A DNA stretch of 64,000 nt. Origin: a virus. The DNA is taken from positions 52,131-116,130 of the IMG/VR virus record IMGVR_UViG_3300032893_000010. One strand, written 5' to 3'. The translations under genes were made by a program, and so were the position numbers. Shown here one piece after another: positions 1-64,000 of the stretch. The notes below the pieces were generated by a model. It saw only the letters and a list, made by a program, of their open reading frames with translations, had not been told where the DNA came from and did no database searches. The stretch's first letter is position 1; every line of letters starts with the position of its first letter.

Positions 1-96
1 TGCGGTATTAACCCTGTAGAAGAAGAATCTAACTTCTGTACAGCGTGTCTTGCTGCGAAGATAATAAATAAAAGAAGGAACGGGCACAAGAAGTAA
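1..96 (+). CDS. zinc-ribbon protein, 3' part
   Basis: The frame is open from the first base to TAA at 94-96 and has no start in the window. It encodes CGINPVEEESNFCTACLAAK and a basic tail, so a C-x11-C-x2-C spacing suggests zinc binding. Its stop overlaps the next ATG by one base (TAATG), so the two are translationally coupled. Function unknown. Confidence 0.6.
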   Translation, partial: CGINPVEEESNFCTACLAAKIINKRRNGHKK

Positions 97-227
97 TGAG
101 CACGAATCCGTATGAGTGCCCAGAATGCGGTTCTAATGAAACGTATAAAAAAGAAAGAGATAAGCGTGTCTGTACTAAGTGCGGTACTGTGTTTACCTTC
201 ACAGGCAGCCCGGACAGGAATTACTGA
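96..227 (+). CDS. small zinc-ribbon protein (43 aa)
   Basis: The protein has two CxxC knuckles, CPECGS near residues 8-13 and CTKCGT near 26-31, the pattern of a TFIIB/rubredoxin-type zinc ribbon. It starts inside the previous stop and ends in TGATG, coupling it to the next gene. No substrate can be inferred. Confidence 0.7.
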   Translation: MSTNPYECPECGSNETYKKERDKRVCTKCGTVFTFTGSPDRNY

Positions 228-556
228 TGATCATGACAGATAAGATAAATGAGGTTTACTGGGAAAGAAATCAGCTAGTAGCAGTATTGTCCAAATTATT
301 TCCTTCTCATTTATCACGTCATCCTGACGACGACAAGGACTGGGAAGATGATTGGAGAACTATAGTATGTATCCATACCCCAGTTGGCCAGGCTACGTGG
401 CATGTTCACGATGATGAGAAGAATGATTTCTCTCATCTAGAGGAAAAATCAAACGACTGGGATGGTCATTCTACAGAGGAAAAATACAAGAGACTGAGTA
501 TGCTTCCTTATAATAGCGTCAGAAAGGGATTTCATGCCGGACTTCTGGGCACGTAA
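227..556 (+). CDS. hypothetical protein
   Basis: About 109 residues, acidic and aromatic in the middle (PDDDKDWEDDW), with no domain I recognise. I chose ATG 227 because it overlaps the upstream TGA by one base; ATG 233 is also possible. It overlaps the following gene by 23 bases. Confidence 0.6.
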   Translation: MIMTDKINEVYWERNQLVAVLSKLFPSHLSRHPDDDKDWEDDWRTIVCIHTPVGQATWHVHDDEKNDFSHLEEKSNDWDGHSTEEKYKRLSMLPYNSVRKGFHAGLLGT

Positions 557-986
557 GAAACAGGAGTTACAAAAAGAGGGAAAACTTCCTGTCCCCAGGC
601 CGTCTGTAATGGCTTCTGACGGTCCCTGGTGGCAAGACCCTAGGGAGACTACCAGACAGGCCCCGAAAGAGCCTCAGGGACCGTCTCAGGGCCGTGCGCA
701 GGCACCTAGGCCGGGAGAGTACGGTCAGGTTTCATGTCCTCACTGCCGCTCTGGGAATTACAGTAAGCCTAGTCCGTCAACAGCATCTAGATGTTTTGAG
801 TGCGGTTATGTTGACGGAAGGCAGCTTAATGAGCCTAATCTTCCTGGTATAGCTGTGACAGATGCTCCTTCGGTGAAGACAAGGCAGCTATCGTCACAAG
901 GTCATTTCGGGAGATCAGCAGCGGAGATCGCAGAAAATAACGCTGTGCTGGAACAGTCAGCACAGGGAAGGGCTAAACTTGGCTAG
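534..986 (+). CDS. Pro/Gln-rich protein with a zinc ribbon
   Basis: 150 residues. The N-terminal third is disordered and Pro/Gln/Arg-rich; a zinc ribbon (CPHC...CFEC) lies around residues 68-90. It resembles small zinc-binding accessory proteins of large actinophages. Function not known. Confidence 0.65.
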   Translation: MPDFWARKKQELQKEGKLPVPRPSVMASDGPWWQDPRETTRQAPKEPQGPSQGRAQAPRPGEYGQVSCPHCRSGNYSKPSPSTASRCFECGYVDGRQLNEPNLPGIAVTDAPSVKTRQLSSQGHFGRSAAEIAENNAVLEQSAQGRAKLG

Positions 987-1080
987 TAATCCTGCGGTAT
1001 GGGCTATTGCAGAAGTATTAAAAGAAATAAGAGACGAACTAAAGAAGATCAATGAATCAGTTCATAAACAAGACAAATAG
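979..1080 (+). CDS. possible 33-aa helical protein, TTG start
   Basis: An open frame from TTG 979 to TAG 1078-1080 encodes a helix-prone peptide (AEVLKEIRDELKKINESV). It bridges two genes, overlapping both. No clear ribosome site, so it may be fortuitous. Confidence 0.35.
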   Translation: MASNPAVWAIAEVLKEIRDELKKINESVHKQDK

Positions 1081-2116
1081 GCAATTCGGCGTAGGGACTG
1101 CTATTAAAGCAGCGGAAATAAAACCGCCTCCTAGACTTACATCAGGATCGCTGTCTTTAGATGTCATCTTAGGAGGCGGCTGGCCAGCGAACGGGCAGTG
1201 GGTGGAAGTGAGAGGCAAGGAATCTGCCGGTAAGACTGCCATCGCATACAAGACTATAGCAGCGAACCAGAAAAATCCTGATTTCAATGCTTTGTGGATA
1301 GCGGCAGAGCCTTATGATGTGGACCAGGCACATGCTCTAGGTGTTGATAATTCAAGAGTGACGGTCATAGCGACTCAGAAGATGGAGTTCGCTTTCGAGA
1401 TGGCCGTAGATGCTGCATCGTCTCAGGAGTTCGATGTGATAGTAATCGATTCTTATCCTGCTCTCGTACCAGATGAGGAAGCTGATAAGGCCATGGATGA
1501 GTTCACTACAGCTACTGGCGCTCGTAATTTCAATAAGTTCATACGTAAGGCTGGACTCGCGTCCAGGAGAGCTGCTGACGGAACTGACAGGCCATTGACA
1601 GGAATAATAATCAACCAGTACAGGGATAAGATAGGAGGATTCGCCAGGTATGGTGTTCCTCAGACTACTCCTGGAGGGCACGGCAAGGATTATTTCTACT
1701 ATACGATTGTAAAGGTAGCAAGAGATGACTGGATCATGGAGAAAAGATCTGGTAATCCAGATCCCGTTGCCGTGGGCCAGACGATTAAGCTTACTACTGA
1801 GAAGAACAAGGCAAATGCGCCCAGGCAGACCATTTCTCTTGATTTCTATTTCAGGGAAGCACCTGTCCTCGGTTTTCACAGGGGAGATTATGACACAGCG
1901 AAAGACTTCTTCACTATGGGAGTTCTATTTGGTGTCATCAGGAAATCAGGAGTATGGTACTACTATCAGGAAGAGAAGTGGCAGGGCAAGGAAAAGGCCC
2001 TCGAAGCTTTAAGACAAGACAAGACATTACAAGAAGACATGGCGGCTGATGTTCTTAGCGCAGCCACCAGACCAGAATTGGCTGATCAGCTAATAGTGAC
2101 AACTGAAGAGGATTAA
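1052..2116 (+). CDS. RecA-like DNA recombinase
   Basis: 354 residues. The Walker A motif GKESAGKT is at residues 55-62 and the Walker B-like strand VIVIDS near 128-133, both in the usual RecA order. The segment TSGSLSLDVILGGG before Walker A is typical of bacterial RecA. The protein should bind single-stranded DNA and ATP and promote strand exchange in phage recombination-dependent replication. The Cas4-like and Holliday-type nucleases lie just downstream, making a recombination cluster. The stop overlaps the next ATG. Confidence 0.92.
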   Translation: MNQFINKTNRQFGVGTAIKAAEIKPPPRLTSGSLSLDVILGGGWPANGQWVEVRGKESAGKTAIAYKTIAANQKNPDFNALWIAAEPYDVDQAHALGVDNSRVTVIATQKMEFAFEMAVDAASSQEFDVIVIDSYPALVPDEEADKAMDEFTTATGARNFNKFIRKAGLASRRAADGTDRPLTGIIINQYRDKIGGFARYGVPQTTPGGHGKDYFYYTIVKVARDDWIMEKRSGNPDPVAVGQTIKLTTEKNKANAPRQTISLDFYFREAPVLGFHRGDYDTAKDFFTMGVLFGVIRKSGVWYYYQEEKWQGKEKALEALRQDKTLQEDMAADVLSAATRPELADQLIVTTEED

Positions 2117-2358
2117 TGGAATCAACAGCTTTAGGTCTGCCCTTATTGATAGATTCGGGTACGGGTACGGAATTTTCTCCCATATCTACCTTTGTAGTAT
2201 CTAAGGGAATGGACACTGAGGGAAATATAGTTTACGCTTTGGCGTTTAGTGAGGGAATGGATATAATAGATGCCCTGGCTCTGGTGCAGTATGCATTGCT
2301 CGATGTAAATGAGAGAGTGAAGAGACTTGTTACGTCAGGATCACAAGAGACGGAGTAA
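2116..2358 (+). CDS. hypothetical protein in the recombination cluster
   Basis: 80 residues; begins within the stop of the RecA-like gene. Hydrophobic and acidic with no recognised motif. Its position between recombinase and nuclease suggests an accessory role, which is inference only. Confidence 0.6.
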   Translation: MESTALGLPLLIDSGTGTEFSPISTFVVSKGMDTEGNIVYALAFSEGMDIIDALALVQYALLDVNERVKRLVTSGSQETE

Positions 2359-2677
2359 ACTCCAGGAGGCAAGAACAGCAAAGGATTTCAGAGGCAGGGT
2401 AACTCCTGCCTCTGGCTCCCAGTGGCATAGCAAGGGTGACGTGAAAACAAAAAACTGGCTTATAGAATGCAAGACGACCACTAAGCAATCTTATTCATTG
2501 AAGGTCCAGACTTGGCATAAGATATGGAAAGAGGCAATGTCAGAGGGTAGAGATCCTCTTATGGTTATAGACTTTGCTGAGGATGATACATCTTTAGTGG
2601 TAATCGATAAAGAAGATTTTCTTGCAATTCTCTCTCAGCCTATATACAGAGAGCTGAACAAGGAAATTGGTACTTAG
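2327..2677 (+). CDS. PD-(D/E)xK nuclease, Holliday-resolvase-like
   Basis: About 116 residues from a TTG start. HSKGDVKTKNWLIECKTT has the D...ExK arrangement of PD-(D/E)xK nucleases such as archaeal Hjc-type resolvases, preceded by a basic N-terminus. It probably cleaves branched DNA made by the adjacent RecA-like protein. The start is uncertain because upstream sequence overlaps the previous gene. Confidence 0.65.
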   Translation: MLRQDHKRRSKLQEARTAKDFRGRVTPASGSQWHSKGDVKTKNWLIECKTTTKQSYSLKVQTWHKIWKEAMSEGRDPLMVIDFAEDDTSLVVIDKEDFLAILSQPIYRELNKEIGT

Positions 2678-3050
2678 ACTGAGGAAAGCTGCCCCAGGCC
2701 AGTGGGATGATGCCAAGTGCAGGATCATAAGGGTAACTGAGGATTATGATCCTTTCTTCGAGGATGAGCACATGGATGATGCCCTGGATTTCTGTAACGG
2801 CCTTCATGATGATACGGTATGCCCGATAAGGCACAAATGCCTTCTGTTCGCCCTCTCTAATAATGAGAAGTTCGGTGTGTGGGGAGGCATGAGTGAGCTT
2901 GGAAGGAAAGCTATCAGGAAGAAAATGCCTGCTAGGGGAGGAAAACCTAATTATGACTGGCAGTGGATGAATGAGGAAACTGCGTTGTCAGGTCTTGATG
3001 CTGACAGATTGAGAAGAGAGCTAGATGAGGAAAAGAACTACCAAGACTGA
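2667..3050 (+). CDS. WhiB-like Fe-S transcription factor
   Basis: 127 residues, TTG start. Cysteines 18, 43, 52 and 58 plus the GVWGG turn (70-74) match the WhiB family, which binds a [4Fe-4S] cluster and partners with the actinobacterial primary sigma factor. Spacing between the second and third cysteines is eight residues rather than the usual two, an unusual loop. Phage WhiB proteins are known to modulate host transcription; that role here is inferred. Confidence 0.75.
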   Translation: MVLRLRKAAPGQWDDAKCRIIRVTEDYDPFFEDEHMDDALDFCNGLHDDTVCPIRHKCLLFALSNNEKFGVWGGMSELGRKAIRKKMPARGGKPNYDWQWMNEETALSGLDADRLRRELDEEKNYQD

Positions 3051-4038
3051 CGGTAGGAGAAGAGTTACAAAGACTGATGGCCGGTTAGCTGATTATTCGT
3101 CTCTGAGAACTGCTACGGGGATAGTAATCCCTGAAGTGCGGAGAGTACTACTGGACAGGGCAAGAAGAGACGATGAGATAACCAGGCACAGGAACAACAT
3201 CATATATCCTTCTGAGATGGCTAAGAATGACTGGTGCCCGAGAGCTACATATCACAGGATGACATCTGGTCACATGCCAGCTTCTAAATCATCGTTCACT
3301 TTAGAGAACGTGTTCAGTGAAGGTAACAGGATTCACGATAAATGGCAGTCGTGGATGGCTGAGACTGGAAAGCTCTGGGGCGACTGGAGATGCTCCAGAT
3401 GCTCTGAGTATGTATCGAATAGCGTTAAGCCTGGATCGTACTTCTCTGGTTCCTGCGTAGGAACAGGATGGGTGAAACTAGAAACTATAGGTGGCACTTC
3501 ATACGGGGTTTCTAAAGATCTGACTACTGATTTTTCTCATGACTGGAGATACAGGGAAGTTACGCTGAAGTCAGCATCTCTTCCGGTATCAGGCCACGCT
3601 GATGGTGCTCTCACGGAATATAATATTCTGGTTGAGCTTAAATCTCTCGGCGCTGGAGGTTTGAGGTTTGAAGCTCCTAATATGATAAAGCAGCACACCC
3701 ATGAGTCAAAGACCACATCTAAAAGCATACTCGACATTGACGGGCTCTGGAAAGATTTCCATCGTCCGCTGTCCGGCCATATCCGCCAGGGAAATATTTA
3801 CTTGTGGATGTGCCAGGAGAACAGACTGCCCTTTGACAGGATCTCATTCGTGTACGAATTCAAGGCTAACCAGCAGGCGAAAGAGTTTGTGGTTCCGTAC
3901 TCATATAGCATTGTCGAGCCTTTACTGGAAACTGCTGAGAATATCGTAGACTGCATAGCTAAGGGAACACCGCCTGACTGCTATTCGGGTAAGGGTGGCT
4001 GCTCTCAGTGCAGAGCATTCGAGAAAAAGGAGGAATGA
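3025..4038 (+). CDS. Cas4-family exonuclease
   Basis: 337 residues. An N-terminal cysteine (PSEMAKNDWCPRATYH), a central nuclease core with GHADGAL and LVELKSL (D...ExK), and a C-terminal cysteine pair (GGCSQC) match the Fe-S Cas4/AddB-like exonuclease layout. An extra four-cysteine insertion (CSRCSEY...C) lies near residues 118-140. It probably resects DNA ends for the RecA-like protein. There is no CRISPR array nearby, so a recombination role fits best. Confidence 0.85.
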   Translation: MRKRTTKTDGRRRVTKTDGRLADYSSLRTATGIVIPEVRRVLLDRARRDDEITRHRNNIIYPSEMAKNDWCPRATYHRMTSGHMPASKSSFTLENVFSEGNRIHDKWQSWMAETGKLWGDWRCSRCSEYVSNSVKPGSYFSGSCVGTGWVKLETIGGTSYGVSKDLTTDFSHDWRYREVTLKSASLPVSGHADGALTEYNILVELKSLGAGGLRFEAPNMIKQHTHESKTTSKSILDIDGLWKDFHRPLSGHIRQGNIYLWMCQENRLPFDRISFVYEFKANQQAKEFVVPYSYSIVEPLLETAENIVDCIAKGTPPDCYSGKGGCSQCRAFEKKEE

Positions 4039-4343
4039 TGCCTTGCATCAGATGCGACGGGCTTGAAAAAGAAGTAGAGACCGGGTTCTTTGATGAAGTT
4101 CTCTGTACTTTCTGTGGTCAGCATCATCTGAAGTCCACGAATCATTCTGGTCCTTGGAAAGTCTACGTTGTAACAGATTGTGATTGCAGGAATGCTCTTG
4201 CTGACGTAAAAACTGATAAATACAGAAGCAACATAGCAGGTATCACTCATGAATACAGATGCATGAAATGCATGACAAGATATGTATGGTCAGGTTTCAC
4301 AGGCTGGGAACTTTCTCTTGAGCACATCATGGAAATGCTATGA
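4038..4343 (+). CDS. zinc-finger protein
   Basis: About 101 residues with CIRC, CTFC and CMKC knuckles. Of two adjacent ATGs I prefer 4038 because it gives better spacing from AGGAGG at 4029-4034. The stop overlaps the next start (ATGAG). Function unknown. Confidence 0.65.
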   Translation: MPCIRCDGLEKEVETGFFDEVLCTFCGQHHLKSTNHSGPWKVYVVTDCDCRNALADVKTDKYRSNIAGITHEYRCMKCMTRYVWSGFTGWELSLEHIMEML

Positions 4344-4702
4344 GTAAATCAAAAGCTAAGGGAACTGCTGCTGAGACTGCTATTGTCAATTACCTGAACG
4401 AGAGAAAATGGGAAGTAAAACGCAGACCACCTCAGGGAGCTAATGATAAAGGTGACATAGACTGCGGAAACTATCCTTTCATCTTGGAAGTCAAGAACTG
4501 CAAGCAGATGAAGCTGAGTGAATGGGTAGATGAAGCTGAGGTAGAAGCTGGCAGGGCAGCAGTTGACTATCCATGGCTAGACAACCCTCCAGCGGGCATT
4601 GTAGTACATAAAAGAGTCAGGAGAGGCCAGCCTAAAGACTGGTATGTGACCATGAGCGTTGATTCTTTCGTAAGGCTTGTAGAGGCTTGCTGGAAAGAAT
4701 AA
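4340..4702 (+). CDS. Holliday-junction-resolvase-like nuclease
   Basis: 120 residues. GTAAETAIVNYL, KRRPPQGANDKGDID and FILEVKN reproduce the E...D...ExK core of phage resolvase-like PD-(D/E)xK nucleases. It would resolve recombination or packaging intermediates. It is the second nuclease of this fold in the cluster. Confidence 0.75.
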   Translation: MSKSKAKGTAAETAIVNYLNERKWEVKRRPPQGANDKGDIDCGNYPFILEVKNCKQMKLSEWVDEAEVEAGRAAVDYPWLDNPPAGIVVHKRVRRGQPKDWYVTMSVDSFVRLVEACWKE

Positions 4703-4707
4703 TCCGG

Positions 4708-4726
4708 TATACTGATAAGGTAAATA
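4708..4726 (+). promoter_or_regulatory. late-type promoter P1 (TATACT-N6-GTAAAT)
   Basis: TATACT at 4708-4713 is followed by GATAAG and GTAAATA. The same arrangement recurs before 7315, 44575 and 47330. There is no TTGACA upstream. The transcript would start just before the SpoVS-like gene, and ATACTGATA can pair with TATCAGTA downstream. Confidence 0.55.
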
Positions 4727-4748
4727 TATCAGTAAACAGGAGTATCAA

Positions 4749-5015
4749 ATGGAAGAAACGCTATTAAAGGTCAAGGGCTCAAGCTCAGCACCTTCTCTAG
4801 CCAGCGTAATAGCACACGGAGTATACGAGAACAAGAAGCTGTGTCTTCGTGCCATAGGAGCATCAGCAGTTAATCAGGCAATGAAAGCAGTTGCCATAGC
4901 TCAATCATATGTTGGAGCTAAGGGAATGAGATTGCTTGTCATACCTGGTTTCACTGATGTTGAAATGGATGACGCTACTGTCACAGCTCTTGTATTCAGG
5001 ATAAGAACGGAATAG
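4749..5015 (+). CDS. SpoVS-like protein
   Basis: 88 residues matching Stage V sporulation protein S along its length: LLKVKGSS, a GASAVNQAMKAVAIA core and LLVIPGFTDVEMD. SpoVS is a small Alba-like nucleic-acid-binding fold that affects sporulation and septation in Bacillus. In a phage it may act as a DNA or RNA architectural protein or alter host development. It is the first gene after late-type promoter P1. Confidence 0.85.
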   Translation: MEETLLKVKGSSSAPSLASVIAHGVYENKKLCLRAIGASAVNQAMKAVAIAQSYVGAKGMRLLVIPGFTDVEMDDATVTALVFRIRTE

Positions 5016-5016
5016 C

Positions 5017-5292
5017 ATGTCACGTTCAGGAGAATTTGCGGCAGGTGCTAACTCAGGGCCTACAGAGCCTGCATCGTTACAGCAACGGGCGGCAAGGTTC
5101 AACGAGCAGATACCTGGGAAGTTCAAGCCTAATGGCATCAATCAGCAGATAATGCCGTCAGCTGACGGCATGTCATCTAAGGATGCGCAGAGACAGACTC
5201 CGAGTGGCATGCTTCCCGATTTCCTGAATGGTTCATCTCGGAGTACAGTTAATAAGCTTGTGCCTTCATACGGCATGAACCTGGCAATATAG
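5017..5292 (+). CDS. low-complexity protein
   Basis: 91 residues rich in Ser, Gly, Asn and Pro; no recognised domain. It follows the SpoVS-like gene by one base and begins the run of small disordered proteins extending to 9 kb. Confidence 0.55.
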   Translation: MSRSGEFAAGANSGPTEPASLQQRAARFNEQIPGKFKPNGINQQIMPSADGMSSKDAQRQTPSGMLPDFLNGSSRSTVNKLVPSYGMNLAI

Positions 5293-5301
5293 GAGTAAAA
5301 A

Positions 5302-5613
5302 ATGAGTTCGGAATTCCCCGCAGTTGGTGATGCAGTCCTGAAGTATGTAGGCGGCGGCAGGACATCTAAGCCTAGAGGCAAGATGGCAGCTAAGAATACA
5401 ATGGGCAGAGGATCTTCACCAACGGGAACAACAGGTAAGAGACCTGGATATAAGATTCAGGAAGCAAACGGTCCCAGATGCTATGTGTCGGCTACTCTTT
5501 ATAGGCCGAATGCAGCAGAAGCATCAGCACAGCAGCGTAATGTGAGAATAGTTCCCTCTGCCACTGGTTATGGTGATTTCTGGAAGAAGCGTCAGTTTGG
5601 ATCAGTGTATTAA
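5302..5613 (+). CDS. low-complexity protein
   Basis: 103 residues, Gly/Thr/Lys-rich first half and a more structured end (SATLYRPNAAEASAQQRN). Clear GGAG site before ATG 5302. Probably in the same transcript as the SpoVS-like gene. Confidence 0.55.
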   Translation: MSSEFPAVGDAVLKYVGGGRTSKPRGKMAAKNTMGRGSSPTGTTGKRPGYKIQEANGPRCYVSATLYRPNAAEASAQQRNVRIVPSATGYGDFWKKRQFGSVY

Positions 5614-5826
5614 ATGAAGCATCAGGAAGATCCAGATTACGATGTACAGTTAGGTCGTTCGGGATCATTTAAAATGTCCGCTGACGCATGGGGTCACTAT
5701 AGCAGACTTCATTCTGCTATCCGCACTCCAGGTTCTAAGTCTCAAGCATCTAGAGCTATAGTTGGACAGGAAACATCAAGAGGCGGACTATCTATGAGAG
5801 GGCATAGTCGCAGAGGGTTAAATTAG
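5614..5826 (+). CDS. small basic protein
   Basis: 70 residues, Ser/Arg/Gly-rich, ending RGHSRRGLN. Starts directly after the previous stop and shares its last base with the next GTG start. Unknown function. Confidence 0.5.
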   Translation: MKHQEDPDYDVQLGRSGSFKMSADAWGHYSRLHSAIRTPGSKSQASRAIVGQETSRGGLSMRGHSRRGLN

Positions 5827-6362
5827 TGTCTGCCTCAGTTTTAAGTTCACAGTTCACATCTAAAAAAGCTGTAGGAGCAAAGACTGCAAAAGTCTTCAAG
5901 AAGAATCCTCCTAAGACTATAGCTGATGCTGTTTATGACCAGTTGACTGAAGATTATCCTAAAGATGCGCTTAACTGGGTTCATGACATAAAATGGAAAG
6001 GCCCAATGGAGGTTCCCTCTACTAAGATTGACATGGCTGACAGGGATAGCTGGAAAGCATCTCATGAGCCAGAAGTAGTTGATCAATGGAAAAAGAGAAT
6101 ATCCTCTGCTGAGAAAAAAGGCGAACACGTAAAGCCAGTGGTTTTGATTCAGCGAAAAGGTAAGAAGATATTTCCTACAGACGGACACCATAGAACTTTA
6201 GCCTACTATGAAGAGAACAAGCCAGTGTATGCATGGGTAGGTATGCCAACTAGGACTAAAGGGCCATGGCTGTCACTTCATGACAAGCAATTCAAGAAAG
6301 AATCAGGGCCGCGAAAAGGCGGAAATCCAGGACTTTATCATTACGGAAGAGAACCTAGATGA
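5826..6362 (+). CDS. ParB/sulfiredoxin-fold protein
   Basis: 178 residues. VPSTKIDMADR, PVVLIQRKGKK and FPTDGHHRTLAYYE give the ParB N-terminal/Srx pattern with a DGHHR motif, which binds CTP or ATP in known families. No helix-turn-helix follows, so a plasmid-type ParB role is unlikely; phage stand-alone versions are often near structural genes. Confidence 0.7.
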   Translation: MSASVLSSQFTSKKAVGAKTAKVFKKNPPKTIADAVYDQLTEDYPKDALNWVHDIKWKGPMEVPSTKIDMADRDSWKASHEPEVVDQWKKRISSAEKKGEHVKPVVLIQRKGKKIFPTDGHHRTLAYYEENKPVYAWVGMPTRTKGPWLSLHDKQFKKESGPRKGGNPGLYHYGREPR

Positions 6363-6589
6363 ATTCACAATTAGGAAGATTAAGTCATTTTCATGAGGCT
6401 GCCACAGCTCATATGTCTAAGCACAGGTCTCAGGGTCCTCCAGGATCTATGGTTTATAATCCTACAAAACCTAAAACTGGTGCTCCTGGGAAGCATGCAA
6501 GAAACTATGGTGATGCTCAGGTAAGGACTTATGCTGGCCCTGGAAAGCATTCCGCTGGTTATACGGGTAAGAGAAGAAACCTGAGCTGA
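6359..6589 (+). CDS. basic GKH-motif protein
   Basis: 76 residues, high in Lys, His, Gly and Pro, with GKHARNYG and GKHSAGYTG. The GKH motif recurs in the proteins at 7633 and 7983, suggesting one family of disordered basic proteins. Overlaps both neighbours by four or one bases. Confidence 0.55.
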   Translation: MNSQLGRLSHFHEAATAHMSKHRSQGPPGSMVYNPTKPKTGAPGKHARNYGDAQVRTYAGPGKHSAGYTGKRRNLS

Positions 6590-6705
6590 TGTCTCTTTAT
6601 GATGTGCTGGCCACTCTTATAATAACTGCGGGAGTGGTATTGTCCGTGGCTATCATAGTGTACGGCTGCGTTTACTACAACCTGAAAGCTAGGGGAAATG
6701 GCTAA
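6589..6705 (+). CDS. single-pass membrane peptide (38 aa)
   Basis: The sequence LATLIITAGVVLSVAIIVYG forms one membrane span followed by a short basic tail. ATG overlaps the upstream TGA, and the end overlaps the next ATG. Likely membrane-inserted; role unknown. Confidence 0.6.
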   Translation: MSLYDVLATLIITAGVVLSVAIIVYGCVYYNLKARGNG

Positions 6706-7270
6706 TACTAGCAATTGGTGGGTTCCGTCTCAGCCTTATAATGGTTCTCCAGGCCAGGCTACATATGGTGGCGGTGGCTCATATAAGTCTGACGTAATAC
6801 AGTACAGGTCTAATCTAGATGCTGCTAGAGCTGGTCACGGTCAGGTTCCTTTTGCTCAGTATCCTGATGGTTATCTCGGTTCGCTGTCTCAGGACAGGCG
6901 TCAGGATAAGCTCTTAGATGCTGTTCAGAAACAGCTTAACAAGAAGTCATATCAGCGCGGTGTTCATAAAGGCGAGAAGATTGACAGGTCAGACTATTTC
7001 TGGCCAGCAGATTTCAAACCTGACAGGGGGCTTGCCAGGGAAGCCAGGACAGCAGTATTCAACGGGAATACCATATCAGTACAGAGGTTTACTCCAAGGG
7101 GAAATCCAGTCGAAAGACTGGCTCATCTAGGAAAAACAGCAGGATTGACGCCTCCAGAACAGGAAAACCTGTATAAGCAGTATGGTGTGAGCATTGCTAA
7201 GAATCCTGTGGTTATCTCTGATCCTGACGCTAAAGCCAGGATGCAGAAGATGAGACCGTCATGGGTTTGA
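6698..7270 (+). CDS. hypothetical protein
   Basis: 190 residues, Gly/Gln-rich start then a mixed alpha/beta-like middle (DYFWPADFKPDRGLAREA). It has the longest ordered section of this gene run. No family recognised. Confidence 0.6.
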   Translation: MANTSNWWVPSQPYNGSPGQATYGGGGSYKSDVIQYRSNLDAARAGHGQVPFAQYPDGYLGSLSQDRRQDKLLDAVQKQLNKKSYQRGVHKGEKIDRSDYFWPADFKPDRGLAREARTAVFNGNTISVQRFTPRGNPVERLAHLGKTAGLTPPEQENLYKQYGVSIAKNPVVISDPDAKARMQKMRPSWV

Positions 7271-7273
7271 CGG

Positions 7274-7292
7274 TAGAATAGAAGAGTAAATA
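7274..7292 (+). promoter_or_regulatory. late-type promoter P2 (TAGAAT-N6-GTAAAT)
   Basis: TAGAAT at 7274-7279, then AGAAGA and GTAAATA, the same spacing as P1. It lies just upstream of the gene at 7315. GAATAG and CTATTC around it could form a hairpin. Confidence 0.5.
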
Positions 7293-7314
7293 TGCTATTC
7301 AGAGAGGTTTTAAC

Positions 7315-7623
7315 ATGTCAAGATCACAAGAGTTCAATCTTGGGACTTTCAATGCTGGTCATGCTATGCGTGATTATCACTATCAGGCCATGTCTGGAAT
7401 ACATGCTGACATCTCTCAAAGCCACAGAGACAGAGCGAGGCCATACAGATCAGGTAATCCCAAAGGAAATGAACATCTAGCGAAAGCAAAGGCTAGTGAA
7501 AAGCAATCTCTAAAATCCGGCAGGAAAAGAGATAAGATAAATGCCAAGTCTCGTAAGATAAAGCCAGCAATAATGGAATCACTTCCAAGACCAACTCATC
7601 GTAATCTTGCCAATGAAAGTTAA
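7315..7623 (+). CDS. basic His/Arg-rich protein
   Basis: 102 residues, rich in Lys, Arg, His and Ser, with an AGHAMRDYHYQAMSG segment. It is the first gene after P2. Probably disordered; DNA or RNA binding is plausible from charge only. Confidence 0.55.
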   Translation: MSRSQEFNLGTFNAGHAMRDYHYQAMSGIHADISQSHRDRARPYRSGNPKGNEHLAKAKASEKQSLKSGRKRDKINAKSRKIKPAIMESLPRPTHRNLANES

Positions 7624-7632
7624 GGTAACACA

Positions 7633-7983
7633 ATGTCAGCAGCACATAAAAGAGTAGCCAGGGCTCTTAAGAAGGGTGCGAATCCTATTGCAGGTTTCGG
7701 CGCCGTTTCCAGGAGAGCATTAGCTACAAGAAACGGTCCTAAGGCATCTGAGAAGGATCATCTGAGTCCAGATCTTTTCGGAAAGCACCATGCCTCATCG
7801 TACCAGAGTGCACGTAAGAACAATTACGGGTCTATGAGCGATCCATCTACTGGCCGTCATTCGCTGAATAACGGACAGGTAGGGAGAAGAGGATCATATT
7901 CCAGGGAAAAAGATGTGGCAGGCGCTTACAAGGATATGGTGGGCAGCGGATACACAGGAAAACACCGTAAGCCAGGTGCGTAA
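7633..7983 (+). CDS. basic GKH-motif protein
   Basis: 116 residues. FGKHHASSYQSAR and YTGKHRKPGA repeat the motif found in the proteins at 6359 and 7983. Low complexity and positive charge suggest a nucleic-acid-associated or virion-internal protein; that is inference. Stop overlaps the next ATG. Confidence 0.55.
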   Translation: MSAAHKRVARALKKGANPIAGFGAVSRRALATRNGPKASEKDHLSPDLFGKHHASSYQSARKNNYGSMSDPSTGRHSLNNGQVGRRGSYSREKDVAGAYKDMVGSGYTGKHRKPGA

Positions 7984-8675
7984 TGACTGTTCCCGATTTC
8001 AAGGTTGAAACCAGCCAGGTTATCAAGAAGTCACGTAAGCCAGGTGCCAGGTTCAACGTTTCTGGTAAAGGCCCGCTGCTTGTTGATTCTTTTTCTGATA
8101 AGTCTTCCGGGAAACCTAGATATAGTGTAAGCAGGCACGGAGATACTTTAGGGACTTCTGGGGCGGCATACACACCTGAGCATCGTGGCACGCCTCAGAC
8201 GAGATCAGCAAATGAAAGCACCCAGCCTAAGCAATTCGGAAAGCACAGAGCTTCTGCCGCCGCGAAACCATCATATGATTCTTCCAGGGCTAGAGGTCGT
8301 CACGCTAAAGGGGCTCACGCTAAGGATTACAACTTTGATGAGGATATGAGTAAGTCCAGAGCGAATACTGAGTATTCGGGAGCCCACGCTGAGAGAACGC
8401 CGAAACCTGAGGGTAAGCACGGGAGGGCGTATAATGCCAGTGCTGAGATATCAAGACATCAGGCAGAGAAGAGATCTGGTAAGACTTATATCCCCAAGCA
8501 TACAGCCGAAGGGCAGGCCCAGAGAGCTGAGATAGCAAAGCAGGCAGCAAGACAGGCTTCTATGGGCAAGCTTCATAAAGGTGTCCACTCATCAGTTCAC
8601 AAATTTACTCACGTTATCCATGCAGTTCACGGAAAGCACTGGTCTGAGCACATGAGATTGCAGGAGCAGAAATGA
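7983..8675 (+). CDS. long basic GKH-motif protein
   Basis: 230 residues, the largest of the GKH family. FGKHRASAAA, RGRHAKGAHAKDYN, EGKHGRAYN and KLHKGVHSSVHK recur, and His plus Lys are very frequent near the C-terminus (HVIHAVHGKHWSEHM). Overlaps the next gene by four bases. Confidence 0.55.
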   Translation: MTVPDFKVETSQVIKKSRKPGARFNVSGKGPLLVDSFSDKSSGKPRYSVSRHGDTLGTSGAAYTPEHRGTPQTRSANESTQPKQFGKHRASAAAKPSYDSSRARGRHAKGAHAKDYNFDEDMSKSRANTEYSGAHAERTPKPEGKHGRAYNASAEISRHQAEKRSGKTYIPKHTAEGQAQRAEIAKQAARQASMGKLHKGVHSSVHKFTHVIHAVHGKHWSEHMRLQEQK

Positions 8676-9091
8676 CAGCATCACCATATCTGGGATCAGC
8701 TAGTTCTGGAATCAGTGATGCTAAAGTAAAAAGAGCTGGGTCATTGCCGGAAACAAGATATGGTTTCGATGTTTATCCATGGTGGAATAACCTCAATGAT
8801 AAAGTGGCTTATGAGAGGATGTTCGCTGAGGGTCTTCCGCAGAAGATGAGGATCGCTCAGGCTATGATCTCCCAGAATCCCTTAACACCCAATGATGAGA
8901 TAAGACAGAATATGACTGTCCGTGGGACAACACCTAAGCAGGGATACCCTATCTCAGAGTTGACAATATCGCAAGTACTGAACCAGGAGTATCCTGGTCC
9001 TCAGGACAGAGTTAATACAACGTTGTGGAATGATTTCTCTGATTCTAACGGGGAGACTAATGCCACAGAACGACCAGGAATATTCTTTTAA
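8672..9091 (+). CDS. hypothetical, structural-like protein
   Basis: 139 residues, better ordered than its neighbours (YPWWNNLNDKVAYERMFAEG; PISELTISQVLNQEYPGP). No known domain. Its place after the basic proteins hints at a virion or head-related function, which is unproven. Confidence 0.55.
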   Translation: MTASPYLGSASSGISDAKVKRAGSLPETRYGFDVYPWWNNLNDKVAYERMFAEGLPQKMRIAQAMISQNPLTPNDEIRQNMTVRGTTPKQGYPISELTISQVLNQEYPGPQDRVNTTLWNDFSDSNGETNATERPGIFF

Positions 9092-9100
9092 GGATTAGCT

Positions 9101-9346
9101 ATGGCATATCCAGGACACAGATCATGCAACAGTGACATGCGCGCTGGCATGACAGATGGATCGTATAAGAAGGCCGCTCCTAACAGAGGCGGCGTGGTAG
9201 AATCTACTACGTTTGAGATAAGAAGGCAGATGTGCGGAATCTGGCATGGATTCAACGATACACCGATGAAGGTTCTTCCTGATGGAAGAACTGATCACCC
9301 TCCGTATTATGCAGATGTAGCATCAGAAGATGGAAGAGATAATTAA
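9101..9346 (+). CDS. hypothetical protein
   Basis: 81 residues with CNSDMRAGMTDGSYKK and CGIWHGFND. No family recognised. Its stop overlaps the ATG of the coiled-coil gene. Confidence 0.55.
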   Translation: MAYPGHRSCNSDMRAGMTDGSYKKAAPNRGGVVESTTFEIRRQMCGIWHGFNDTPMKVLPDGRTDHPPYYADVASEDGRDN

Positions 9347-9660
9347 TGAGCGTTATAACAGATTTAGAGCTAGAATTTGAAGCTTTATACGATAAAGCTA
9401 AGGTTGCAGTAGAAGAGGAGCTGGCCAGCCTTCACGTAGAGGCTCAGGCACTTGAGGCTAAGGTTAAGACAGAACTTGTGCTGTTGCGTCAGAGAGCTGC
9501 TAACCTGGCATCTGATGCAGAAGTGGAAGCTGAGAAACTCGTTATCGAGGCCAAGCTGTTCCTTGACAAGGTAGTCAAGTGGATAGATGAAATCGAGGGA
9601 AAGCTTTCCACGAGAGTCAAGGATTACAATACGGGAGCGAAGTTCGAAGATGAAAGGTAA
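9346..9660 (+). CDS. coiled-coil protein
   Basis: 104 residues, almost entirely a predicted alpha-helical coiled coil (LELEFEALYDKAKVAVEEEL onward). Immediately followed, with overlap, by a two-span membrane protein, a pair arrangement seen near phage lysis modules; this one is not proven. Confidence 0.6.
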   Translation: MSVITDLELEFEALYDKAKVAVEEELASLHVEAQALEAKVKTELVLLRQRAANLASDAEVEAEKLVIEAKLFLDKVVKWIDEIEGKLSTRVKDYNTGAKFEDER

Positions 9661-9859
9661 TCCGGTAAGATTGGGTGTTACGATAGGAACAGTCGTTACC
9701 CTTATATCTTCAGTGTTCATGTTCATTTTTCACAAGCAGTTGCCATCAGAAGTAGTGGCATTCCTGCCAGCAATCGTAGCTTTCGTAGGTCACTATCTTG
9801 GCGTAAACTTTGCCATGACAAGAGCGGCAAAGCAGCTTATAGAAGAAGATGCTAACTAA
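9650..9859 (+). CDS. two-span membrane protein, holin-like
   Basis: 69 residues from ATG 9650. Two hydrophobic spans (LGVTIGTVVTLISSVFMFIF and VVAFLPAIVAFVGHYLGVNF) with a short basic N-terminus and an acidic tail fit class II holins. There is no endolysin next to it, so a generic phage membrane protein is also possible. Confidence 0.55.
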   Translation: MKGNPVRLGVTIGTVVTLISSVFMFIFHKQLPSEVVAFLPAIVAFVGHYLGVNFAMTRAAKQLIEEDAN

Positions 9860-9989
9860 AGAAATAGTAGAAAAAGCATTAGAGGAATTGTGGAATCCTA
9901 CTCCACCTTGGCCCGGCAGACCATGTAAACATGTGGTGCTTGGGCCATGTCCTTTATGTAACGAAGAATATCGGGAAAATAAAAAATAA
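9849..9989 (+). CDS. small zinc-knuckle protein (46 aa)
   Basis: CKHVVLGPCPLC gives a C-x8-C-x2-C set with His, so zinc binding is likely. ATG 9849 overlaps the previous gene by 11 bases. Unknown role. Confidence 0.55.
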   Translation: MLTKEIVEKALEELWNPTPPWPGRPCKHVVLGPCPLCNEEYRENKK

Positions 9990-10000
9990 AGGAGCATTAA

Positions 10001-10225
10001 ATGACTAAAGAAGATTTAGATAACAGGTTCAAGTTTCATCCTGCTGTTACTGAGGAGAGAAAGACAGCTCATGAGACTGTAAGGGAACTAGTAGGAGATT
10101 TAGCTTCAGAGCTTAATGATTACCTTCCTGAGGGCAGGGAGAAAGCACTAGTAATTACTAAGCTGGAAGAGGCAATGTTCTGGTCTAATGCAGCGATTGC
10201 AAGACAGGCTGATGAGAGAGTATAA
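10001..10225 (+). CDS. conserved-type phage protein with paired helices
   Basis: 74 residues, with an AAGGAGC site at 9988-9994. ETVRELVGDLASELNDYLPEGREKALVITKLEEAMFWSNAAIAR is the typical short protein near phage tape-measure or capsid genes that is annotated as Acb2/Tad1-like in some phages. I cannot confirm a cyclic-nucleotide sponge role, but the length and two-helix shape with a conserved WxNAAIAR end deserve comparison with Acb2. Confidence 0.6.
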   Translation: MTKEDLDNRFKFHPAVTEERKTAHETVRELVGDLASELNDYLPEGREKALVITKLEEAMFWSNAAIARQADERV

Positions 10226-10400
10226 AGAGATAGACATCGTTCTACCAGATGACATTAAGCAGCAAATAAGAGAGTGGCATGATTCTGATACAGTAGTAGG
10301 ACTGTGCTGTAATGCTCACGGCGAAGGGCTTAATTGCTGTGTTGATTTCTTACTTGGTGATGCTAGCTGGAGGAAGGATTTCCTGAAGCAGGATGGATAA
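10212..10400 (+). CDS. hypothetical protein
   Basis: 62 residues from ATG 10212, overlapping the previous stop by 14 bases. CCNAHGEGLNCCVDFLLGDASW contains two CC pairs. No family recognised. Confidence 0.5.
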   Translation: MREYKEIDIVLPDDIKQQIREWHDSDTVVGLCCNAHGEGLNCCVDFLLGDASWRKDFLKQDG

Positions 10401-10908
10401 CAAGGTAAGGTTGCTGATCTGCACTGGCTGTGGTGCCATTGAGGAAATGCCTTCATACGAAGGTCCGTGGCAGCATGACACATGGCTCAATGAGAAACTT
10501 AAGAATCATATGCTGCCATCAGGTGAGAAAACTCACGGCGATGTTCACATAGGCCATGCCGAGCAGAATAAGTGGATTAACCACAGGGAATCCATAGTTG
10601 CCCAGGCAGCTAATGAGTTCACCATGCCAGGGCAAGGAGCAGGACTTGGACAATCATTCTATGACACAAAATCAAATTTCTCAGTTGACGCACATAGATG
10701 CTGGAAAGATCACGGAAGAACATCAAACTGTGACGATTACAGATCAGATAAGAAACGACTATTACCTGACACAAGGCAGGAAAGAAGAGAACTTGGTATT
10801 GATCCGAAGCATAGGCCCAATATATTTCTATGCGACTTCTGCCCCTACAACTCAGTAGTAATGCAACGCCAGAGACGGGATAAGTTTGATTACGACTATA
10901 CTACGTGA
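10393..10908 (+). CDS. hypothetical Cys/His-rich protein
   Basis: 171 residues with a CTGCGAIEEMPSYEGP zinc-ribbon start and CDFCPYNSVV near the C-terminus, enclosing a His-rich centre. Probably zinc binding. Overlaps both neighbours. Confidence 0.6.
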   Translation: MDNKVRLLICTGCGAIEEMPSYEGPWQHDTWLNEKLKNHMLPSGEKTHGDVHIGHAEQNKWINHRESIVAQAANEFTMPGQGAGLGQSFYDTKSNFSVDAHRCWKDHGRTSNCDDYRSDKKRLLPDTRQERRELGIDPKHRPNIFLCDFCPYNSVVMQRQRRDKFDYDYTT

Positions 10909-11047
10909 TCCGAAGCAAATAGAAAAATATTTAGAAGAATCAAGGAAAAAGCGCATTGCTAGCGGTCAGTACGAGCCAGAGCCATATTCAGATTGCAGAT
11001 TTGAATATTGCAGTTACCCGCCAGGCAAGTGTCCTCATCCAGAATAA
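10886..11047 (+). CDS. small Cys-containing protein, TTG start
   Basis: 53 residues ending DCRFEYCSYPPGKCPHPE. It overlaps the previous gene by 23 bases. The cysteine spacing resembles other mini-proteins in the window. The start is uncertain. Confidence 0.45.
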   Translation: MITTILRDPKQIEKYLEESRKKRIASGQYEPEPYSDCRFEYCSYPPGKCPHPE

Positions 11048-11060
11048 GGAGAATTAACAG

Positions 11061-11426
11061 ATGCCAGCAGTACTTTTAGGCGAGAAAGACGTTACAGAGA
11101 ACCCTAAGCCAGGATCGGTTGAGTATGAATCGACTACGGTAGACCCTAAGTCACATACTCACAGGTCTGCTTTCATGATCTTAGTTGACAAGGATGGTAA
11201 TTACATCCTGGAGACAAATATAAACGTTCCTGTGATACCGGAGAGGAGTCCGACAGGTTCAGAGATCAAAGGTGCCTTGTCAACTATCCTCATGGATATA
11301 CAGACACAGGAAACAGCTATCTTGTCTGCTAATGCTGTAGTTGCAGGCATGGAGCAGAGAGCAAGGCAGGCGTTTGAGCAGCAGCAGAATCAGCAGATTC
11401 TACAGCAGATGAGAATGTCTAAGTAA
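11061..11426 (+). CDS. hypothetical protein, Gln-rich C-terminus
   Basis: 121 residues; ordered first part (SAFMILVDKDGNYILETNINV) and a Q-rich end (QQQNQQILQQMRM). AGGAG-type site before ATG 11061. Function unknown. Confidence 0.6.
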   Translation: MPAVLLGEKDVTENPKPGSVEYESTTVDPKSHTHRSAFMILVDKDGNYILETNINVPVIPERSPTGSEIKGALSTILMDIQTQETAILSANAVVAGMEQRARQAFEQQQNQQILQQMRMSK

Positions 11427-11585
11427 GTGTCGGACAAGAAAAAATCTGAAAAAACCGATAAAGATCAGGATACTGCTAAAGAAGAAAATAAGGTAGTTAC
11501 TGTTGGTCCTTACCCGCCAGAAGATTATCCTGAAAACTGGCCTTCTGAGAGAGATGGAAACTCTAAGTGGCGGTATCGTCGGTAG
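11427..11585 (+). CDS. small Lys/Glu-rich protein
   Basis: 52 residues from GTG 11427, directly after the previous TAA. Charged N-terminal half, then YPPEDYPENWPSERDGNSKW. Overlaps the next gene by 19 bases. Unknown. Confidence 0.45.
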   Translation: MSDKKKSEKTDKDQDTAKEENKVVTVGPYPPEDYPENWPSERDGNSKWRYRR

Positions 11586-12070
11586 TCATTACCGTGGAAG
11601 GGGTATTGAAGAAGCATGTTGCTGACGCCCCTATCCCAGTCGGCATAGCTTTATATCACGGACTGGCTAATACTTTCAATGTGCTGCTAGCTGCTGATAT
11701 GGAAAAGAAAGAACTTGACAGATGGTGTGCTCTGGAGGGATTGAACAAGCACGCCGCAGTTGAGCATAATGAGGGAATAATAAAGAGCTTTGATCCTGAT
11801 TTCAGAAGGTTACAGCAGGTCAAGAATCTCAGGCAGCGAGGGTATAGCATAGATCTTGTTATAGAGCCGAATCCTTCTATAGTGGTTAAGCTGCTGGAGC
11901 ATGGTTTCAGTTGCATGACGTATACGCATGCAAGCTATTCCATGCCTCAGTGGCGCCCTGACTATCAGCATAAGATCAGGCCGTGGGATGACATTCTGGA
12001 CTACGAGATAAAAATGGCTGAGCTGAGGGCTATAGAAGAGATTTCCAAGGAGGACAAGGATAATCGATGA
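11567..12070 (+). CDS. degenerate HAD-like protein
   Basis: 167 residues from GTG. VVITVEGVLKK sits where HAD phosphatases have DxDGVL, but the nucleophile Asp is Thr, so phosphatase chemistry is unlikely. RQRGYSIDLVIEPNPSIVVKLLEHG resembles a HAD core helix-strand. It overlaps the TGT-like gene by four bases, suggesting joint function. Confidence 0.55.
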   Translation: MAVSSVVITVEGVLKKHVADAPIPVGIALYHGLANTFNVLLAADMEKKELDRWCALEGLNKHAAVEHNEGIIKSFDPDFRRLQQVKNLRQRGYSIDLVIEPNPSIVVKLLEHGFSCMTYTHASYSMPQWRPDYQHKIRPWDDILDYEIKMAELRAIEEISKEDKDNR

Positions 12071-13527
12071 AGCTCTATTTCAGCGGGGCAGAGATACCAG
12101 CATGGAAGAAACTGCTGGAAAATCAGAAGATTCCGTGTGTGTCTCTGTCCTACCTTGGTCTTAGCAGGAGAACTAAGCAATCTCTCAAGGGAATGTTCTC
12201 TGCCCAGGAAGTATTCCTGGATTCTGGAGGATACAGCTATAACAAAGGAGAAGAGAAGTATGCTTTCGAGGATGCCCTTGAGTTTGCGGCACAATACATG
12301 GATTTCGTTAAAGAGAATATCGATTCCGTGTCTCTTGTATCTGAGTTTGATGCTGTTCAGCTTGGCGATGACTTTATCCAGAAGTTCAGGGAAGATTTTT
12401 ATTCTCGGCTACCACCTGAGAAGTTCATGCCAGTGTGGCATGAACGGGATGGAAGAGAAGCTCTGGAAGCGCTTTGCTCATCTTATTCCGTAGTAGGGGT
12501 AAGCCAGAATGATATTCACGGTAATCTGGATGATGTTCCTCTTCTTAATTCATTCTCAAGAAGATACGGGACAAGACTTCATGGTGTTGGTATCACATCC
12601 ATGAGGCTTATGGAGGCAGTAAAATGGGATTCGGTCTCTTCTACATCGTGGCTTACACCGTCTAAGTACGGAGATACTTTCGTATGGGATAAACGTAAGC
12701 TGCACAGATATCCTAGAGATTACAAGAATAAGAGGAAGCAGCACAGAAGCTTGTTCATGGACAACGGCTTTGACTATGAGAAGATAGAAAATGACGACTC
12801 ACAGGAATTGTTAAGGTTATCTTTGTGGTCGTGGCAGAACTACGTCAACCATATTTCAGGAGTTACTACTCAAGTGAGGAACGAACCAGCGGAGTCTGAG
12901 GAAATGCTTTCAGGTGAAGTTGATATCCAGCAAGAATCAACAGGAAAAGAAGTTCTGGTATCTAGGGCTCATCAGCCTATTCCTGTCATGTCTACTATGT
13001 GGAAAGAGGAGACGAATCTTGAAGATGACGCTGTAACTGCGATACCTCATCTCATAGTACGATCGGAATCTATGAGGGTGTGCGACAACTGTTTCATAAG
13101 AGATAAGTGTCCTGGAGCGCAGGAGAATTCAACTTGCCTTTATAACATCCCAGTAGAGGTGAAAACCAAGGATCAGCTAAGATCTTTGCATGATGCACTC
13201 ATAGAAATACAATCTCAGAGGGTTCTTTTCATGAAAATGGCTGAAGATATGAGCGGAGGGTACGCAGATCCTAACCTATCGTCAGAAATTGACAGGCTTA
13301 ACCGGATGATAAAGACTAAGATAGAGGGAGATAAGTCTACATTCGCAATGACTGTGACTGCATCGGAATCGTCATCAGGACCAGGGATATTTGATAAGAT
13401 GTTCGGCCCAGCAGCAGGGGAGAAGCTTCGTCAGCTTGATACACCTCAAGATCCTGACTGTATTATCGCTGAGGTTCTTGACGAGAAAACTGATTATTCA
13501 CCTGTCCCTCCAAGAAGAGGGGAGTAA
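12067..13527 (+). CDS. tRNA-guanine-transglycosylase-like protein with a C-terminal Cys4 extension
   Basis: 486 residues. VFLDSGGYS (50-58), LVSEFDAVQLG (90-100), VVGVSQNDIHGN and RLHGVGITSMRLMEAVKWDS follow the order of TGT/DpdA TIM-barrel motifs (substrate Gly-Gly turn, catalytic Asp region, product strand). Such enzymes swap guanine for a 7-deazaguanine in tRNA, or in DNA for phage DpdA proteins. From about residue 280 there is an extra segment with CDNCFIRDKC...C (C-x2-C-x5-C-x8-C) and a helical tail. No deazaguanine synthesis genes are in this window, so the substrate is undecided. Confidence 0.7.
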   Translation: MKLYFSGAEIPAWKKLLENQKIPCVSLSYLGLSRRTKQSLKGMFSAQEVFLDSGGYSYNKGEEKYAFEDALEFAAQYMDFVKENIDSVSLVSEFDAVQLGDDFIQKFREDFYSRLPPEKFMPVWHERDGREALEALCSSYSVVGVSQNDIHGNLDDVPLLNSFSRRYGTRLHGVGITSMRLMEAVKWDSVSSTSWLTPSKYGDTFVWDKRKLHRYPRDYKNKRKQHRSLFMDNGFDYEKIENDDSQELLRLSLWSWQNYVNHISGVTTQVRNEPAESEEMLSGEVDIQQESTGKEVLVSRAHQPIPVMSTMWKEETNLEDDAVTAIPHLIVRSESMRVCDNCFIRDKCPGAQENSTCLYNIPVEVKTKDQLRSLHDALIEIQSQRVLFMKMAEDMSGGYADPNLSSEIDRLNRMIKTKIEGDKSTFAMTVTASESSSGPGIFDKMFGPAAGEKLRQLDTPQDPDCIIAEVLDEKTDYSPVPPRRGE

Positions 13528-13538
13528 GTGGGCAGAGT

Positions 13539-13754
13539 ATGATTACAGGTGAAACTACTCTATCTAATTATTCATCTTTTTACGAAGAATGGGATGAAGA
13601 TGACGAATGGGAAGAGTGTACTTCTTGTTACGGAACTGGCATGGACAGAGATGAGATCTACGATTGTCCTGCCTGTTACGGTGAAGGGGAAGTAAGAATA
13701 TACAGCTCAAGAATAACCCCGGAAATTTCTGTCCCTCAGCCCTTGACAACCTAG
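13539..13754 (+). CDS. DnaJ-type zinc-finger protein
   Basis: 71 residues with CTSCYGTG and CPACYGEG, the CxxCxGxG repeats of DnaJ cysteine-rich domains, preceded by an acidic Tyr/Glu-rich stretch. There is no J domain. Its 3' end holds the next promoter. Confidence 0.65.
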   Translation: MITGETTLSNYSSFYEEWDEDDEWEECTSCYGTGMDRDEIYDCPACYGEGEVRIYSSRITPEISVPQPLTT

Positions 13755-13771
13755 GTGGCGCGTGATAATCT
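13743..13771 (+). promoter_or_regulatory. sigma70-like promoter
   Basis: TTGACA at 13743-13748, 17-base spacer, TAATCT at 13766-13771. It overlaps the end of the DnaJ-type gene and would drive the genes from 13796. Confidence 0.6.
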
Positions 13772-13795
13772 CCTTGCATGACACAAGGAGGACAG

Positions 13796-13999
13796 ATGGA
13801 ACTGTCAGACATACCGCAGAAGATCATCGATGGGATTCTCGATTTTACTGATGAAAGGCCACAGTTTACCTCTGTGGCAGTAAGAACAGATGGTATCGGA
13901 GGATGGCATCTTCAGTACTGCAAATCTGTACACGGAGCAGAACAGATCACTGGCGGCCAGAATAATACTCTGGTAATCAATGTTACGGAGGAATCATGA
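13796..13999 (+). CDS. hypothetical protein
   Basis: 67 residues from ATG 13796, chosen for the AAGGAGG at 13784-13790. MELSDIPQKIIDGILDFTDE starts the protein. Overlaps the next gene by four bases. Confidence 0.55.
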   Translation: MELSDIPQKIIDGILDFTDERPQFTSVAVRTDGIGGWHLQYCKSVHGAEQITGGQNNTLVINVTEES

Positions 14000-14346
14000 G
14001 CGAAGAGATGTCAAACTCAAGATTCGGTCAGGTAATAGGTGGCGCAATAGCTATCATGACCACAGGTTTCCTGGGATTGCACTTCGGCCTGGGACTAGGA
14101 TATAACAACGGTAACCAGCAAGACACGCAGCCTGATGCTTATCCAGCTAACATATGCGGCAATTCAGGTCCAGGATGGATTTACTTTCCTGATGTCGATG
14201 GAAGCCTGGTTGGCGGTCACCGTGTCAGGAATGTGGAATCATGCTCGGGAGAATATTACGCTTACGTTTTCCTGACTTCCAGTACTCCTGTTGTTCTCAG
14301 CGGAGAATACATGTTCTGCAAGACAAAGAACTGCAAGGGGAATTAG
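13996..14346 (+). CDS. membrane-anchored extracytoplasmic protein
   Basis: 116 residues. One span (VIGGAIAIMTTGFLGLHFGL) near residues 12-31, then a Cys-containing domain (CGNSGPGW...CSGEYYAY...CKTKNCKG) likely outside the membrane with disulfides. Function unknown. Confidence 0.55.
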   Translation: MSEEMSNSRFGQVIGGAIAIMTTGFLGLHFGLGLGYNNGNQQDTQPDAYPANICGNSGPGWIYFPDVDGSLVGGHRVRNVESCSGEYYAYVFLTSSTPVVLSGEYMFCKTKNCKGN

Positions 14347-14562
14347 ATGTCATTCGTAGTGACTCAGAAAATGAAGGATGAGGCGAAGCAGGCTCTTCAT
14401 CATCGTAAGTACCCTCTTCCTACTCACGTCCTGTTCTATCAGTATGAGGGACAAGACTGGGAATACGTGTTCTGCAAGAACTATACTCAGGCACAAGATG
14501 TCAGAGACAAGTCAGATCTTAACGCTGAGAATTCATCTATCATCAGCGTGTATACGCTCTAA
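14347..14562 (+). CDS. hypothetical protein
   Basis: 71 residues, starts directly after the previous stop. Aromatic-rich centre (VLFYQYEGQDWEYVF). No family recognised. Confidence 0.55.
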   Translation: MSFVVTQKMKDEAKQALHHRKYPLPTHVLFYQYEGQDWEYVFCKNYTQAQDVRDKSDLNAENSSIISVYTL

Positions 14563-14574
14563 GGAGGGTGTATA

Positions 14575-14856
14575 GTGAAACATTACCTGCAATTGACGTA
14601 TGACGAGCATCGCTCATGCAAGACCATACGGCAGACTATTCAGGATGCCAGGAATGAGGCGGTAGAGTTTTTCATGCCTGACTATCCTGATAGTTCTCTT
14701 GAGCTGCAAGTCAGCGTCAGCAAGACCTGGACTATTGCTGACGGCAAAAGGATATCCAGGCAGATAGCTAATGTATCAGTTACTTACGACACAGAGAAGG
14801 ATGTTATAGGACGTGTTAAGACCGGCGGAAAGAGCATCCCAGTACCATCTTACTAG
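14575..14856 (+). CDS. hypothetical protein
   Basis: 93 residues from GTG 14575 after AAGGAGG at 14562-14568. Alternating beta-like pattern in the second half (LQVSVSKTWTIADGKRI). Unknown. Confidence 0.55.
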   Translation: MKHYLQLTYDEHRSCKTIRQTIQDARNEAVEFFMPDYPDSSLELQVSVSKTWTIADGKRISRQIANVSVTYDTEKDVIGRVKTGGKSIPVPSY

Positions 14857-14860
14857 CTGC

Positions 14861-14944
14861 ATGGTGTGCAGTAGCCCGAGGATAAAAGAGTTATCCTCGG
14901 GAAGGTTCAGGTGCAAGGATTGCGGAGCCGTATCTACAGTTTAG
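14861..14944 (+). CDS. possible 27-aa zinc peptide containing a hairpin
   Basis: The frame ends RFRCKDCGAVSTV, a CxxC zinc knuckle. The DNA also forms an 11-bp hairpin at 14875-14901 (CCCGAGGATAA and its complement). It may be a terminator, a gene, or both. Confidence 0.35.
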   Translation: MVCSSPRIKELSSGRFRCKDCGAVSTV

Positions 14945-14952
14945 GGAGCGTA

Positions 14953-15024
14953 ATGAAGAAACTAGCAGAACTTCTCTTGTCGAAGATTGACAAGAGAAAA
15001 TGGAAGAAGTTCAAGGGGATCTGA
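14953..15024 (+). CDS. possible 23-aa basic peptide
   Basis: ATG after AGGGAGCG encodes KKLAELLLSKIDKRKWKKF. The helix is amphipathic and basic. Too short to be sure. Confidence 0.35.
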   Translation: MKKLAELLLSKIDKRKWKKFKGI

Positions 15025-15065
15025 TGAAACCAGATCCAGATCTCATGTAAGAAACAGGAGTTAAC

Positions 15066-15380
15066 ATGAATACCAGTCGCGGCAGATACCTGGCTGAGTT
15101 GAGGAGGTCTAACGCGGCTGGTATCCATTCATCAGTACGTTGCAGGTCGTCTATTGAGGAAAATGCTATCAAGGAGGAAATAATGTCTTATCTTGACGAG
15201 GATTACTCTAACGTCACTTTTGCTGACTTCGGCATGGGCAGAGAGCCCACCGAGGACGAACTTGACGATATCGAGGCTGAAGAGTATGAGCCTGATGACC
15301 CGACAAGTTATAATGATCCTGCTCTCATCTATGACGAAGAGGATCTTTATCCCTATGATAGTGAATACGATCGTTACTGA
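15066..15380 (+). CDS. acidic protein, two possible starts
   Basis: 104 residues from ATG 15066 (CAGGAG site), but ATG 15183 has a stronger AAGGAGG (15171-15177) and gives a 65-residue, very acidic Asp/Glu/Tyr-rich protein. The first 39 residues differ in composition, so alternative starts or two fused genes are possible. Confidence 0.55.
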   Translation: MNTSRGRYLAELRRSNAAGIHSSVRCRSSIEENAIKEEIMSYLDEDYSNVTFADFGMGREPTEDELDDIEAEEYEPDDPTSYNDPALIYDEEDLYPYDSEYDRY

Positions 15381-15430
15381 CGTATACTTGTAATAAGCTT
15401 CCGCATCGAGGTTGCTCGGAAAGGAAGCAA

Positions 15431-16087
15431 ATGATAAAACTGAAAACGATATTCCAGAGTATGGCAATAGTAGTATGTACAGTTCTTATGTGCGTTCCTG
15501 GCCCTGCTCATGCCGCTACTTTAGCGGCATTTGATGGTCCTGGGGTGTCAGTCAATATTGAATCGGTTTATCCTGCATATGTGGTGAGGTCCGGTGATAC
15601 ATTGACTGGGATAGCACGTAAGTATGATCTTCCCTGGCAGGGAGTATGGTGCGCCAACTACAAGGTAATAGGATCTGATCCTGATATCTTGAGAATCGGT
15701 GAATTGCTGGTAATGAAATCGGCATCATGCTCAGCCTATCAGGGGTATGCGAATGCATCTAATACTATAGCAGCATCGGAATACAACACGACAGGCACAC
15801 CACAGCATATAGCGTGGGTACTTCTGGCTAGTTACGGAGGGAACAGGCCGGTACAATATGCCTGTCTTAACTATATAATCATGGCTGAGTCAAGCTGGAG
15901 AGTTGAAGCAGAAAACGCCTCTGGTGCTTACGGGATACCTCAGGCACTACCAGGGTATAAGATGGGGCCAGGGTGGGAATATTCTGCGTACGTTCAGCTT
16001 CACTGGATGGTAAAAGAGTACATACCTGCGGTTTACGGGACACCATGCCACGCATGGTCATTTCACCTAGCCCATGGGTATTACTGA
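15431..16087 (+). CDS. secreted LysM-transglycosylase
   Basis: 218 residues. A signal peptide (IFQSMAIVVCTVLMCVPGPAHA) ends near residue 29. A LysM repeat follows at about 50-97 (YVVRSGDTLTGIARKYDL, IGELLVM). The C-terminal domain has IIMAESSWRVEAENASGAYG and IPQALPG, the soluble lytic transglycosylase/actinobacterial pattern with the catalytic Glu. It should bind peptidoglycan and cleave glycan strands outside the membrane. A host-derived cell-wall enzyme is likely. Confidence 0.82.
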   Translation: MIKLKTIFQSMAIVVCTVLMCVPGPAHAATLAAFDGPGVSVNIESVYPAYVVRSGDTLTGIARKYDLPWQGVWCANYKVIGSDPDILRIGELLVMKSASCSAYQGYANASNTIAASEYNTTGTPQHIAWVLLASYGGNRPVQYACLNYIIMAESSWRVEAENASGAYGIPQALPGYKMGPGWEYSAYVQLHWMVKEYIPAVYGTPCHAWSFHLAHGYY

Positions 16088-16162
16088 TCCAGTAAGCCAT
16101 TAATCCAAAGAGCAACCAAAGATGACTCACACCGCAGCATACATATTTGATGCTGGGAAGAT

Positions 16163-16198
16163 CACCCCCCAGGATAATCCTGGGGGGTGTTTGATTTT
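16163..16198 (+). terminator. hairpin terminator
   Basis: Two 13-base arms (CACCCCCCAGGAT and complement) with a one-base centre, then TTTGATTTT. Placed after the LysM gene. Confidence 0.7.
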
Positions 16199-16209
16199 AA
16201 GGAGAGATA

Positions 16210-16404
16210 ATGTTAAAGAAGTTTGAGGTTGTGGTTTGCTTCGATGGCAGTACTATCGACACGCAAGATGATATGTACTTTTTTTATAAGAATGCGAAGA
16301 GGGCAGCAGACAGGATAAACGGAAGTTACAGGGATCTTCCCTATCCCGTGGCACAGATCAGGAAAAACGGACATTTCAGTCATCGCGGCGCAAAGAAGGC
16401 ATAG
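16210..16404 (+). CDS. hypothetical protein
   Basis: 64 residues with AAGGAGAG before ATG. FEVVVCFDGSTIDTQDDMYF suggests a small alpha/beta domain. Followed by a 40-base gap and a promoter. Confidence 0.55.
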   Translation: MLKKFEVVVCFDGSTIDTQDDMYFFYKNAKRAADRINGSYRDLPYPVAQIRKNGHFSHRGAKKA

Positions 16405-16445
16405 GCCCCATCCTGCCCCGTGACTGATCTGTTACACCTCCCCTC

Positions 16446-16474
16446 TTGACAGGCCCCACCGGGCACGATATCTT
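16446..16474 (+). promoter_or_regulatory. sigma70-like promoter
   Basis: TTGACA 16446-16451, 17 bases, TATCTT 16469-16474. The flanks CTCTTGACAG and CTTACC also occur at the promoter at 32847. Confidence 0.65.
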
Positions 16475-16544
16475 ACCGTAGTCACGTTCGATTTAGCGGT
16501 TACATTCCCGCTTGTATCACGCTAACTTAATAATGGGAGGAAAA

Positions 16545-16724
16545 ATGGGTATCAGAGTCAAGCCTTCATTCCATGGTTTTCCTGAGATTCCCGGAACCTA
16601 TTCCGCTGTCATCGATGACAAAGAGGATCTCACTCAGGATGAAAACGGAATCTACAGGCTTCCTTATATTTACGATCCCTCTGGTAATAGCCCTTTTACC
16701 GTAAATGTAGGGATTTTCTCTTAG
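16545..16724 (+). CDS. hypothetical protein
   Basis: 59 residues from ATG 16545 behind GGGAGG. Pro/Gly and acidic residues, no domain recognised. It has its own promoter and terminator, so it is a single-gene unit. Confidence 0.6.
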   Translation: MGIRVKPSFHGFPEIPGTYSAVIDDKEDLTQDENGIYRLPYIYDPSGNSPFTVNVGIFS

Positions 16725-16737
16725 TCTCATAAGCTTC

Positions 16738-16783
16738 AATACGGGGATGGGGTTATTTTCTGCCTCATCCCCGTATTTATTTC
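16738..16783 (+). terminator. intrinsic terminator
   Basis: AATACGGGGATG and its complement enclose a 16-base loop, followed by TATTTC. Closes the 16545 unit. Confidence 0.8.
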
Positions 16784-16832
16784 TCCTGACTTTTACTTGT
16801 TTCCGCAGGTCAGGGCATGCGAACAGGCGTTC

Positions 16833-16889
16833 GTGTGACGGGCGTCACACTTAGGTCCGCTTGACATGGTGTGTCACGACGGGTTAACT
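16833..16889 (+). promoter_or_regulatory. promoter with an upstream palindromic operator candidate
   Basis: GTGTGACG-GG-CGTCACAC (16833-16850) is an 8+2+8 palindrome ten bases upstream of TTGACA (16861-16866); a 17-base spacer leads to TTAACT (16884-16889). GTGTCACGAC in the spacer partly repeats the half-site, so a repressor could bind both. Confidence 0.6.
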
Positions 16890-16942
16890 GTGCGGGCCAG
16901 GAACATCACAACTTAATATGGCTCTCAAGGAAGGAGACAAAT

Positions 16943-17332
16943 ATGTCTTCTGTCATGGATCAGATAGGTGAACTACTAGATCAGTTCTATCTGGCCAAAA
17001 GCCGGACTAAGAACAGGTTCACTGACCGGGAGAGAAAGAACCTTCTCTCTAAACTGGAGCCCCTCATCATCGAAGCAACATCAGCAGCGGAGATGGAAGA
17101 GGAGGAACAAGAGCCACAGTGGATAGCGGTGGACAAGGCAAGAGAAATGGAGATTCAGGGAGACACGCGAGATTCTGTAGTCTCAGCATGGGCAGAGTCC
17201 CTGGAGCTAGAGAAAGACAAGATCATCTCAACTCAGGTGGGAAATGCGTACTTCTACGCATACCCATCTACGGACGAGCAAACAGATCTCTGGGTTGCTC
17301 GTATCGAGCACAGAGAAGAAATCGCAGCTTAA
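16943..17332 (+). CDS. hypothetical acidic protein
   Basis: 129 residues from ATG 16943, chosen for AAGGAAGGAG upstream. Helical first half (IGELLDQFYLAKSRTKNRF), acidic middle (EMEEEEQEPQW), beta-like end. Single-gene unit between promoter and terminator. Confidence 0.6.
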   Translation: MSSVMDQIGELLDQFYLAKSRTKNRFTDRERKNLLSKLEPLIIEATSAAEMEEEEQEPQWIAVDKAREMEIQGDTRDSVVSAWAESLELEKDKIISTQVGNAYFYAYPSTDEQTDLWVARIEHREEIAA

Positions 17333-17345
17333 GCAGAAGGATCGA

Positions 17346-17375
17346 ATGATAAGGGGAGTCATCTCCCCTTATCAT
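17346..17375 (+). terminator. hairpin terminator
   Basis: Thirteen-base arms (ATGATAAGGGGAG and complement) with a TCAT loop. No long T run follows. Confidence 0.6.
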
Positions 17376-17413
17376 CCTATGTCCCAGACCCTGACATAAG
17401 GAGATAGACGGCG

Positions 17414-17626
17414 GTGTTCCATCCACATCACTACACTAACAACGAAAACAGATACGGAATAATAAGTAACGAGGACAAGTCTCGATGGTGTGTCTGGAGC
17501 ATCAGCAACGACAACAAAGTCCTGACCTGGAATGATCCGTTCGAGCAGGCGTTTCATCTTACCGAACAAGAGCTTAACGTGGCTCTTGTGTGGATCACAG
17601 GTCAGCTTCTCAGAAGCCTAGTGTGA
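17414..17626 (+). CDS. hypothetical protein
   Basis: 70 residues from GTG 17414 with AAGGAG 11 bases upstream. RYGIISNEDKSRWCVWSISNDNK looks like a small beta-rich domain. Last gene before the 970-base gene-poor stretch. Confidence 0.55.
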   Translation: MFHPHHYTNNENRYGIISNEDKSRWCVWSISNDNKVLTWNDPFEQAFHLTEQELNVALVWITGQLLRSLV

Positions 17627-17688
17627 GCTTATATAAGATTCCCGCCCGTTTTGTCCGTTTCCCCGCGTTTCCGCAGGTAGATCGGGGG

Positions 17689-17717
17689 TTGACAGGCGGC
17701 CGGGGATCTTATATAGT
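17689..17717 (+). promoter_or_regulatory. strong sigma70-like promoter
   Basis: TTGACA 17689-17694, 17 bases, TATAGT 17712-17717. The RNA would begin near 17724 in sequence without a long ORF. Confidence 0.7.
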
Positions 17718-17723
17718 TCTTCT

Positions 17724-17970
17724 CGTAGGCGGCGACGTCAATAAGTCCGCAGAAAAGAACTGAAAACTAAACAAGGGAGATTAAAAATGCTCACTTTAAG
17801 TTAGTCAGAGAGTTCTTTCAAGAGCTAAACCTCTAGGGATTGACTGAAGACTAGAGTGAAAAAACTCAAAACGGGCCAGGTATCGCAATCCTGCCTGGCC
17901 CACATGAAAAAGGATACAGAATAAATCCTGAGTAAGGCGAAAAGGTTCGAATCCTTCTCACGCTGATCGA
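17724..17970 (+). ncRNA. structured untranslated RNA candidate
   Basis: Downstream of a strong promoter I see several hairpins: AGAACT/AGTTCT, CTCTAG/CTAGAG, GGGCCAGG/CCTGGCCC (8 bp) and AGGAT/ATCCT, then a tRNA T-arm look-alike (GGTTCGAATCC at 17944-17954). A good ribosome site precedes a five-codon ORF, MLTLS, at 17788. It may be a leader RNA, a degenerate tRNA or a small RNA. No tmRNA tag frame is visible. Confidence 0.4.
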
Positions 17971-18248
17971 GACTGGAATGAGCTAGTTAACAGCTCTATC
18001 AAAGCGTATGGTGTAACAAGGGCATATGCTCAGGATTTCAAGCTTTCCCGTATCATTCATGTCAGGTAGCTTAATTCTTCAAGTACCGTGATGATCTCTA
18101 TTACCTGGAGTCTGAGGGAAAGCCGGAATGGGCTCCAGGATGGCAGATGTACCTGTCTCAGGCATTCTGCTTTGGCATCGTCATGAGGTACAAGAATGAT
18201 GATGATGATGATGATGTCCTGGAAGTAGGAAGCTATTTCATCTCATGA
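17964..18248 (+). pseudogene. frameshifted gene remnant
   Basis: One frame reads NELVNSSIKAYGVTRAYAQD and on to TAG at 18067; a second frame continues from about 18075 with YRDDLYYLESEGKPEWAPGW, a run of six Asp codons and TGA at 18246-18248. Both halves have phage-like codon use, so one frameshift plus decay explains them. No start is evident. Confidence 0.5.
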
Positions 18249-18596
18249 AAGACACTAGTACTCCAAAAAAACGTTAGCTGTATCAAGTCTTACGCAAATG
18301 GATGAGCAAAAACTGACAGGATGACTATACTGTCTCTAACCATAGCCGCTGCTCCTGATCATACGTGACAGGAATGCTGCAACGGACAGTCAGTCATCAG
18401 TTCAGTAAGCTTCATCAGCCTCTCAGGTTAAGAAAAAGACGAGATACAGGGCTAGCAGGATTTAACATCCGTGGCTAGGTCAGCTAAAAGTGGGAAAGCC
18501 GTGAAAAGGTACTAGGATAAGGACCTACGGGATGATCGGCAAGCGGGATATGGGGTGAGGCCCGCATCACTTACATTTAATTAACAGGAGGAAAAT
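18249..18596 (+). other. gene-poor stretch
   Basis: No convincing ORF. There is a small helix (CTAGC/GCTAG around 18453-18478) and a GGAGG site at 18586-18590 belonging to the next gene. I see no tRNA. It may continue the decayed region before it. Confidence 0.4.
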
Positions 18597-18887
18597 ATGG
18601 CTGGTCGTAATGTCGAGAAGACTGTAACCCTCAGGTTTGTTGCACCGTTCAACTCGGGCACTCCTGATAGAATCGCTCTTAATGATGATAAGAATACTGT
18701 TCTGGCTCTGCTGTCTGCTATCGCTCTTGCTGACCTGGATCTGGTCAGCGTGGTCAGCGTGGTCAGCAGGGAGCTTACAGGAGAAGAATCCGACAAGGTA
18801 GATGCATACTGGGTTGCTGAAGTGAAAAAGGCGAAGTCCCAAAATCCGCATGATCCTTTTGAGGATATTCTCTATTCTATGCTCTGA
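18597..18887 (+). CDS. hypothetical protein with a VVS repeat
   Basis: 96 residues behind AGGAGG. A 9-bp direct repeat (GTGGTCAGC, three copies near 18740-18770) encodes VSVVSVVS inside a hydrophobic helix. Length variation is therefore possible without frameshift. Function unknown. Confidence 0.6.
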   Translation: MAGRNVEKTVTLRFVAPFNSGTPDRIALNDDKNTVLALLSAIALADLDLVSVVSVVSRELTGEESDKVDAYWVAEVKKAKSQNPHDPFEDILYSML

Positions 18888-18914
18888 CTTTAACAGAAGA
18901 TGAATAGTACCCTG

Positions 18915-18946
18915 ACATTGGCCTATTGCCGGGGCATAGGCAATGT
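18915..18946 (+). terminator. hairpin terminator
   Basis: ACATTGGCCTAT pairs with ATAGGCAATGT with one bulged base; loop TGCCGGGGC. Follows the 18597 gene. Confidence 0.55.
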
Positions 18947-19009
18947 TAGAAGGCTGGGATGAGAAATGATCCGTGAGTCGTCCTTCTAGTCAGGAGAACA
19001 TCATTCATA

Positions 19010-19228
19010 ATGAATGAAAAAGATAACTGGGATATCCAGCATGAGAGGTACAAAAGACAATCAGGTCCCTGGTATGGTTCAGTAGAACCAGCAACTATCA
19101 TGGGAATGGAACATTTCATCTCTATGATGAGACGAAAAGAAGAGCCGCTGCATCCTGAATGGGCTTTTGCCGCATGGGTTTACAGTGAGGAAATGGCATT
19201 CATCAGGAGTATTACTCAAGGAGAATAA
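19010..19228 (+). CDS. hypothetical protein
   Basis: 72 residues. Contains HPEWAFAAWVYSEEMAFIRS, helix-like. Stop overlaps the start of a membrane peptide. Confidence 0.55.
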   Translation: MNEKDNWDIQHERYKRQSGPWYGSVEPATIMGMEHFISMMRRKEEPLHPEWAFAAWVYSEEMAFIRSITQGE

Positions 19229-19374
19229 TGAATTTCCTTATCAGGCTTATTATAGGACCAGTCCTGCTAGTGGTATTTACAGCATTCGGTGTTCTTATGA
19301 CTATCTATGCTGGGCTCGGCTGGATGTTCACTGGTTCTGCCTACGTTAAAATAGTGTGGCCACGCTGGAAATAA
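19228..19374 (+). CDS. membrane protein (48 aa)
   Basis: One or two spans (LIRLIIGPVLLVVFTAFGVL, then MTIYAGLGWMF). Start overlaps the upstream stop (TAATG). Unknown role. Confidence 0.6.
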   Translation: MNFLIRLIIGPVLLVVFTAFGVLMTIYAGLGWMFTGSAYVKIVWPRWK

Positions 19375-19389
19375 CTTGAACTACAGGTC

Positions 19390-19419
19390 TTGACATCATC
19401 GAGATTACCGTGATAGGGT
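19390..19419 (+). promoter_or_regulatory. sigma70-like promoter
   Basis: TTGACA 19390-19395, then TAGGGT 18 bases on, next to the ATG at 19426. The mRNA would have a very short or no leader. Confidence 0.5.
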
Positions 19420-19425
19420 GTTCAC

Positions 19426-19761
19426 ATGACATCGAAAATCACTCACAAGGAGTCAGATAACGTCCATCCTCCGCTAGCTGTGGAAATAATCGCAACAAGT
19501 TACGGTTCATTCACCGTGCATGAGAAGTCATGTAACATCATAGACAGAGACTGGAACATGCATGGTGTCTGCCAGTATTCTATGGCTGGTGTAAGGTCAG
19601 TCCAGGAAATAGCAGAAGAGATGATAAATCAGGGTGAGGCAAGACAAGATGCCAGTAAGCTAATCAATACTGGTCATAGTCTCCTGGGTATCACCATGAA
19701 GCGGGTTATCTGCCATACCTGCGCAAGACATCTAGAAGGAAGCGGTATAAAGTTGTCATGA
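19426..19761 (+). CDS. hypothetical protein
   Basis: 111 residues. VHEKSCNIIDRDWNMHGVC and RVICHTCARHLEGSG include a CxxC near the C-terminus. The promoter lies so close that translation may be leaderless. Overlaps the next gene by four bases. Confidence 0.55.
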   Translation: MTSKITHKESDNVHPPLAVEIIATSYGSFTVHEKSCNIIDRDWNMHGVCQYSMAGVRSVQEIAEEMINQGEARQDASKLINTGHSLLGITMKRVICHTCARHLEGSGIKLS

Positions 19762-19916
19762 GTGTTACATCATATCAGGTCTATTCTGTCGATACAGAAG
19801 AAAACATCCACGCTGAGAGATGGACGAACGACATAAATATCGCTTTCGGAGCAGCTAGGGAAATCCTGGACAAGGAAGATGTCTTCAAGGTAATCATAGA
19901 AAAGGACAAGTACTGA
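19758..19916 (+). CDS. hypothetical protein (52 aa)
   Basis: Short alpha/beta protein (QVYSVDTEENIHAERW; AFGAAREILDKEDVFKVI). TGATGAG couples it to the next gene. Unknown. Confidence 0.55.
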   Translation: MSVTSYQVYSVDTEENIHAERWTNDINIAFGAAREILDKEDVFKVIIEKDKY

Positions 19917-20131
19917 TGAGAAGCCTGTACCACAAAGAACTAGAAGAACTAGTACGCTGGTTTCTTCATAACATATCTCAGGAAACAAGAGGGAAGCTCA
20001 TGGGTGAGCTACCAGTACATTACAAGCTTCTTTACCCTGATGTGGATACTGAAATTATCACACGCAAGGTAGAGGAAAGAATCAATCAGGTAGCGGCACA
20101 GCCAGATCCGATTCCAGTGGGCAGGTACTAA
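19916..20131 (+). CDS. hypothetical helical protein
   Basis: 71 residues (YHKELEELVRWFLHNISQET). Starts in the previous stop and ends sharing a base with the next ATG. Unknown. Confidence 0.55.
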   Translation: MRSLYHKELEELVRWFLHNISQETRGKLMGELPVHYKLLYPDVDTEIITRKVEERINQVAAQPDPIPVGRY

Positions 20132-20433
20132 TGTATGATGTAAAGAATCGTGAAGTGAATTACGAAACCTACATCGTCTCTATGTTCATCAACCATACCA
20201 GTAGTAATCTGACTACGGTCAAGTTCATGGCGCGGGCGAAGTTCGGTGCTCTTAGTAATCCATGTGAGGAAGGCTTGGCGGCTTTCTGCACGTGGCTGAG
20301 GGAATTCGTGGAAGGTCATCTAGAGCCAGAATACAAGCCAGATTTCATATCCAGCCTGATCAATCACGCAATCTCTAGCGTAGACTGGTATGAGCTGGCA
20401 AAGGAACTATACGAAGGGGCTAAGGAAAAGTAA
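20131..20433 (+). CDS. hypothetical protein
   Basis: 100 residues, helical. FMARAKFGALSNPCEEGLAAF and SLINHAISSVDWYELAKELY. Part of an overlapping operon of small genes (19758-20864). Confidence 0.55.
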   Translation: MYDVKNREVNYETYIVSMFINHTSSNLTTVKFMARAKFGALSNPCEEGLAAFCTWLREFVEGHLEPEYKPDFISSLINHAISSVDWYELAKELYEGAKEK

Positions 20434-20606
20434 TGTCTAAGACATTCACTAATGAAGATGGCAGATGGTACGAGCAAGCGGCTAGGCATATCAGGAAGCG
20501 AGTACAATCCAAGTACTATATGGAAACCGGTATCGTAGACCTGAATGAAGGTCTGGAAGATTCTCCAGTTCAGATAACGGGAAACATTAGGATCAGGATC
20601 TTATGA
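20433..20606 (+). CDS. hypothetical protein (57 aa)
   Basis: Basic first half (YEQAARHIRKRVQSKYYME). Overlaps the previous stop by one base and the next ATG by four. Unknown. Confidence 0.5.
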   Translation: MSKTFTNEDGRWYEQAARHIRKRVQSKYYMETGIVDLNEGLEDSPVQITGNIRIRIL

Positions 20607-20749
20607 AAGCGCACGTAAAACTCGTGAAAGCAGGAGATGCTTTCACTTCAGAAAGCCATGTTACAGACATCTATAACATAGAGGCTAACACCATCTACTA
20701 TCCCAAGCCAGGCTACCAAGTCTCTATGATCGAATTCAAGGAGAATTAA
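20603..20749 (+). CDS. hypothetical protein (48 aa)
   Basis: Starts MKAHVKLVKAGDAFTSESHV; beta-rich. Ends with AAGGAG that serves the next gene. Confidence 0.5.
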   Translation: MKAHVKLVKAGDAFTSESHVTDIYNIEANTIYYPKPGYQVSMIEFKEN

Positions 20750-20750
20750 A

Positions 20751-20864
20751 ATGAGTGTCTTGTGGTGGGCTCTCCCGATAGAATTCATAGTGGTAGGAAT
20801 TCTCATCTGTATTTCTTTCATGTTCTGGGGAGGCTCACGGTCTGAGGATGAAGATCCAAGATAG
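20751..20864 (+). CDS. membrane peptide (37 aa)
   Basis: A single span (IEFIVVGILICISFMFWG) and an acidic tail. Translated from AAGGAG in the previous gene. Confidence 0.55.
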   Translation: MSVLWWALPIEFIVVGILICISFMFWGGSRSEDEDPR

Positions 20865-20871
20865 GTATTGA

Positions 20872-20932
20872 CACGTCTAGTCTTGGTGTGCTACCGTGTG
20901 GGTAGTCAGGGTTCGATTCCCGCTAGGCGTAC
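20872..20932 (+). tRNA. truncated tRNA-like element
   Basis: ACGTCTA (20872-20878) pairs with TAGGCGT (20925-20931), and a T-loop GGGTTCGATTCCC is present, but only one arm (CTACC/GGTAG, 5-base loop) lies between them. A D-arm or anticodon arm is missing, so this is probably a degenerate tRNA or a mimic rather than a working tRNA. A TTGACA overlaps its start. Confidence 0.35.
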
Positions 20933-20968
20933 AAAGAGAGTAAAAAAGGAAGACACAGGAGAAATAAG

Positions 20969-21139
20969 ATGTGGCTTAACGCAGAAGAAGAAGAAGAAGA
21001 AGGAATCCCTATGGTTCGCCGCACATGCAAATGCGGTAGAGCATACTGGGTTATCGAAGAAGAAGATGATGGCATGTGCAATGAGTGCTACTACGCCAAT
21101 GAGCCGTGGTACTACCTGAATCTCCTGAAAGAAGGCTAG
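20969..21139 (+). CDS. acidic zinc-finger protein (56 aa)
   Basis: Poly-Glu start encoded by a GAA repeat (seven codons), then CKCGRAYWV and CNECYYAN, a four-Cys zinc ribbon. CAGGAG precedes ATG. Confidence 0.6.
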   Translation: MWLNAEEEEEEGIPMVRRTCKCGRAYWVIEEEDDGMCNECYYANEPWYYLNLLKEG

Positions 21140-21145
21140 ACAATC

Positions 21146-21835
21146 ATGGCCAGAGATTACGAAAGCATCGTAAAAGGTCTATTCGCCAAGGCTAACGCTG
21201 AAGGTGTAACTCCAGACGAAAAAGAAGCCCTGGAGACTAAGGCTTTTGAGCTTATGGCAAGATACGGTGTAAGTAGGGTAACTGAGGAAGATAAGAACAA
21301 GACAGCTACTCATTTCCCTGTATCCTTCTCAGGTCAGTGGACTACCAGGCAAGTGTCTTTGTTCAATCAGATAGCAAGGCATTTCAACTGCACTGTCGTA
21401 GACGCCACTAACAGCAAGAAGCACGGTACATACTATGTCTTCGGATTCGAATCTGACATAGACAGCACTGCTTTCCTGTATTCTATCCTGGAAAATCAGA
21501 TGTTCGCTGAACTAGCCTGGGTAAGCGTTCCTGAAGGTAAGAGCACTAAATCTTACAGGAATGCATGGCTGCTGGGATATACCTCTCGTATCAAGGAAAG
21601 ACTAGATGAGACTAAGAGAACAGCAGAACAAGAATCTGCTCCTGGATATGCTCTAGCTCTCAGAGACAGGTCACTAGCAGTGAAAGATGAGATTGCCAAG
21701 ATTATAGGCAAGACTCGCGGGACTAAGAGTACCTATCGTGGTCGTGATGCATTCACATCGGGAAGAGAGGCAGGAGATAGGGCACAATTCAACCTCAGAG
21801 ATAGTGTAGGAGGAAGAAAAGAGCTAGGAAAGTAA
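21146..21835 (+). CDS. DUF2786-like protein
   Basis: 229 residues. The N-terminal 45 residues (IVKGLFAKANAEGVTPDEKE; ELMARYGVSR) match DUF2786; the rest (TTRQVSLFNQIARHFNC) fits the domain that usually follows it. The family is common in actinobacteria and their phages and has no known activity. Confidence 0.75.
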   Translation: MARDYESIVKGLFAKANAEGVTPDEKEALETKAFELMARYGVSRVTEEDKNKTATHFPVSFSGQWTTRQVSLFNQIARHFNCTVVDATNSKKHGTYYVFGFESDIDSTAFLYSILENQMFAELAWVSVPEGKSTKSYRNAWLLGYTSRIKERLDETKRTAEQESAPGYALALRDRSLAVKDEIAKIIGKTRGTKSTYRGRDAFTSGREAGDRAQFNLRDSVGGRKELGK

Positions 21836-21895
21836 ACTGCAAGAAAACACCTTGCTACTGGGAAGCAGAACTAGCCGAGATCGTAGAAGATGAGT

Positions 21896-21946
21896 AAAAA
21901 TTTCTGAACGCACCTCATTGACAAGTGGCTCCCTGTCTGGTAGTGT
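21896..21946 (+). promoter_or_regulatory. promoter with AAATTTCTGAA element
   Basis: AAAAATTTCTGAAC at 21896-21909, TTGACA 21918-21923, 17 bases, TAGTGT 21941-21946. One of five promoters in the window sharing this upstream element. Drives the helicase. Confidence 0.7.
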
Positions 21947-21987
21947 CCTGAGTGTTAGGTCACAGACCCAAGCAGGGAGTCACCTTC

Positions 21988-23544
21988 ATGTCTACTACAT
22001 ATAAGCCAACACTAGAACAAATCGATATATGCAATGCATTTCAGGAGATGATGGAGTCCTTTGACAGGACTAACCGTAAAGTAGTAATAAATGCCGGTGC
22101 CGGTACTGGCAAGACCAGTACTCTGGTCTTGCTGGCTGACATAGCTAAGAAGCTGGGCAAGAAGGGCCGTTTCATGGCCTTTAACAAAGCTATAGTAACA
22201 GCGGCATCGAAGAAGATGCCTGATAACGTGAAATGCTCTACATTTCACGCATACTTCTACGGCACTGTTGGTCAGTTCTACAAGCATCGCAGTGACAGGG
22301 TATCAGCAGACTTTACAGCTCGTCATCTGGGCATCAAAGATGATTTGGAGCTAAGTGACAAGAAGCTCACTCCTGTAATGCAGGCGCGCATCCTGTACAG
22401 GGCTATCAATAAGTTCTCCATGTCAGATGACATGGAGATAAGCAGATTTCACATTCCATTCGTCAAAGGGGTGACGAATGAGGATATGGATCTCATCAGG
22501 GCTACTCTAAGTCCTTATCTTAAGCCTATGTGGCAGGACATAGCTTCTAAAGAGGGAGTTCTCAGGTTCAAGCCTGAGAACTATATCAAGATAGGCGCCC
22601 TGAGTAATCCTAAGATAGCGGCATCGTTCGTGATGATCGATGAAGCACAGGACACTTTCCCTGTGTTCCTGGGATGGCTTAAGAGGCAGCCTCATATAAG
22701 GCTAGTGGTCGTAGGCGACCGCGCGCAGGCCATTAATGAGTGGACCGGCGCAATCGATGCGATGGATAAATTCGAATCCATCGACAGGGAAACAGGTCTG
22801 TCTAAGAACGACGTAACTTACCTGACTCTCAGTAAGTCATTCAGGTTCGGCCCAGAACTAGCCGACGAAGCCAACCGCTGGCTGTACCTTCATAATGAAG
22901 GTACGTTCATGCTAGAGGGTAATGAAAGCAAGTCTACGGTCGTCACAGATATAGATGATGGCGGTATCTATGATGCCATCATCTGCCGGACGAATGCAGG
23001 AGTATTCGAATCGGCGATGAGTCTCGTGGAATCTGGTATCAAAGTCTCTATGAGTAAGAGAAACCAAGATGAGCTGGAAGACATAGCTAAGGCTGCTCTT
23101 CAGCTTATGGCGGGGACCTCATGTGACTACGAAGCATTCCAGGCATTCGACAACTGGCATGAAGTTAAGGATGCAGTAGAAAACGATCCTGGCTTCTCTG
23201 ATCTGAAGACCCTGGTAAACATCATAGAGAAGTATGGCGCTAATGCCCTGCTGGATCTTTCCAGCAGGCTAGTTCCTTCAGATATGGCGCAGACTATGAT
23301 AATAACAGCTCATACTTCAAAGGGCCTGGAGTTTAACAGGGTAAAAATCTGGAATGACTTCTTCGTCCCAGAGGACACGTCAGACGGTGAACCTGGAGAG
23401 ATTCCTAAGAGTGAGGTAATGCTTCACTACGTAGCTATCACTAGGGCCAAGGAATATCTTTACCGTGGATCTCTCGACATGATCGATCTCTACGTGAACT
23501 ATGATGACGAAGAGTCAGACGACATGGAGGATGAAGATTCGTGA
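21988..23544 (+). CDS. UvrD/Rep-like superfamily 1 DNA helicase
   Basis: 518 residues from ATG 21988. SF1 motifs in order: Q-like region, Walker A GAGTGKT (37-43), FMAFNKAI, MIDEAQDT (motif II), VGDRAQAINEWTGA (III), LSKSFRFG (IV), TAHTSKGLEF (V) and HYVAITRAKEYLY (VI). It should unwind DNA with 3'-5' polarity in replication or repair. An acidic tail (YDDEESDDMEDED) ends the protein. Confidence 0.92.
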   Translation: MSTTYKPTLEQIDICNAFQEMMESFDRTNRKVVINAGAGTGKTSTLVLLADIAKKLGKKGRFMAFNKAIVTAASKKMPDNVKCSTFHAYFYGTVGQFYKHRSDRVSADFTARHLGIKDDLELSDKKLTPVMQARILYRAINKFSMSDDMEISRFHIPFVKGVTNEDMDLIRATLSPYLKPMWQDIASKEGVLRFKPENYIKIGALSNPKIAASFVMIDEAQDTFPVFLGWLKRQPHIRLVVVGDRAQAINEWTGAIDAMDKFESIDRETGLSKNDVTYLTLSKSFRFGPELADEANRWLYLHNEGTFMLEGNESKSTVVTDIDDGGIYDAIICRTNAGVFESAMSLVESGIKVSMSKRNQDELEDIAKAALQLMAGTSCDYEAFQAFDNWHEVKDAVENDPGFSDLKTLVNIIEKYGANALLDLSSRLVPSDMAQTMIITAHTSKGLEFNRVKIWNDFFVPEDTSDGEPGEIPKSEVMLHYVAITRAKEYLYRGSLDMIDLYVNYDDEESDDMEDEDS

Positions 23545-23625
23545 TCTACAAATAGTAACAACTCCCTTGGCACAGTCTGTATGGATGTAGCCGCAAAGGC
23601 AGTCAAGGGAGCGGAGGTAAAGATA

Positions 23626-23841
23626 ATGTATTCTTACCGCGGCGGCCAGCCATTCACAGAAGAACAGAGGCTAATCAGTAAGAACTCTAGTGATAGAACA
23701 AAGAAAGCGCTATCAGCTAAAGGATACAGAGAGCCATGGAATAAAGGAATGACTGGCCTGAAATACAGTTGTACTATCTGTAGAGAGCCAGGACACTACC
23801 AGCAATGCTGCCCGACACTAGTTACAGTGAGGGTTATCTGA
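23626..23841 (+). CDS. CCHC zinc-knuckle protein
   Basis: 71 residues from ATG 23626, chosen for GGAGG at 23613-23617. The end CTICREPGHYQQCC is a CCHC knuckle as in RNA- or DNA-binding proteins. An earlier ATG (23581) lacks a ribosome site. Confidence 0.6.
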   Translation: MYSYRGGQPFTEEQRLISKNSSDRTKKALSAKGYREPWNKGMTGLKYSCTICREPGHYQQCCPTLVTVRVI

Positions 23842-23842
23842 T

Positions 23843-24001
23843 ATGCAAGATGAAAGAGATATGAATGTTGTAGGCATAGCTTTCGCTGTAGCATCGCTGG
23901 CTACGATAGAGGCCACTACATGGTGGGAGATGGTACTAGGATTTCTTATCATGATATGGTGCATAGGATATTCATTGTACAGATCTAAGAAGGACAAATG
24001 A
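23843..24001 (+). CDS. membrane protein (52 aa)
   Basis: Two spans (VVGIAFAVASLATIEAT; MVLGFLIMIWCIGYSLY) and a basic tail. Overlaps the next start by four bases. Confidence 0.6.
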   Translation: MQDERDMNVVGIAFAVASLATIEATTWWEMVLGFLIMIWCIGYSLYRSKKDK

Positions 24002-24165
24002 CTAGATGGAAAGCTGAGGTCTCGTATCAAGACCAGTACGGGAAGATAATAGTTGAAACTAAGGAGTATGAAACAGGTAAGAAGCCTAGCAGTTCCGTAG
24101 TGATAAGTGACCTGGTGCCTAGAGGATGTGAAACTGTATCAATTAGCATAGTTAAATCTAAGTGA
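23998..24165 (+). CDS. hypothetical protein (55 aa)
   Basis: Beta-rich, basic (WKAEVSYQDQYGKIIVETKE). Coupled to the membrane gene. Unknown. Confidence 0.55.
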   Translation: MTRWKAEVSYQDQYGKIIVETKEYETGKKPSSSVVISDLVPRGCETVSISIVKSK

Positions 24166-24219
24166 GGAACTGAACGAGTATTTCACGAAATTTCAAACGA
24201 GGAAAATACGAAAAACCAA

Positions 24220-24507
24220 ATGAAGTCCTGGGGAATCACGACGCAGGTAATAGTGACGTTCAATGTAGTGAACATACAACACGCATACATAGTGATGTGT
24301 GAACTTCAGGAACTTCTGGAAGACAATGAATACTATGAGGATGCGATGATGTCTGTAACAGACAGACATCATGATCATGATGAAGGCAGATGTCCGGTAT
24401 GCCTCTGTCCGCAGTCACAACATACATACCGGGCACTAAATAAGACATATTGCCTGTACCATCAGAAAATATGTGAAACTTTGACAAACACTGACAAAAC
24501 ATCATAA
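24220..24507 (+). CDS. His/Cys-rich protein
   Basis: 95 residues, weak GAGG site. DRHHDHDEGRCPVCLCPQSQH and CLYHQKIC suggest a metal site. A start at ATG 24346 is also possible. Coding is likely but the start is uncertain. Confidence 0.45.
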   Translation: MKSWGITTQVIVTFNVVNIQHAYIVMCELQELLEDNEYYEDAMMSVTDRHHDHDEGRCPVCLCPQSQHTYRALNKTYCLYHQKICETLTNTDKTS

Positions 24508-24597
24508 ACTCTGTCATAGCTACATGAAACAGGCAAGCAGGACATAGGCTGCGTCTTGCTCGCAACCATGGGACGTTGGTCCCTAGGCTCATGAGCT

Positions 24598-24686
24598 AGA
24601 CTCACGTGTGAGTCTGCGCAGGTCAAAGCACAAATCAGGGATTTTTCAAGATCTGAGTTGACAACCATGCTGGTGCCTGGTTAACT
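24598..24686 (+). promoter_or_regulatory. promoter with a palindromic operator candidate
   Basis: AGACTCAC-GT-GTGAGTCT at 24598-24615 lies 42 bases upstream of TTGACA (24658-24663), followed by 17 bases and TTAACT (24681-24686). The 24510-24754 gap otherwise holds no gene. Same promoter core as at 16861. Confidence 0.6.
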
Positions 24687-24754
24687 GTAGCTATCGCAAG
24701 GACGACGGGAACAAGATCCCGTGACAGACGATTCCGAAAACGGAGGTAATCAAA

Positions 24755-25315
24755 ATGACTGCTACCATCACGCGGTCCCGTAGGTCTGATGCCCACACCC
24801 CGGTGACTCCTGCGGAGACTCCTGCCGATCGTGCGCCTAGGGTTACGCCTAGCCAGCCTCAGGCCACCGACACACCGACTCAGGGTAACCTGGGGAATAT
24901 GATGTTCTCGGTAGTGACGAGCGAAGTCATCGAACCCAAGCGCGGTCTCGGTCGCGCAAAGGTAGACATCCCTGTTCATATCAAGAACGCTTTTCAGCAC
25001 ATGTTCCTGACGAACCCGTCCGGTGGCTCAGACAAGATGGAGGTTGTTCGCGCCACGATGACCAACAGCGATATCAACCGCTATCTGAAGATGGGTGGCC
25101 TCAAGAAGCTTACGGAAACTCTGCCGTACCCTGATCGCAAGTATGTCAAGTCCAGTGTCGTCACGATTCCTGGCTCCCCCAATCCTCAGAGCGTGGCTAA
25201 GGAGGACGCAGGCAAGCCGGTTAACATTCAGTGGGTCGTTTACCGGCTGTCTGAGGACCAGCTAGCTGAGCGCGAAGGACGCAGGGCCGAACGGCAGGCC
25301 AATCGCACTAGCTAA
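24755..25315 (+). CDS. GC-rich, host-codon-like protein
   Basis: 186 residues behind GGAGG. A disordered Pro/Thr-rich N-terminus leads into an ordered core (RAKVDIPVHIKNAFQHMF; YLKMGGLKKLTETLPYPD). Codons end mostly in C or G, unlike the neighbours, which suggests adaptation for very high expression or recent transfer. It sits alone between a strong promoter and terminator. It may be an abundant early protein; no family recognised. Confidence 0.7.
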   Translation: MTATITRSRRSDAHTPVTPAETPADRAPRVTPSQPQATDTPTQGNLGNMMFSVVTSEVIEPKRGLGRAKVDIPVHIKNAFQHMFLTNPSGGSDKMEVVRATMTNSDINRYLKMGGLKKLTETLPYPDRKYVKSSVVTIPGSPNPQSVAKEDAGKPVNIQWVVYRLSEDQLAEREGRRAERQANRTS

Positions 25316-25332
25316 CCTCACACAGCACCAAG

Positions 25333-25362
25333 TTAGGGGCCGACCTTCCAGTCGGCCCCTAA
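25333..25362 (+). terminator. hairpin terminator
   Basis: TTAGGGGCCGAC and complement with a six-base loop. Directly follows the GC-rich gene. Confidence 0.75.
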
Positions 25363-25461
25363 AGCCGTTTCTAGGGCAATTCCCGGACGAAGTTTGAAAC
25401 GAACATCTCACAAGCTGAAAACTAGGCGTAAACCTGCTCAAATCAGACATAACACGCAGAT

Positions 25462-25498
25462 AGGTCTGACCTGGCCGACTGTCGGCCAGGTCAGACCT
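25462..25498. repeat. 37-bp near-perfect palindrome
   Basis: AGGTCTGACCTGGCCGAC, one base, and its exact complement. No T run follows. May be a bidirectional terminator or a protein-binding or cruciform site. Confidence 0.8.
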
Positions 25499-25502
25499 GT
25501 TT

Positions 25503-25721
25503 ATGCAGGTCAGAGCACGCATGGTCATATACGGCCCTGAGATCAACGCTAAGGCACTCTACATAGCTCTTAGCTGTGATGACCTTAACCCGTACCTGCG
25601 GCATCCCAGGGACACGTACAGAGCCATACAGGACCAATGCAGGCCAGCGCCGCCACCTTGGGAGGCAGGCCAGGAACACCACGACCTGGCTTTATATACA
25701 AGAGATAACAATATCTTCTGA
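25503..25721 (+). CDS. possible small protein
   Basis: 72 residues from ATG 25503 just after the palindrome, without a good ribosome site. ALYIALSCDDLNPYLRHPRD seems coding-like. Low confidence. Confidence 0.35.
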   Translation: MQVRARMVIYGPEINAKALYIALSCDDLNPYLRHPRDTYRAIQDQCRPAPPPWEAGQEHHDLALYTRDNNIF

Positions 25722-25736
25722 TTTACTTCTTTTTTC

Positions 25737-25765
25737 TTGACATGGTGTGCCAGTACAAGAGATAT
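25737..25765 (+). promoter_or_regulatory. possible promoter
   Basis: TTGACA 25737-25742 followed by TGGTGTG, as at 16861, then AGATAT at 17 bases. The -10 is weak. Confidence 0.4.
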
Positions 25766-25861
25766 TGAGCATGCTACATAAAAATTACATCGATTCGTTC
25801 CCGTACTAGTTCAAAACGGACAGAACGGGCGATATGGGCGAATCTGAGCACGGACCTTGAC

Positions 25862-26053
25862 ATGTTAACAGCGGACGGGCCATATGGTGACACGCATAGC
25901 CATATGCGCCTAGATGTACGTACATACATCGTTAATGCTACGATTGAGGACATTTTGCCCATTGTCGGGGTGATGCCAGTAGGTAGGTCCCCACTGGCAT
26001 TGCTCACATTGGACAAAACAGCCAAACCGGACAAGATAGGACAAATCATATGA
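25862..26053 (+). CDS. possible small protein
   Basis: 63 residues; the ATG overlaps a TTGACA, so ATG 25904 may be the true start. ATATGAG at the end couples it to the next gene, which supports it being real. Confidence 0.4.
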   Translation: MLTADGPYGDTHSHMRLDVRTYIVNATIEDILPIVGVMPVGRSPLALLTLDKTAKPDKIGQII

Positions 26054-26211
26054 GATGGAATTTTATTATCAATAACATGATATTCCGCTCAGATGACAAG
26101 GAAGAATGCCGAACGGTAATGAGCATAGCAAGAGAGAATAATCTGCACATTAAGATCATCTCTTCTGAAGAGGCACAGAAGTTGCTTAAAATGGGCTATC
26201 CGGCTCTTTAG
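26050..26211 (+). CDS. hypothetical protein (53 aa)
   Basis: WNFIINNMIFRSDDKEECRT and IKIISSEEAQKLLKMGYP form an alpha/beta-like unit. ATG lies in the previous stop. Confidence 0.55.
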   Translation: MRWNFIINNMIFRSDDKEECRTVMSIARENNLHIKIISSEEAQKLLKMGYPAL

Positions 26212-26288
26212 TACGTATTTAGTCGTATTGACACTCATTACTGACAATACGGCCATGCACGTGCTAAACCGGACAAAAGGGGTTAATC

Positions 26289-26510
26289 ATGACGGACTCG
26301 ACATCTGGCGTTATCCCTGACGAGAACACGCCAGCCGGCACCAAACTACGCAATATCCACACAGAGATAATCGGAAGTCTCACAAGCTACCACAAAGGTT
26401 CAAATCCGGCATATGACTCAGTTGGGTGGGATGCCTTCGGAAAGGAATCTTTCGGTCATCCTGCCTCTTTCCGCATTTATGACCCAGCTTACTACGATGA
26501 CGACAAGTAG
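26289..26510 (+). CDS. mini-gene protein 1
   Basis: 73 residues, AAGGGG before ATG. Ends with many Tyr/Asp (YDPAYYDDDK). First of a string of single small genes, each preceded by its own 60-100-base intergenic region. Confidence 0.6.
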   Translation: MTDSTSGVIPDENTPAGTKLRNIHTEIIGSLTSYHKGSNPAYDSVGWDAFGKESFGHPASFRIYDPAYYDDDK

Positions 26511-26605
26511 GCACTAGTCGTCAGTTTTAGGGTCATACTGGACAATCAGGCCAGTGTGGCTCAATTCTGGCGAATAGGACATAACAACGCAGGAGAGGAC
26601 AAACC

Positions 26606-26809
26606 TTGACAAACTGGATTATCACGGCCAAACTGCCTGAGGATGGCAAAAACGCCCAGCCATTCACGATGTACGTAGAAGCGGACAATCTGGTCAAAGC
26701 CGCACAAAAGGCACAAAGCTACTGCAAGCGTGCCAACTTCGACATTCTCAGTCTTTCGAGGATAGACGGGGACATCCCGGCCAAAGCCGATAACATAACT
26801 CGTAAGTAG
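26606..26809 (+). CDS. mini-gene protein 2
   Basis: 67 residues, TTG start behind GGAGAGGACA. WIITAKLPEDGKNAQPF looks like a small ordered domain. A GGTCATAC element lies 74 bases upstream. Confidence 0.55.
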   Translation: MTNWIITAKLPEDGKNAQPFTMYVEADNLVKAAQKAQSYCKRANFDILSLSRIDGDIPAKADNITRK

Positions 26810-26831
26810 GCAAGAGAGGACAAAACAGACA

Positions 26832-27104
26832 ATGACTAGCATACGGCATGAAGACATGATGAACTTGCCGGAAATACGAGATAATGTGAAATTCACCACA
26901 AACATGTCCACATCGGGCAGTGGCGTGTATCTCGCGTTTTATCAGTCAAAAACCGACACAGATGGCAACGAGGTAAGTTCGTCGCATATCATGCTATTTC
27001 CGGAACAACTGGACAAAATCATGGAATGGCTACCTAAAGCCTACGAAAGGGCCAAGAAGAGCGATAGTTTCATAAAGGCAGTCAAGGCAGGACATCTAAC
27101 CTGA
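26832..27104 (+). CDS. mini-gene protein 3
   Basis: 90 residues; SGVYLAFYQSKTDTDGNEVS and a helix near the end. AGAGGAC precedes ATG. Unknown. Confidence 0.6.
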   Translation: MTSIRHEDMMNLPEIRDNVKFTTNMSTSGSGVYLAFYQSKTDTDGNEVSSSHIMLFPEQLDKIMEWLPKAYERAKKSDSFIKAVKAGHLT

Positions 27105-27209
27105 TAGCTCGTATTTGCTGGTATATGGTCATATAGCGGGCTAGATACCAGCATTTATGTACATATCAGTATAGATGTGTGCAAACCGGGCAAACAAGGA
27201 GGAAACATC

Positions 27210-27359
27210 ATGTCTCTGACAGACCTTCGCAAAATGTCCACTACTGCTCTTCTGGCCATAATCTACCAGGAAGAGCACACGGGTATCGTCGTCTACTCAG
27301 GCGATGCCGAAGATATCGTCCGGTCCCGTTTCAGCTCATTCAAGTCAGCTAGGGGTTAG
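27210..27359 (+). CDS. mini-gene protein 4
   Basis: 49 residues from ATG 27210 behind AGGAGG. Starts MSLTDLRKMSTTALLAI. GGTCATATAG lies about 80 bases upstream. Confidence 0.55.
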   Translation: MSLTDLRKMSTTALLAIIYQEEHTGIVVYSGDAEDIVRSRFSSFKSARG

Positions 27360-27457
27360 TCGCCATACAGCACGTGTCAGGTCATATCACTGCTCATTAC
27401 CAGTGATATGGCCTAATCCGTACTAGATGCGGCAGATCAAGGCAAAAGGGACATAAT

Positions 27458-27604
27458 ATGACTTCTGGAGGCACGGCAGTCATCTCGGGCATAGAGTACG
27501 ATATCTGCCATACGTGCGGTTACCCTAAGAAAGTGACCGATAAGGACGATATACACATCGGTCACGTGGCAGACGGGTATCTCCTCCTGCCCTACTTCAG
27601 ATAG
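27458..27604 (+). CDS. mini-gene protein 5, zinc ribbon
   Basis: 48 residues with CHTCGYPKKV. GGGACATA precedes ATG, as for other mini-genes. Upstream GGTCATATCAC and its complement flank the promoter region. Confidence 0.55.
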   Translation: MTSGGTAVISGIEYDICHTCGYPKKVTDKDDIHIGHVADGYLLLPYFR

Positions 27605-27659
27605 CCCGTAACAAGATCAAGTATCCCGCCCAACCGACTACACCAACCTGACCCCCAAC

Positions 27660-27696
27660 TTGGCTTTGCGTGGCCCTGAGGGCCACGCAAAGCCAA
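27660..27696. repeat. 37-bp near-perfect palindrome
   Basis: TTGGCTTTGCGTGGCCCT, one base, exact complement. Same 18-1-18 design as the palindrome at 25462 but a different sequence. Apparent antisense ORFs here are by-products. Confidence 0.8.
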
Positions 27697-27744
27697 CTGT
27701 GTTCCGATGCCCCCTCCGGGGCCAGCCAGGGAAACGGACATAAC

Positions 27745-27942
27745 ATGACAAAACAGGAAACAACAGGCATGCTGGTGCTTCTGGGCATAGACGAGTACGT
27801 AGCAGCATGCATGGTAATATGCGCGCGCAATGAGGGTAAGTACATAGCAAAAGTCCTGAATAACGGCAATTACCGGACATACACGATACATCACGGCATG
27901 ATCGGCAATATCACCCATACTTACTCAATCGAGATAAGTTAG
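27745..27942 (+). CDS. mini-gene protein 6
   Basis: 65 residues from ATG 27745 behind GGACATAAC. GMLVLLGIDEYVAACMVI is helical; the second half is beta-like (YIAKVLNNGNYRTYTI). Confidence 0.55.
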   Translation: MTKQETTGMLVLLGIDEYVAACMVICARNEGKYIAKVLNNGNYRTYTIHHGMIGNITHTYSIEIS

Positions 27943-28008
27943 GACTAATCACCCCTGGTGCGGCCTAAACTACTCATCTAGGTCGTATGATCACGAAAAG
28001 GACATATC

Positions 28009-28086
28009 ATGCTAGTGTGCCCTAAGAAAGGCAAGTGCCCCATCTGCGGCCAAGAACACAACAAGTCAGATAATAACACAAACTAG
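28009..28086 (+). CDS. mini-gene protein 7, zinc knuckle (25 aa)
   Basis: CPKKGKCPICGQEH gives a C-x5-C-x2-C-x3-H set. GGACATATC precedes ATG. Very short but well placed. Confidence 0.45.
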   Translation: MLVCPKKGKCPICGQEHNKSDNNTN

Positions 28087-28134
28087 ACATCTCGGGTCAT
28101 ATCAGTACGTACAAGACAAGAAAGGGTAAACAGC

Positions 28135-28272
28135 ATGGAATGCACTCATTGCGGGCATACGCACATAAATCCCGCAGAAGGCACAATCGACATAAACAAG
28201 TGCTTCATGCTCATACAAGACGAGGGAGAACAATTCCCTCGTCCCTGCCCATGTCAGGATTTTGACCACTAA
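28135..28272 (+). CDS. mini-gene protein 8, zinc-binding (45 aa)
   Basis: CTHCGHTH, an internal Cys and CPCQDFDH. GGTCATATCAG lies 41 bases upstream. No clear AGGAGG; AAGGGT is closest. Confidence 0.5.
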   Translation: MECTHCGHTHINPAEGTIDINKCFMLIQDEGEQFPRPCPCQDFDH

Positions 28273-28346
28273 ACTGAATAAATCGGGTCATACTGAGACA
28301 ATCAATACCAAAGCGCTCAGTGTGGCTCAATCTATCCAGTTCAAGT

Positions 28347-28535
28347 AGTCAGTACTCATAAGGAGACAATAGCCTAATTCGCATCAAACAGGCAGTTAGT
28401 AGTCAAAAGGTAAAACTGGACTAATTCCTCTCATAACGTGAGCTAGTACTCATAAGCAATGAAACAGCCTAATTCCCTCTCAAACCAGTAGTTAGTACTC
28501 ATAAGCGATAAACAGGCTAATTCCTGGTCAGAACC
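28347..28535. repeat. four tandem ~47-bp direct repeats
   Basis: Units begin at 28347, 28394, 28441 and 28490. Each has an AGTTAGTACTCATAAG-like block and, about 32 bases on, CTAATTC. The array fills the gene-free stretch 28273-28594 near the strand switch. Iterons of an origin or operators are the likeliest roles. Confidence 0.8.
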
Positions 28536-28594
28536 TACCAAAAGATATCAAATCATCACAATCAGTATCAAAGTACTTGAAAACAGGAGAAATA

Positions 28595-28717
28595 ATGACA
28601 AATCGTAATGAATCAGACACTAAGAACAATATATCTGAGACCCCCATCATTAAGTCAAAACGGATAAAACGGACAGGGCCAGGAAAATATTGTGTATATT
28701 CAGGTTTATATCTGTGA
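28595..28717 (+). CDS. small basic protein (40 aa)
   Basis: Behind CAGGAGAAATA. SDTKNNISETPIIKSKRIKR; basic second half. Its end overlaps the terminator at 28681. Unknown. Confidence 0.5.
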   Translation: MTNRNESDTKNNISETPIIKSKRIKRTGPGKYCVYSGLYL

Positions 28718-28744
28718 CAGTATCATTGCTTACTGTATTTTCCT
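28681..28744. terminator. convergent terminator region
   Basis: AGGAAAATA and TATTTTCCT enclose a region with an inner ACAGTA/TACTGT hairpin. It separates plus-strand genes from the minus-strand block. Confidence 0.6.
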
Positions 28745-28811
28745 GACCCTTTTCATCTTATCCTGATTACAGTTTACCGGGTATCCGGTTACAGATGTAT
28801 GAACTTTCTTG

Positions 28812-28994
28812 TTATAGCTGCCTTTCTGCGTTTACCCTGCTGGATACCGTGGTCATGATTATCCTGTTACCGTCTGATTCCAGGCTTTCTATCCACTGGT
28901 TTTCCAGTCCTAGTAGTTGCATCAGGTCTTTATGCGAGATGATATGCGTATACCTCATTGTTGTCTTTATTACTGGCATCTCAGTAGTCGCCAC
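28812..28994 (-). CDS. hypothetical protein, minus strand
   Basis: 60 residues from GTG 28994, with AAGGAG almost touching it. HIISHKDLMQLLGLENQWIE appears coding, more so than the plus-strand frame opposite. It lies beyond the 29027 terminator, so it may have its own promoter. Confidence 0.4.
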   Translation of the reverse strand: MATTEMPVIKTTMRYTHIISHKDLMQLLGLENQWIESLESDGNRIIMTTVSSRVNAERQL

Positions 28995-29026
28995 TCCTTG
29001 TTTTTGATCACTCTCTGTATATAAAA

Positions 29027-29065
29027 ATAGGTGAAAACAGGTCGAAGTACAGCCTTTTCACCTAT
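29027..29065 (-). terminator. intrinsic terminator of the minus-strand block
   Basis: An 11-bp stem (ATAGGTGAAAA) followed on the minus strand by TTTTTAT. Ends transcription from the right. Confidence 0.8.
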
Positions 29066-29219
29066 ATGAATGAACGATTTTCGTGACTTAGAGTGATTTT
29101 ATCTCCCTTTTCGCCTCTTCCCGGTGCAGTAAGGGGCACCGCAGTCTTCACTGCATATGCAGCTTCCTCTTACGGGGTTCTTCCATCTGCATGACGGGGC
29201 AGTTGTTGTTCACGATATA

Positions 29220-29315
29220 TCACTCCCATCCGGAGAACATGGTTACCATGACCAGGTATATTATGTATCCCAGCAGTCCGGCACCTGCGAGGGCGGCTAT
29301 TATCTCATATAGCAT
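29220..29315 (-). CDS. membrane peptide (31 aa)
   Basis: One span (IIAALAGAGLLGYIIYLVMV). GGAGG is upstream on the minus strand; ATG is at 29315. It overlaps the 3' end of the next gene. The 29072-29219 stretch to its left holds only a Cys-rich frame without a start. Confidence 0.5.
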   Translation of the reverse strand: MLYEIIAALAGAGLLGYIIYLVMVTMFSGWE

Positions 29316-29472
29316 TCATCCTCCTGCTTATGCTCCTGTTCTCTGCATCGCACCACTTGTTATGTGCCTTGATAGTACATGGGGTCACCAGGTACTTGGC
29401 TTCGGGGAACAGGTAGTGATTCCAGTATCTTATGTGCTTAAGGTAGTTTTTCCTTGCTTTCCTTCTGCTCAC
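29305..29472 (-). CDS. small basic protein (55 aa)
   Basis: GTG 29472 follows AGAGGA. KARKNYLKHIRYWNHYLFPE and CTIKAHNKWCDAEN. Overlaps the upstream gene by four bases. Confidence 0.55.
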   Translation of the reverse strand: MSRRKARKNYLKHIRYWNHYLFPEAKYLVTPCTIKAHNKWCDAENRSISRRMNAI

Positions 29473-29687
29473 TGTATTCCTCTGAGTCTCTTGCGTCTCT
29501 TTTCATGATTTTCCGTCCATGAGAGATGGAGATCACCGACAAGATCACAATTCTCGTGCCACATATCGTTTTCGCCAGGTTTGAGATACATCAGTTTAAT
29601 TAAACCTGATTCAAGGTGACTGCTTAGGATTTCTATCTCAGGGTTAGTCAGAACAGTCAGCCACGGATATTCGTCGTTTCCCATCAT
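29469..29687 (-). CDS. hypothetical protein (72 aa)
   Basis: WLTVLTNPEIEILSSHLESG then a His/Trp-rich end. Starts in the ATGA overlap of the upstream gene. Unknown. Confidence 0.6.
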   Translation of the reverse strand: MMGNDEYPWLTVLTNPEIEILSSHLESGLIKLMYLKPGENDMWHENCDLVGDLHLSWTENHEKRRKRLRGIQ

Positions 29688-29830
29688 TCTCCCCGCATCA
29701 TGGTTATGTCAATCCTGTATTCCTCGAATCCGTCAGGATCGTTCTGTATTAGCTGGTACTTAGCTCCTGGTTCGTCTTTTTCCATCATGGCAGCGAAAGA
29801 GCTGTTATCTACTTCTATGATGAGTTTCAT
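29684..29830 (-). CDS. hypothetical protein (48 aa)
   Basis: MKLIIEVDNSSFAAMMEKDE; beta-alpha start. Coupled to the next gene by ATGA. Unknown. Confidence 0.55.
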   Translation of the reverse strand: MKLIIEVDNSSFAAMMEKDEPGAKYQLIQNDPDGFEEYRIDITMMRGE

Positions 29831-29900
29831 CTACGCTCCCTATCTGCGCTTTCACTCTCATGTTGCCGTGTCTGTCCATGTGATGTCTCAGGTTTCTCAT
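29805..29900 (-). CDS. possible 31-aa basic peptide
   Basis: MRNLRHHMDRHGNMRVKAQI; overlaps genes on both sides. It has weak support beyond an ATGAGATGAG overlap start. Confidence 0.35.
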   Translation of the reverse strand: MRNLRHHMDRHGNMRVKAQIGSVDETHHRSR

Positions 29901-30016
29901 CTCATGGTCCTTATCAGTATCAGTACGGCGAGTACGACGAAGAACGCCGCATTCCCGCACCACAGGATGAGAAACTGGACCAGGATCTGATGGGATATTG
30001 CAGCATTGGTCACCAT
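29897..30016 (-). CDS. membrane peptide (39 aa)
   Basis: QILVQFLILWCGNAAFFVVL and a second short hydrophobic run form one span or hairpin. Directly follows the upstream gene. Confidence 0.55.
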   Translation of the reverse strand: MVTNAAISHQILVQFLILWCGNAAFFVVLAVLILIRTMR

Positions 30017-30151
30017 CTACCAGAACACCTGTCCCCTTACAAGATCACACCATCCCGCGTGCATCCCAGGATGGTTACTGTTCCTGTCGCAGATCACTGT
30101 CTCTTCCTTGTCCTGTATCTCGAATGTCTTCTTATTCCCGCATAATGCCAT
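30017..30151 (-). CDS. Cys/His protein (44 aa)
   Basis: MALCGNKKTFEIQ, then CDRNSNHPGMHAGWC. Likely metal binding. Its ATG shares one base with the upstream stop. Confidence 0.55.
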   Translation of the reverse strand: MALCGNKKTFEIQDKEETVICDRNSNHPGMHAGWCDLVRGQVFW

Positions 30152-30303
30152 CAGTACACCACCCATGCGTCTATGATGTCTTCTCGCTTGTCAAGCTCTG
30201 ACACTTTCAGCAGGGCTTCATCCATGCTGCTGAACGTATCAGGCCAGTACTTATATTCACCATCATCGGTCTGGTATCCTACCGTGAAGCTTGACCTGGC
30301 CAT
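30151..30303 (-). CDS. hypothetical protein (50 aa)
   Basis: From ATG 30303 behind AGGAGG. SSFTVGYQTDDGEYKYW, a small beta-alpha protein. Resembles short phage proteins of unknown role. Confidence 0.6.
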   Translation of the reverse strand: MARSSFTVGYQTDDGEYKYWPDTFSSMDEALLKVSELDKREDIIDAWVVY

Positions 30304-30313
30304 GTTTTTCCTC

Positions 30314-30589
30314 CTAGGAAAGGGATTTGGCCAATGATGCAAAAGCGGTCGCTGCCATGGACCAGAACACCCATAGCATGGGCGTGTTAGTCCCGTAACC
30401 CGTGAAGCACAGGCTTACGACTGCTGTTATGGTCGCTAGCACGAATATCACTGCGGCAGCGACATGCCTGCGCATCCTGTGAAGTGCCCAGTTAAGTACT
30501 GAAGAAGCTACGTAAACCTCTGCCGCTTTCTCCAGTATCGAACTGTCTTCGTCCCTGGTGTAGGGGACGTGGTTATCTCCGATATCCAT
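30314..30589 (-). CDS. membrane protein, two to three spans
   Basis: 91 residues from ATG 30589 behind GGGAGG. Spans VAAAVIFVLATITAVVSLCF and MLWVFWSMAATAFASLAKSL. Driven by the promoter at 30616. Confidence 0.6.
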   Translation of the reverse strand: MDIGDNHVPYTRDEDSSILEKAAEVYVASSVLNWALHRMRRHVAAAVIFVLATITAVVSLCFTGYGTNTPMLWVFWSMAATAFASLAKSLS

Positions 30590-30615
30590 TGTTCCTCCCT
30601 TGGCTGGTTCCCCCC

Positions 30616-30644
30616 ACGATACCACGGGAGAGAACCGATGTCAA
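30616..30644 (-). promoter_or_regulatory. sigma70-like promoter, minus strand
   Basis: On the minus strand TTGACA (30639-30644), 17 bases, TATCGT (30616-30621). Confidence 0.7.
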
Positions 30645-30657
30645 GGGGTTTCCGTGA

Positions 30658-31047
30658 CTATTCTGAGAGGATGCGACCATATTTTTCAGTGAGGAGAAGA
30701 TCCTTCACAGTTAGCCTTTTACCGGCAGGATGCCTTTCCATGGCTTTTGCCCTGTTAAATTCTTCCCACTCTTCCCTTGTCCTGTAATTGACGGCTTCTT
30801 TCGCTTTCTTATCATTTACCTCGATGATCCTGCGAGTTTTAGCGCCGAGAGATTCAACAAGGTTTTCCAGTGCCCTCTTTGATGCAAGTAGCCTTCCTAG
30901 TTCAGGATCATTGATATCATCAGGCATCCTCGATGAAGAACCGCTGCCATAGAGGGTGAACTCTTCAGATTCATAGCGGACCTTGGCAACTGTCCTGGTT
31001 CCGTCAGACAGGGTTTCAACATGAATTTCAATAGGATGGTAGCTCAT
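30658..31047 (-). CDS. DUF1876-like protein
   Basis: 129 residues. The first 75 (IEIHVETLSDGTRTVAKVRY; LYGSGSSSRMPDDINDPELG) match the actinobacterial DUF1876 small-domain pattern, including the RALENL helix. The C-terminal third is an extra basic segment. Activity unknown; likely host-derived. Confidence 0.7.
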   Translation of the reverse strand: MSYHPIEIHVETLSDGTRTVAKVRYESEEFTLYGSGSSSRMPDDINDPELGRLLASKRALENLVESLGAKTRRIIEVNDKKAKEAVNYRTREEWEEFNRAKAMERHPAGKRLTVKDLLLTEKYGRILSE

Positions 31048-31059
31048 TTTATTTCTCCT

Positions 31060-31287
31060 TTATGCTTCTACCAGCATAGCGTTAAACGGGTCTTCTGGCT
31101 TCCTTGGCCGGATGTGGTAGAAGACGCTTACGACATTTCCTGTCTTCTCATCCTTGTCTGCTTGCTTCACTACGATCCACTTCTCCCCGAAATCAGCCAT
31201 ATCATCAGGGAACATGGACAGCCATACATCAACGAAAGCCTGTACTTGTACTTGTACTTTCTCAGCACCGAACTGAGCGTGCGGCAT
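31060..31287 (-). CDS. hypothetical protein
   Basis: 75 residues behind AGGAGG. VQVQVQ is encoded by a six-base triplicate. Helix then beta pattern. Unknown. Confidence 0.55.
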   Translation of the reverse strand: MPHAQFGAEKVQVQVQAFVDVWLSMFPDDMADFGEKWIVVKQADKDEKTGNVVSVFYHIRPRKPEDPFNAMLVEA

Positions 31288-31524
31288 CTAGCCTCCTTTC
31301 GGGTGAATCCCTTTTCTCAGGTAAAGACGAGCGCCAGGATGAAACTGCCTGAACTGGTCTCTTGTCAGCAACCTGAGAGTCTTGTCAAGATACCGGACCA
31401 TCCTGACTCCCATATAGGATAAACCTATTTCTTCGTCATCTGTGGTCTGGATTATCTTGGCGAACCAGTGTATCCCGTTCTCGTCAATCCAGCAATCTTC
31501 CAGTTCTATGTCAGAGACCTTCAT
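31288..31524 (-). CDS. hypothetical protein
   Basis: 78 residues; DIELEDCWIDENGIHWFAKI with beta-rich character. Overlaps the upstream gene by 14 bases. Confidence 0.55.
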   Translation of the reverse strand: MKVSDIELEDCWIDENGIHWFAKIIQTTDDEEIGLSYMGVRMVRYLDKTLRLLTRDQFRQFHPGARLYLRKGIHPKGG

Positions 31525-31927
31525 CTGCTTCTATCACATCCGCGATTTCAGGCAAGGATAGCGGACCTTCGCCAGTAAGACCTTCATCATTCAGGTAGGT
31601 AAGACGGAAAAGACCGTCCCTGTACCTGACTTCTGGATCATTCTGGCCTATCCCCGCGTAGGCCATGGCTGCCTCCGTGAGCACTGTCACCTGATAACCG
31701 TCTTCCAGGATGTCAGACTTAGCGCTAGGGTCTGCATAACCATATATCTCACTGTTATCAACCAGCACAGGCTGAGGCTGGCAACCAGCATCTGAGCATT
31801 GCTGGTTGAGCACGTCAAGACAGCACTGTCTTCCTTTGCTGTCTCTCAGTATCCCGTGACCCTGAACCAGGTCAGGGTTCCTCAGGTTCTCTATCCAGAG
31901 TTTCTTCACTTCAGGAATCATAGGCAT
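31511..31927 (-). CDS. conserved-type phage protein with CCLDVL motif
   Basis: 138 residues. RNPDLVQGHGILRDSKGRQC then CLDVLNQQC resembles phage proteins carrying QxxGxLRxxxGxxCCLGVL, a widespread family of unknown role. GGAGG before ATG 31927. Confidence 0.65.
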   Translation of the reverse strand: MPMIPEVKKLWIENLRNPDLVQGHGILRDSKGRQCCLDVLNQQCSDAGCQPQPVLVDNSEIYGYADPSAKSDILEDGYQVTVLTEAAMAYAGIGQNDPEVRYRDGLFRLTYLNDEGLTGEGPLSLPEIADVIEADEGL

Positions 31928-31938
31928 TGTTTACCTCC

Positions 31939-32526
31939 TTACTTCAGGTTGTTACCTTTGCGGTATACGAGAACAGGGGTTTTTGTCTTGACTTCATCAA
32001 GATAATAAATATCATTGTTATCATCACGAGACATAGTTATCTTGGTGAAGTAGTATTCTTTTCCGTTTTTATCCCTCCACACGTCTCCTCGCTGTGGCGG
32101 CCAATGCTCAGGATTCTCCTGTACTGGCCTGGTTACAGAATCGATAAGATACGCAAATCGCTCGTTCGGGAAACGAGCGAAATCGGAGTTCCAATCTCCG
32201 TTAGTGTCATAAAAACCTACGCTAACTCTTCTTACAACCTGGTCGACTATGACATCTCTGTAGATGCGAACCTTATCTCCAGGCTTCAGGTCATGGAAAC
32301 CAATAGTCTTTGAAACTTGAGTAGCAGTCTTTTCTTTCGTCTCATCAATCTTGGTAGTAACGAATCCTGGGAGACCATCAGGATTCGTGTCAAGACGGTA
32401 AGTCCTGTTATCCTTAGTCGTATATGTTCCGACCCACGGATTAACGGAGTATACTTCCACATCTCTTGTGATCCGCAGCTTATCACCCTTCTTCAGTCGC
32501 CTTATATCAGTAACCTTAGTATCCAT
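31939..32526 (-). CDS. multi-module GD-repeat protein, downstream part
   Basis: 195 residues with three repeats of a beta module: LKKGDKLRITRDVEVYSV, LKPGDKVRIYRDVIVDQV and PQRGDVWRDKNGKEYYF. The frame stays open upstream through 32527-32650, where it reads ITGFPVIITDNGYKYGGSRW before the listed ATG. A first module may therefore belong to this protein, with the true N-terminus at 32747, out of frame across the (AT)16 tract. Unknown function. Confidence 0.65.
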   Translation of the reverse strand: MDTKVTDIRRLKKGDKLRITRDVEVYSVNPWVGTYTTKDNRTYRLDTNPDGLPGFVTTKIDETKEKTATQVSKTIGFHDLKPGDKVRIYRDVIVDQVVRRVSVGFYDTNGDWNSDFARFPNERFAYLIDSVTRPVQENPEHWPPQRGDVWRDKNGKEYYFTKITMSRDDNNDIYYLDEVKTKTPVLVYRKGNNLK

Positions 32527-32588
32527 ATCCCTCTCTCCTATCTTCTTGAAGACCCATCTTGAGCCTCCGTATTTGTAGCCATTATCAG

Positions 32589-32747
<159 letters not shown>

Positions 32748-32780
32748 ACCTCCTGAGTCGCAAGCATGGAGTATACGTGC

Positions 32781-32875
32781 ATCATATACCCGCCGCCGCC
32801 CTGGTGTCAAGACCCTGGAGAGATTTAGATTTTTCCGTCGTCCCTCTTGACAGCCGGGCACCCCCATGGTAACGT
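32781..32875. promoter_or_regulatory. divergent promoters
   Basis: Minus strand: TTGACA (32805-32810) and TATGAT (32781-32786), 18-base spacer. Plus strand: TTGACA (32847-32852), 17 bases, TAACGT (32870-32875). They fire the minus-strand block and the genes from 32967. The AT-rich 32876-32966 has no gene. Confidence 0.65.
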
Positions 32876-32966
32876 CTTACCACAGTGATACCGGCGGTTA
32901 TATACGTCGTATATTCAGATATTGATATTCAGTTACTACGATATAACTACATGATAAGGAATAATA

Positions 32967-33047
32967 ATGAGTAATAAGAAAGCAGGACCTGTTATCTTCG
33001 CAGTAATGCTGGTACTACTGCTAGTACTAACCTGCCTATTCAGTTAG
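32967..33047 (+). CDS. membrane peptide (26 aa)
   Basis: AAGGAATAATA then ATG; FAVMLVLLLVLTCLFS forms one span. First gene from the plus-strand promoter. Confidence 0.5.
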   Translation: MSNKKAGPVIFAVMLVLLLVLTCLFS

Positions 33048-33056
33048 GAAATAAAT

Positions 33057-33266
33057 ATGGTATTCGTACTTGAGTTCATACTAGCTCCTATACTATGGTT
33101 GTTCAAGAAGTTTCCTAAAGCTGCACTGGGAATACTGATGATAGTAGCTTTCGGTGGCACTGGCGGTATCTTGATGGTGCATGATATCGGGGCGAATATA
33201 GTAAGAGACGTGTGCATAGCTATCTCAGGTCATCCTGGCTGCATTCACATGCCTTTGAGGAAGTAG
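33057..33266 (+). CDS. membrane protein, two spans
   Basis: 69 residues; VFVLEFILAPILWLFKKF and AALGILMIVAFGGTGGILMV. AAATA precedes ATG with little Shine-Dalgarno. Unknown. Confidence 0.55.
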   Translation: MVFVLEFILAPILWLFKKFPKAALGILMIVAFGGTGGILMVHDIGANIVRDVCIAISGHPGCIHMPLRK

Positions 33267-33274
33267 GAGGAAAC

Positions 33275-33508
33275 ATGCCTTATTGCCGTGCTCATGCAGA
33301 TCTCGTCACAGGAGGAGAACTGAATTGCCATCTTGATGAAGGTCATGAAACTCTCCTGGAGTTTCATTACGATAAGATTGAGGATAAAGAGTGGAGAGAG
33401 GGAAGAGTTCCTGCTCCCGTTCCTTACACTCCTACTGGTCCAATACCTAAGATTAAGGTTGAGAAAACCTGGAAGCTTGCTGGTCAGGCAGATAAAGTCA
33501 CTTTGTGA
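33275..33508 (+). CDS. Cys/His-containing protein
   Basis: 77 residues from ATG 33275 behind AGGAGG. MPYCRAHADLVTGGELNCHL and HETLLEFHYD resemble small zinc-binding phage proteins whose core reads C...H...C...H. Confidence 0.6.
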   Translation: MPYCRAHADLVTGGELNCHLDEGHETLLEFHYDKIEDKEWREGRVPAPVPYTPTGPIPKIKVEKTWKLAGQADKVTL

Positions 33509-33515
33509 GGCGAAT

Positions 33516-33707
33516 ATGCTTAATCCGTTTAAGAAAAAGTGGGAAGTGTACGGATATACCGGAGCTGTAGCTAACAGCAAAGGGGAGGTTTACGGGAGGT
33601 TCAGGAGATATCAGAACGCCATTTCCTTTGCAAAGGAAATGAATGCTTTCAGTTCTGATTTCTTCGAGGGCAGGCATTTCATGGTAAGGAGGATACATGG
33701 TGCATAA
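33516..33707 (+). CDS. hypothetical protein (63 aa)
   Basis: NPFKKKWEVYGYTGAVANSK; a beta-rich half then SFAKEMNAFSSDFFEGRHFM. Overlaps the HAD gene by 11 bases. Confidence 0.55.
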   Translation: MLNPFKKKWEVYGYTGAVANSKGEVYGRFRRYQNAISFAKEMNAFSSDFFEGRHFMVRRIHGA

Positions 33708-34167
33708 AAGACCTGAAGCTTTCATCTGCGACATCGATGGCACTATCGCAGATCACGGAGATGAGGAAAGCGGTCTCATCAGAGGTCACTATGAGTATGA
33801 CAAGGTGAAGTTCGACCGTCCGAAGCCTGAGGTTATCAGGGTCGTCAGGATTCTGTCGAAGGAACTTCAGCCTATCTTCGTATCAGGAAGGATGGATGAA
33901 TCTGCTAATCCGGTGAGGATCGATACAGTTCACTGGATCAAGAGTAATGTGTGGCCGTACGACATCAATCCTCAGTGGCCTTTGTTCATGAGAGCTGACG
34001 GTGATTACAGAGCAGATTACGTGATAAAGGAAGAGATCTTCACTAAGCTGATTGAGCCTCGGTGGAATGTGAGGTTCGCTATTGATGACAGGCTTCAGGT
34101 ATGCCGGATGTGGCATAGGATAGGAGTCCCTGTGTTCAGGGTGGGAGATCCTGATGCAGTCTTTTAA
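33697..34167 (+). CDS. polynucleotide 3'-phosphatase-like HAD protein
   Basis: 156 residues. FICDIDGTIAD (DxDGT nucleophile), IFVSGRMD, MRADGDYRADYVIKEE and VRFAIDDRLQVCRMWHRIGV match the HAD phosphatase half of T4 polynucleotide kinase. No kinase P-loop is present. It should remove 3' phosphates from nucleic acids, which in T4 serves repair of cleaved tRNA. No RNA ligase is recognised nearby. Confidence 0.82.
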   Translation: MVHKRPEAFICDIDGTIADHGDEESGLIRGHYEYDKVKFDRPKPEVIRVVRILSKELQPIFVSGRMDESANPVRIDTVHWIKSNVWPYDINPQWPLFMRADGDYRADYVIKEEIFTKLIEPRWNVRFAIDDRLQVCRMWHRIGVPVFRVGDPDAVF

Positions 34168-34318
34168 GTCAGTTAAGTTATCTCTGCTTCAGGTCAGGTC
34201 TGACCTGAATGACATAATAGAGGAGCTGAGCAGTATAGACAAGTACGACCTGTCTGACGCAGAGATATACGTATCTGATGCTGTTGACATGATAGAAATG
34301 GCACTTGACGTGCTTTAA
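34154..34318 (+). CDS. helical protein (54 aa)
   Basis: KLSLLQVRSDLNDIIEELSS and DAVDMIEMALDVL form two helices. ATG lies inside the HAD gene's end. Unknown. Confidence 0.55.
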   Translation: MQSFKSVKLSLLQVRSDLNDIIEELSSIDKYDLSDAEIYVSDAVDMIEMALDVL

Positions 34319-34337
34319 CCTGGCATAAGGAGGGAGA

Positions 34338-34742
34338 ATGAGGAAGCTGGGAGGGTGGCTCATGCTCATATTCATAGGATACGGGTTCGCCCAGAATCCT
34401 GGAGCGTTCCACCAGCTCATGAGCAGTATGGGAAAAGCCGCTAAATCTCATGGCATATCAGAAGCATATGTGACGATCTCTTCTTTCCAGCAGTGTGTTA
34501 TCTCCAGGGAATCTGGGGGTGACTCTACTGTGTGGAACAATCAGGGTTATCCCTATTGGGGCTTGTATCAGTTCGGTAAGCCTTTGTGGGTGGGTAATGG
34601 GGGTAACCCTGATGACTGGGGTAAATCATCTACGTCAGCAGCAGAGCAGACAAGGATATTCGATAACGTAATGAGTCATTACGGAGGGTGCAAGAACTGG
34701 ACTCCTTCTGATGGCTGTCCAGATCCTTCGAATGGATGCTAA
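34338..34742 (+). CDS. secreted Rpf/transglycosylase-like enzyme
   Basis: 134 residues. Signal anchor (WLMLIFIGYGFAQNPG), then CVISRESGGDSTVWNNQGYP and GLYQFGKPLW, matching the lysozyme-like Rpf/transglycosylase fold with a catalytic Glu in RESGG. A conserved Cys near the C-terminus could pair with the first. It probably cleaves peptidoglycan. Confidence 0.75.
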   Translation: MRKLGGWLMLIFIGYGFAQNPGAFHQLMSSMGKAAKSHGISEAYVTISSFQQCVISRESGGDSTVWNNQGYPYWGLYQFGKPLWVGNGGNPDDWGKSSTSAAEQTRIFDNVMSHYGGCKNWTPSDGCPDPSNGC

Positions 34743-34744
34743 GA

Positions 34745-34791
34745 CTCCTATGCTATGCTAGTATCAGATTTCAAATGGCATAGCATAGGAG
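34745..34791 (+). promoter_or_regulatory. RBS-sequestering hairpin
   Basis: CTCCTATGCTATGC (34745-34758) pairs perfectly over 14 bases with GCATAGCATAGGAG (34778-34791); the 3' arm contains AGGAG five bases before ATG 34796. Loop of 19 bases. The mRNA would be translated poorly until the hairpin opens. Confidence 0.85.
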
Positions 34792-34795
34792 AAAC

Positions 34796-35602
34796 ATGAC
34801 AGCAGAACACATTCAGTACATACCTGAGATCGTAATACCGGAGATGAGGCTAGGCCGTCATATTCACTTAGAAGCGAATAGGATGGCTGTTCCTCATGCT
34901 GGTCCGGCTCAGGCAGTAACAAGCAAGACATGGGCAAGAGATATCCCTATCTTAAACCAGGGCAATGTAGGCTCATGCACAGGTAATGCGATGGATGGAG
35001 CGCTGGGAACAACACCAGTATTCCAGACTTTGCCATCAAACCATCCTGCATTAGATGAAAACGAAGCACTTAACCTTTATTCAGCAGCGGAAGTTATCGA
35101 CGGTGACGGTCCTTATCCTCCTAACGATAACGGTTCTACAGGTCCGTCAGTAGCTCAGGCGGCTCAGAATGCCGGACTTATCAAGGGATATAACCATTAC
35201 AAAGACTTAAATTCTACGTTACAGTCGCTGATGAACGGCCCAGTAATAATAGGAATGAACTGGTATTCATCGTTTGATACACCTGCTGCGGATGGAACGG
35301 TTGCCATCACAGCAGATGCTTATGTAAGAGGCGGTCACGAGGTTCTTGCTCGTGTGGTTGATGTAACTAACCAGATGATCGGTTTTGATAATTCGTGGGG
35401 AACAAGCTGGGGAGTTAACGGTTCTTTCAAGATGAGTTATGCGACTCTGACTCAGCTTCTCTCGGAAGGAGGAGATTGTACTTCTTTCATTCCTCTAGCA
35501 GCACCATCACCGACTCCTAATCCTCCGAAGCCTAAGCCAAAGCCTAATAAGCCATCGTGGTTCGATGAGTTCATCAAATGGATTGAATCGTTTTTCGCTT
35601 AA
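34796..35602 (+). CDS. papain-like cysteine protease
   Basis: 268 residues. Catalytic-type Cys61 in PILNQGNVGSCTGNAMDGAL, His181 in RGGHEVLA and Asn199 in FDNSWGTSWG match the C1A triad. There is no signal peptide. After residue 235 a Pro/Lys linker leads to a short aromatic amphipathic end (WFDEFIKWIESFFA), which may touch membrane. Translation appears controlled by the hairpin just upstream. Substrate unknown. Confidence 0.82.
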   Translation: MTAEHIQYIPEIVIPEMRLGRHIHLEANRMAVPHAGPAQAVTSKTWARDIPILNQGNVGSCTGNAMDGALGTTPVFQTLPSNHPALDENEALNLYSAAEVIDGDGPYPPNDNGSTGPSVAQAAQNAGLIKGYNHYKDLNSTLQSLMNGPVIIGMNWYSSFDTPAADGTVAITADAYVRGGHEVLARVVDVTNQMIGFDNSWGTSWGVNGSFKMSYATLTQLLSEGGDCTSFIPLAAPSPTPNPPKPKPKPNKPSWFDEFIKWIESFFA

Positions 35603-35664
35603 GATTATCAACTCAGTCAAGCCCTGGTATGAAAGCCAAGGCTTCACTTTTAAGGAGGGTATAC

Positions 35665-35712
35665 ATGAGTGTTATGGCAGAACCAGAACCGGTAAGTAAG
35701 ACTTATACTTAA
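35665..35712 (+). CDS. possible 15-aa peptide
   Basis: AAGGAGGG precedes ATG; MSVMAEPEPVSKTYT. May be a leader for the next gene: TTAAGGAGG recurs at its end. Confidence 0.35.
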   Translation: MSVMAEPEPVSKTYT

Positions 35713-35722
35713 GGAGGAGTAA

Positions 35723-36559
35723 ATGAAGTTTCAGGCGAGTAATACAACAGCCATAAACCCCATTATGGCTAGAGAAATTCTCTCAAATGCTATTAGGAAC
35801 AGACCAATCAAGAAGAAGAAGGTTGAGGAATTTCGTTCATTTATGGAAGGCAGGAAGTTCGGAACCTCTCTGCTCGTTTTCAATAGTTCGGATCAGCTAG
35901 TATCTGGTTTTCATAGGATGACTGCTTTGTCGGAACTTCCAGAGGATGTTTTCGTAAACTTTGCTATCGCTTATGACGATGATGACCTGGCTAGCATCAG
36001 GCAGAATTCCGGTTCTCCAGAAACAGCAAGAGAGCAGGCTAAGAGGAATGAGCTTCCATACGCAAACGAAAGGGCTGCGATTGCCAGAAAGCTCATCATC
36101 CTAGAACATAAGCTAGAGGGTAGGACTTATACCCCAGGCGCAGAGGAAATTTACACTGTAAGCCGTGATGAACCTTATATGGAAAGAGCTATTGAACATC
36201 TTAATGACTTCGATGGTCTTATTCCTTCACCTTCTATAGCATCTTATATAATTCTGGCAAGAGAGAACGAGGAAAAGACCGATCTTTTCTATTCTAGCTT
36301 GTCTACTGGTGCTGGTTTGGAGCTAGGTTCCCCAATTCTTGCAGTTAAAAACGGCCTGCCCGGAGTTAGGACAAAGTTGCAAGGGACGTATAGGGACGCT
36401 CAATGCGGACAAATGATACTTAGGGGTTTCAGTGATTGGGTTTCTTCTAAGCAAGGACCAACCAGATATAATGTTAAAGATGGTGTTTCCATTGCTGACG
36501 AAGTGAAGTTGCTGAGTAAGGTACTGAGTGTTCCGTGGACTAATATCTTAAGACCCTGA
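35723..36559 (+). CDS. ParB-like domain protein
   Basis: 278 residues. NRPIKKKKVEEFRSFMEGRK, LLVFNSSDQLVSGFHRMTAL gives the ParB N-terminal/Srx pattern with a GxHR motif; a long helical second half follows. A family of phage proteins with this layout lacks the HTH of plasmid ParB. Unknown partner. Confidence 0.7.
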   Translation: MKFQASNTTAINPIMAREILSNAIRNRPIKKKKVEEFRSFMEGRKFGTSLLVFNSSDQLVSGFHRMTALSELPEDVFVNFAIAYDDDDLASIRQNSGSPETAREQAKRNELPYANERAAIARKLIILEHKLEGRTYTPGAEEIYTVSRDEPYMERAIEHLNDFDGLIPSPSIASYIILARENEEKTDLFYSSLSTGAGLELGSPILAVKNGLPGVRTKLQGTYRDAQCGQMILRGFSDWVSSKQGPTRYNVKDGVSIADEVKLLSKVLSVPWTNILRP

Positions 36560-36582
36560 TGTTATACTTAAGGAGGAAATAT

Positions 36583-36627
36583 ATGAGACATGAAAATTGC
36601 GGCTCTGGCTGCACGGATAATAAGTAA
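36583..36627 (+). CDS. possible 14-aa Cys peptide
   Basis: TTAAGGAGG then ATG; MRHENCGSGCTDNK. Ends at the AAATTTCTGAA promoter element. Very short. Confidence 0.3.
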   Translation: MRHENCGSGCTDNK

Positions 36628-36676
36628 AAATTTCTGAATACAAGGTATTGACTTTCCTTACCGGCTATGGTACTAT
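36626..36676 (+). promoter_or_regulatory. promoter with AAATTTCTGAA element, tRNA region
   Basis: AAAAATTTCTGAATA near 36626, TTGACT 36648-36653, 17 bases, TACTAT 36671-36676. First promoter of the tRNA cluster. Confidence 0.7.
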
Positions 36677-36743
36677 GTATCCTAGCCGGTTGGGAGAGAA
36701 CACCGGCTTTAGCTCTAGAGAAAAACTCCAAGGTGGCGAGCGA

Positions 36744-36767
36744 CAGGAAATATTGCAATATTTCCTG
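36744..36767. repeat. 24-bp perfect palindrome in the tRNA leader
   Basis: CAGGAAATATTG followed at once by its complement. Upstream AGCCGGT/ACCGGCT forms a second hairpin. May guide RNase processing. Confidence 0.75.
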
Positions 36768-36817
36768 AGGTTGACCCTTAATCCGCTCTTGTGTCAAGGG
36801 AATGGGCACCAAAACAT

Positions 36818-36888
36818 TCTAGCGTCCGTTAACGGTAAACGAGCAGACTGTTAATCTGTCCCTCCTGGTTCGAATCCAGGTGCTAGAG
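36818..36888 (+). tRNA. tRNA-Asn (GTT)
   Basis: Acceptor TCTAGCG/TGCTAGA, anticodon loop CTGTTAA, T-loop TTCGAAT. No encoded CCA. Confidence 0.9.
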
Positions 36889-36922
36889 CCCTGCCACGCC
36901 GGCTTCATATTAAGGAGGTAAT

Positions 36923-37054
36923 ATGATAAGTGATTATTTCATATTGGGAATATTTGCAGCATCAGTAGTTGTCTGGGTTGTAATATACATAATGAATAAC
37001 AGGAATTCTCCCGGCCCTCCTCCCGAAGATAAGAGCGGTGGTTGGCGTGGTTAG
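36923..37054 (+). CDS. membrane peptide (43 aa)
   Basis: AAGGAGG before ATG. FILGIFAASVVVWVVIYIMN forms one span, then a Pro-rich tail. Overlaps the next gene. Confidence 0.6.
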   Translation: MISDYFILGIFAASVVVWVVIYIMNNRNSPGPPPEDKSGGWRG

Positions 37055-37274
37055 ATATGTGTATAAATGTACTAACAAGCAATGCGATAATATAGAAGAG
37101 CGAGAATTCCCTATGGGAAAAGCGCCAGAAGAAGCGGATATCTGCCTTGACTGTGCCGCTGGTGCTCTGATAAGAGCCTATGTTCCTGTAGCAGTTTCGT
37201 TCAAGGGCTCTGGTTTCTACAGGACAGACAATCCGAAGACGAAACATGTAAGTACTCAGATGGAAGTGATATAA
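37047..37274 (+). CDS. FmdB-like zinc-ribbon protein
   Basis: About 75 residues from GTG. YVYKCTNKQCDNIEEREFPM, CLDCAAGAL and SFKGSGFYRTD are hallmarks of the FmdB/YhhI-type zinc ribbon family, including the GSGFYxTD end. Family function is uncertain (regulatory). Confidence 0.8.
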   Translation: MVRYVYKCTNKQCDNIEEREFPMGKAPEEADICLDCAAGALIRAYVPVAVSFKGSGFYRTDNPKTKHVSTQMEVI

Positions 37275-37295
37275 GCTGTTCAACAGCTTATACGT

Positions 37296-37371
37296 GCCGC
37301 ATTAACTCAGTCAGGCCAGAGTAGCGCTCTTGTAAAGCGAAAGTCGGTGGGTTCAAATCCCTCATGCGGCT
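37296..37371 (+). tRNA. tRNA-Thr (TGT)
   Basis: Acceptor GCCGCAT/ATGCGGC, loop CTTGTAA, T-loop TTCAAAT. Confidence 0.9.
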
Positions 37372-37412
37372 CTGTTTCTAGTTTGCCATTAATTGAAATA
37401 AGGTGGAAGACC

Positions 37413-37613
37413 ATGGACTTATTGAAAAATAGGGATAACGAGGATAAGCCACGTCGGGGCGACCGTGGGTACAAGAAACTGAAGGAAGCGGCTGCGAGGC
37501 AGAATGAGATCAGGGATAACTACCTTGAGGAGCTGAAAAGGAAGGCTGGTAATCCTTCAAGATACGGCAGGCTGACAAGAGCCGAGCTTAAATATCTTAA
37601 AGAGCATGAATAG
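37413..37613 (+). CDS. charged protein (66 aa)
   Basis: From ATG 37413; AAGGTGG upstream. Lys/Glu/Arg-rich helix (YKKLKEAAARQNEIRDNYLE). Unknown. Confidence 0.5.
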   Translation: MDLLKNRDNEDKPRRGDRGYKKLKEAAARQNEIRDNYLEELKRKAGNPSRYGRLTRAELKYLKEHE

Positions 37614-37621
37614 GAGTTCCT

Positions 37622-37777
37622 ATGTCTAGTGCTAAAAGGGGTGATAAGCGTCCGTGCAGATCTGCTTATCACAGTGAGGGAAGGCGAGCTGTGAACAAGG
37701 CTCGTCGTATTACAAGATGCAACGGGGAAGGATACCTGAATTGGTGGAGAAGCAAGGGATACGCCGAGAGGGCGTAG
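37622..37777 (+). CDS. basic protein (51 aa)
   Basis: AKRGDKRPCRSAYHSEGRRA; many Arg/Lys. GGAG nine bases before ATG. Unknown. Confidence 0.5.
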   Translation: MSSAKRGDKRPCRSAYHSEGRRAVNKARRITRCNGEGYLNWWRSKGYAERA

Positions 37778-37866
37778 CTGAAACGATAGCTGCTTTCATA
37801 TGCGTCTGCCTGATCGTGGCAGGGTTGCTTTACCTGATAACCCATAATATTTCTTATCCCACTTAG
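37717..37866 (+). CDS. membrane peptide (49 aa), overlapping frame
   Basis: IAAFICVCLIVAGLLYLITHN, one span. Its end LLYLITHNISYP resembles GYLITHNLNYAP of the protein at 37956, so the two are related. Start uncertain: it overlaps 60 bases of the previous gene. Confidence 0.45.
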   Translation: MQRGRIPELVEKQGIRREGVAETIAAFICVCLIVAGLLYLITHNISYPT

Positions 37867-37873
37867 GACTGTC

Positions 37874-38023
37874 ATGAGTATTTTCTCTTCCCCTCAGAGA
37901 AGGGGAGCAATGCGTATTCATCGTAATAAGAAACGCAGGGAGGCGGAATTAAGGAATGCAAGGAAGCAGAAAAGAGCAGATAGCGCGCCAGAGAAGAGTT
38001 CACCGCAGGAAGCAGCAGAATAA
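37874..38023 (+). CDS. basic protein (49 aa)
   Basis: RRGAMRIHRNKKRREAELRN; highly basic, then Ser/Glu tail. Overlaps the following frame by 68 bases, so one of the two may be spurious. Confidence 0.4.
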   Translation: MSIFSSPQRRGAMRIHRNKKRREAELRNARKQKRADSAPEKSSPQEAAE

Positions 38024-38150
38024 GACAATCGCGCTTCTGATCCTGTCTATCCTGTTTATAGCAATTATCGTCTTTGGTTATCTTATCACCCATAACCTGA
38101 ATTACGCCCCTCGCATTGTTTACGTCCCTCATTTTATTCACAAATACTAA
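37956..38150 (+). CDS. membrane protein (64 aa)
   Basis: Basic N-terminus then IALLILSILFIAIIVFGYLI and a short outer tail (APRIVYVPHFIHKY). Paralogous end to the 37717 peptide. Confidence 0.5.
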   Translation: MQGSRKEQIARQRRVHRRKQQNKTIALLILSILFIAIIVFGYLITHNLNYAPRIVYVPHFIHKY

Positions 38151-38160
38151 AAAGAAGCTA

Positions 38161-38190
38161 TTGACATGTGACGACTTCGCCTGGTAGGAT
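38161..38190 (+). promoter_or_regulatory. sigma70-like promoter
   Basis: TTGACA 38161-38166, 18 bases, TAGGAT 38185-38190, directly before the His-rich lipoprotein. Confidence 0.6.
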
Positions 38191-38202
38191 CAGGAGGTGC
38201 TG

Positions 38203-38364
38203 ATGAGAAAGATCAAGATCATACTCGCCGGGCTTATTGCCGCAGTAGCTATCACTGCCTGTTCAGGTGGTTACAACGGGTATGTAGTCCACCATCACTA
38301 TTATCATCGGATTGTGCATGTGGTTCACGTAACTCATGTGCATCTGCATATTCACAAGCGTTAG
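38203..38364 (+). CDS. His-rich lipoprotein (53 aa)
   Basis: Lipobox AVAITAC ends the signal peptide at Cys20. The mature part is extremely His-rich (VVHHHYYHRIVHVVHVTHVH). It should be lipid-anchored outside the membrane and could bind Ni, Zn or Cu. CAGGAGG precedes ATG. Confidence 0.65.
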   Translation: MRKIKIILAGLIAAVAITACSGGYNGYVVHHHYYHRIVHVVHVTHVHLHIHKR

Positions 38365-38375
38365 CTTGTGAATGG

Positions 38376-38448
38376 TGCCGTATAGCTCAACTGGCAGGGC
38401 ACAAGTCTTTGGTACTTGCGATTCTAGGTTCGAATCCTAGTGCGGCAG
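38376..38448 (+). tRNA. tRNA-Gln (TTG)
   Basis: Acceptor TGCCGTA/TGCGGCA, anticodon loop CTTTGGT, discriminator G. Confidence 0.88.
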
Positions 38449-38473
38449 CTCCGGTAAATTTAAGGAGGTCATC

Positions 38474-38698
38474 ATGACAGAGAAAATTATCAGCTTCTTG
38501 ATATGTGCGGGTATACTTATCTTTATATGGCTCCTCTGCGGAGGATGGATTCCTGTTTACGGATGGGGATGGAAAATGAGTGAAGAACAAGAGGAATATG
38601 TTACCTGTACTGTATGCAAAGGCACTACGTTCTCTCCCTATGAGAACGGGAAGAAGTGCACTGCCTGCGGGTGGACAGGAAAGGTAAAGCGTAAGTAG
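38474..38698 (+). CDS. membrane protein with a zinc ribbon
   Basis: 74 residues. Span IISFLICAGILIFIWLLCGG, then cytoplasmic CTVCKGTTF and CTACGWTGK, a CxxC pair repeat. AAGGAGG before ATG. Confidence 0.6.
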   Translation: MTEKIISFLICAGILIFIWLLCGGWIPVYGWGWKMSEEQEEYVTCTVCKGTTFSPYENGKKCTACGWTGKVKRK

Positions 38699-38701
38699 CA
38701 T

Positions 38702-38785
38702 TCCCGTATAGTGTAATTGGCAACACACCTGGCTCTGAACCAGGAGACGGTCACGCTTGTTTTAGTTCGAATCTAGATGCGGGAG
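38702..38785 (+). tRNA. tRNA-Gln (CTG) with a long variable region
   Basis: Acceptor TCCCGTA/TGCGGGA, loop CTCTGAA, discriminator G, T-loop TTCGAAT. The variable region is 16 bases, unusual for Gln, which normally has 4-5. Confidence 0.75.
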
Positions 38786-38801
38786 CAAAAGGAAGGATGA
38801 C

Positions 38802-38996
38802 ATGGATGTTAAAGGAGTCATCGTCCTGGCTAATCTTATGGCCAGGCACAGGGAACATCTCGCTATCACAGCGGAGAATGACCCTAATCCTCGGATTAGG
38901 TGGGCTACCGTAAAGGCCAGGGCTCTCCAGGCCAGCAGTTCAGTGCAGAATCCTGTTCCTACTCTCCTTAAAAACAGGCAGGAAATTTCTGAATAA
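38802..38996 (+). CDS. hypothetical protein (64 aa)
   Basis: VIVLANLMARHREHLAITAE, helical. Its last codons (GAA ATT TCT GAA TAA) are the upstream element of the next promoter, as also at 49188. Confidence 0.55.
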   Translation: MDVKGVIVLANLMARHREHLAITAENDPNPRIRWATVKARALQASSSVQNPVPTLLKNRQEISE

Positions 38997-39031
38997 GGGA
39001 TCTTGACATTCGGGGGTCCCTGTGATATTCT
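38983..39031 (+). promoter_or_regulatory. promoter with AAATTTCTGAA element
   Basis: AAATTTCTGAATAA overlaps the end of the gene; TTGACA 39003-39008, 17 bases, TATTCT 39026-39031. Starts the tRNA-Trp/His section. Confidence 0.7.
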
Positions 39032-39060
39032 TATATCAGATCGGCAATCAAAAGTAAATA

Positions 39061-39197
39061 GGGAGCTGGCCAGGGTTTCCGTAGTGAGTCGGGTCACTAA
39101 AGGATGGTTGGTGTGACGCAGCTAATATAATCTGCTTAGGGGAAGGGCAGTAGTACTAAGGGTCGGTCGATGTTAAGGCGTCAGGTAGCTAGCTCCC
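39061..39197 (+). ncRNA. structured RNA of unknown class
   Basis: Closing stem GGGAGCT/AGCTCCC; interior hairpins such as GTGA/TCAC. CCAGGGTTN and ACTAAAGG also occur in the RNA at 39919. Not a tRNA. Confidence 0.45.
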
Positions 39198-39214
39198 TCT
39201 CAATTAAATAACAT

Positions 39215-39293
39215 ACGGATAGAGCTTAAATCCAGCCGGGCTGGAGATGGATTCCAAACCCATTAGCAATGCGTTCGACTCGTACTAGCCGTG
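39215..39293 (+). tRNA. probable tRNA-Trp (CCA), imperfect
   Basis: Acceptor ACGGATA/TAGCCGT has one mismatch; loop TTCCAAA reads CCA; T-loop TTCGACT; discriminator G. The D-arm region is long. May be decayed. Confidence 0.5.
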
Positions 39294-39437
39294 CGATGAT
39301 GTTGCGTAGGCACATCAGACTGCTGAACCATAGCTGTGAATATGGTAACTGCGAGAACAGTATAAACTACAGGCATGATAAACGAGCCTTGACAGTTACC
39401 TATCTTGCCGTAGGTGGCCAGAAAAACTGTCAACTAT

Positions 39438-39510
39438 GGCGTTCGTGGCAGATAGGTAATGCAACGGTTTGTGGGACCGTGCAATGTGGGTTCGAATCCC
39501 ATCGTTCGCC
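39438..39510 (+). tRNA. tRNA-His (GTG)
   Basis: Loop TTGTGGG, T-arm GTGGG/CCCAT, extra 5' G as in His tRNAs. Two T-T mismatches in the acceptor. A preceding TTACCTATCT (39396-39405) is complementary to its D-arm. Confidence 0.75.
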
Positions 39511-39625
39511 CCGGTGTGATCTTGTATGTTCTAACTGCCACGCAGAGAGAACATGGCAAAGACTACAGCAAAAGAAAAATGACATGCTTATATGTGAGAT
39601 AGCAACGGAACCAACAGAAAGCTGA
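39508..39625 (+). pseudogene. C-terminal fragment of an HNH endonuclease
   Basis: Directly after tRNA-His the frame reads CDLVCSNCHAERTWQR, matching the ends of the HNH proteins at 49513 and 55325. No N-terminal part exists, so it is a remnant. Confidence 0.65.
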
Positions 39626-39684
39626 AGTACAAGGCAATCTGGCCGGTCTATGGCACAGTTTCAGAGTATGGCCAAACTTGAGAC

Positions 39685-39701
39685 ACTGGTTCGAGTCCAG
39701 T
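39685..39701 (+). other. orphan tRNA T-arm
   Basis: ACTGG-TTCGAGT-CCAGT without a convincing tRNA body. The 39626-39814 interval otherwise shows no gene. Confidence 0.4.
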
Positions 39702-39814
39702 TATAAGTGCTAAGGGTTGAATGGTTATCCCGAACAAGAGAATCAAATACTATAAACAGTCTCTTCGTCAAAAACCATCGTAAATTTAATTTACTTAGAT
39801 CGGAGGTAGTCTTA

Positions 39815-39880
39815 ATGGCCAAGTTCCACGCACGTCCATCTCTCCAGTATCGTTACGAACACTACGACCCACGTTTCTAA
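39815..39880 (+). CDS. possible 21-aa peptide
   Basis: GGAGG precedes ATG; MAKFHARPSLQYRYEHYDPR. Closed by the hairpin at 39893, so it looks like a unit of its own. Confidence 0.45.
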   Translation: MAKFHARPSLQYRYEHYDPRF

Positions 39881-39892
39881 GTTAGTTTCAAG

Positions 39893-39915
39893 TGCACCCA
39901 TACTTCTTGGGTGCA
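39893..39915 (+). terminator. hairpin
   Basis: TGCACCCA and complement around a 7-base loop. No T run. Confidence 0.5.
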
Positions 39916-39918
39916 CCC

Positions 39919-40016
39919 ATATTATCTCAGGGAAGGTGCTTGAGCCAGGGTTGGTGAGGGACTAAAGGGTCTTGAAGCGCATGAGGGCCGGATAGTTGTG
40001 TACTCTGAGATAATAT
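39919..40016 (+). ncRNA. structured RNA of unknown class
   Basis: Twelve-base closing stem ATATTATCTCAG/CTGAGATAATAT. Interior GCCAGGGTT and GACTAAAGGGTC resemble parts of the RNA at 39061. Confidence 0.5.
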
Positions 40017-40021
40017 TACAT

Positions 40022-40094
40022 GCGGCTATAGCTCAGTGGATAGAGCGATAGACTACGGATCTATAGGTCGGGAGTTCAAGTCTCTCTAGCTGCG
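40022..40094 (+). tRNA. tRNA-Arg (ACG)
   Basis: Acceptor GCGGCTA/TAGCTGC, loop CTACGGA, D-arm GCTC/GAGC, T-loop TTCAAGT. Confidence 0.9.
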
Positions 40095-40109
40095 CGGGGA
40101 ATGTTGGTC

Positions 40110-40160
40110 TTTATGGCGCATACGGTTTGGAAGCAACCCCATAAAAGCACAGTAAACCGT
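40110..40160 (+). ncRNA. H-type RNA pseudoknot
   Basis: TTTATGG (40110) pairs with CCATAAA (40139) while ACGGTTT (40122) pairs with AAACCGT (40154): two perfect 7-bp stems in knot order. Confidence 0.7.
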
Positions 40161-40195
40161 TCCACTGAGCCGGACAGTATATTCCGGTATTTTGC

Positions 40196-40269
40196 TGGCT
40201 CTTAATTCAGTCGGTTAGAATGCTTGCCTGATATGCAAGATGTCACAGGTTCAAATCCTGTAGAGCCAA
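40196..40269 (+). tRNA. tRNA-Ile (GAT)
   Basis: Acceptor TGGCTCT/AGAGCCA, loop CTGATAT, T-arm ACAGG/CCTGT. Confidence 0.9.
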
Positions 40270-40305
40270 CGGAATCTGATTCCTTCCAGTTCATCGGAGG
40301 TAATT

Positions 40306-40446
40306 ATGTGTGAACATTTAGAGGCGAGAGTAATAGCGTGGGAAGTAATACAAGGACATAAATACCTCTACATGTACTGCTACGCCTGTGATAAGGCATG
40401 GACAGAAACTGAACCAGTAGTGAGGAGGGAACACGAACCAGAGTAG
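40306..40446 (+). CDS. zinc-binding mini-protein (46 aa)
   Basis: CEH at the start and CYACDKAW later. GGAGG precedes ATG. One of several such genes between tRNAs. Confidence 0.6.
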   Translation: MCEHLEARVIAWEVIQGHKYLYMYCYACDKAWTETEPVVRREHEPE

Positions 40447-40483
40447 GATGCAGGATGAAAAAGAATATTAGCTGGAGGAGAGA

Positions 40484-40612
40484 ATGGCTGTGAATCCTGA
40501 ATGCTGCCCCCATACTAATGCTCATGAAACAGGCAGGACTACGAAGAACGGCATGACAGTAATTTTCATGCATTGCGATACTTGCGGAAAGAACTTCAAA
40601 GAACAAGAATAA
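40484..40612 (+). CDS. zinc-binding mini-protein (42 aa)
   Basis: CCPHTNAHETGR and CDTCGKNFKE, a CCHH-to-CxxC layout similar to the neighbouring genes. TAATG couples it to the next. Confidence 0.6.
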   Translation: MAVNPECCPHTNAHETGRTTKNGMTVIFMHCDTCGKNFKEQE

Positions 40613-40746
40613 TGTCTAAGTCATGTAACCACGCAGACAGAACGTATCAATGTTCTGTTGTTAACCCGAAAAAAAGTATTCGCACTACGTACTGGTATTG
40701 TAATGACTGCCACAAGTTCTTTACTGAAGAAGAAGACATGGATTAG
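40612..40746 (+). CDS. zinc-binding mini-protein (44 aa)
   Basis: CNHADRTYQC and CNDCHKFFTE; same layout as the 40484 protein, so likely a paralog. Ends one base before tRNA-Arg (CCT). Confidence 0.6.
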   Translation: MSKSCNHADRTYQCSVVNPKKSIRTTYWYCNDCHKFFTEEEDMD

Positions 40747-40819
40747 GCTCTGTTAGCTCAGAGGAAAGAGCACAAGTTTCCTAAACTTGGTGCCGCTGGT
40801 TCGAGTCCAGCACAGAGCG
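40747..40819 (+). tRNA. tRNA-Arg (CCT)
   Basis: Acceptor GCTCTGT/ACAGAGC, loop TTCCTAA, T-arm GCTGG/CCAGC. Confidence 0.9.
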
Positions 40820-40967
40820 CGATCCCGCCTATTCATGAAAGCGCTGAAAGTACGAATAGGAAATGGAAGATCGAAACCGTCTTGAGTCCTTGACGGTGCG
40901 GATCGAAAAGTCAGGCATGACTTATTGGACTTGACGTAAACTGGTATTAACCTAGGATAAAGCCAGA
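40820..40967 (+). ncRNA. structured inter-tRNA region
   Basis: Hairpins CCTATTC/GAATAGG, CCGTC/GACGG and AAGTC/GACTT lie in a row between two tRNAs. No ORF or T-arm. Function unknown. Confidence 0.35.
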
Positions 40968-41048
40968 GTGTGTAAACATGCAAAATGCTCCGACTGGTGC
41001 AGGGTACAGTGTCCGAAATGCCATAGGCTAAGTGTGTCGGTCCAGTAA
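40968..41048 (+). CDS. Cys-rich peptide (26 aa)
   Basis: From GTG: CKHAKCSDWCRVQCPKCHRL holds five Cys and two His. Weak AGGA site. Fits the mini-protein set. Confidence 0.4.
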   Translation: MCKHAKCSDWCRVQCPKCHRLSVSVQ

Positions 41049-41128
41049 GGAGAAAAACCTCTGCAACAATGGTGCTTATGTATTCGCGGACGATATACCG
41101 ATGCCGAGATTCACAGAACACCATTTCA

Positions 41129-41200
41129 GCCTCTATAGTACAAGGGAGAGTGCAAGGGTCTTCTAAGCCCTTAATCCGGGTTCGAATCCTGGTGGAGGCG
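41129..41200 (+). tRNA. tRNA-Arg (TCT)
   Basis: Acceptor GCCTCTA/TGGAGGC, loop CTTCTAA, T-loop TTCGAAT. Confidence 0.85.
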
Positions 41201-41268
41201 CAGCCTGGGTGAGTACGTTTAACTATCCCGGCAATTGGCCAACTGCGGAAGATAGTATGTAAAACCCT

Positions 41269-41373
41269 GTCAGTCATGGAAAGTAATGGTTCCTGTGCTA
41301 TAGACTGACTGTGAAGCAGGACGCTGACAATAAGTGATAGGCTAACGAGTGACCATTACCTTATAAGGTTAGC
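41269..41373 (+). ncRNA. pseudoknotted RNA
   Basis: GTCAGTC pairs with GACTGAC; GTAATGGT (41283) pairs with ACCATTAC (41352) while GCTAAC (41341) pairs with GTTAGC (41368), an interlocked order. Contains GCTGACAATAAGTGA, nearly repeated near 45450. Confidence 0.5.
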
Positions 41374-41415
41374 TGGAATCCGCCTGCAACGTACACTTAA
41401 TTTTCGGGAGGTAAC

Positions 41416-41514
41416 ATGAAATGGGAAGGTTGTACTAGAAGCACTACTGGTGGCCATTATTTTGTTAAGATAAATGGTAACTGGGTTTGCAAATTGTGCG
41501 GAGAACCTAAATAA
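41416..41514 (+). CDS. zinc-binding mini-protein (32 aa)
   Basis: GGGAGG before ATG. CTRSTTGGHYFVKINGNWVC then KLCG: C...H...CxxC. Confidence 0.55.
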   Translation: MKWEGCTRSTTGGHYFVKINGNWVCKLCGEPK

Positions 41515-41526
41515 TGCACATTTTTA

Positions 41527-41598
41527 GCTCCCGTAGCTCAATGGCAGAGCAGGAGACTTTTAATCTCTTGGTTCCGGGTTCAAGTCCTGGTGGGAGTA
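41527..41598 (+). tRNA. tRNA-Lys (TTT)
   Basis: Acceptor GCTCCCG/TGGGAGT, loop CTTTTAA, T-loop TTCAAGT. Confidence 0.88.
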
Positions 41599-41680
41599 CG
41601 GCTACTATTTGCACGTAGCAACTGGGCCGCAGTTTTGCATGTTCTGAGGTGAATGAGACAAAACATGCAGAGGAGCTAAT

Positions 41681-41839
41681 ATGGATATAAAGCCTGTTCT
41701 TTACGATCTTACATGTACTCAGTGCGGAGTAAGGTTCAGTATGATGAGTCCTACGGGGCCTAGTAATATCTGCGATGAGTGCGCTGGTATACTGATGGAA
41801 GTGCTGTGGGGACCAGATTTCAGGTCTGTTAAGAACTAA
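41681..41839 (+). CDS. zinc-ribbon protein (52 aa)
   Basis: CTQCGVRFSM and CDECAGILME. AGGAG upstream of ATG. Confidence 0.6.
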   Translation: MDIKPVLYDLTCTQCGVRFSMMSPTGPSNICDECAGILMEVLWGPDFRSVKN

Positions 41840-41860
41840 GTAACATTCTGCGGAGGATGT

Positions 41861-41992
41861 ATGCCTTTAAGAGAGGGACCGCCCTGTAATACCTGCAATG
41901 GTCCTACATTCATAAGCACTAACGCGAATAAGATTTCTACTACTTACTGTGCCGGATGCACTCGACTACCGGACAAATGTACTTGTAAATAA
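41861..41992 (+). CDS. Cys-rich protein (43 aa)
   Basis: CNTCNGPTF, CAGC and CTCK: three pairs, so two metal sites are possible. CGGAGGA precedes ATG. Confidence 0.55.
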   Translation: MPLREGPPCNTCNGPTFISTNANKISTTYCAGCTRLPDKCTCK

Positions 41993-42021
41993 ACTGTACT
42001 GGAGTAATTAACCAGGAAAGT

Positions 42022-42061
42022 AAGGTGCAGTAAGGTTCGATTCCTTGCAGGATTGCACCTT
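42022..42061 (+). ncRNA. acceptor/T-arm minihelix
   Basis: AAGGTGCA pairs with TGCACCTT and encloses GTAAGG-TTCGATT-CCTTGC. It is a tRNA top half with no D or anticodon arm, just upstream of the odd tRNA at 42066. Confidence 0.5.
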
Positions 42062-42065
42062 ATGG

Positions 42066-42141
42066 TGGGCGGTATACCCTCTGTCTTATAAACAGTAGAA
42101 AGGTTAGTAGGTACACGTGGGTTCAAGCCCCACTCGCCCAA
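42066..42141 (+). tRNA. non-canonical tRNA-like element
   Basis: Acceptor TGGGCGG/TCGCCCA and T-arm GTGGG/CCCAC are good, but there is no D-arm: CTGT-CTTATAA-ACAG follows at once (loop would read TAT, Ile), and about 20 unassigned bases precede the T-arm. TACC/GGTA may enclose the middle. Confidence 0.45.
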
Positions 42142-42158
42142 CTAAGGAGTTTTGATAC

Positions 42159-42365
42159 ATGAAACAACCTGAAGAAGTCTATCTGGTGACACAGTATGAC
42201 AGTAAGCCTGATTTCTATCATCCCGCTAAGTCAGTTAAGCTTATGAGCAGGAAAGCGATGCAGATGAAGATTGCATCCTGGCCATCTGACAGGATGAGCT
42301 TTACTATATTGCGTGCTCATATAACTGACTGGGAAGATGTAACAGAAGAACTAATAGGAGGTTAA
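42159..42365 (+). CDS. hypothetical protein (68 aa)
   Basis: AAGGAG before ATG. VYLVTQYDSKPDFYHPAKSV; alpha/beta. A 23-codon ORF follows (42367-42438) after AGGAGG and may be real. Confidence 0.55.
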   Translation: MKQPEEVYLVTQYDSKPDFYHPAKSVKLMSRKAMQMKIASWPSDRMSFTILRAHITDWEDVTEELIGG

Positions 42366-42506
42366 CATGACATTTCATTATGGACACAGTTGGCTGATTT
42401 TCTCTGATATAATCTTAAATATCCCACCTCAAACATAAGACAGGTAATGATCTGCCTGTAGTGGTTAAACTGTGAGTGGATGCGGGACCACTTAAAAACA
42501 CTAAAT

Positions 42507-42579
42507 GGGGTTTTAGCTCAGTTGGTAGAGCGCTAGTTTTGCACACTAGAGGTGAAGAGTTCGATTCTCTTAAGCTCCA
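42507..42579 (+). tRNA. tRNA-Ala (TGC)
   Basis: Acceptor GGGGTTT/AAGCTCC, loop TTTGCAC, T-loop TTCGATT. Confidence 0.9.
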
Positions 42580-42644
42580 CAAGCAAGCTTGACATAGAGT
42601 AGTGCCTGTGTGCCCTTGCGAGTCAGATCACAACTGACACTTAA

Positions 42645-42720
42645 CGGAATATGGCCAAGTTTGGTTTAAGGCGCGTGCTTTGGGAGCACGAGAGCGAAGG
42701 TTCGAATCCTTCTATTCCGA
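42645..42720 (+). tRNA. tRNA-Pro (TGG)
   Basis: Acceptor CGGAATA/TATTCCG, loop TTTGGGA, T-arm GAAGG/CCTTC. Confidence 0.9.
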
Positions 42721-42772
42721 CGGTTCAAGTCTTGTACGGCAGAAACGAAACTATTGATACATGAGGAAAATA

Positions 42773-43372
42773 ATGAAGGTAAGAGTATTAGCCGCTTCTG
42801 CGGCACTGGCTGTGACATCATTTTTTGGTCTTGCTGTTTCCGGGCATACTCCGGTTGCTTCTGCTTCGCAGATTCAGATATGCGGGCAGGACGGTTCTGG
42901 TTATTGCATGAACGACTGGAACAACGGAGGTTCCGGTAATGATGTCAAGATGAATAACGGCGGCACAGGTAACGAGTATTTTGAGGTAGAGCCTATCGAC
43001 AGGTGTAGTGGCTCAGATAACACTACTTCTACTTGTCCAGACAGCTACACAGGCCCGGCAGGTGATTATACCGCGCAGATCGTTTATTTCGGGATCTCAG
43101 GTCATGTTTACTGCATAGGCACAGGAGGTCTTGGACAGGGAGTGCTGACTACATGTAATAATGTCGGTACTGGAACTGGCGGCGGCACTGGGACGGTGAT
43201 AACAGTCGGAGGAGCTAATCTTGACAAGTTCTATGACAGTTATGAATCCCGCACTAACGGGGCTCTGGAATGCGTAGAGTCTGGTGGCAATGTCGGTGTT
43301 GACCTGGCGATGAACCAGCTAGCATCTAATGGGTGCACGGGCTGGGGATATACTCTTACTAACACCTGGTAA
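42773..43372 (+). CDS. secreted Cys-containing protein A
   Basis: 199 residues from ATG 42773, preferred for GAGGA upstream. Signal peptide VLAASAALAVTSFFGLAVSG; mature part has ICGQDGSGYCMNDWNNGG, CSGSDNTTSTC and Gly-rich repeats. A paralog follows at 43407. The CxxxGSGYCxNDW start is common in Streptomyces secreted proteins of unknown role. Confidence 0.7.
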   Translation: MKVRVLAASAALAVTSFFGLAVSGHTPVASASQIQICGQDGSGYCMNDWNNGGSGNDVKMNNGGTGNEYFEVEPIDRCSGSDNTTSTCPDSYTGPAGDYTAQIVYFGISGHVYCIGTGGLGQGVLTTCNNVGTGTGGGTGTVITVGGANLDKFYDSYESRTNGALECVESGGNVGVDLAMNQLASNGCTGWGYTLTNTW

Positions 43373-43406
43373 TACTGTAAGTATCATATAATTAAAGGAA
43401 ATTCTC

Positions 43407-43994
43407 ATGAAATTCAAGGCTATACTGGTCGCGCTTACGATAGCAGCAGTATCGTGTTTTGGTGCGGTGTCATCGGCTTCTGCTTCTTCTCAGGAAATAT
43501 GCGGTAACGGAGGCAGCGGATACTGCCTTAACGACTGGGGAGGAGCTGACCGGGCAGGCGATGCTGTAAAGATGGAGTATGGTAACGGGACTAATGAGAA
43601 TTTCCTTGATTATGCTTTGCTGAAGATGTGCGGATCGGGTAAGGTAACATCAACATGTCCTAATCTCGGCTTGGCCCAGAATGAACTTAAAGGTTTCAAT
43701 CTTGTCGAGATAGTATATGGACCTGGAGGATGCGTAGCTGACAATGGAAGCGGTTACGCTGATCTGGGTACGTGTCCCGATCAGTACGGTAACGGTGGTT
43801 CTAACGGAACCATATACATAGCATATCCAGAGAGCCCAGGATATTGCATTTATTACAACAGGTACTGGACAGGATATTATGGTAGTCTCGCTGGCCTGGA
43901 GTCAGGGGGAAGCGTAGGAGCACAGGCTACGGATGACGCCACAGGTACTATAACTGAGTGGGGTGGCGGCGGGTCTTACTGCGGCCTGTACTAA
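43407..43994 (+). CDS. secreted Cys-containing protein B
   Basis: 195 residues. Signal peptide ending SSASAS; ICGNGGSGYCLNDWGG and CGSGKVTSTCP align with protein A, so they are tandem duplicates. Sec-exported in an intracellular phage suggests action at or outside the host wall. Confidence 0.7.
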   Translation: MKFKAILVALTIAAVSCFGAVSSASASSQEICGNGGSGYCLNDWGGADRAGDAVKMEYGNGTNENFLDYALLKMCGSGKVTSTCPNLGLAQNELKGFNLVEIVYGPGGCVADNGSGYADLGTCPDQYGNGGSNGTIYIAYPESPGYCIYYNRYWTGYYGSLAGLESGGSVGAQATDDATGTITEWGGGGSYCGLY

Positions 43995-44059
43995 GTATGA
44001 GGTGCGTACCCATACTGGCTCGGATTTCGAGCAATAGGAGGAAGTGAGGAAGCTGTCTC

Positions 44060-44530
44060 GTGGTTAAGTATATTTTCGTAGACGTTGATGGGGTAGTAAA
44101 TCCTGTTGTCTTAAGAGAAGGAGGGGAGAAATTGTTGGCCCTTCCACATGGAACGGACACACAAGGCTACTACCTGCGCTTACATAAAGATTACGGCAGG
44201 TGGCTAAAGCAGCTATCAGAAGATACTGAATCTTTCCTGGTATGGGGTTCAACCTGGCAAATACATGCTAACAGATGGGTGGGAGAATATCTTGAGTTAC
44301 CTCATTTGTCACATCTTGACCTTTCTCAGGGAAGGTTTTCTGAGTCTTTAGGTTCTATTAAGGCTGATGCTGCTAATAAATATGCGGATGGCAACAGGTT
44401 CGTCTTCTTTGATGATGAGCCTGATCTAGGTAGCCGCCTGGCTGATAATGGCTTGCATATCCGTATAGATTACAGGTCAGGACTAGAGGAATATCATATA
44501 GAAGAGGCAAGAAACTACCTGCTTTCATGA
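44060..44530 (+). CDS. HAD-family hydrolase-like protein
   Basis: 156 residues from GTG. FVDVDGVVNP (DxDGV), FLVWGSTWQ (motif II Ser/Thr region) and FVFFDDEPD (acidic motif IV) fit the HAD fold. Substrate unknown. GAGGA upstream. Confidence 0.72.
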   Translation: MVKYIFVDVDGVVNPVVLREGGEKLLALPHGTDTQGYYLRLHKDYGRWLKQLSEDTESFLVWGSTWQIHANRWVGEYLELPHLSHLDLSQGRFSESLGSIKADAANKYADGNRFVFFDDEPDLGSRLADNGLHIRIDYRSGLEEYHIEEARNYLLS

Positions 44531-44549
44531 TAGAATGATAAGGTAAATT
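44531..44549 (+). promoter_or_regulatory. late-type promoter P3 (TAGAAT-N6-GTAAAT)
   Basis: TAGAAT 44531-44536, GATAAG, GTAAAT. Identical spacing to P1; gene start 26 bases on. Confidence 0.6.
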
Positions 44550-44574
44550 ACTTTCATGAAAGGAGCCATTTCTA

Positions 44575-44949
44575 ATGGCAGCAGGACTATCAATTTACTA
44601 CCTGTACGGTTACCCAGGCAATGTGGCATCAAGTTCTCTGGTAGATTCTTCTTCGTTTACCTACACTTCTGGTGTTTCCACAACACATGCTGGTGCTTAC
44701 ATAGCTGGTTATCTTGACGGTGAGAACAGAGCTAAGATGTTCTACACAGATGGTTCGTCTATCGCTCTTCCGACTCTGGTATCAGTTACTCAGGTGTCTA
44801 TGACAGATGCTTCTGGCACATCTAAGACTGGCGGATACTATGTAGTTCTTTCATTTGCAGCAGGTTCACCGGATGCTACATCAGCAAACTCAGAGATTTA
44901 CCTTGATCAGAATGGTCTGCTTATCGTAGCTGGAACGGCTTACGGATAA
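44575..44949 (+). CDS. structural-like protein, paralog 1
   Basis: 124 residues. LPTLVSVTQVSMTDASG and IYLDQNGLLIVAGT align with the protein at 47330 (LPKLVTITQVS; MSALLIIAST). Ser/Thr/Tyr-rich beta character and a late-type promoter suggest a virion decoration or fibre protein. Confidence 0.6.
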   Translation: MAAGLSIYYLYGYPGNVASSSLVDSSSFTYTSGVSTTHAGAYIAGYLDGENRAKMFYTDGSSIALPTLVSVTQVSMTDASGTSKTGGYYVVLSFAAGSPDATSANSEIYLDQNGLLIVAGTAYG

Positions 44950-45008
44950 TATGTGGACTAGGAAGCACATGCTCAGGCCAGTAGCTAGGTGCGAGTCTGG
45001 AGCTTGAA

Positions 45009-45057
45009 AAATTTCAGTTCAAAAGGTATTGACATTCAGGTCATAACCTGTTAGAAT
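45009..45057 (+). promoter_or_regulatory. promoter with AAATTTC-like element
   Basis: AAAAATTTCAGTT near 45006-45018, TTGACA 45029-45034, 17 bases, TAGAAT 45052-45057. Confidence 0.65.
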
Positions 45058-45071
45058 GTACTTGTTACAGC

Positions 45072-45105
45072 TACGGTGGGGACGCGCCGGCGCGTCCCCA
45101 CCGTA
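45072..45105. repeat. 34-bp perfect palindrome in a 5' leader
   Basis: TACGGTGGGGACGCGCC followed directly by its complement, very GC-rich against its surroundings. It lies between a promoter and the ribosome site of the His/Cys-rich gene. Confidence 0.9.
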
Positions 45106-45132
45106 TCAAACATCAGGAGGGAGGGAAGTAAT

Positions 45133-45252
45133 ATGCTGCATGCTTACTATTTTGCGTGTCATCCTCATTTCTTTGAGTTCGTAAGAGGATGTCACCTGCA
45201 TCACCATTGTTTTGATCTGTTCAGGCATTTCCATCACTGTTTCAGGCGATAA
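45133..45252 (+). CDS. His/Cys-rich protein (39 aa)
   Basis: CHPHFFEFVRGCHLHHHCFD and HFHHC: nine His, four Cys. AGGAGGGAGG upstream. No signal peptide. A metal chelator is plausible. Confidence 0.6.
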   Translation: MLHAYYFACHPHFFEFVRGCHLHHHCFDLFRHFHHCFRR

Positions 45253-45299
45253 ACAATTTCGTGAGGCTCCGAGGGTAACCTTGGATTACCTCACATCAT

Positions 45300-45382
45300 G
45301 CCAGTATATCCAAGCGGCTCAAAGGGCGCGGTCTGTAAAACCGTTGGTTATACCTTCCTAGGTTCGAATCCTAGTGCTGGCA
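45300..45382 (+). tRNA. tRNA-Tyr (GTA)
   Basis: Acceptor GCCAGTA/TGCTGGC, loop CTGTAAA, long variable arm as expected for Tyr, T-loop TTCGAAT. Confidence 0.88.
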
Positions 45383-45481
45383 CGTGTTCCATAGGATCAC
45401 ATTGCGACTATCAATAGTTCAATTTAATCCTTCATTAAGTAGGAGCTGACAATAGGTGACCGAAAACAATGAAGGTATCGT

Positions 45482-45555
45482 GGCGCTCTAGCCCAACGGC
45501 AGGAGGCACATGCCTTAGGAGCATGACAGTGTGAGTTCGAATCTCACGGGCGCTA
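45482..45555 (+). tRNA. tRNA-Leu (TAG), short variable loop
   Basis: Acceptor GGCGCTC/GGGCGCT, loop CTTAGGA, discriminator A. Only five variable bases (ACAGT), unlike bacterial Leu tRNAs. Confidence 0.8.
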
Positions 45556-45558
45556 CTT

Positions 45559-45674
45559 TGAGAATATGGCTGAACGCCTCATAAAAGGGCGGCAGTAGGG
45601 AAGAAAGGTTCAAGAATCTGACTTCCTGACACCGTTGAGGCAAAAATCGACTAGTCTTATGTCCGCTATTCTCA
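45559..45674 (+). ncRNA. structured RNA of unknown class
   Basis: Nested stems TGAGAATA/TATTCTCA, GCCTCA/TGAGGC and GGGAAG/CTTCCT. The following 45675-45793 also folds (TGCTGA/TCAGCA, GAGAGG/CCTCTT). Confidence 0.45.
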
Positions 45675-45793
45675 ATACCACTAGATACTGCTGATGAGAG
45701 GGTGATCCTCTTACATATACGGAATCCGAGGAAGCATAGTTCCGGGGGGATTATAAGCCTAAGTATGTCTATGCTCAGCAAGTCTAGTATCAA

Positions 45794-45865
45794 GGTTCTT
45801 TAGTGAAACTGGAATCACGATTGGTTGAAGCCCAGTAGTTGTCAGTTCGAGCCTGGCGGGAACCA
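45794..45865 (+). tRNA. tRNA-Phe (GAA)
   Basis: Acceptor GGTTCTT/GGGAACC, D-arm GTGA/TCAC, loop TTGAAGC, T-loop TTCGAGC. An orphan T-arm (CTGG-TTCGAAT-CCAG) with CTTCCCA follows at 45890-45916. Confidence 0.85.
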
Positions 45866-45941
45866 CTAAAGATTACCAGAACAGAAGGCTACTGGTTCGA
45901 ATCCAGTACTTCCCACGAAAGCATCTTAAAAGGAGGATAAG

Positions 45942-46157
45942 ATGGATATAATTCGTGACATAGATTCAGCAGAAAACGGTAAAGATGCTGAGAAGAAGAG
46001 AAAGTTCTGGGCATCTAAGATAACAAATCTAGGAGCAGAGAAGATAGCCGGTGCCAGCATCAGGCGTGTTAATAAGAATGACTGGCGTGTTGACCTGTTC
46101 CTGTACGTAGACAGGAATTCGTCAGAATTCAAGGACTTCATGAGAAGGTTCAGATGA
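45942..46157 (+). CDS. hypothetical protein (71 aa)
   Basis: AGGAGG before ATG. Acidic and basic helices (KDAEKKRKFWASKITNLG). Overlaps the next gene by four bases. Confidence 0.55.
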   Translation: MDIIRDIDSAENGKDAEKKRKFWASKITNLGAEKIAGASIRRVNKNDWRVDLFLYVDRNSSEFKDFMRRFR

Positions 46158-46357
46158 CGGCTATAGGTGGCTACGTAAAACGTAAGGATAGGGTAAAACA
46201 GGAAGTATATGACAGGTTTTATGACGGGACGCATTGTCCTAATTGCGGGGCTAACTACAAATACGTAGCAATGTGGCCGCATATATGCAAGGAAATCCTT
46301 TACCAGTCTATGCCTATACTTAATTTTGTGCCGTTTGAAGTTGATAATAAGGAGTAG
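46154..46357 (+). CDS. zinc-ribbon protein (67 aa)
   Basis: HCPNCGANYKYVAMWPHIC: C-x2-C...H-x2-C. Upstream overlap ATGA. Ends next to the frameshifted zinc gene. Confidence 0.6.
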   Translation: MTAIGGYVKRKDRVKQEVYDRFYDGTHCPNCGANYKYVAMWPHICKEILYQSMPILNFVPFEVDNKE

Positions 46358-46359
46358 AC

Positions 46360-53505: not shown

Positions 53506-53751
53506 ATGCTGGAAATTCTTTCGGTAATTGTATTGACAGTATCCTCCGCCTGTGGTATCATCTTCATGTTCGTCAAGTCAAGACAGCCTAAGATCACATA
53601 TCTTTCAGCAGAAGCTCTGGATATAAAACATAAAGAAATTGAAAGCATAAGACTTGATTCTATATCAAGAGCTTATACTCAGGAAGATGTAGACAGGGCT
53701 AATGCTCAATGTGATGAGCTGTATAAGCTATATAAAATAAGGAGGAAATAA
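53506..53751 (+). CDS. membrane protein (81 aa)
   Basis: Span ILSVIVLTVSSACGIIFMFV, then a cytoplasmic helical tail. Ends with AGGAGG for the next gene. Confidence 0.6.
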   Translation: MLEILSVIVLTVSSACGIIFMFVKSRQPKITYLSAEALDIKHKEIESIRLDSISRAYTQEDVDRANAQCDELYKLYKIRRK

Positions 53752-54237
53752 GTGGGGAATGGTTTCTGGACTCCAGCGAAGATCATTGTTGTTAGTGTTT
53801 TTTCTCTGGTATTCCTGACAGGAGGTTTGCTGGTTCTCCCTCTTGCTACTAATTCCTGGTGGGCTGCTACTGCACCAGCTATCAGCAAGATGCAAGAGAC
53901 ACAGCAAGTTTATACGGCGCAGAACAGGATTACTCAGTACAACAAGTTCTACGACGAGTACAGTACTTACCAGACGGATCTACAGACAGTAAAGGATAAT
54001 GAGAAGCAGCTAGCAACTTTTAATAAGGAACATACAGCATCTCAGGTTGCAAATGATCCGACTGGTAATCTGACCCAGCTTCAGGGACAGTATGAGTCAT
54101 CTGTGACTGGCGCTCAGGAGATCTGCACTGAAGCTGCTAATGCTTTCAATAATGATTCAAGGAAGGTTCAGACCGGCGCTCAGTTCAAGGGCGTTGATCT
54201 TTCACAGCAAGTTGATGTCAAAGCTTGTAATAAGTAA
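53752..54237 (+). CDS. membrane-anchored coiled-coil protein
   Basis: 161 residues from GTG. Span IIVVSVFSLVFLTGGLLVLP, then a long extracytoplasmic helix with Gln-rich coiled coil and two Cys. Resembles phage proteins of unknown function placed before a lipoprotein. Confidence 0.6.
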   Translation: MGNGFWTPAKIIVVSVFSLVFLTGGLLVLPLATNSWWAATAPAISKMQETQQVYTAQNRITQYNKFYDEYSTYQTDLQTVKDNEKQLATFNKEHTASQVANDPTGNLTQLQGQYESSVTGAQEICTEAANAFNNDSRKVQTGAQFKGVDLSQQVDVKACNK

Positions 54238-54257
54238 GTAAAAGCAGGAGGTACAAA

Positions 54258-54959
54258 TTGAAGATCAATTTTAAGCACGCTATTATTTCGGCTGCTTCTG
54301 CCGTTGTGCTGGTTCTCGGGATCTCGGCTTGCGCAGGTAATAACGTGGATGCAAGTGCATCGGCTCCTGATCCTACCAGTTCAGATAATGTAGCTGGCGG
54401 CTCAGTCCTTGGAGGAAGCGAGAGTAACACAGCTCAGCTTTTCTATAACCTGGGAGTTAAGACTTTCGACTCTGGTATTTTCTCTCAGATGAACGGCCCA
54501 TCTATGGAGATGGTCAATGATGGCAGGCGAGATCTCACCCTGAATAACCCTAACCATATCGGTTATGTTTATGTTTACAGTCAGACTGGTACTCTTATAA
54601 CTTTCTATACCATCAAGGGCAAGGTGAGTTCTACCCAGTCTCAGCTTACTGAGACTCAGGATATCGTTGATGACAAGAATTGCGTATCAGGTGATGATTC
54701 AGGACAAGGTGGAGGAACTATCGGGGCCTGCTCTAACGTCGTAGACAGTATTGGCGATGATGGTACTTATGGTGGTGAGGAAGGCGGTCCTTCTGGTGTT
54801 TTCTTCTTCACTACTGCTGGTGCCCTGGTAGAGCTTGGAGGAAACACTAACTGGTTTTACAGTGACGCTCCTCTGGCATTGACCAGCAAGCCTGTCATGA
54901 TCTACAACAACAATGCGCCTACTTCTGGTGCTGTGACTCTACCGAAGGGTAACAAGTAA
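54258..54959 (+). CDS. lipoprotein
   Basis: 233 residues. Signal peptide and lipobox (VLVLGISAC), then Ser/Gly-rich disorder and a beta-rich domain (YVYVYSQTGTLITFYTIKGK). Close in layout to actinophage lipoproteins thought to act in superinfection control; that link is inference. Confidence 0.7.
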   Translation: MKINFKHAIISAASAVVLVLGISACAGNNVDASASAPDPTSSDNVAGGSVLGGSESNTAQLFYNLGVKTFDSGIFSQMNGPSMEMVNDGRRDLTLNNPNHIGYVYVYSQTGTLITFYTIKGKVSSTQSQLTETQDIVDDKNCVSGDDSGQGGGTIGACSNVVDSIGDDGTYGGEEGGPSGVFFFTTAGALVELGGNTNWFYSDAPLALTSKPVMIYNNNAPTSGAVTLPKGNK

Positions 54960-55183
54960 TGGCTAATGTAGAAAGAAAGATAGTTGAGACTGTGTCGTAT
55001 TTCCTGACTCTTGATGACAGAGAGGCTAGGACTCTCAGGGATATCCTTTCTCATTGTTCATCCGATAATGGAGAAGAGAGTTCGAGAATCTGGAATATGA
55101 TTGACGCTTTCGATTCTGCTGGATTTGGATACGAGAGATCAAATCTGATTGCGGGAAGTACGGGAATCAGATTTCATAGGTAG
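54959..55183 (+). CDS. hypothetical protein (74 aa)
   Basis: YFLTLDDREARTLRDILSHC then SRIWNMIDAFDSAGFGYERS. A common helical phage protein. Starts in the previous TAATG. Confidence 0.6.
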   Translation: MANVERKIVETVSYFLTLDDREARTLRDILSHCSSDNGEESSRIWNMIDAFDSAGFGYERSNLIAGSTGIRFHR

Positions 55184-55220
55184 TAGTACAATATTAAAGT
55201 GGAGAGAAATCTCCACGCAC

Positions 55221-55294
55221 GGGAGCATAGCTCAGTTGGTTAGAGCACTACCCTGTCAAGGTAGGGGTCACGGGTTCAAGTCCCGTTGTTCTCG
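55221..55294 (+). tRNA. tRNA-Asp (GTC)
   Basis: Acceptor GGGAGCA/TGTTCTC, loop CTGTCAA, T-arm ACGGG/CCCGT. Confidence 0.9.
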
Positions 55295-55324
55295 CTTTTG
55301 ATTCGAACCGTGGTAAACTTAAGT

Positions 55325-55729
55325 ATGGCAACATTACATGACGATATACTTAAACTGCGGGACGATGGTTTTACATACAACCAGATAGTAAACAACCTAG
55401 GTTGCTCAAAAGGAACAGTCTCTTACTACCTAGGTAAGGACCAGAAGCTAAAGACTTTAATACGTACTAGAAATCGACGGAATTTTATTTCTAGATATAT
55501 CAAAGAGTTAAAAGATAACAAATGCTGTATGGATTGCGGTCAGCAATTTCCTCATTTCATCCTGGACTTTGACCACAGGCCGGGGGAAGAGAAACTATTT
55601 TGTATAAGTGCAGCAAGAAGTAATAGAACAAAAGAAGAGATAGACGCAGAAGTTGCTAAGTGCGATTTAGTTTGTGCTAATTGTCACAGATTTAGAACGT
55701 GGAACAGGTCAATAAAATCGCATTATTAA
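55325..55729 (+). CDS. HTH-HNH endonuclease
   Basis: 134 residues from ATG 55325. N-terminal helix-turn-helix (FTYNQIVNNLGCSKGTVSYY), then CCMDCGQQFPHFILDFDHRP and CDLVCANCHRFRTWNR. TGGTAAACT (extended -10) ends six bases before ATG, as for the HNH gene at 49513. Confidence 0.8.
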   Translation: MATLHDDILKLRDDGFTYNQIVNNLGCSKGTVSYYLGKDQKLKTLIRTRNRRNFISRYIKELKDNKCCMDCGQQFPHFILDFDHRPGEEKLFCISAARSNRTKEEIDAEVAKCDLVCANCHRFRTWNRSIKSHY

Positions 55730-55758
55730 GGGAGATTCATTCAACGGTAATGACACCT

Positions 55759-55805
55759 TTATAGTCCGACCCGCATGTTAACTGACTATAAACTTCAGCG
55801 TGCGG
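55759..55805 (+). ncRNA. H-type RNA pseudoknot
   Basis: TTATAGTC (55759) pairs with GACTATAA (55784); CCGCATG (55771) pairs with CGTGCGG (55799). Same architecture as at 40110 but different sequence. A CCGGT/ACCGG hairpin follows. Confidence 0.7.
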
Positions 55806-55937
55806 CTCTTGCCTAGGGAGATGCTCAGGTCCGGTCTGGTACTAACCGGCAAAATAAAGTATCAAAAGATATGGGGTCGGTACTGAAGCGGTCGTCATAT
55901 ACAGAGAGAAGGGAAACCGTCTCTGTCCATATCACTT

Positions 55938-56009
55938 GTGATTATAGTGAAAGGGTTATCACAATAGCTTGCCATGCTATTAGTCCGGGTTCGAATCCCG
56001 GTAGTCACT
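55938..56009 (+). tRNA. tRNA-Gly (GCC)
   Basis: Acceptor GTGATTA/TAGTCAC, loop TTGCCAT, T-arm CCGGG/CCCGG. Confidence 0.88.
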
Positions 56010-56074
56010 CGCAATTGCCCATTGGGAGTGTGCCCTGTGCTCGCAAACGGAAACTAAATTGGAACAGGGAGTAT

Positions 56075-56155
56075 GGAATCGTGGCAGAGTGGTAATGCAG
56101 CAGTTTGCTACACTGTAATACTTCGGTATCATAGGTTCGAATCCTATCGATTCCG
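56075..56155 (+). tRNA. tRNA-Ser (GCT)
   Basis: Acceptor GGAATCG/CGATTCC, loop TTGCTAC, long variable arm, discriminator G. Confidence 0.9.
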
Positions 56156-56226
56156 CGTAGCCCGTGATCACTGGAATCTAGTGCAGTACCTAGACCGGGC
56201 AAGGTGATCTTGAAAACTGCACACTA

Positions 56227-56310
56227 GGAGTCGCTAACATCGGTGGCGTGGAACTGTCTTGAAAACAGTACGGGGTAACTCCCGTGTGAGTTCGAATCTC
56301 ACCGGCTCCT
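56227..56310 (+). tRNA. tRNA-Ser (TGA)
   Basis: Acceptor GGAGTCG/CGGCTCC, loop CTTGAAA, long variable arm ACGGG/CCCGT. Confidence 0.88.
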
Positions 56311-56324
56311 CTGGAATTAATGAT

Positions 56325-56397
56325 GCTCCATTAACTCAGCGGCTAGAGTAGTTGACTCTTAATCAACCGGTCATTGGTTCGAATCCAATATGGAGTA
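56325..56397 (+). tRNA. tRNA-Lys (CTT)
   Basis: Acceptor GCTCCAT/ATGGAGT, loop CTCTTAA, T-arm ATTGG/CCAAT. Confidence 0.9.
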
Positions 56398-56435
56398 CTT
56401 ATCTTGAGAAAATAAAACCAATTGAAAGGAAAGTT

Positions 56436-57074
56436 ATGTTCAGAAAGTTTATAGCGACTGCTGTTGTAGCGTTAAGTCTGGGGGTCAGCGCCACATCAGC
56501 GAGTGCCGCTGTAACTCCGGTACTTCCTACTTATAGTGAAGTCAACGCGGTAGCGTATGGTCCTCACTGGATTCTCAATAATTTCAAAGATTATTCGTAC
56601 CAGAACAATCTAGCGTCAGTATTCAATGACCTTGGTGCTGATCGCACATGGTTCAGGATTTCAGCGGTGAATGTGTCGCTGCCTTCTTCTTACGGTGAAG
56701 ATCTAGTTGTCACTATCAAGAATGACAAGGGGCAGTATCTGTCACAGTGGAGTAACCAGAATCCGGCAGTTAACGGCTGGCGTGCAAGATGGGACTGGGT
56801 AAACGGCAACGTAATCGATGTTCCTGCTGTTCAGTGGATTTTAGTTCCTAATGGTAGCTATTACAATCTGGTTGATGTGTCGTCAATCAACAACTCTGAC
56901 GGTCCTTATGCCCTGACAATCGCTCAGGGCGGAAGCACTAAGGAGACAAACGGCGTTCCTGACTGGAGTGACCTGGTTCTGCTGCCTCTGTCTCAGACAG
57001 ATAAGTTCCAGCTATTCAATTTCGTGAATCCTTCAGCTCAGTTCCCGGCTCCTACAGGAACATCTTCTGACTAG
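56436..57074 (+). CDS. secreted beta-rich protein
   Basis: 212 residues from ATG 56436 behind AAAGGAAAG. Signal peptide ATAVVALSLGVSATSASA; the rest (WFRISAVNVSLPSSYGEDLV; WILVPNGSYYNLVDVSS) suggests a carbohydrate-binding-like beta sandwich. No Cys. Unknown target. Confidence 0.65.
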   Translation: MFRKFIATAVVALSLGVSATSASAAVTPVLPTYSEVNAVAYGPHWILNNFKDYSYQNNLASVFNDLGADRTWFRISAVNVSLPSSYGEDLVVTIKNDKGQYLSQWSNQNPAVNGWRARWDWVNGNVIDVPAVQWILVPNGSYYNLVDVSSINNSDGPYALTIAQGGSTKETNGVPDWSDLVLLPLSQTDKFQLFNFVNPSAQFPAPTGTSSD

Positions 57075-57175
57075 TGAAACAGCATATATGCCTGTTCTGT
57101 AACGGATACGGCATGATTAAAGGGAAACCCTGTCCTTTATGTCATGGGACAGGGAAACCTCCCAGGTCCCCATAG
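57074..57175 (+). CDS. DnaJ-type zinc mini-protein (33 aa)
   Basis: GTG shares a base with the previous TAG. CLFCNGYG and CPLCHGTG are two CxxCxGxG units. Its stop TAG is formed by positions 8-10 of tRNA-Glu (CTC). Confidence 0.55.
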   Translation: MKQHICLFCNGYGMIKGKPCPLCHGTGKPPRSP

Positions 57176-57236
57176 TTTAATGGGAGAACGTCACCCTCTC
57201 AAGGTGATGATGCGAGTTCGATCCTCGCTGGGGATA
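57166..57236 (+). tRNA. tRNA-Glu (CTC)
   Basis: Acceptor GTCCCCA/TGGGGAT, loop CTCTCAA, T-loop TTCGATC. Confidence 0.88.
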
Positions 57237-57258
57237 CCCTGAGCATCAAGGAGGTAAT

Positions 57259-57411
57259 ATGGGAAATGTTCTTATACTGGTTTTCAGTGCCATAGGAGTG
57301 TACGCAGGAATGCACCTGGGATTGACCTTGATTCAGTCAATCATATTGTTCATAATATCTGTGGCAATCGTGGTGCCTGTCATATCAGCGGTAAGGCATA
57401 TGAATCATTAG
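57259..57411 (+). CDS. membrane peptide (50 aa)
   Basis: Two spans (VLILVFSAIGVYAGMHLG; IILFIISVAIVVPVISAV). AGGAGG-like site before ATG. Confidence 0.6.
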   Translation: MGNVLILVFSAIGVYAGMHLGLTLIQSIILFIISVAIVVPVISAVRHMNH

Positions 57412-57420
57412 GAGGATAAA

Positions 57421-57558
57421 ATGGGTTTCTGTCCTGAGACATGGGGGAAGAAGTGCCCTCACTCAGCAGATGGCAGGGGAGAGCACGCTTGCGACAGGTC
57501 ACGTCACCACCTGGGCATCCGCCATAGGTGCAGTTGCGGAGTGACAAAGGGCGATTAG
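57421..57558 (+). CDS. Cys/His protein (45 aa)
   Basis: CPETWGKKCPHSAD, CDRSRHHLGIRHRCSC. GGAGG upstream. The stop TAG is formed by positions 8-10 of tRNA-Val. Confidence 0.55.
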   Translation: MGFCPETWGKKCPHSADGRGEHACDRSRHHLGIRHRCSCGVTKGD

Positions 57559-57620
57559 CTCAGTGGAAGAGCGCTTCTCTTACAAAGAAGAGGCCGAAAG
57601 TTCAATCCTTTCATTGCCCA
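57549..57620 (+). tRNA. tRNA-Val (TAC)
   Basis: Acceptor GGGCGAT/ATTGCCC, loop CTTACAA, T-loop TTCAATC. Last tRNA of the window. Confidence 0.9.
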
Positions 57621-57733
57621 CGAAACAAGGCATATGGGTGTCTTAAGCAGAAGGAAATTCCTGAATACCGGCAGGGAAAGGGTAAGTACTGAAGCGACAG
57701 CCTTAGACAAGCTGGCCCATATATTTCTCAGTA

Positions 57734-57762
57734 AGCCAGTATCCTGCCTTGGGATACTGGCT
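57734..57762 (+). terminator. hairpin terminator
   Basis: AGCCAGTATCC and GGATACTGGCT with loop TGCCTTG, then ATCTTCATTT. Ends the tRNA region. Confidence 0.7.
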
Positions 57763-57784
57763 ATCTTCATTTCTGGAGGAAAAT

Positions 57785-57898
57785 ATGGCTTGTAAGCATT
57801 CTCCTTTATGTTTCTGTAATTGCAGGGGATGCAAGAGAGAGTTTCACTGCAATAATCATAAGGCTGGCCTGAGGGGATGTCACTATGACTGTGAGTAG
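57785..57898 (+). CDS. Cys-rich mini-protein A (37 aa)
   Basis: GGAGG before ATG. CFCNCRGC...FHC...GCHYDC: eight Cys, four His. Same pattern as the protein at 58291. Metal binding likely. The 57899-58009 stretch holds no gene I can support. Confidence 0.6.
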   Translation: MACKHSPLCFCNCRGCKREFHCNNHKAGLRGCHYDCE

Positions 57899-58009
57899 GG
57901 CGGCTCTGAGATCGATTCTGCCGGGTCTACATAGGGAGGCCAGCCCCATCCACCGACCCTGCCCTGAAAAGCCGCCTCCGTGGCTCTCAGGCTGTTCTAG
58001 GGCCACCTG

Positions 58010-58294
58010 ATGAGCTGGCTGCCTGATCCGTTCCAGCTAGCGGAGGCACCTAGCATAGCAGAGCCTGAAATAGATGTGGAAGAACCTCCGTCTAATGAGG
58101 AGATCTTCTATGGTTCTATAAGGCACTATCCTGACACGGCAGGCAGTGAGCTGGGCATTCATGTGGATGCGTGCAGGTTCGATGAGGATGGCAACCATGT
58201 ACAGATGGCAAAGCGTTGCCCTCACTATGATGCAGAGGATGAGCAGGGAAGAAGGATAGCGCCGGGGTGGACAGTGCAAAGCAGGAATAGATGA
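58010..58294 (+). CDS. hypothetical acidic protein
   Basis: 94 residues, Pro/Glu-rich start, then IRHYPDTAGSELGIHVDACR. Overlaps the next start by four bases. Unknown. Confidence 0.55.
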   Translation: MSWLPDPFQLAEAPSIAEPEIDVEEPPSNEEIFYGSIRHYPDTAGSELGIHVDACRFDEDGNHVQMAKRCPHYDAEDEQGRRIAPGWTVQSRNR

Positions 58295-58431
58295 GAAGAA
58301 AATGCGAGAAATGGGGTAGATGCTACTGCAACTGCCACGCTTGCGCGAACGCCAGGAAAGCAGGAAACATGTGGCGGTATCATTGCGGGAAGCATGATCA
58401 GGGATGTCATAGCCTATGTACTAAAAACTGA
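58291..58431 (+). CDS. Cys-rich mini-protein B (46 aa)
   Basis: CYCNCHACANARK...YHCGKH...GCHSLC aligns with mini-protein A. A duplicated small metal-binding family. Confidence 0.6.
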   Translation: MRRKCEKWGRCYCNCHACANARKAGNMWRYHCGKHDQGCHSLCTKN

Positions 58432-58443
58432 TACCCTTATTAC

Positions 58444-58920
58444 ATGACAAATAAGCATATAACACCAGCGCATACGCAAGTATCAGCACATAGGTATATA
58501 GTTCATTTCCCTCCTCATCCGGCCAGGAAGGATGATCCTCACTATGTTGACTTCAATCACTACCACAAGAAGACACGTCCGGCTGCGAGATGTTATGTCG
58601 GGTCCATAATCGGATTTGACGAATGCCGCGACGAGCATGGAGAGACTGTCACTATCGACTCCCGTGGTGAGCAGTCAGGACTTGAGCTTCATCATGCCCA
58701 CGTTGAATTCTCGCTCCAGCAGGGAATATCTCTTGAAGCTCTAGAGAAAGTATACCCAGGTATATCCGATAAGGAAGATCTTGGTGCATGGGTAGAATCC
58801 GGGGATAACTTCATGTGGCTCTGCACGTTCCATCATAGAGGACCAGGAGGTGCCCATACAGCTACAGCCAGCGATTGGGAGGCAGAGAAATTCGTAAAAG
58901 GATTAATTACTAAGGAATAG
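58444..58920 (+). CDS. HNH endonuclease-like protein
   Basis: 158 residues. CYVGSIIGFDECRDEHG, LELHHAHVEFSLQQG and WLCTFHHRGPGGAHTATASD follow the HNH order (His-His pair, Asn-type region, final His). A packaging-associated HNH protein near the terminase is a common layout. Confidence 0.72.
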   Translation: MTNKHITPAHTQVSAHRYIVHFPPHPARKDDPHYVDFNHYHKKTRPAARCYVGSIIGFDECRDEHGETVTIDSRGEQSGLELHHAHVEFSLQQGISLEALEKVYPGISDKEDLGAWVESGDNFMWLCTFHHRGPGGAHTATASDWEAEKFVKGLITKE

Positions 58921-58922
58921 TT

Positions 58923-59594
58923 TTGATTAAAGTATTATCAGGGGCAGATGCAACGCACTCTAACATATCGTCTTTGCCTCATACTGTTAGCGTGGTGGCA
59001 GGGTATACTACGGGTACTGCGGATATTAAATGGACATCTGCTGACTGGGCAAGGTATCCAGCAGCTATAAGAATATGCCAGGATCATGGATCAGACACGT
59101 CTGCTGATGTTCTTGACGTGGAGAACGGGGCTGCGACATTTGAGGATGCAGTGACATGGTATCCGAAAGCGGTAGAAAATTTTTATTCAGGTCAGAGGCC
59201 AGGTCAGAGATTCCCGGCAATTTACCTGAGCTTGAGCAATATCCAGGATCTTCAGGCAGCGTTGAAAGCTGGAGGGATCACAAGAGCTAATTTGTGGATA
59301 GCTGACTGGACTAATTCCCAGAGCACGGCTGTAAGCCAGTTGATAAATGCGTCCGGGAATTACCCGGCGGTGGCGATCCAGTATGCTAATGCCGGAAGTT
59401 ATGATAAAGACGTATTTAACAAGAGTTGGGTGAATACAGTGTCAGAGAAGACGCCTAAATTTGATGTTGCCACAGCACCTCCGGGACTATGGCAAGATTT
59501 CATGGTAGCAGTGGGAAGAGGACTAGACGGAAATCTGTGGTACGCAACCTATTCCCCGGACACAGGACAATGGTCTGAGCCAGTGAAGATGTAA
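58923..59594 (+). CDS. GH25-like (DUF1906-type) lysin
   Basis: 223 residues from TTG. VAGYTTGTADIKWTSADWAR, ADVLDVENGAATFEDAV and FPAIYLSLSNIQ with NLWIADWTN match the TIM-barrel glycosidase-like family used in actinophage lysins, including the DVExG acidic pair. A C-terminal short beta repeat (GRGLDGNLWYATYSPDTG) may bind cell wall. Confidence 0.75.
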   Translation: MIKVLSGADATHSNISSLPHTVSVVAGYTTGTADIKWTSADWARYPAAIRICQDHGSDTSADVLDVENGAATFEDAVTWYPKAVENFYSGQRPGQRFPAIYLSLSNIQDLQAALKAGGITRANLWIADWTNSQSTAVSQLINASGNYPAVAIQYANAGSYDKDVFNKSWVNTVSEKTPKFDVATAPPGLWQDFMVAVGRGLDGNLWYATYSPDTGQWSEPVKM

Positions 59595-60044
59595 ATGGCC
59601 AAGAGAAGAAAGCCTGCTACCTGGAATGTAAGAAGAGAGGTAGCTAAGTACACTGACAGGATGGCCCGTCCTGGTAAGATGGGCACGCCATCTCGGTTTC
59701 CTGATGATGGCTCTTATTCTGCTGAATCAGATGTAGCAAGACTGCAAGAATCAGAAAGGTTCATGCAGGAGACAGGTCAGGGCGATTTCATTCCCCTGAC
59801 CTACTATCCTACTAAGTCATCGTGGCCTGCTAACGGATGGGATCACAGGAGAACTGTAGCAGCAGGTTATGACAGGAACAGAGGACTCCTCAGAGTCCAG
59901 TTCTTCACGGATGGTGCTATCTATGATTACGGCACTGCAACTCCTGTTCCTCCTTACATCGCGTATCAGTTCAGGCAGACGCAATCACCTGGAAGATTCA
60001 TCAATTCTACTCTTGAGGCTTTCGGCTATGAAAGAATCGGATAA
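59595..60044 (+). CDS. KTSC-domain protein
   Basis: 149 residues; the last 75 (RTVAAGYDRNRGLLRVQF; IYDYGTATPVPPYIAYQF) match the KTSC domain, which occurs in phage and lysyl-tRNA synthetase contexts with unknown role. Starts one base after the lysin stop. Confidence 0.75.
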   Translation: MAKRRKPATWNVRREVAKYTDRMARPGKMGTPSRFPDDGSYSAESDVARLQESERFMQETGQGDFIPLTYYPTKSSWPANGWDHRRTVAAGYDRNRGLLRVQFFTDGAIYDYGTATPVPPYIAYQFRQTQSPGRFINSTLEAFGYERIG

Positions 60045-60195
60045 TCTTTACACTCCAAGGCACGGGAAGAAAAAGAAGCCCCTGTTTTACATCCCAGTTA
60101 ATGCCTGGGGCTGGGTAGAGCAGGGAATACAGGCGCTGTTCATAATAGTTTTCGTTGCCATGGTAATACTCGTGTTAATAGGAGGACTCAGGTAG
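60028..60195 (+). CDS. membrane protein (55 aa)
   Basis: From ATG 60028. Basic N-terminus, span IQALFIIVFVAMVILVLIGG. Possible holin partner; unproven. Confidence 0.55.
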   Translation: MKESDNLYTPRHGKKKKPLFYIPVNAWGWVEQGIQALFIIVFVAMVILVLIGGLR

Positions 60196-60509
60196 TGGCA
60201 CAGATGCACGGTAAGTATCTCTTCATAGGTCTTGAGAATGTCAGGGGATTATTTCTTGTAGATGTTGCTAGCGTTTATGAGACAGAGCATCCTTACCGCT
60301 CATGCAATCACGCATGGTTCATACACGTGTGGCCAGGAAAGGCGGTAGTCGTAGGCTTGTGGAGGAAAAAATACGGTGAGATGGAAAACCTGTTCAGGGC
60401 AGTTAAAGGAGGAAGGGATCTGGATGTTCAGGAAAAAGATACCCTCAGGGTTCTGGGAAGCCCATTACCAGAAAGCGCATCGAAGACTGAAGCGGACGAG
60501 TTTTCGTGA
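60195..60509 (+). CDS. hypothetical protein
   Basis: 104 residues from GTG. YLFIGLENVRGLFLVDVASV and AWFIHVWPGKAVVVGLWRKK: beta-rich small domain. Overlaps the next gene by 86 bases. Confidence 0.55.
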   Translation: MAQMHGKYLFIGLENVRGLFLVDVASVYETEHPYRSCNHAWFIHVWPGKAVVVGLWRKKYGEMENLFRAVKGGRDLDVQEKDTLRVLGSPLPESASKTEADEFS

Positions 60510-60675
60510 GCTTCTGAATTACGGAGACACAAGCCTTAATGAGTTCATAGCAGCATATCAGTCCCATTGTAAATGTCCTAGTGAAGTAAGCATTCATGAG
60601 ATGAAACGAAATCTTGCTCATCTTCAGGCTGTAGTGGACGAGCTTCAGGAAGATTTTCAGTCTGATCTGGTATAG
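60424..60675 (+). CDS. hypothetical protein
   Basis: 83 residues from ATG 60424 behind AGGAGGA. Helical second half (EMKRNLAHLQAVVDELQEDF). Long overlap with the upstream gene, so the start may be later. Confidence 0.45.
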   Translation: MFRKKIPSGFWEAHYQKAHRRLKRTSFRELLNYGDTSLNEFIAAYQSHCKCPSEVSIHEMKRNLAHLQAVVDELQEDFQSDLV

Positions 60676-60689
60676 TGAAATAAGTAAGG
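60671..60689 (+). promoter_or_regulatory. late-type promoter P5
   Basis: TATAGT 60671-60676, then GAAATAAGTAAGG. Spacing is one base longer than P1-P4. Confidence 0.4.
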
Positions 60690-60712
60690 TTTTGCAGAAT
60701 TTAGGAAGAACA

Positions 60713-60931
60713 ATGACTAACGCGACTATAGTCCTGGCTGCTGTGACAGCATTAGGTGTCGTGGGAACAGGGATATGGGGGTTGCTGAGAGTCGTATTCA
60801 AGCTAGGACAGGTTTCTGAAACTATAAACGAAACTTCGAAGACACTTCAGCAGGTAACTAATACTGTGGCCAACATTAACGATACCATGTCAGATCATGA
60901 GCTTAGGATTGCTAAACTTGAGGTGAAATGA
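60713..60931 (+). CDS. membrane-coiled-coil protein, holin-like
   Basis: 72 residues from ATG 60713 behind AGGAAG. Span VLAAVTALGVVGTGIWGLLR, then a coiled coil (LQQVTNTVANINDTMSDHEL). A layout shared with phage holins. Confidence 0.6.
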   Translation: MTNATIVLAAVTALGVVGTGIWGLLRVVFKLGQVSETINETSKTLQQVTNTVANINDTMSDHELRIAKLEVK

Positions 60932-61152
60932 TGGCAGAGAAGAAAAGACCTGCTAGGAAGAGGAGCCCCGGAAGCTCTAGCGGGATTCACATAAAGCCTT
61001 CAAAGAAAGGCTCATTCAAGAGGATGGCTAAGAAGGCTGGAAAGTCTGTTCAGGCTGAGGCGACTGCTGTACTGAAGAATCCTGATGCCTCCCCGGCAGC
61101 TAAGAAAAAGGCAAACTTCGCACGTAATGCTTCCAGGTGGAGGAAGGGCTGA
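60928..61152 (+). CDS. basic protein (74 aa)
   Basis: Lys/Arg/Ser-rich (RPARKRSPGSSSGIHIKPSK). Nucleic-acid association is plausible. Overlaps both neighbours. Confidence 0.55.
   Translation: MMAEKKRPARKRSPGSSSGIHIKPSKKGSFKRMAKKAGKSVQAEATAVLKNPDASPAAKKKANFARNASRWRKG

Positions 61153-64000: not shown

What the first reader, a model, noticed from the sequence alone, without database searches (positions are those of the whole stretch)
34745..34796. Fourteen-base perfect hairpin hides the ribosome site of the papain-like protease
CTCCTATGCTATGC pairs with GCATAGCATAGGAG, which contains AGGAG. Both the length and perfection go beyond chance. The protease may be toxic early and released by temperature, an RNA or protein activator, or RNase cutting. 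The repeated ATGCT core in the 5' arm might also bind a protein.
Basis: partly seen in the sequence, partly recalled or inferred. Interest (0 to 1): 0.7.

Follow-up and report, generated by a model that had tools for sequence, protein, structure and literature searches.

The report
Hairpin gates a phage protease gene
A strong RNA hairpin between two genes of a phage hides the ribosome landing site of a papain-like protease, most likely so that the protease is made only when the cell-wall enzyme gene just before it is being translated; this is a clean new example of a known kind of control.

Summary
CTCCTATGCTATGC (34745-34758) pairs perfectly with GCATAGCATAGGAG (34778-34791), extends to 16 pairs, and buries the Shine-Dalgarno AGGAG (34787-34791), 4 nt before the ATG (34796) of a papain-family protease. 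Opening that site costs 12.3 kcal/mol, the most of 91 candidate genes in the 116-kb virus record (median 3.5). Random leaders give even a 10-bp stem on the SD at only 3.5e-5. It is not a terminator, not a thermometer (SD still paired at 60-70 C) and not an Rfam family.

A ribosome stopping there covers the arm, and the cost falls to 2.5 kcal/mol. Translational coupling by RNA unfolding is the best explanation (about 0.5). A T4 gene e-like internal promoter is second. In other phages the same protease gene is coupled to its upstream gene by a 4-nt overlap, or has its SD hidden by different hairpins, but most homologues are not hidden, so this is lineage-specific. New member of a known kind. No close relative was found to test covariation of this hairpin.

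The parts
34338..34742 (+). Upstream gene, 134 aa, hydrophobic N-terminus and lysozyme/transglycosylase-like domain; own SD GGAGG; stop TAA at 34740-34742
   Evidence: ORF; PF06737 E 7e-4 but below the curated cut-off, 20.7 against 27 bits
34745..34758 (+). 5' arm of hairpin (anti-SD CTCCT at 34745-34749), starts 2 nt after the upstream stop
34759..34777 (+). Apical part: two further pairs (34759-34760 with 34776-34777) and a 15-nt loop
34778..34791 (+). 3' arm of hairpin; SD AGGAG at 34787-34791 at the base of the stem
34796..35602 (+). Papain-like cysteine peptidase, 268 aa, Cys61/His181/Asn199 conserved; start ATG 34796, 4 nt after the SD
   Evidence: PF00112 23.1 bits, cut-off 20.7; PHROG 16701 E 7e-43; alignment with 21 homologues, start agrees with L001
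34755..34799 (+). Possible 14-codon mini-ORF through the hairpin in the upstream gene's frame; its TGA overlaps the peptidase ATG (ATGA). No SD; this kind of in-frame overlap is seen in 4 of 30 spaced pairs of the record, so not significant

Best explanation
The hairpin is an intercistronic gate for translational coupling. On the polycistronic mRNA it forms as soon as it is made and keeps 30S subunits off the AGGAG of the peptidase. Each ribosome that finishes the lysozyme-like gene stops at TAA 34740-34742, with its leading edge over about 12 nt beyond the stop, i.e. over most of the 5' arm; the base of the stem, where the SD lies, is thereby opened and the peptidase can be initiated (or the same ribosome moves on and reinitiates). 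The peptidase is thus made only from mRNA on which the upstream cell-wall enzyme is being translated, and in proportion to it. Shown: sequence, gene order, stop codon position. Computed: the helix and the energies with and without the 5' arm. Inferred: that the two genes share an mRNA, that the terminating ribosome opens the stem in vivo, and that balanced dosage of two wall-active enzymes is the purpose.
For: SD opening costs 12.3 kcal/mol, the highest of 91 candidate genes in the record; it falls to 2.5 if RNA up to 34754 is made unavailable, as a ribosome on the TAA would do; among 54 adjacent same-strand pairs this is again the most closed SD, and the terminating-ribosome model opens it. 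All genes from about 33.06 to 36.56 kb run the same way and no promoter-like or terminator-like site on the + strand lies between the two genes. In cultured actinophages the same peptidase gene starts inside the stop of the gene before it (4-nt overlap) in Mufasa8, GMA2, Lilbeanie, BlueNGold, Sixama, Aleemily and Funsized, the classic coupling arrangement. In Wilnyevirus and Wakandavirus the anti-SD strand lies in the last codons of the upstream gene and hides the peptidase SD (8.8-10.0 kcal/mol, at or near the top of local genes). Precedents in PMC12548453: f1 VII/IX, MS2 coat/lysis, and E. coli rpmI-rplT with +52 nt spacing against 53 nt here.
Against: No DNA-level relative keeps the hairpin, so covariation cannot be tested. 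Most homologues from viral contigs do not hide their SD. A gap of 53 nt is long for reinitiation, and strong structure right after a stop codon lowered coupling in a random library cited in PMC12548453. The stem may refold faster than a 30S can bind. The upstream genes in the cultured phages are not recognisably homologous to the one here. Shared transcription was not shown.
Confidence: 0.5

Rival explanations
1. Stage switch like T4 gene e: long transcripts from upstream carry the whole hairpin and are silent, while a late promoter in or next to the 5' arm gives short mRNAs that lack the arm and are translated.
For: A transcript starting at 34755 or later has an SD opening cost of only 1.2-3.5 kcal/mol. 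The T4 e, soc, 49 and I-TevI cases are closed in a comparable way and e is opened by late promoters next to the start (PMC3014915); e is a lysis gene. TATGCT, TATGCT and TAGTAT at 34749-34764 fit a bare TAnnnT -10 element.
Against: No sigma-70-like promoter on the + strand in 32800-36000, although TTGACA is enriched in this phage's intergenic DNA. TAnnnT is too loose to count. If the upstream gene is translated on the long mRNA, its ribosomes would open the gate anyway.
Confidence: 0.2
2. A trans-acting factor (phage or host protein, or small RNA) binds the loop or stem and opens or locks the hairpin.
For: A 15-nt loop and an unusually stable stem could serve as a binding site. A different group of phages has a conserved two-hairpin leader in front of the same gene, which suggests that factor-controlled versions may exist.
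Against: No Rfam family; the arm is not repeated elsewhere in the window; the conserved leader of the other phages is absent here.
Confidence: 0.12
3. The stem is a processing site: a double-strand RNase cuts it and frees the SD, or the stem protects the 3' part of the mRNA.
For: Intercistronic position; phages such as T7 process mRNA at hairpins between genes (own knowledge).
Against: A perfect 14-16-bp stem without an internal loop is short for RNase III (own knowledge), and cutting in the 3' arm would damage the leader. Not tested.
Confidence: 0.08
4. RNA thermometer.
For: SD in a stem.
Against: SD paired 98% at 37 C, 92% at 60 C, 88% at 70 C. Thermometers use weak, imperfect helices (own knowledge).
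Confidence: 0.02
5. No regulatory role: a chance or relic inverted repeat, with the peptidase expressed weakly by default.
For: Not conserved in homologues; other perfect hairpins without a role in initiation exist in the record.
Against: Random leaders give such a stem on the SD with probability far below 3.5e-5 per gene, and a helix this long would decay without selection.
Confidence: 0.08

Closest known systems
Translational coupling by RNA unfolding (E. coli rpmI-rplT, phage f1 VII/IX, MS2 coat/lysis; PMC12548453)
   Same: Co-directional neighbours; downstream SD closed by structure; the opposing strand lies in or right after the upstream coding region; 53-nt spacing against +52 in rpmI-rplT
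   Different: Here one local perfect stem starts 2 nt after the stop codon; dependence on upstream translation has not been measured
T4 gene e (lysozyme), soc, 49, I-TevI leaders (PMC3014915)
   Same: SD of a probable cell-wall or lysis gene in a stem that needs the upstream part of the transcript
   Different: No recognisable promoter in or after the 5' arm; an upstream gene ends right at the stem
Cluster K mycobacteriophage SAS/ESAS (PMC3203893)
   Same: Inverted repeats next to start codons; the string ATAGGAG is shared
   Different: SAS/ESAS are multi-copy; here there is a single copy, the SD is inside the arm, and the SAS consensus is not enriched
mobE hairpin of phage Aeh1 (Gibb and Edgell 2009, title only, cited in PMC3014915)
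   Same: A phage RNA hairpin that sequesters a ribosome binding site
   Different: Unrelated gene; the paper was not available to read

Membership tests
Translational coupling by RNA unfolding | Adjacent co-directional genes with a short gap | tested here: met
   34338-34742 and 34796-35602, gap 53 nt
Translational coupling by RNA unfolding | Downstream initiation site closed by RNA structure | tested here: met
   Opening energy 12.3 kcal/mol, rank 1 of 91; computed, not probed
Translational coupling by RNA unfolding | Structure disrupted by a ribosome on the upstream gene | tested here: met
   Geometry (TAA 2 nt before the arm) and 12.3 to 2.5 kcal/mol when RNA up to 34754 is covered; model only
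Translational coupling by RNA unfolding | Downstream translation depends on upstream translation | not testable with these tools
   Needs a reporter
T4 gene e-type stage switch | SD sequestered in long transcripts, free without the 5' arm | tested here: met
T4 gene e-type stage switch | Late promoter within or just after the 5' arm | tested here: inconclusive
   No sigma-70-like site; this phage's late promoters are unknown
RNA thermometer | SD freed within the physiological temperature range | tested here: not met
Intrinsic terminator | U-tract after the stem | tested here: not met
   AAACATGA follows; TCTTAGCA on the other strand
SAS/ESAS of Cluster K | Multi-copy 13-bp GGGATAGGAGCCC before starts | tested here: not met
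   13 matches with up to 3 mismatches, 15.1 expected
Known Rfam RNA family | Covariance model match above the gathering score | tested here: not met
   Only tRNAs match in the window
Papain family C1 (the gene product) | Profile match and catalytic Cys, His, Asn | tested here: met
   PF00112 23.1 bits against cut-off 20.7; C61 invariant, H181 and N199 in at least 90%; PDB profile match to 3ois, E 3.6e-9

The most novel reading that the evidence does not exclude
The papain-like peptidase of actinophage-type viruses is a dose-critical gene whose translation has been put under cis control several times independently: by this intercistronic hairpin, by anti-SD codons at the end of the upstream gene (Wilnyevirus, Wakandavirus), by 4-nt stop-start overlap (lysis cassettes), and by a conserved two-hairpin leader in a group of soil phages.
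Probability: 0.2. Interest if true: 0.5.

Novelty: new member of a known kind. Interest (0 to 1): 0.35.

Why it matters
It is a very clear natural coupling gate: one perfect stem, the SD at its base and a stop codon 2 nt from its foot. That makes the RNA-unfolding model of coupling easy to test with a handful of mutations. If expression follows the prediction, it also suggests that the little-studied papain-like proteases of actinophages must be dosed carefully, perhaps as lysis factors.

Tried and rejected
Thermometer. Terminator or promoter. Rfam RNA. Multi-copy operator or SAS/ESAS element. Search for the 3' arm plus G in 2.9 million viral contigs: 14 scattered hits, not followed up. Conservation at the peptidase gene in 45 viral loci: not found. 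A general tendency of homologues to hide the SD: not found, only some lineages do. Relatives of the upstream gene and of the next gene in viral contigs: none. Relatives of the peptidase in 84,980 genomes by conserved peptides: none. Homology of the upstream gene with the coupled genes of cultured phages: none recognisable. A 19/21-nt match between the 5' arm region and the Wakandavirus leader (0 of 2000 shuffles), but the two phages share no other gene in that region, so it was not used as evidence. Mini-ORF/ATGA overlap: seen in 4 of 30 pairs, not significant.

Full report
What is there. The inverted repeat is exactly as described. Folded as RNA it makes a 16-pair stem with a 15-nt loop, -25.2 kcal/mol at 37 C; the 151-nt region folds with z = -2.55. 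AGGAG (34787-34791) is the base of the 3' arm and the ATG at 34796 starts a 268-aa protein with a papain-family domain (PF00112, 23.1 bits, cut-off 20.7; PHROG 16701). The catalytic Cys, His and Asn are conserved across 22 relatives and the best solved relative is a cysteine protease, 3ois. The start codon is supported by the homologue L001, whose start lies in nearly the same place.

More than chance. In the 116-kb virus record that contains the window (window = 52131-116130), this is the only perfect stem of 11 bp or more that ends in an SD before a start. The cost of opening the SD, 12.3 kcal/mol, is the highest of 91 candidate genes (median 3.5), and 1 of 1000 shuffles reaches it. Random leaders with a fixed AGGAG give a 10-bp perfect stem on the SD at 3.5e-5 and no 12-bp stem in 200,000. 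Gene calls for these rankings are my own simple ones, so ranks are approximate.

What it is not. There is no U-tract on either strand and no promoter-like site nearby on the + strand, no Rfam family, no multi-copy element, and the SD stays paired far above any ordinary living temperature.

How it most likely works. The gene before it (34338-34742; N-terminal hydrophobic stretch, lysozyme-like domain by a sub-threshold Pfam match) ends with TAA at 34740-34742, and the 5' arm begins at 34745. A ribosome with this stop codon in its A site covers roughly 12 nt beyond it (established knowledge). Removing RNA up to 34754 from pairing lowers the SD opening cost from 12.3 to 2.5 kcal/mol. The SD is at the foot of the stem, which is the part that such a ribosome opens first. 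This is the geometry of translational coupling by RNA unfolding, reviewed in PMC12548453, where E. coli rpmI-rplT has +52 nt spacing; here it is 53. That the ribosome really opens the stem, and that a single mRNA carries both genes, is inferred.

Comparison with relatives. No database phage is similar at the DNA level and the closest homologue in viral contigs is 70% identical in protein without the hairpin. Across homologues the SD is not generally hidden. Three other arrangements stand out. First, in lysis cassettes of Gordonia and Arthrobacter phages the protease start overlaps the upstream stop by 4 nt (Mufasa8, GMA2, Lilbeanie, BlueNGold, Sixama, Aleemily), and also in Funsized (starts). 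Second, in Wilnyevirus and Wakandavirus the last codons of an 80-81-aa upstream gene pair with the protease SD, with opening costs of 8.8-10.0 kcal/mol. Third, in five soil phages a conserved leader with an SD-hiding hairpin precedes the gene, with both-sided changes in 4 of 9 pairs. The first two are coupling arrangements. The third mostly lies well after the upstream stop and may work differently.

Rivals. A T4 gene e-like switch (PMC3014915) would use the same hairpin, with a promoter in the 5' arm. TAnnnT motifs are there, but nothing that resembles a full promoter, although TTGACA is enriched in the phage's intergenic DNA. It cannot be excluded because the phage's late promoters are unknown. 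A binding factor or RNase processing has no positive evidence.

Side results. The leader of the third group recurs in the same phages before glycosyltransferase-like genes and, in related records, before portal genes. Its first helix is 98.8% paired over 10 sequences with compensatory changes, against 21-48% for slid controls. Its outer strand is shared with the SD hairpin, so the two look mutually exclusive. It gave no Rfam match and is not in the window phage. The gene identities 'glycosyltransferase-like' and 'portal' are my reading of the translations, not profile matches. It deserves its own study.

Verdict. Real and probably functional; a new member of a known kind. Interest 0.35.

Noticed in passing
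L003:5891-5950, L037:2327-2389 and 5123-5185, L038:5908-5969 and 8114-8175, L085:2587-2647 and 4335-4398, L133:4576-4636(-), L122:2515-2575(-), L127:2157-2217(-), L033:7602-7663, L013:7270-7329: Recurrent leader RNA in soil phages: hairpin [CC|GG]CUGCGGCC..GGGAGCCAG[GG|CC] followed at once by a hairpin that hides the SD, before papain-like peptidase and glycosyltransferase-like genes, with the first hairpin also before portal-like genes. The two hairpins share a strand, with compensatory changes; no Rfam match. Candidate new translational switch.
   Followed up: partly
L037:2412-3011 and beyond: The peptidase sequence breaks off after NWYD and continues CLVPSVRVLTYDLRWVPVEKLEVGDQLIGFDE, which looks like the start of an intein.
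   Followed up: no
window 13768-13796: A second, shorter SD-hiding hairpin (CTCCTTG..CAAGGAG) before a 67-aa ORF; opening cost 10.6 kcal/mol, second highest in the record.
   Followed up: partly
window 44519-44575: A hairpin with 10 of 11 pairs and AAGGAG in its 3' arm; the TGA of the upstream ORF (44528-44530) lies at the end of the 5' arm. Opening cost only 5.0 kcal/mol.
   Followed up: partly
window 34113-34126: GCATAGGATAGGAG inside the polynucleotide-kinase-like gene differs from the hairpin's 3' arm by one base and could pair with the 5' arm; probably chance.
   Followed up: no
window 24002-29683: About 5.7 kb without a gene call by my simple caller, with two perfect 17-18-bp hairpins with 1-3-nt loops (25462-25498, 27660-27696) that have no T-run.
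   Followed up: no
window 36817-57621: 29 tRNA genes on the + strand spread over about 21 kb, starting just after the peptidase operon; in Shaeky, Sycamore, BillNye and Wakanda the same peptidase also lies next to tRNA genes.
   Followed up: no
window 34796-35602: The peptidase family appears virus-specific: conserved peptides gave no relatives in 84,980 bacterial and archaeal genomes.
   Followed up: partly
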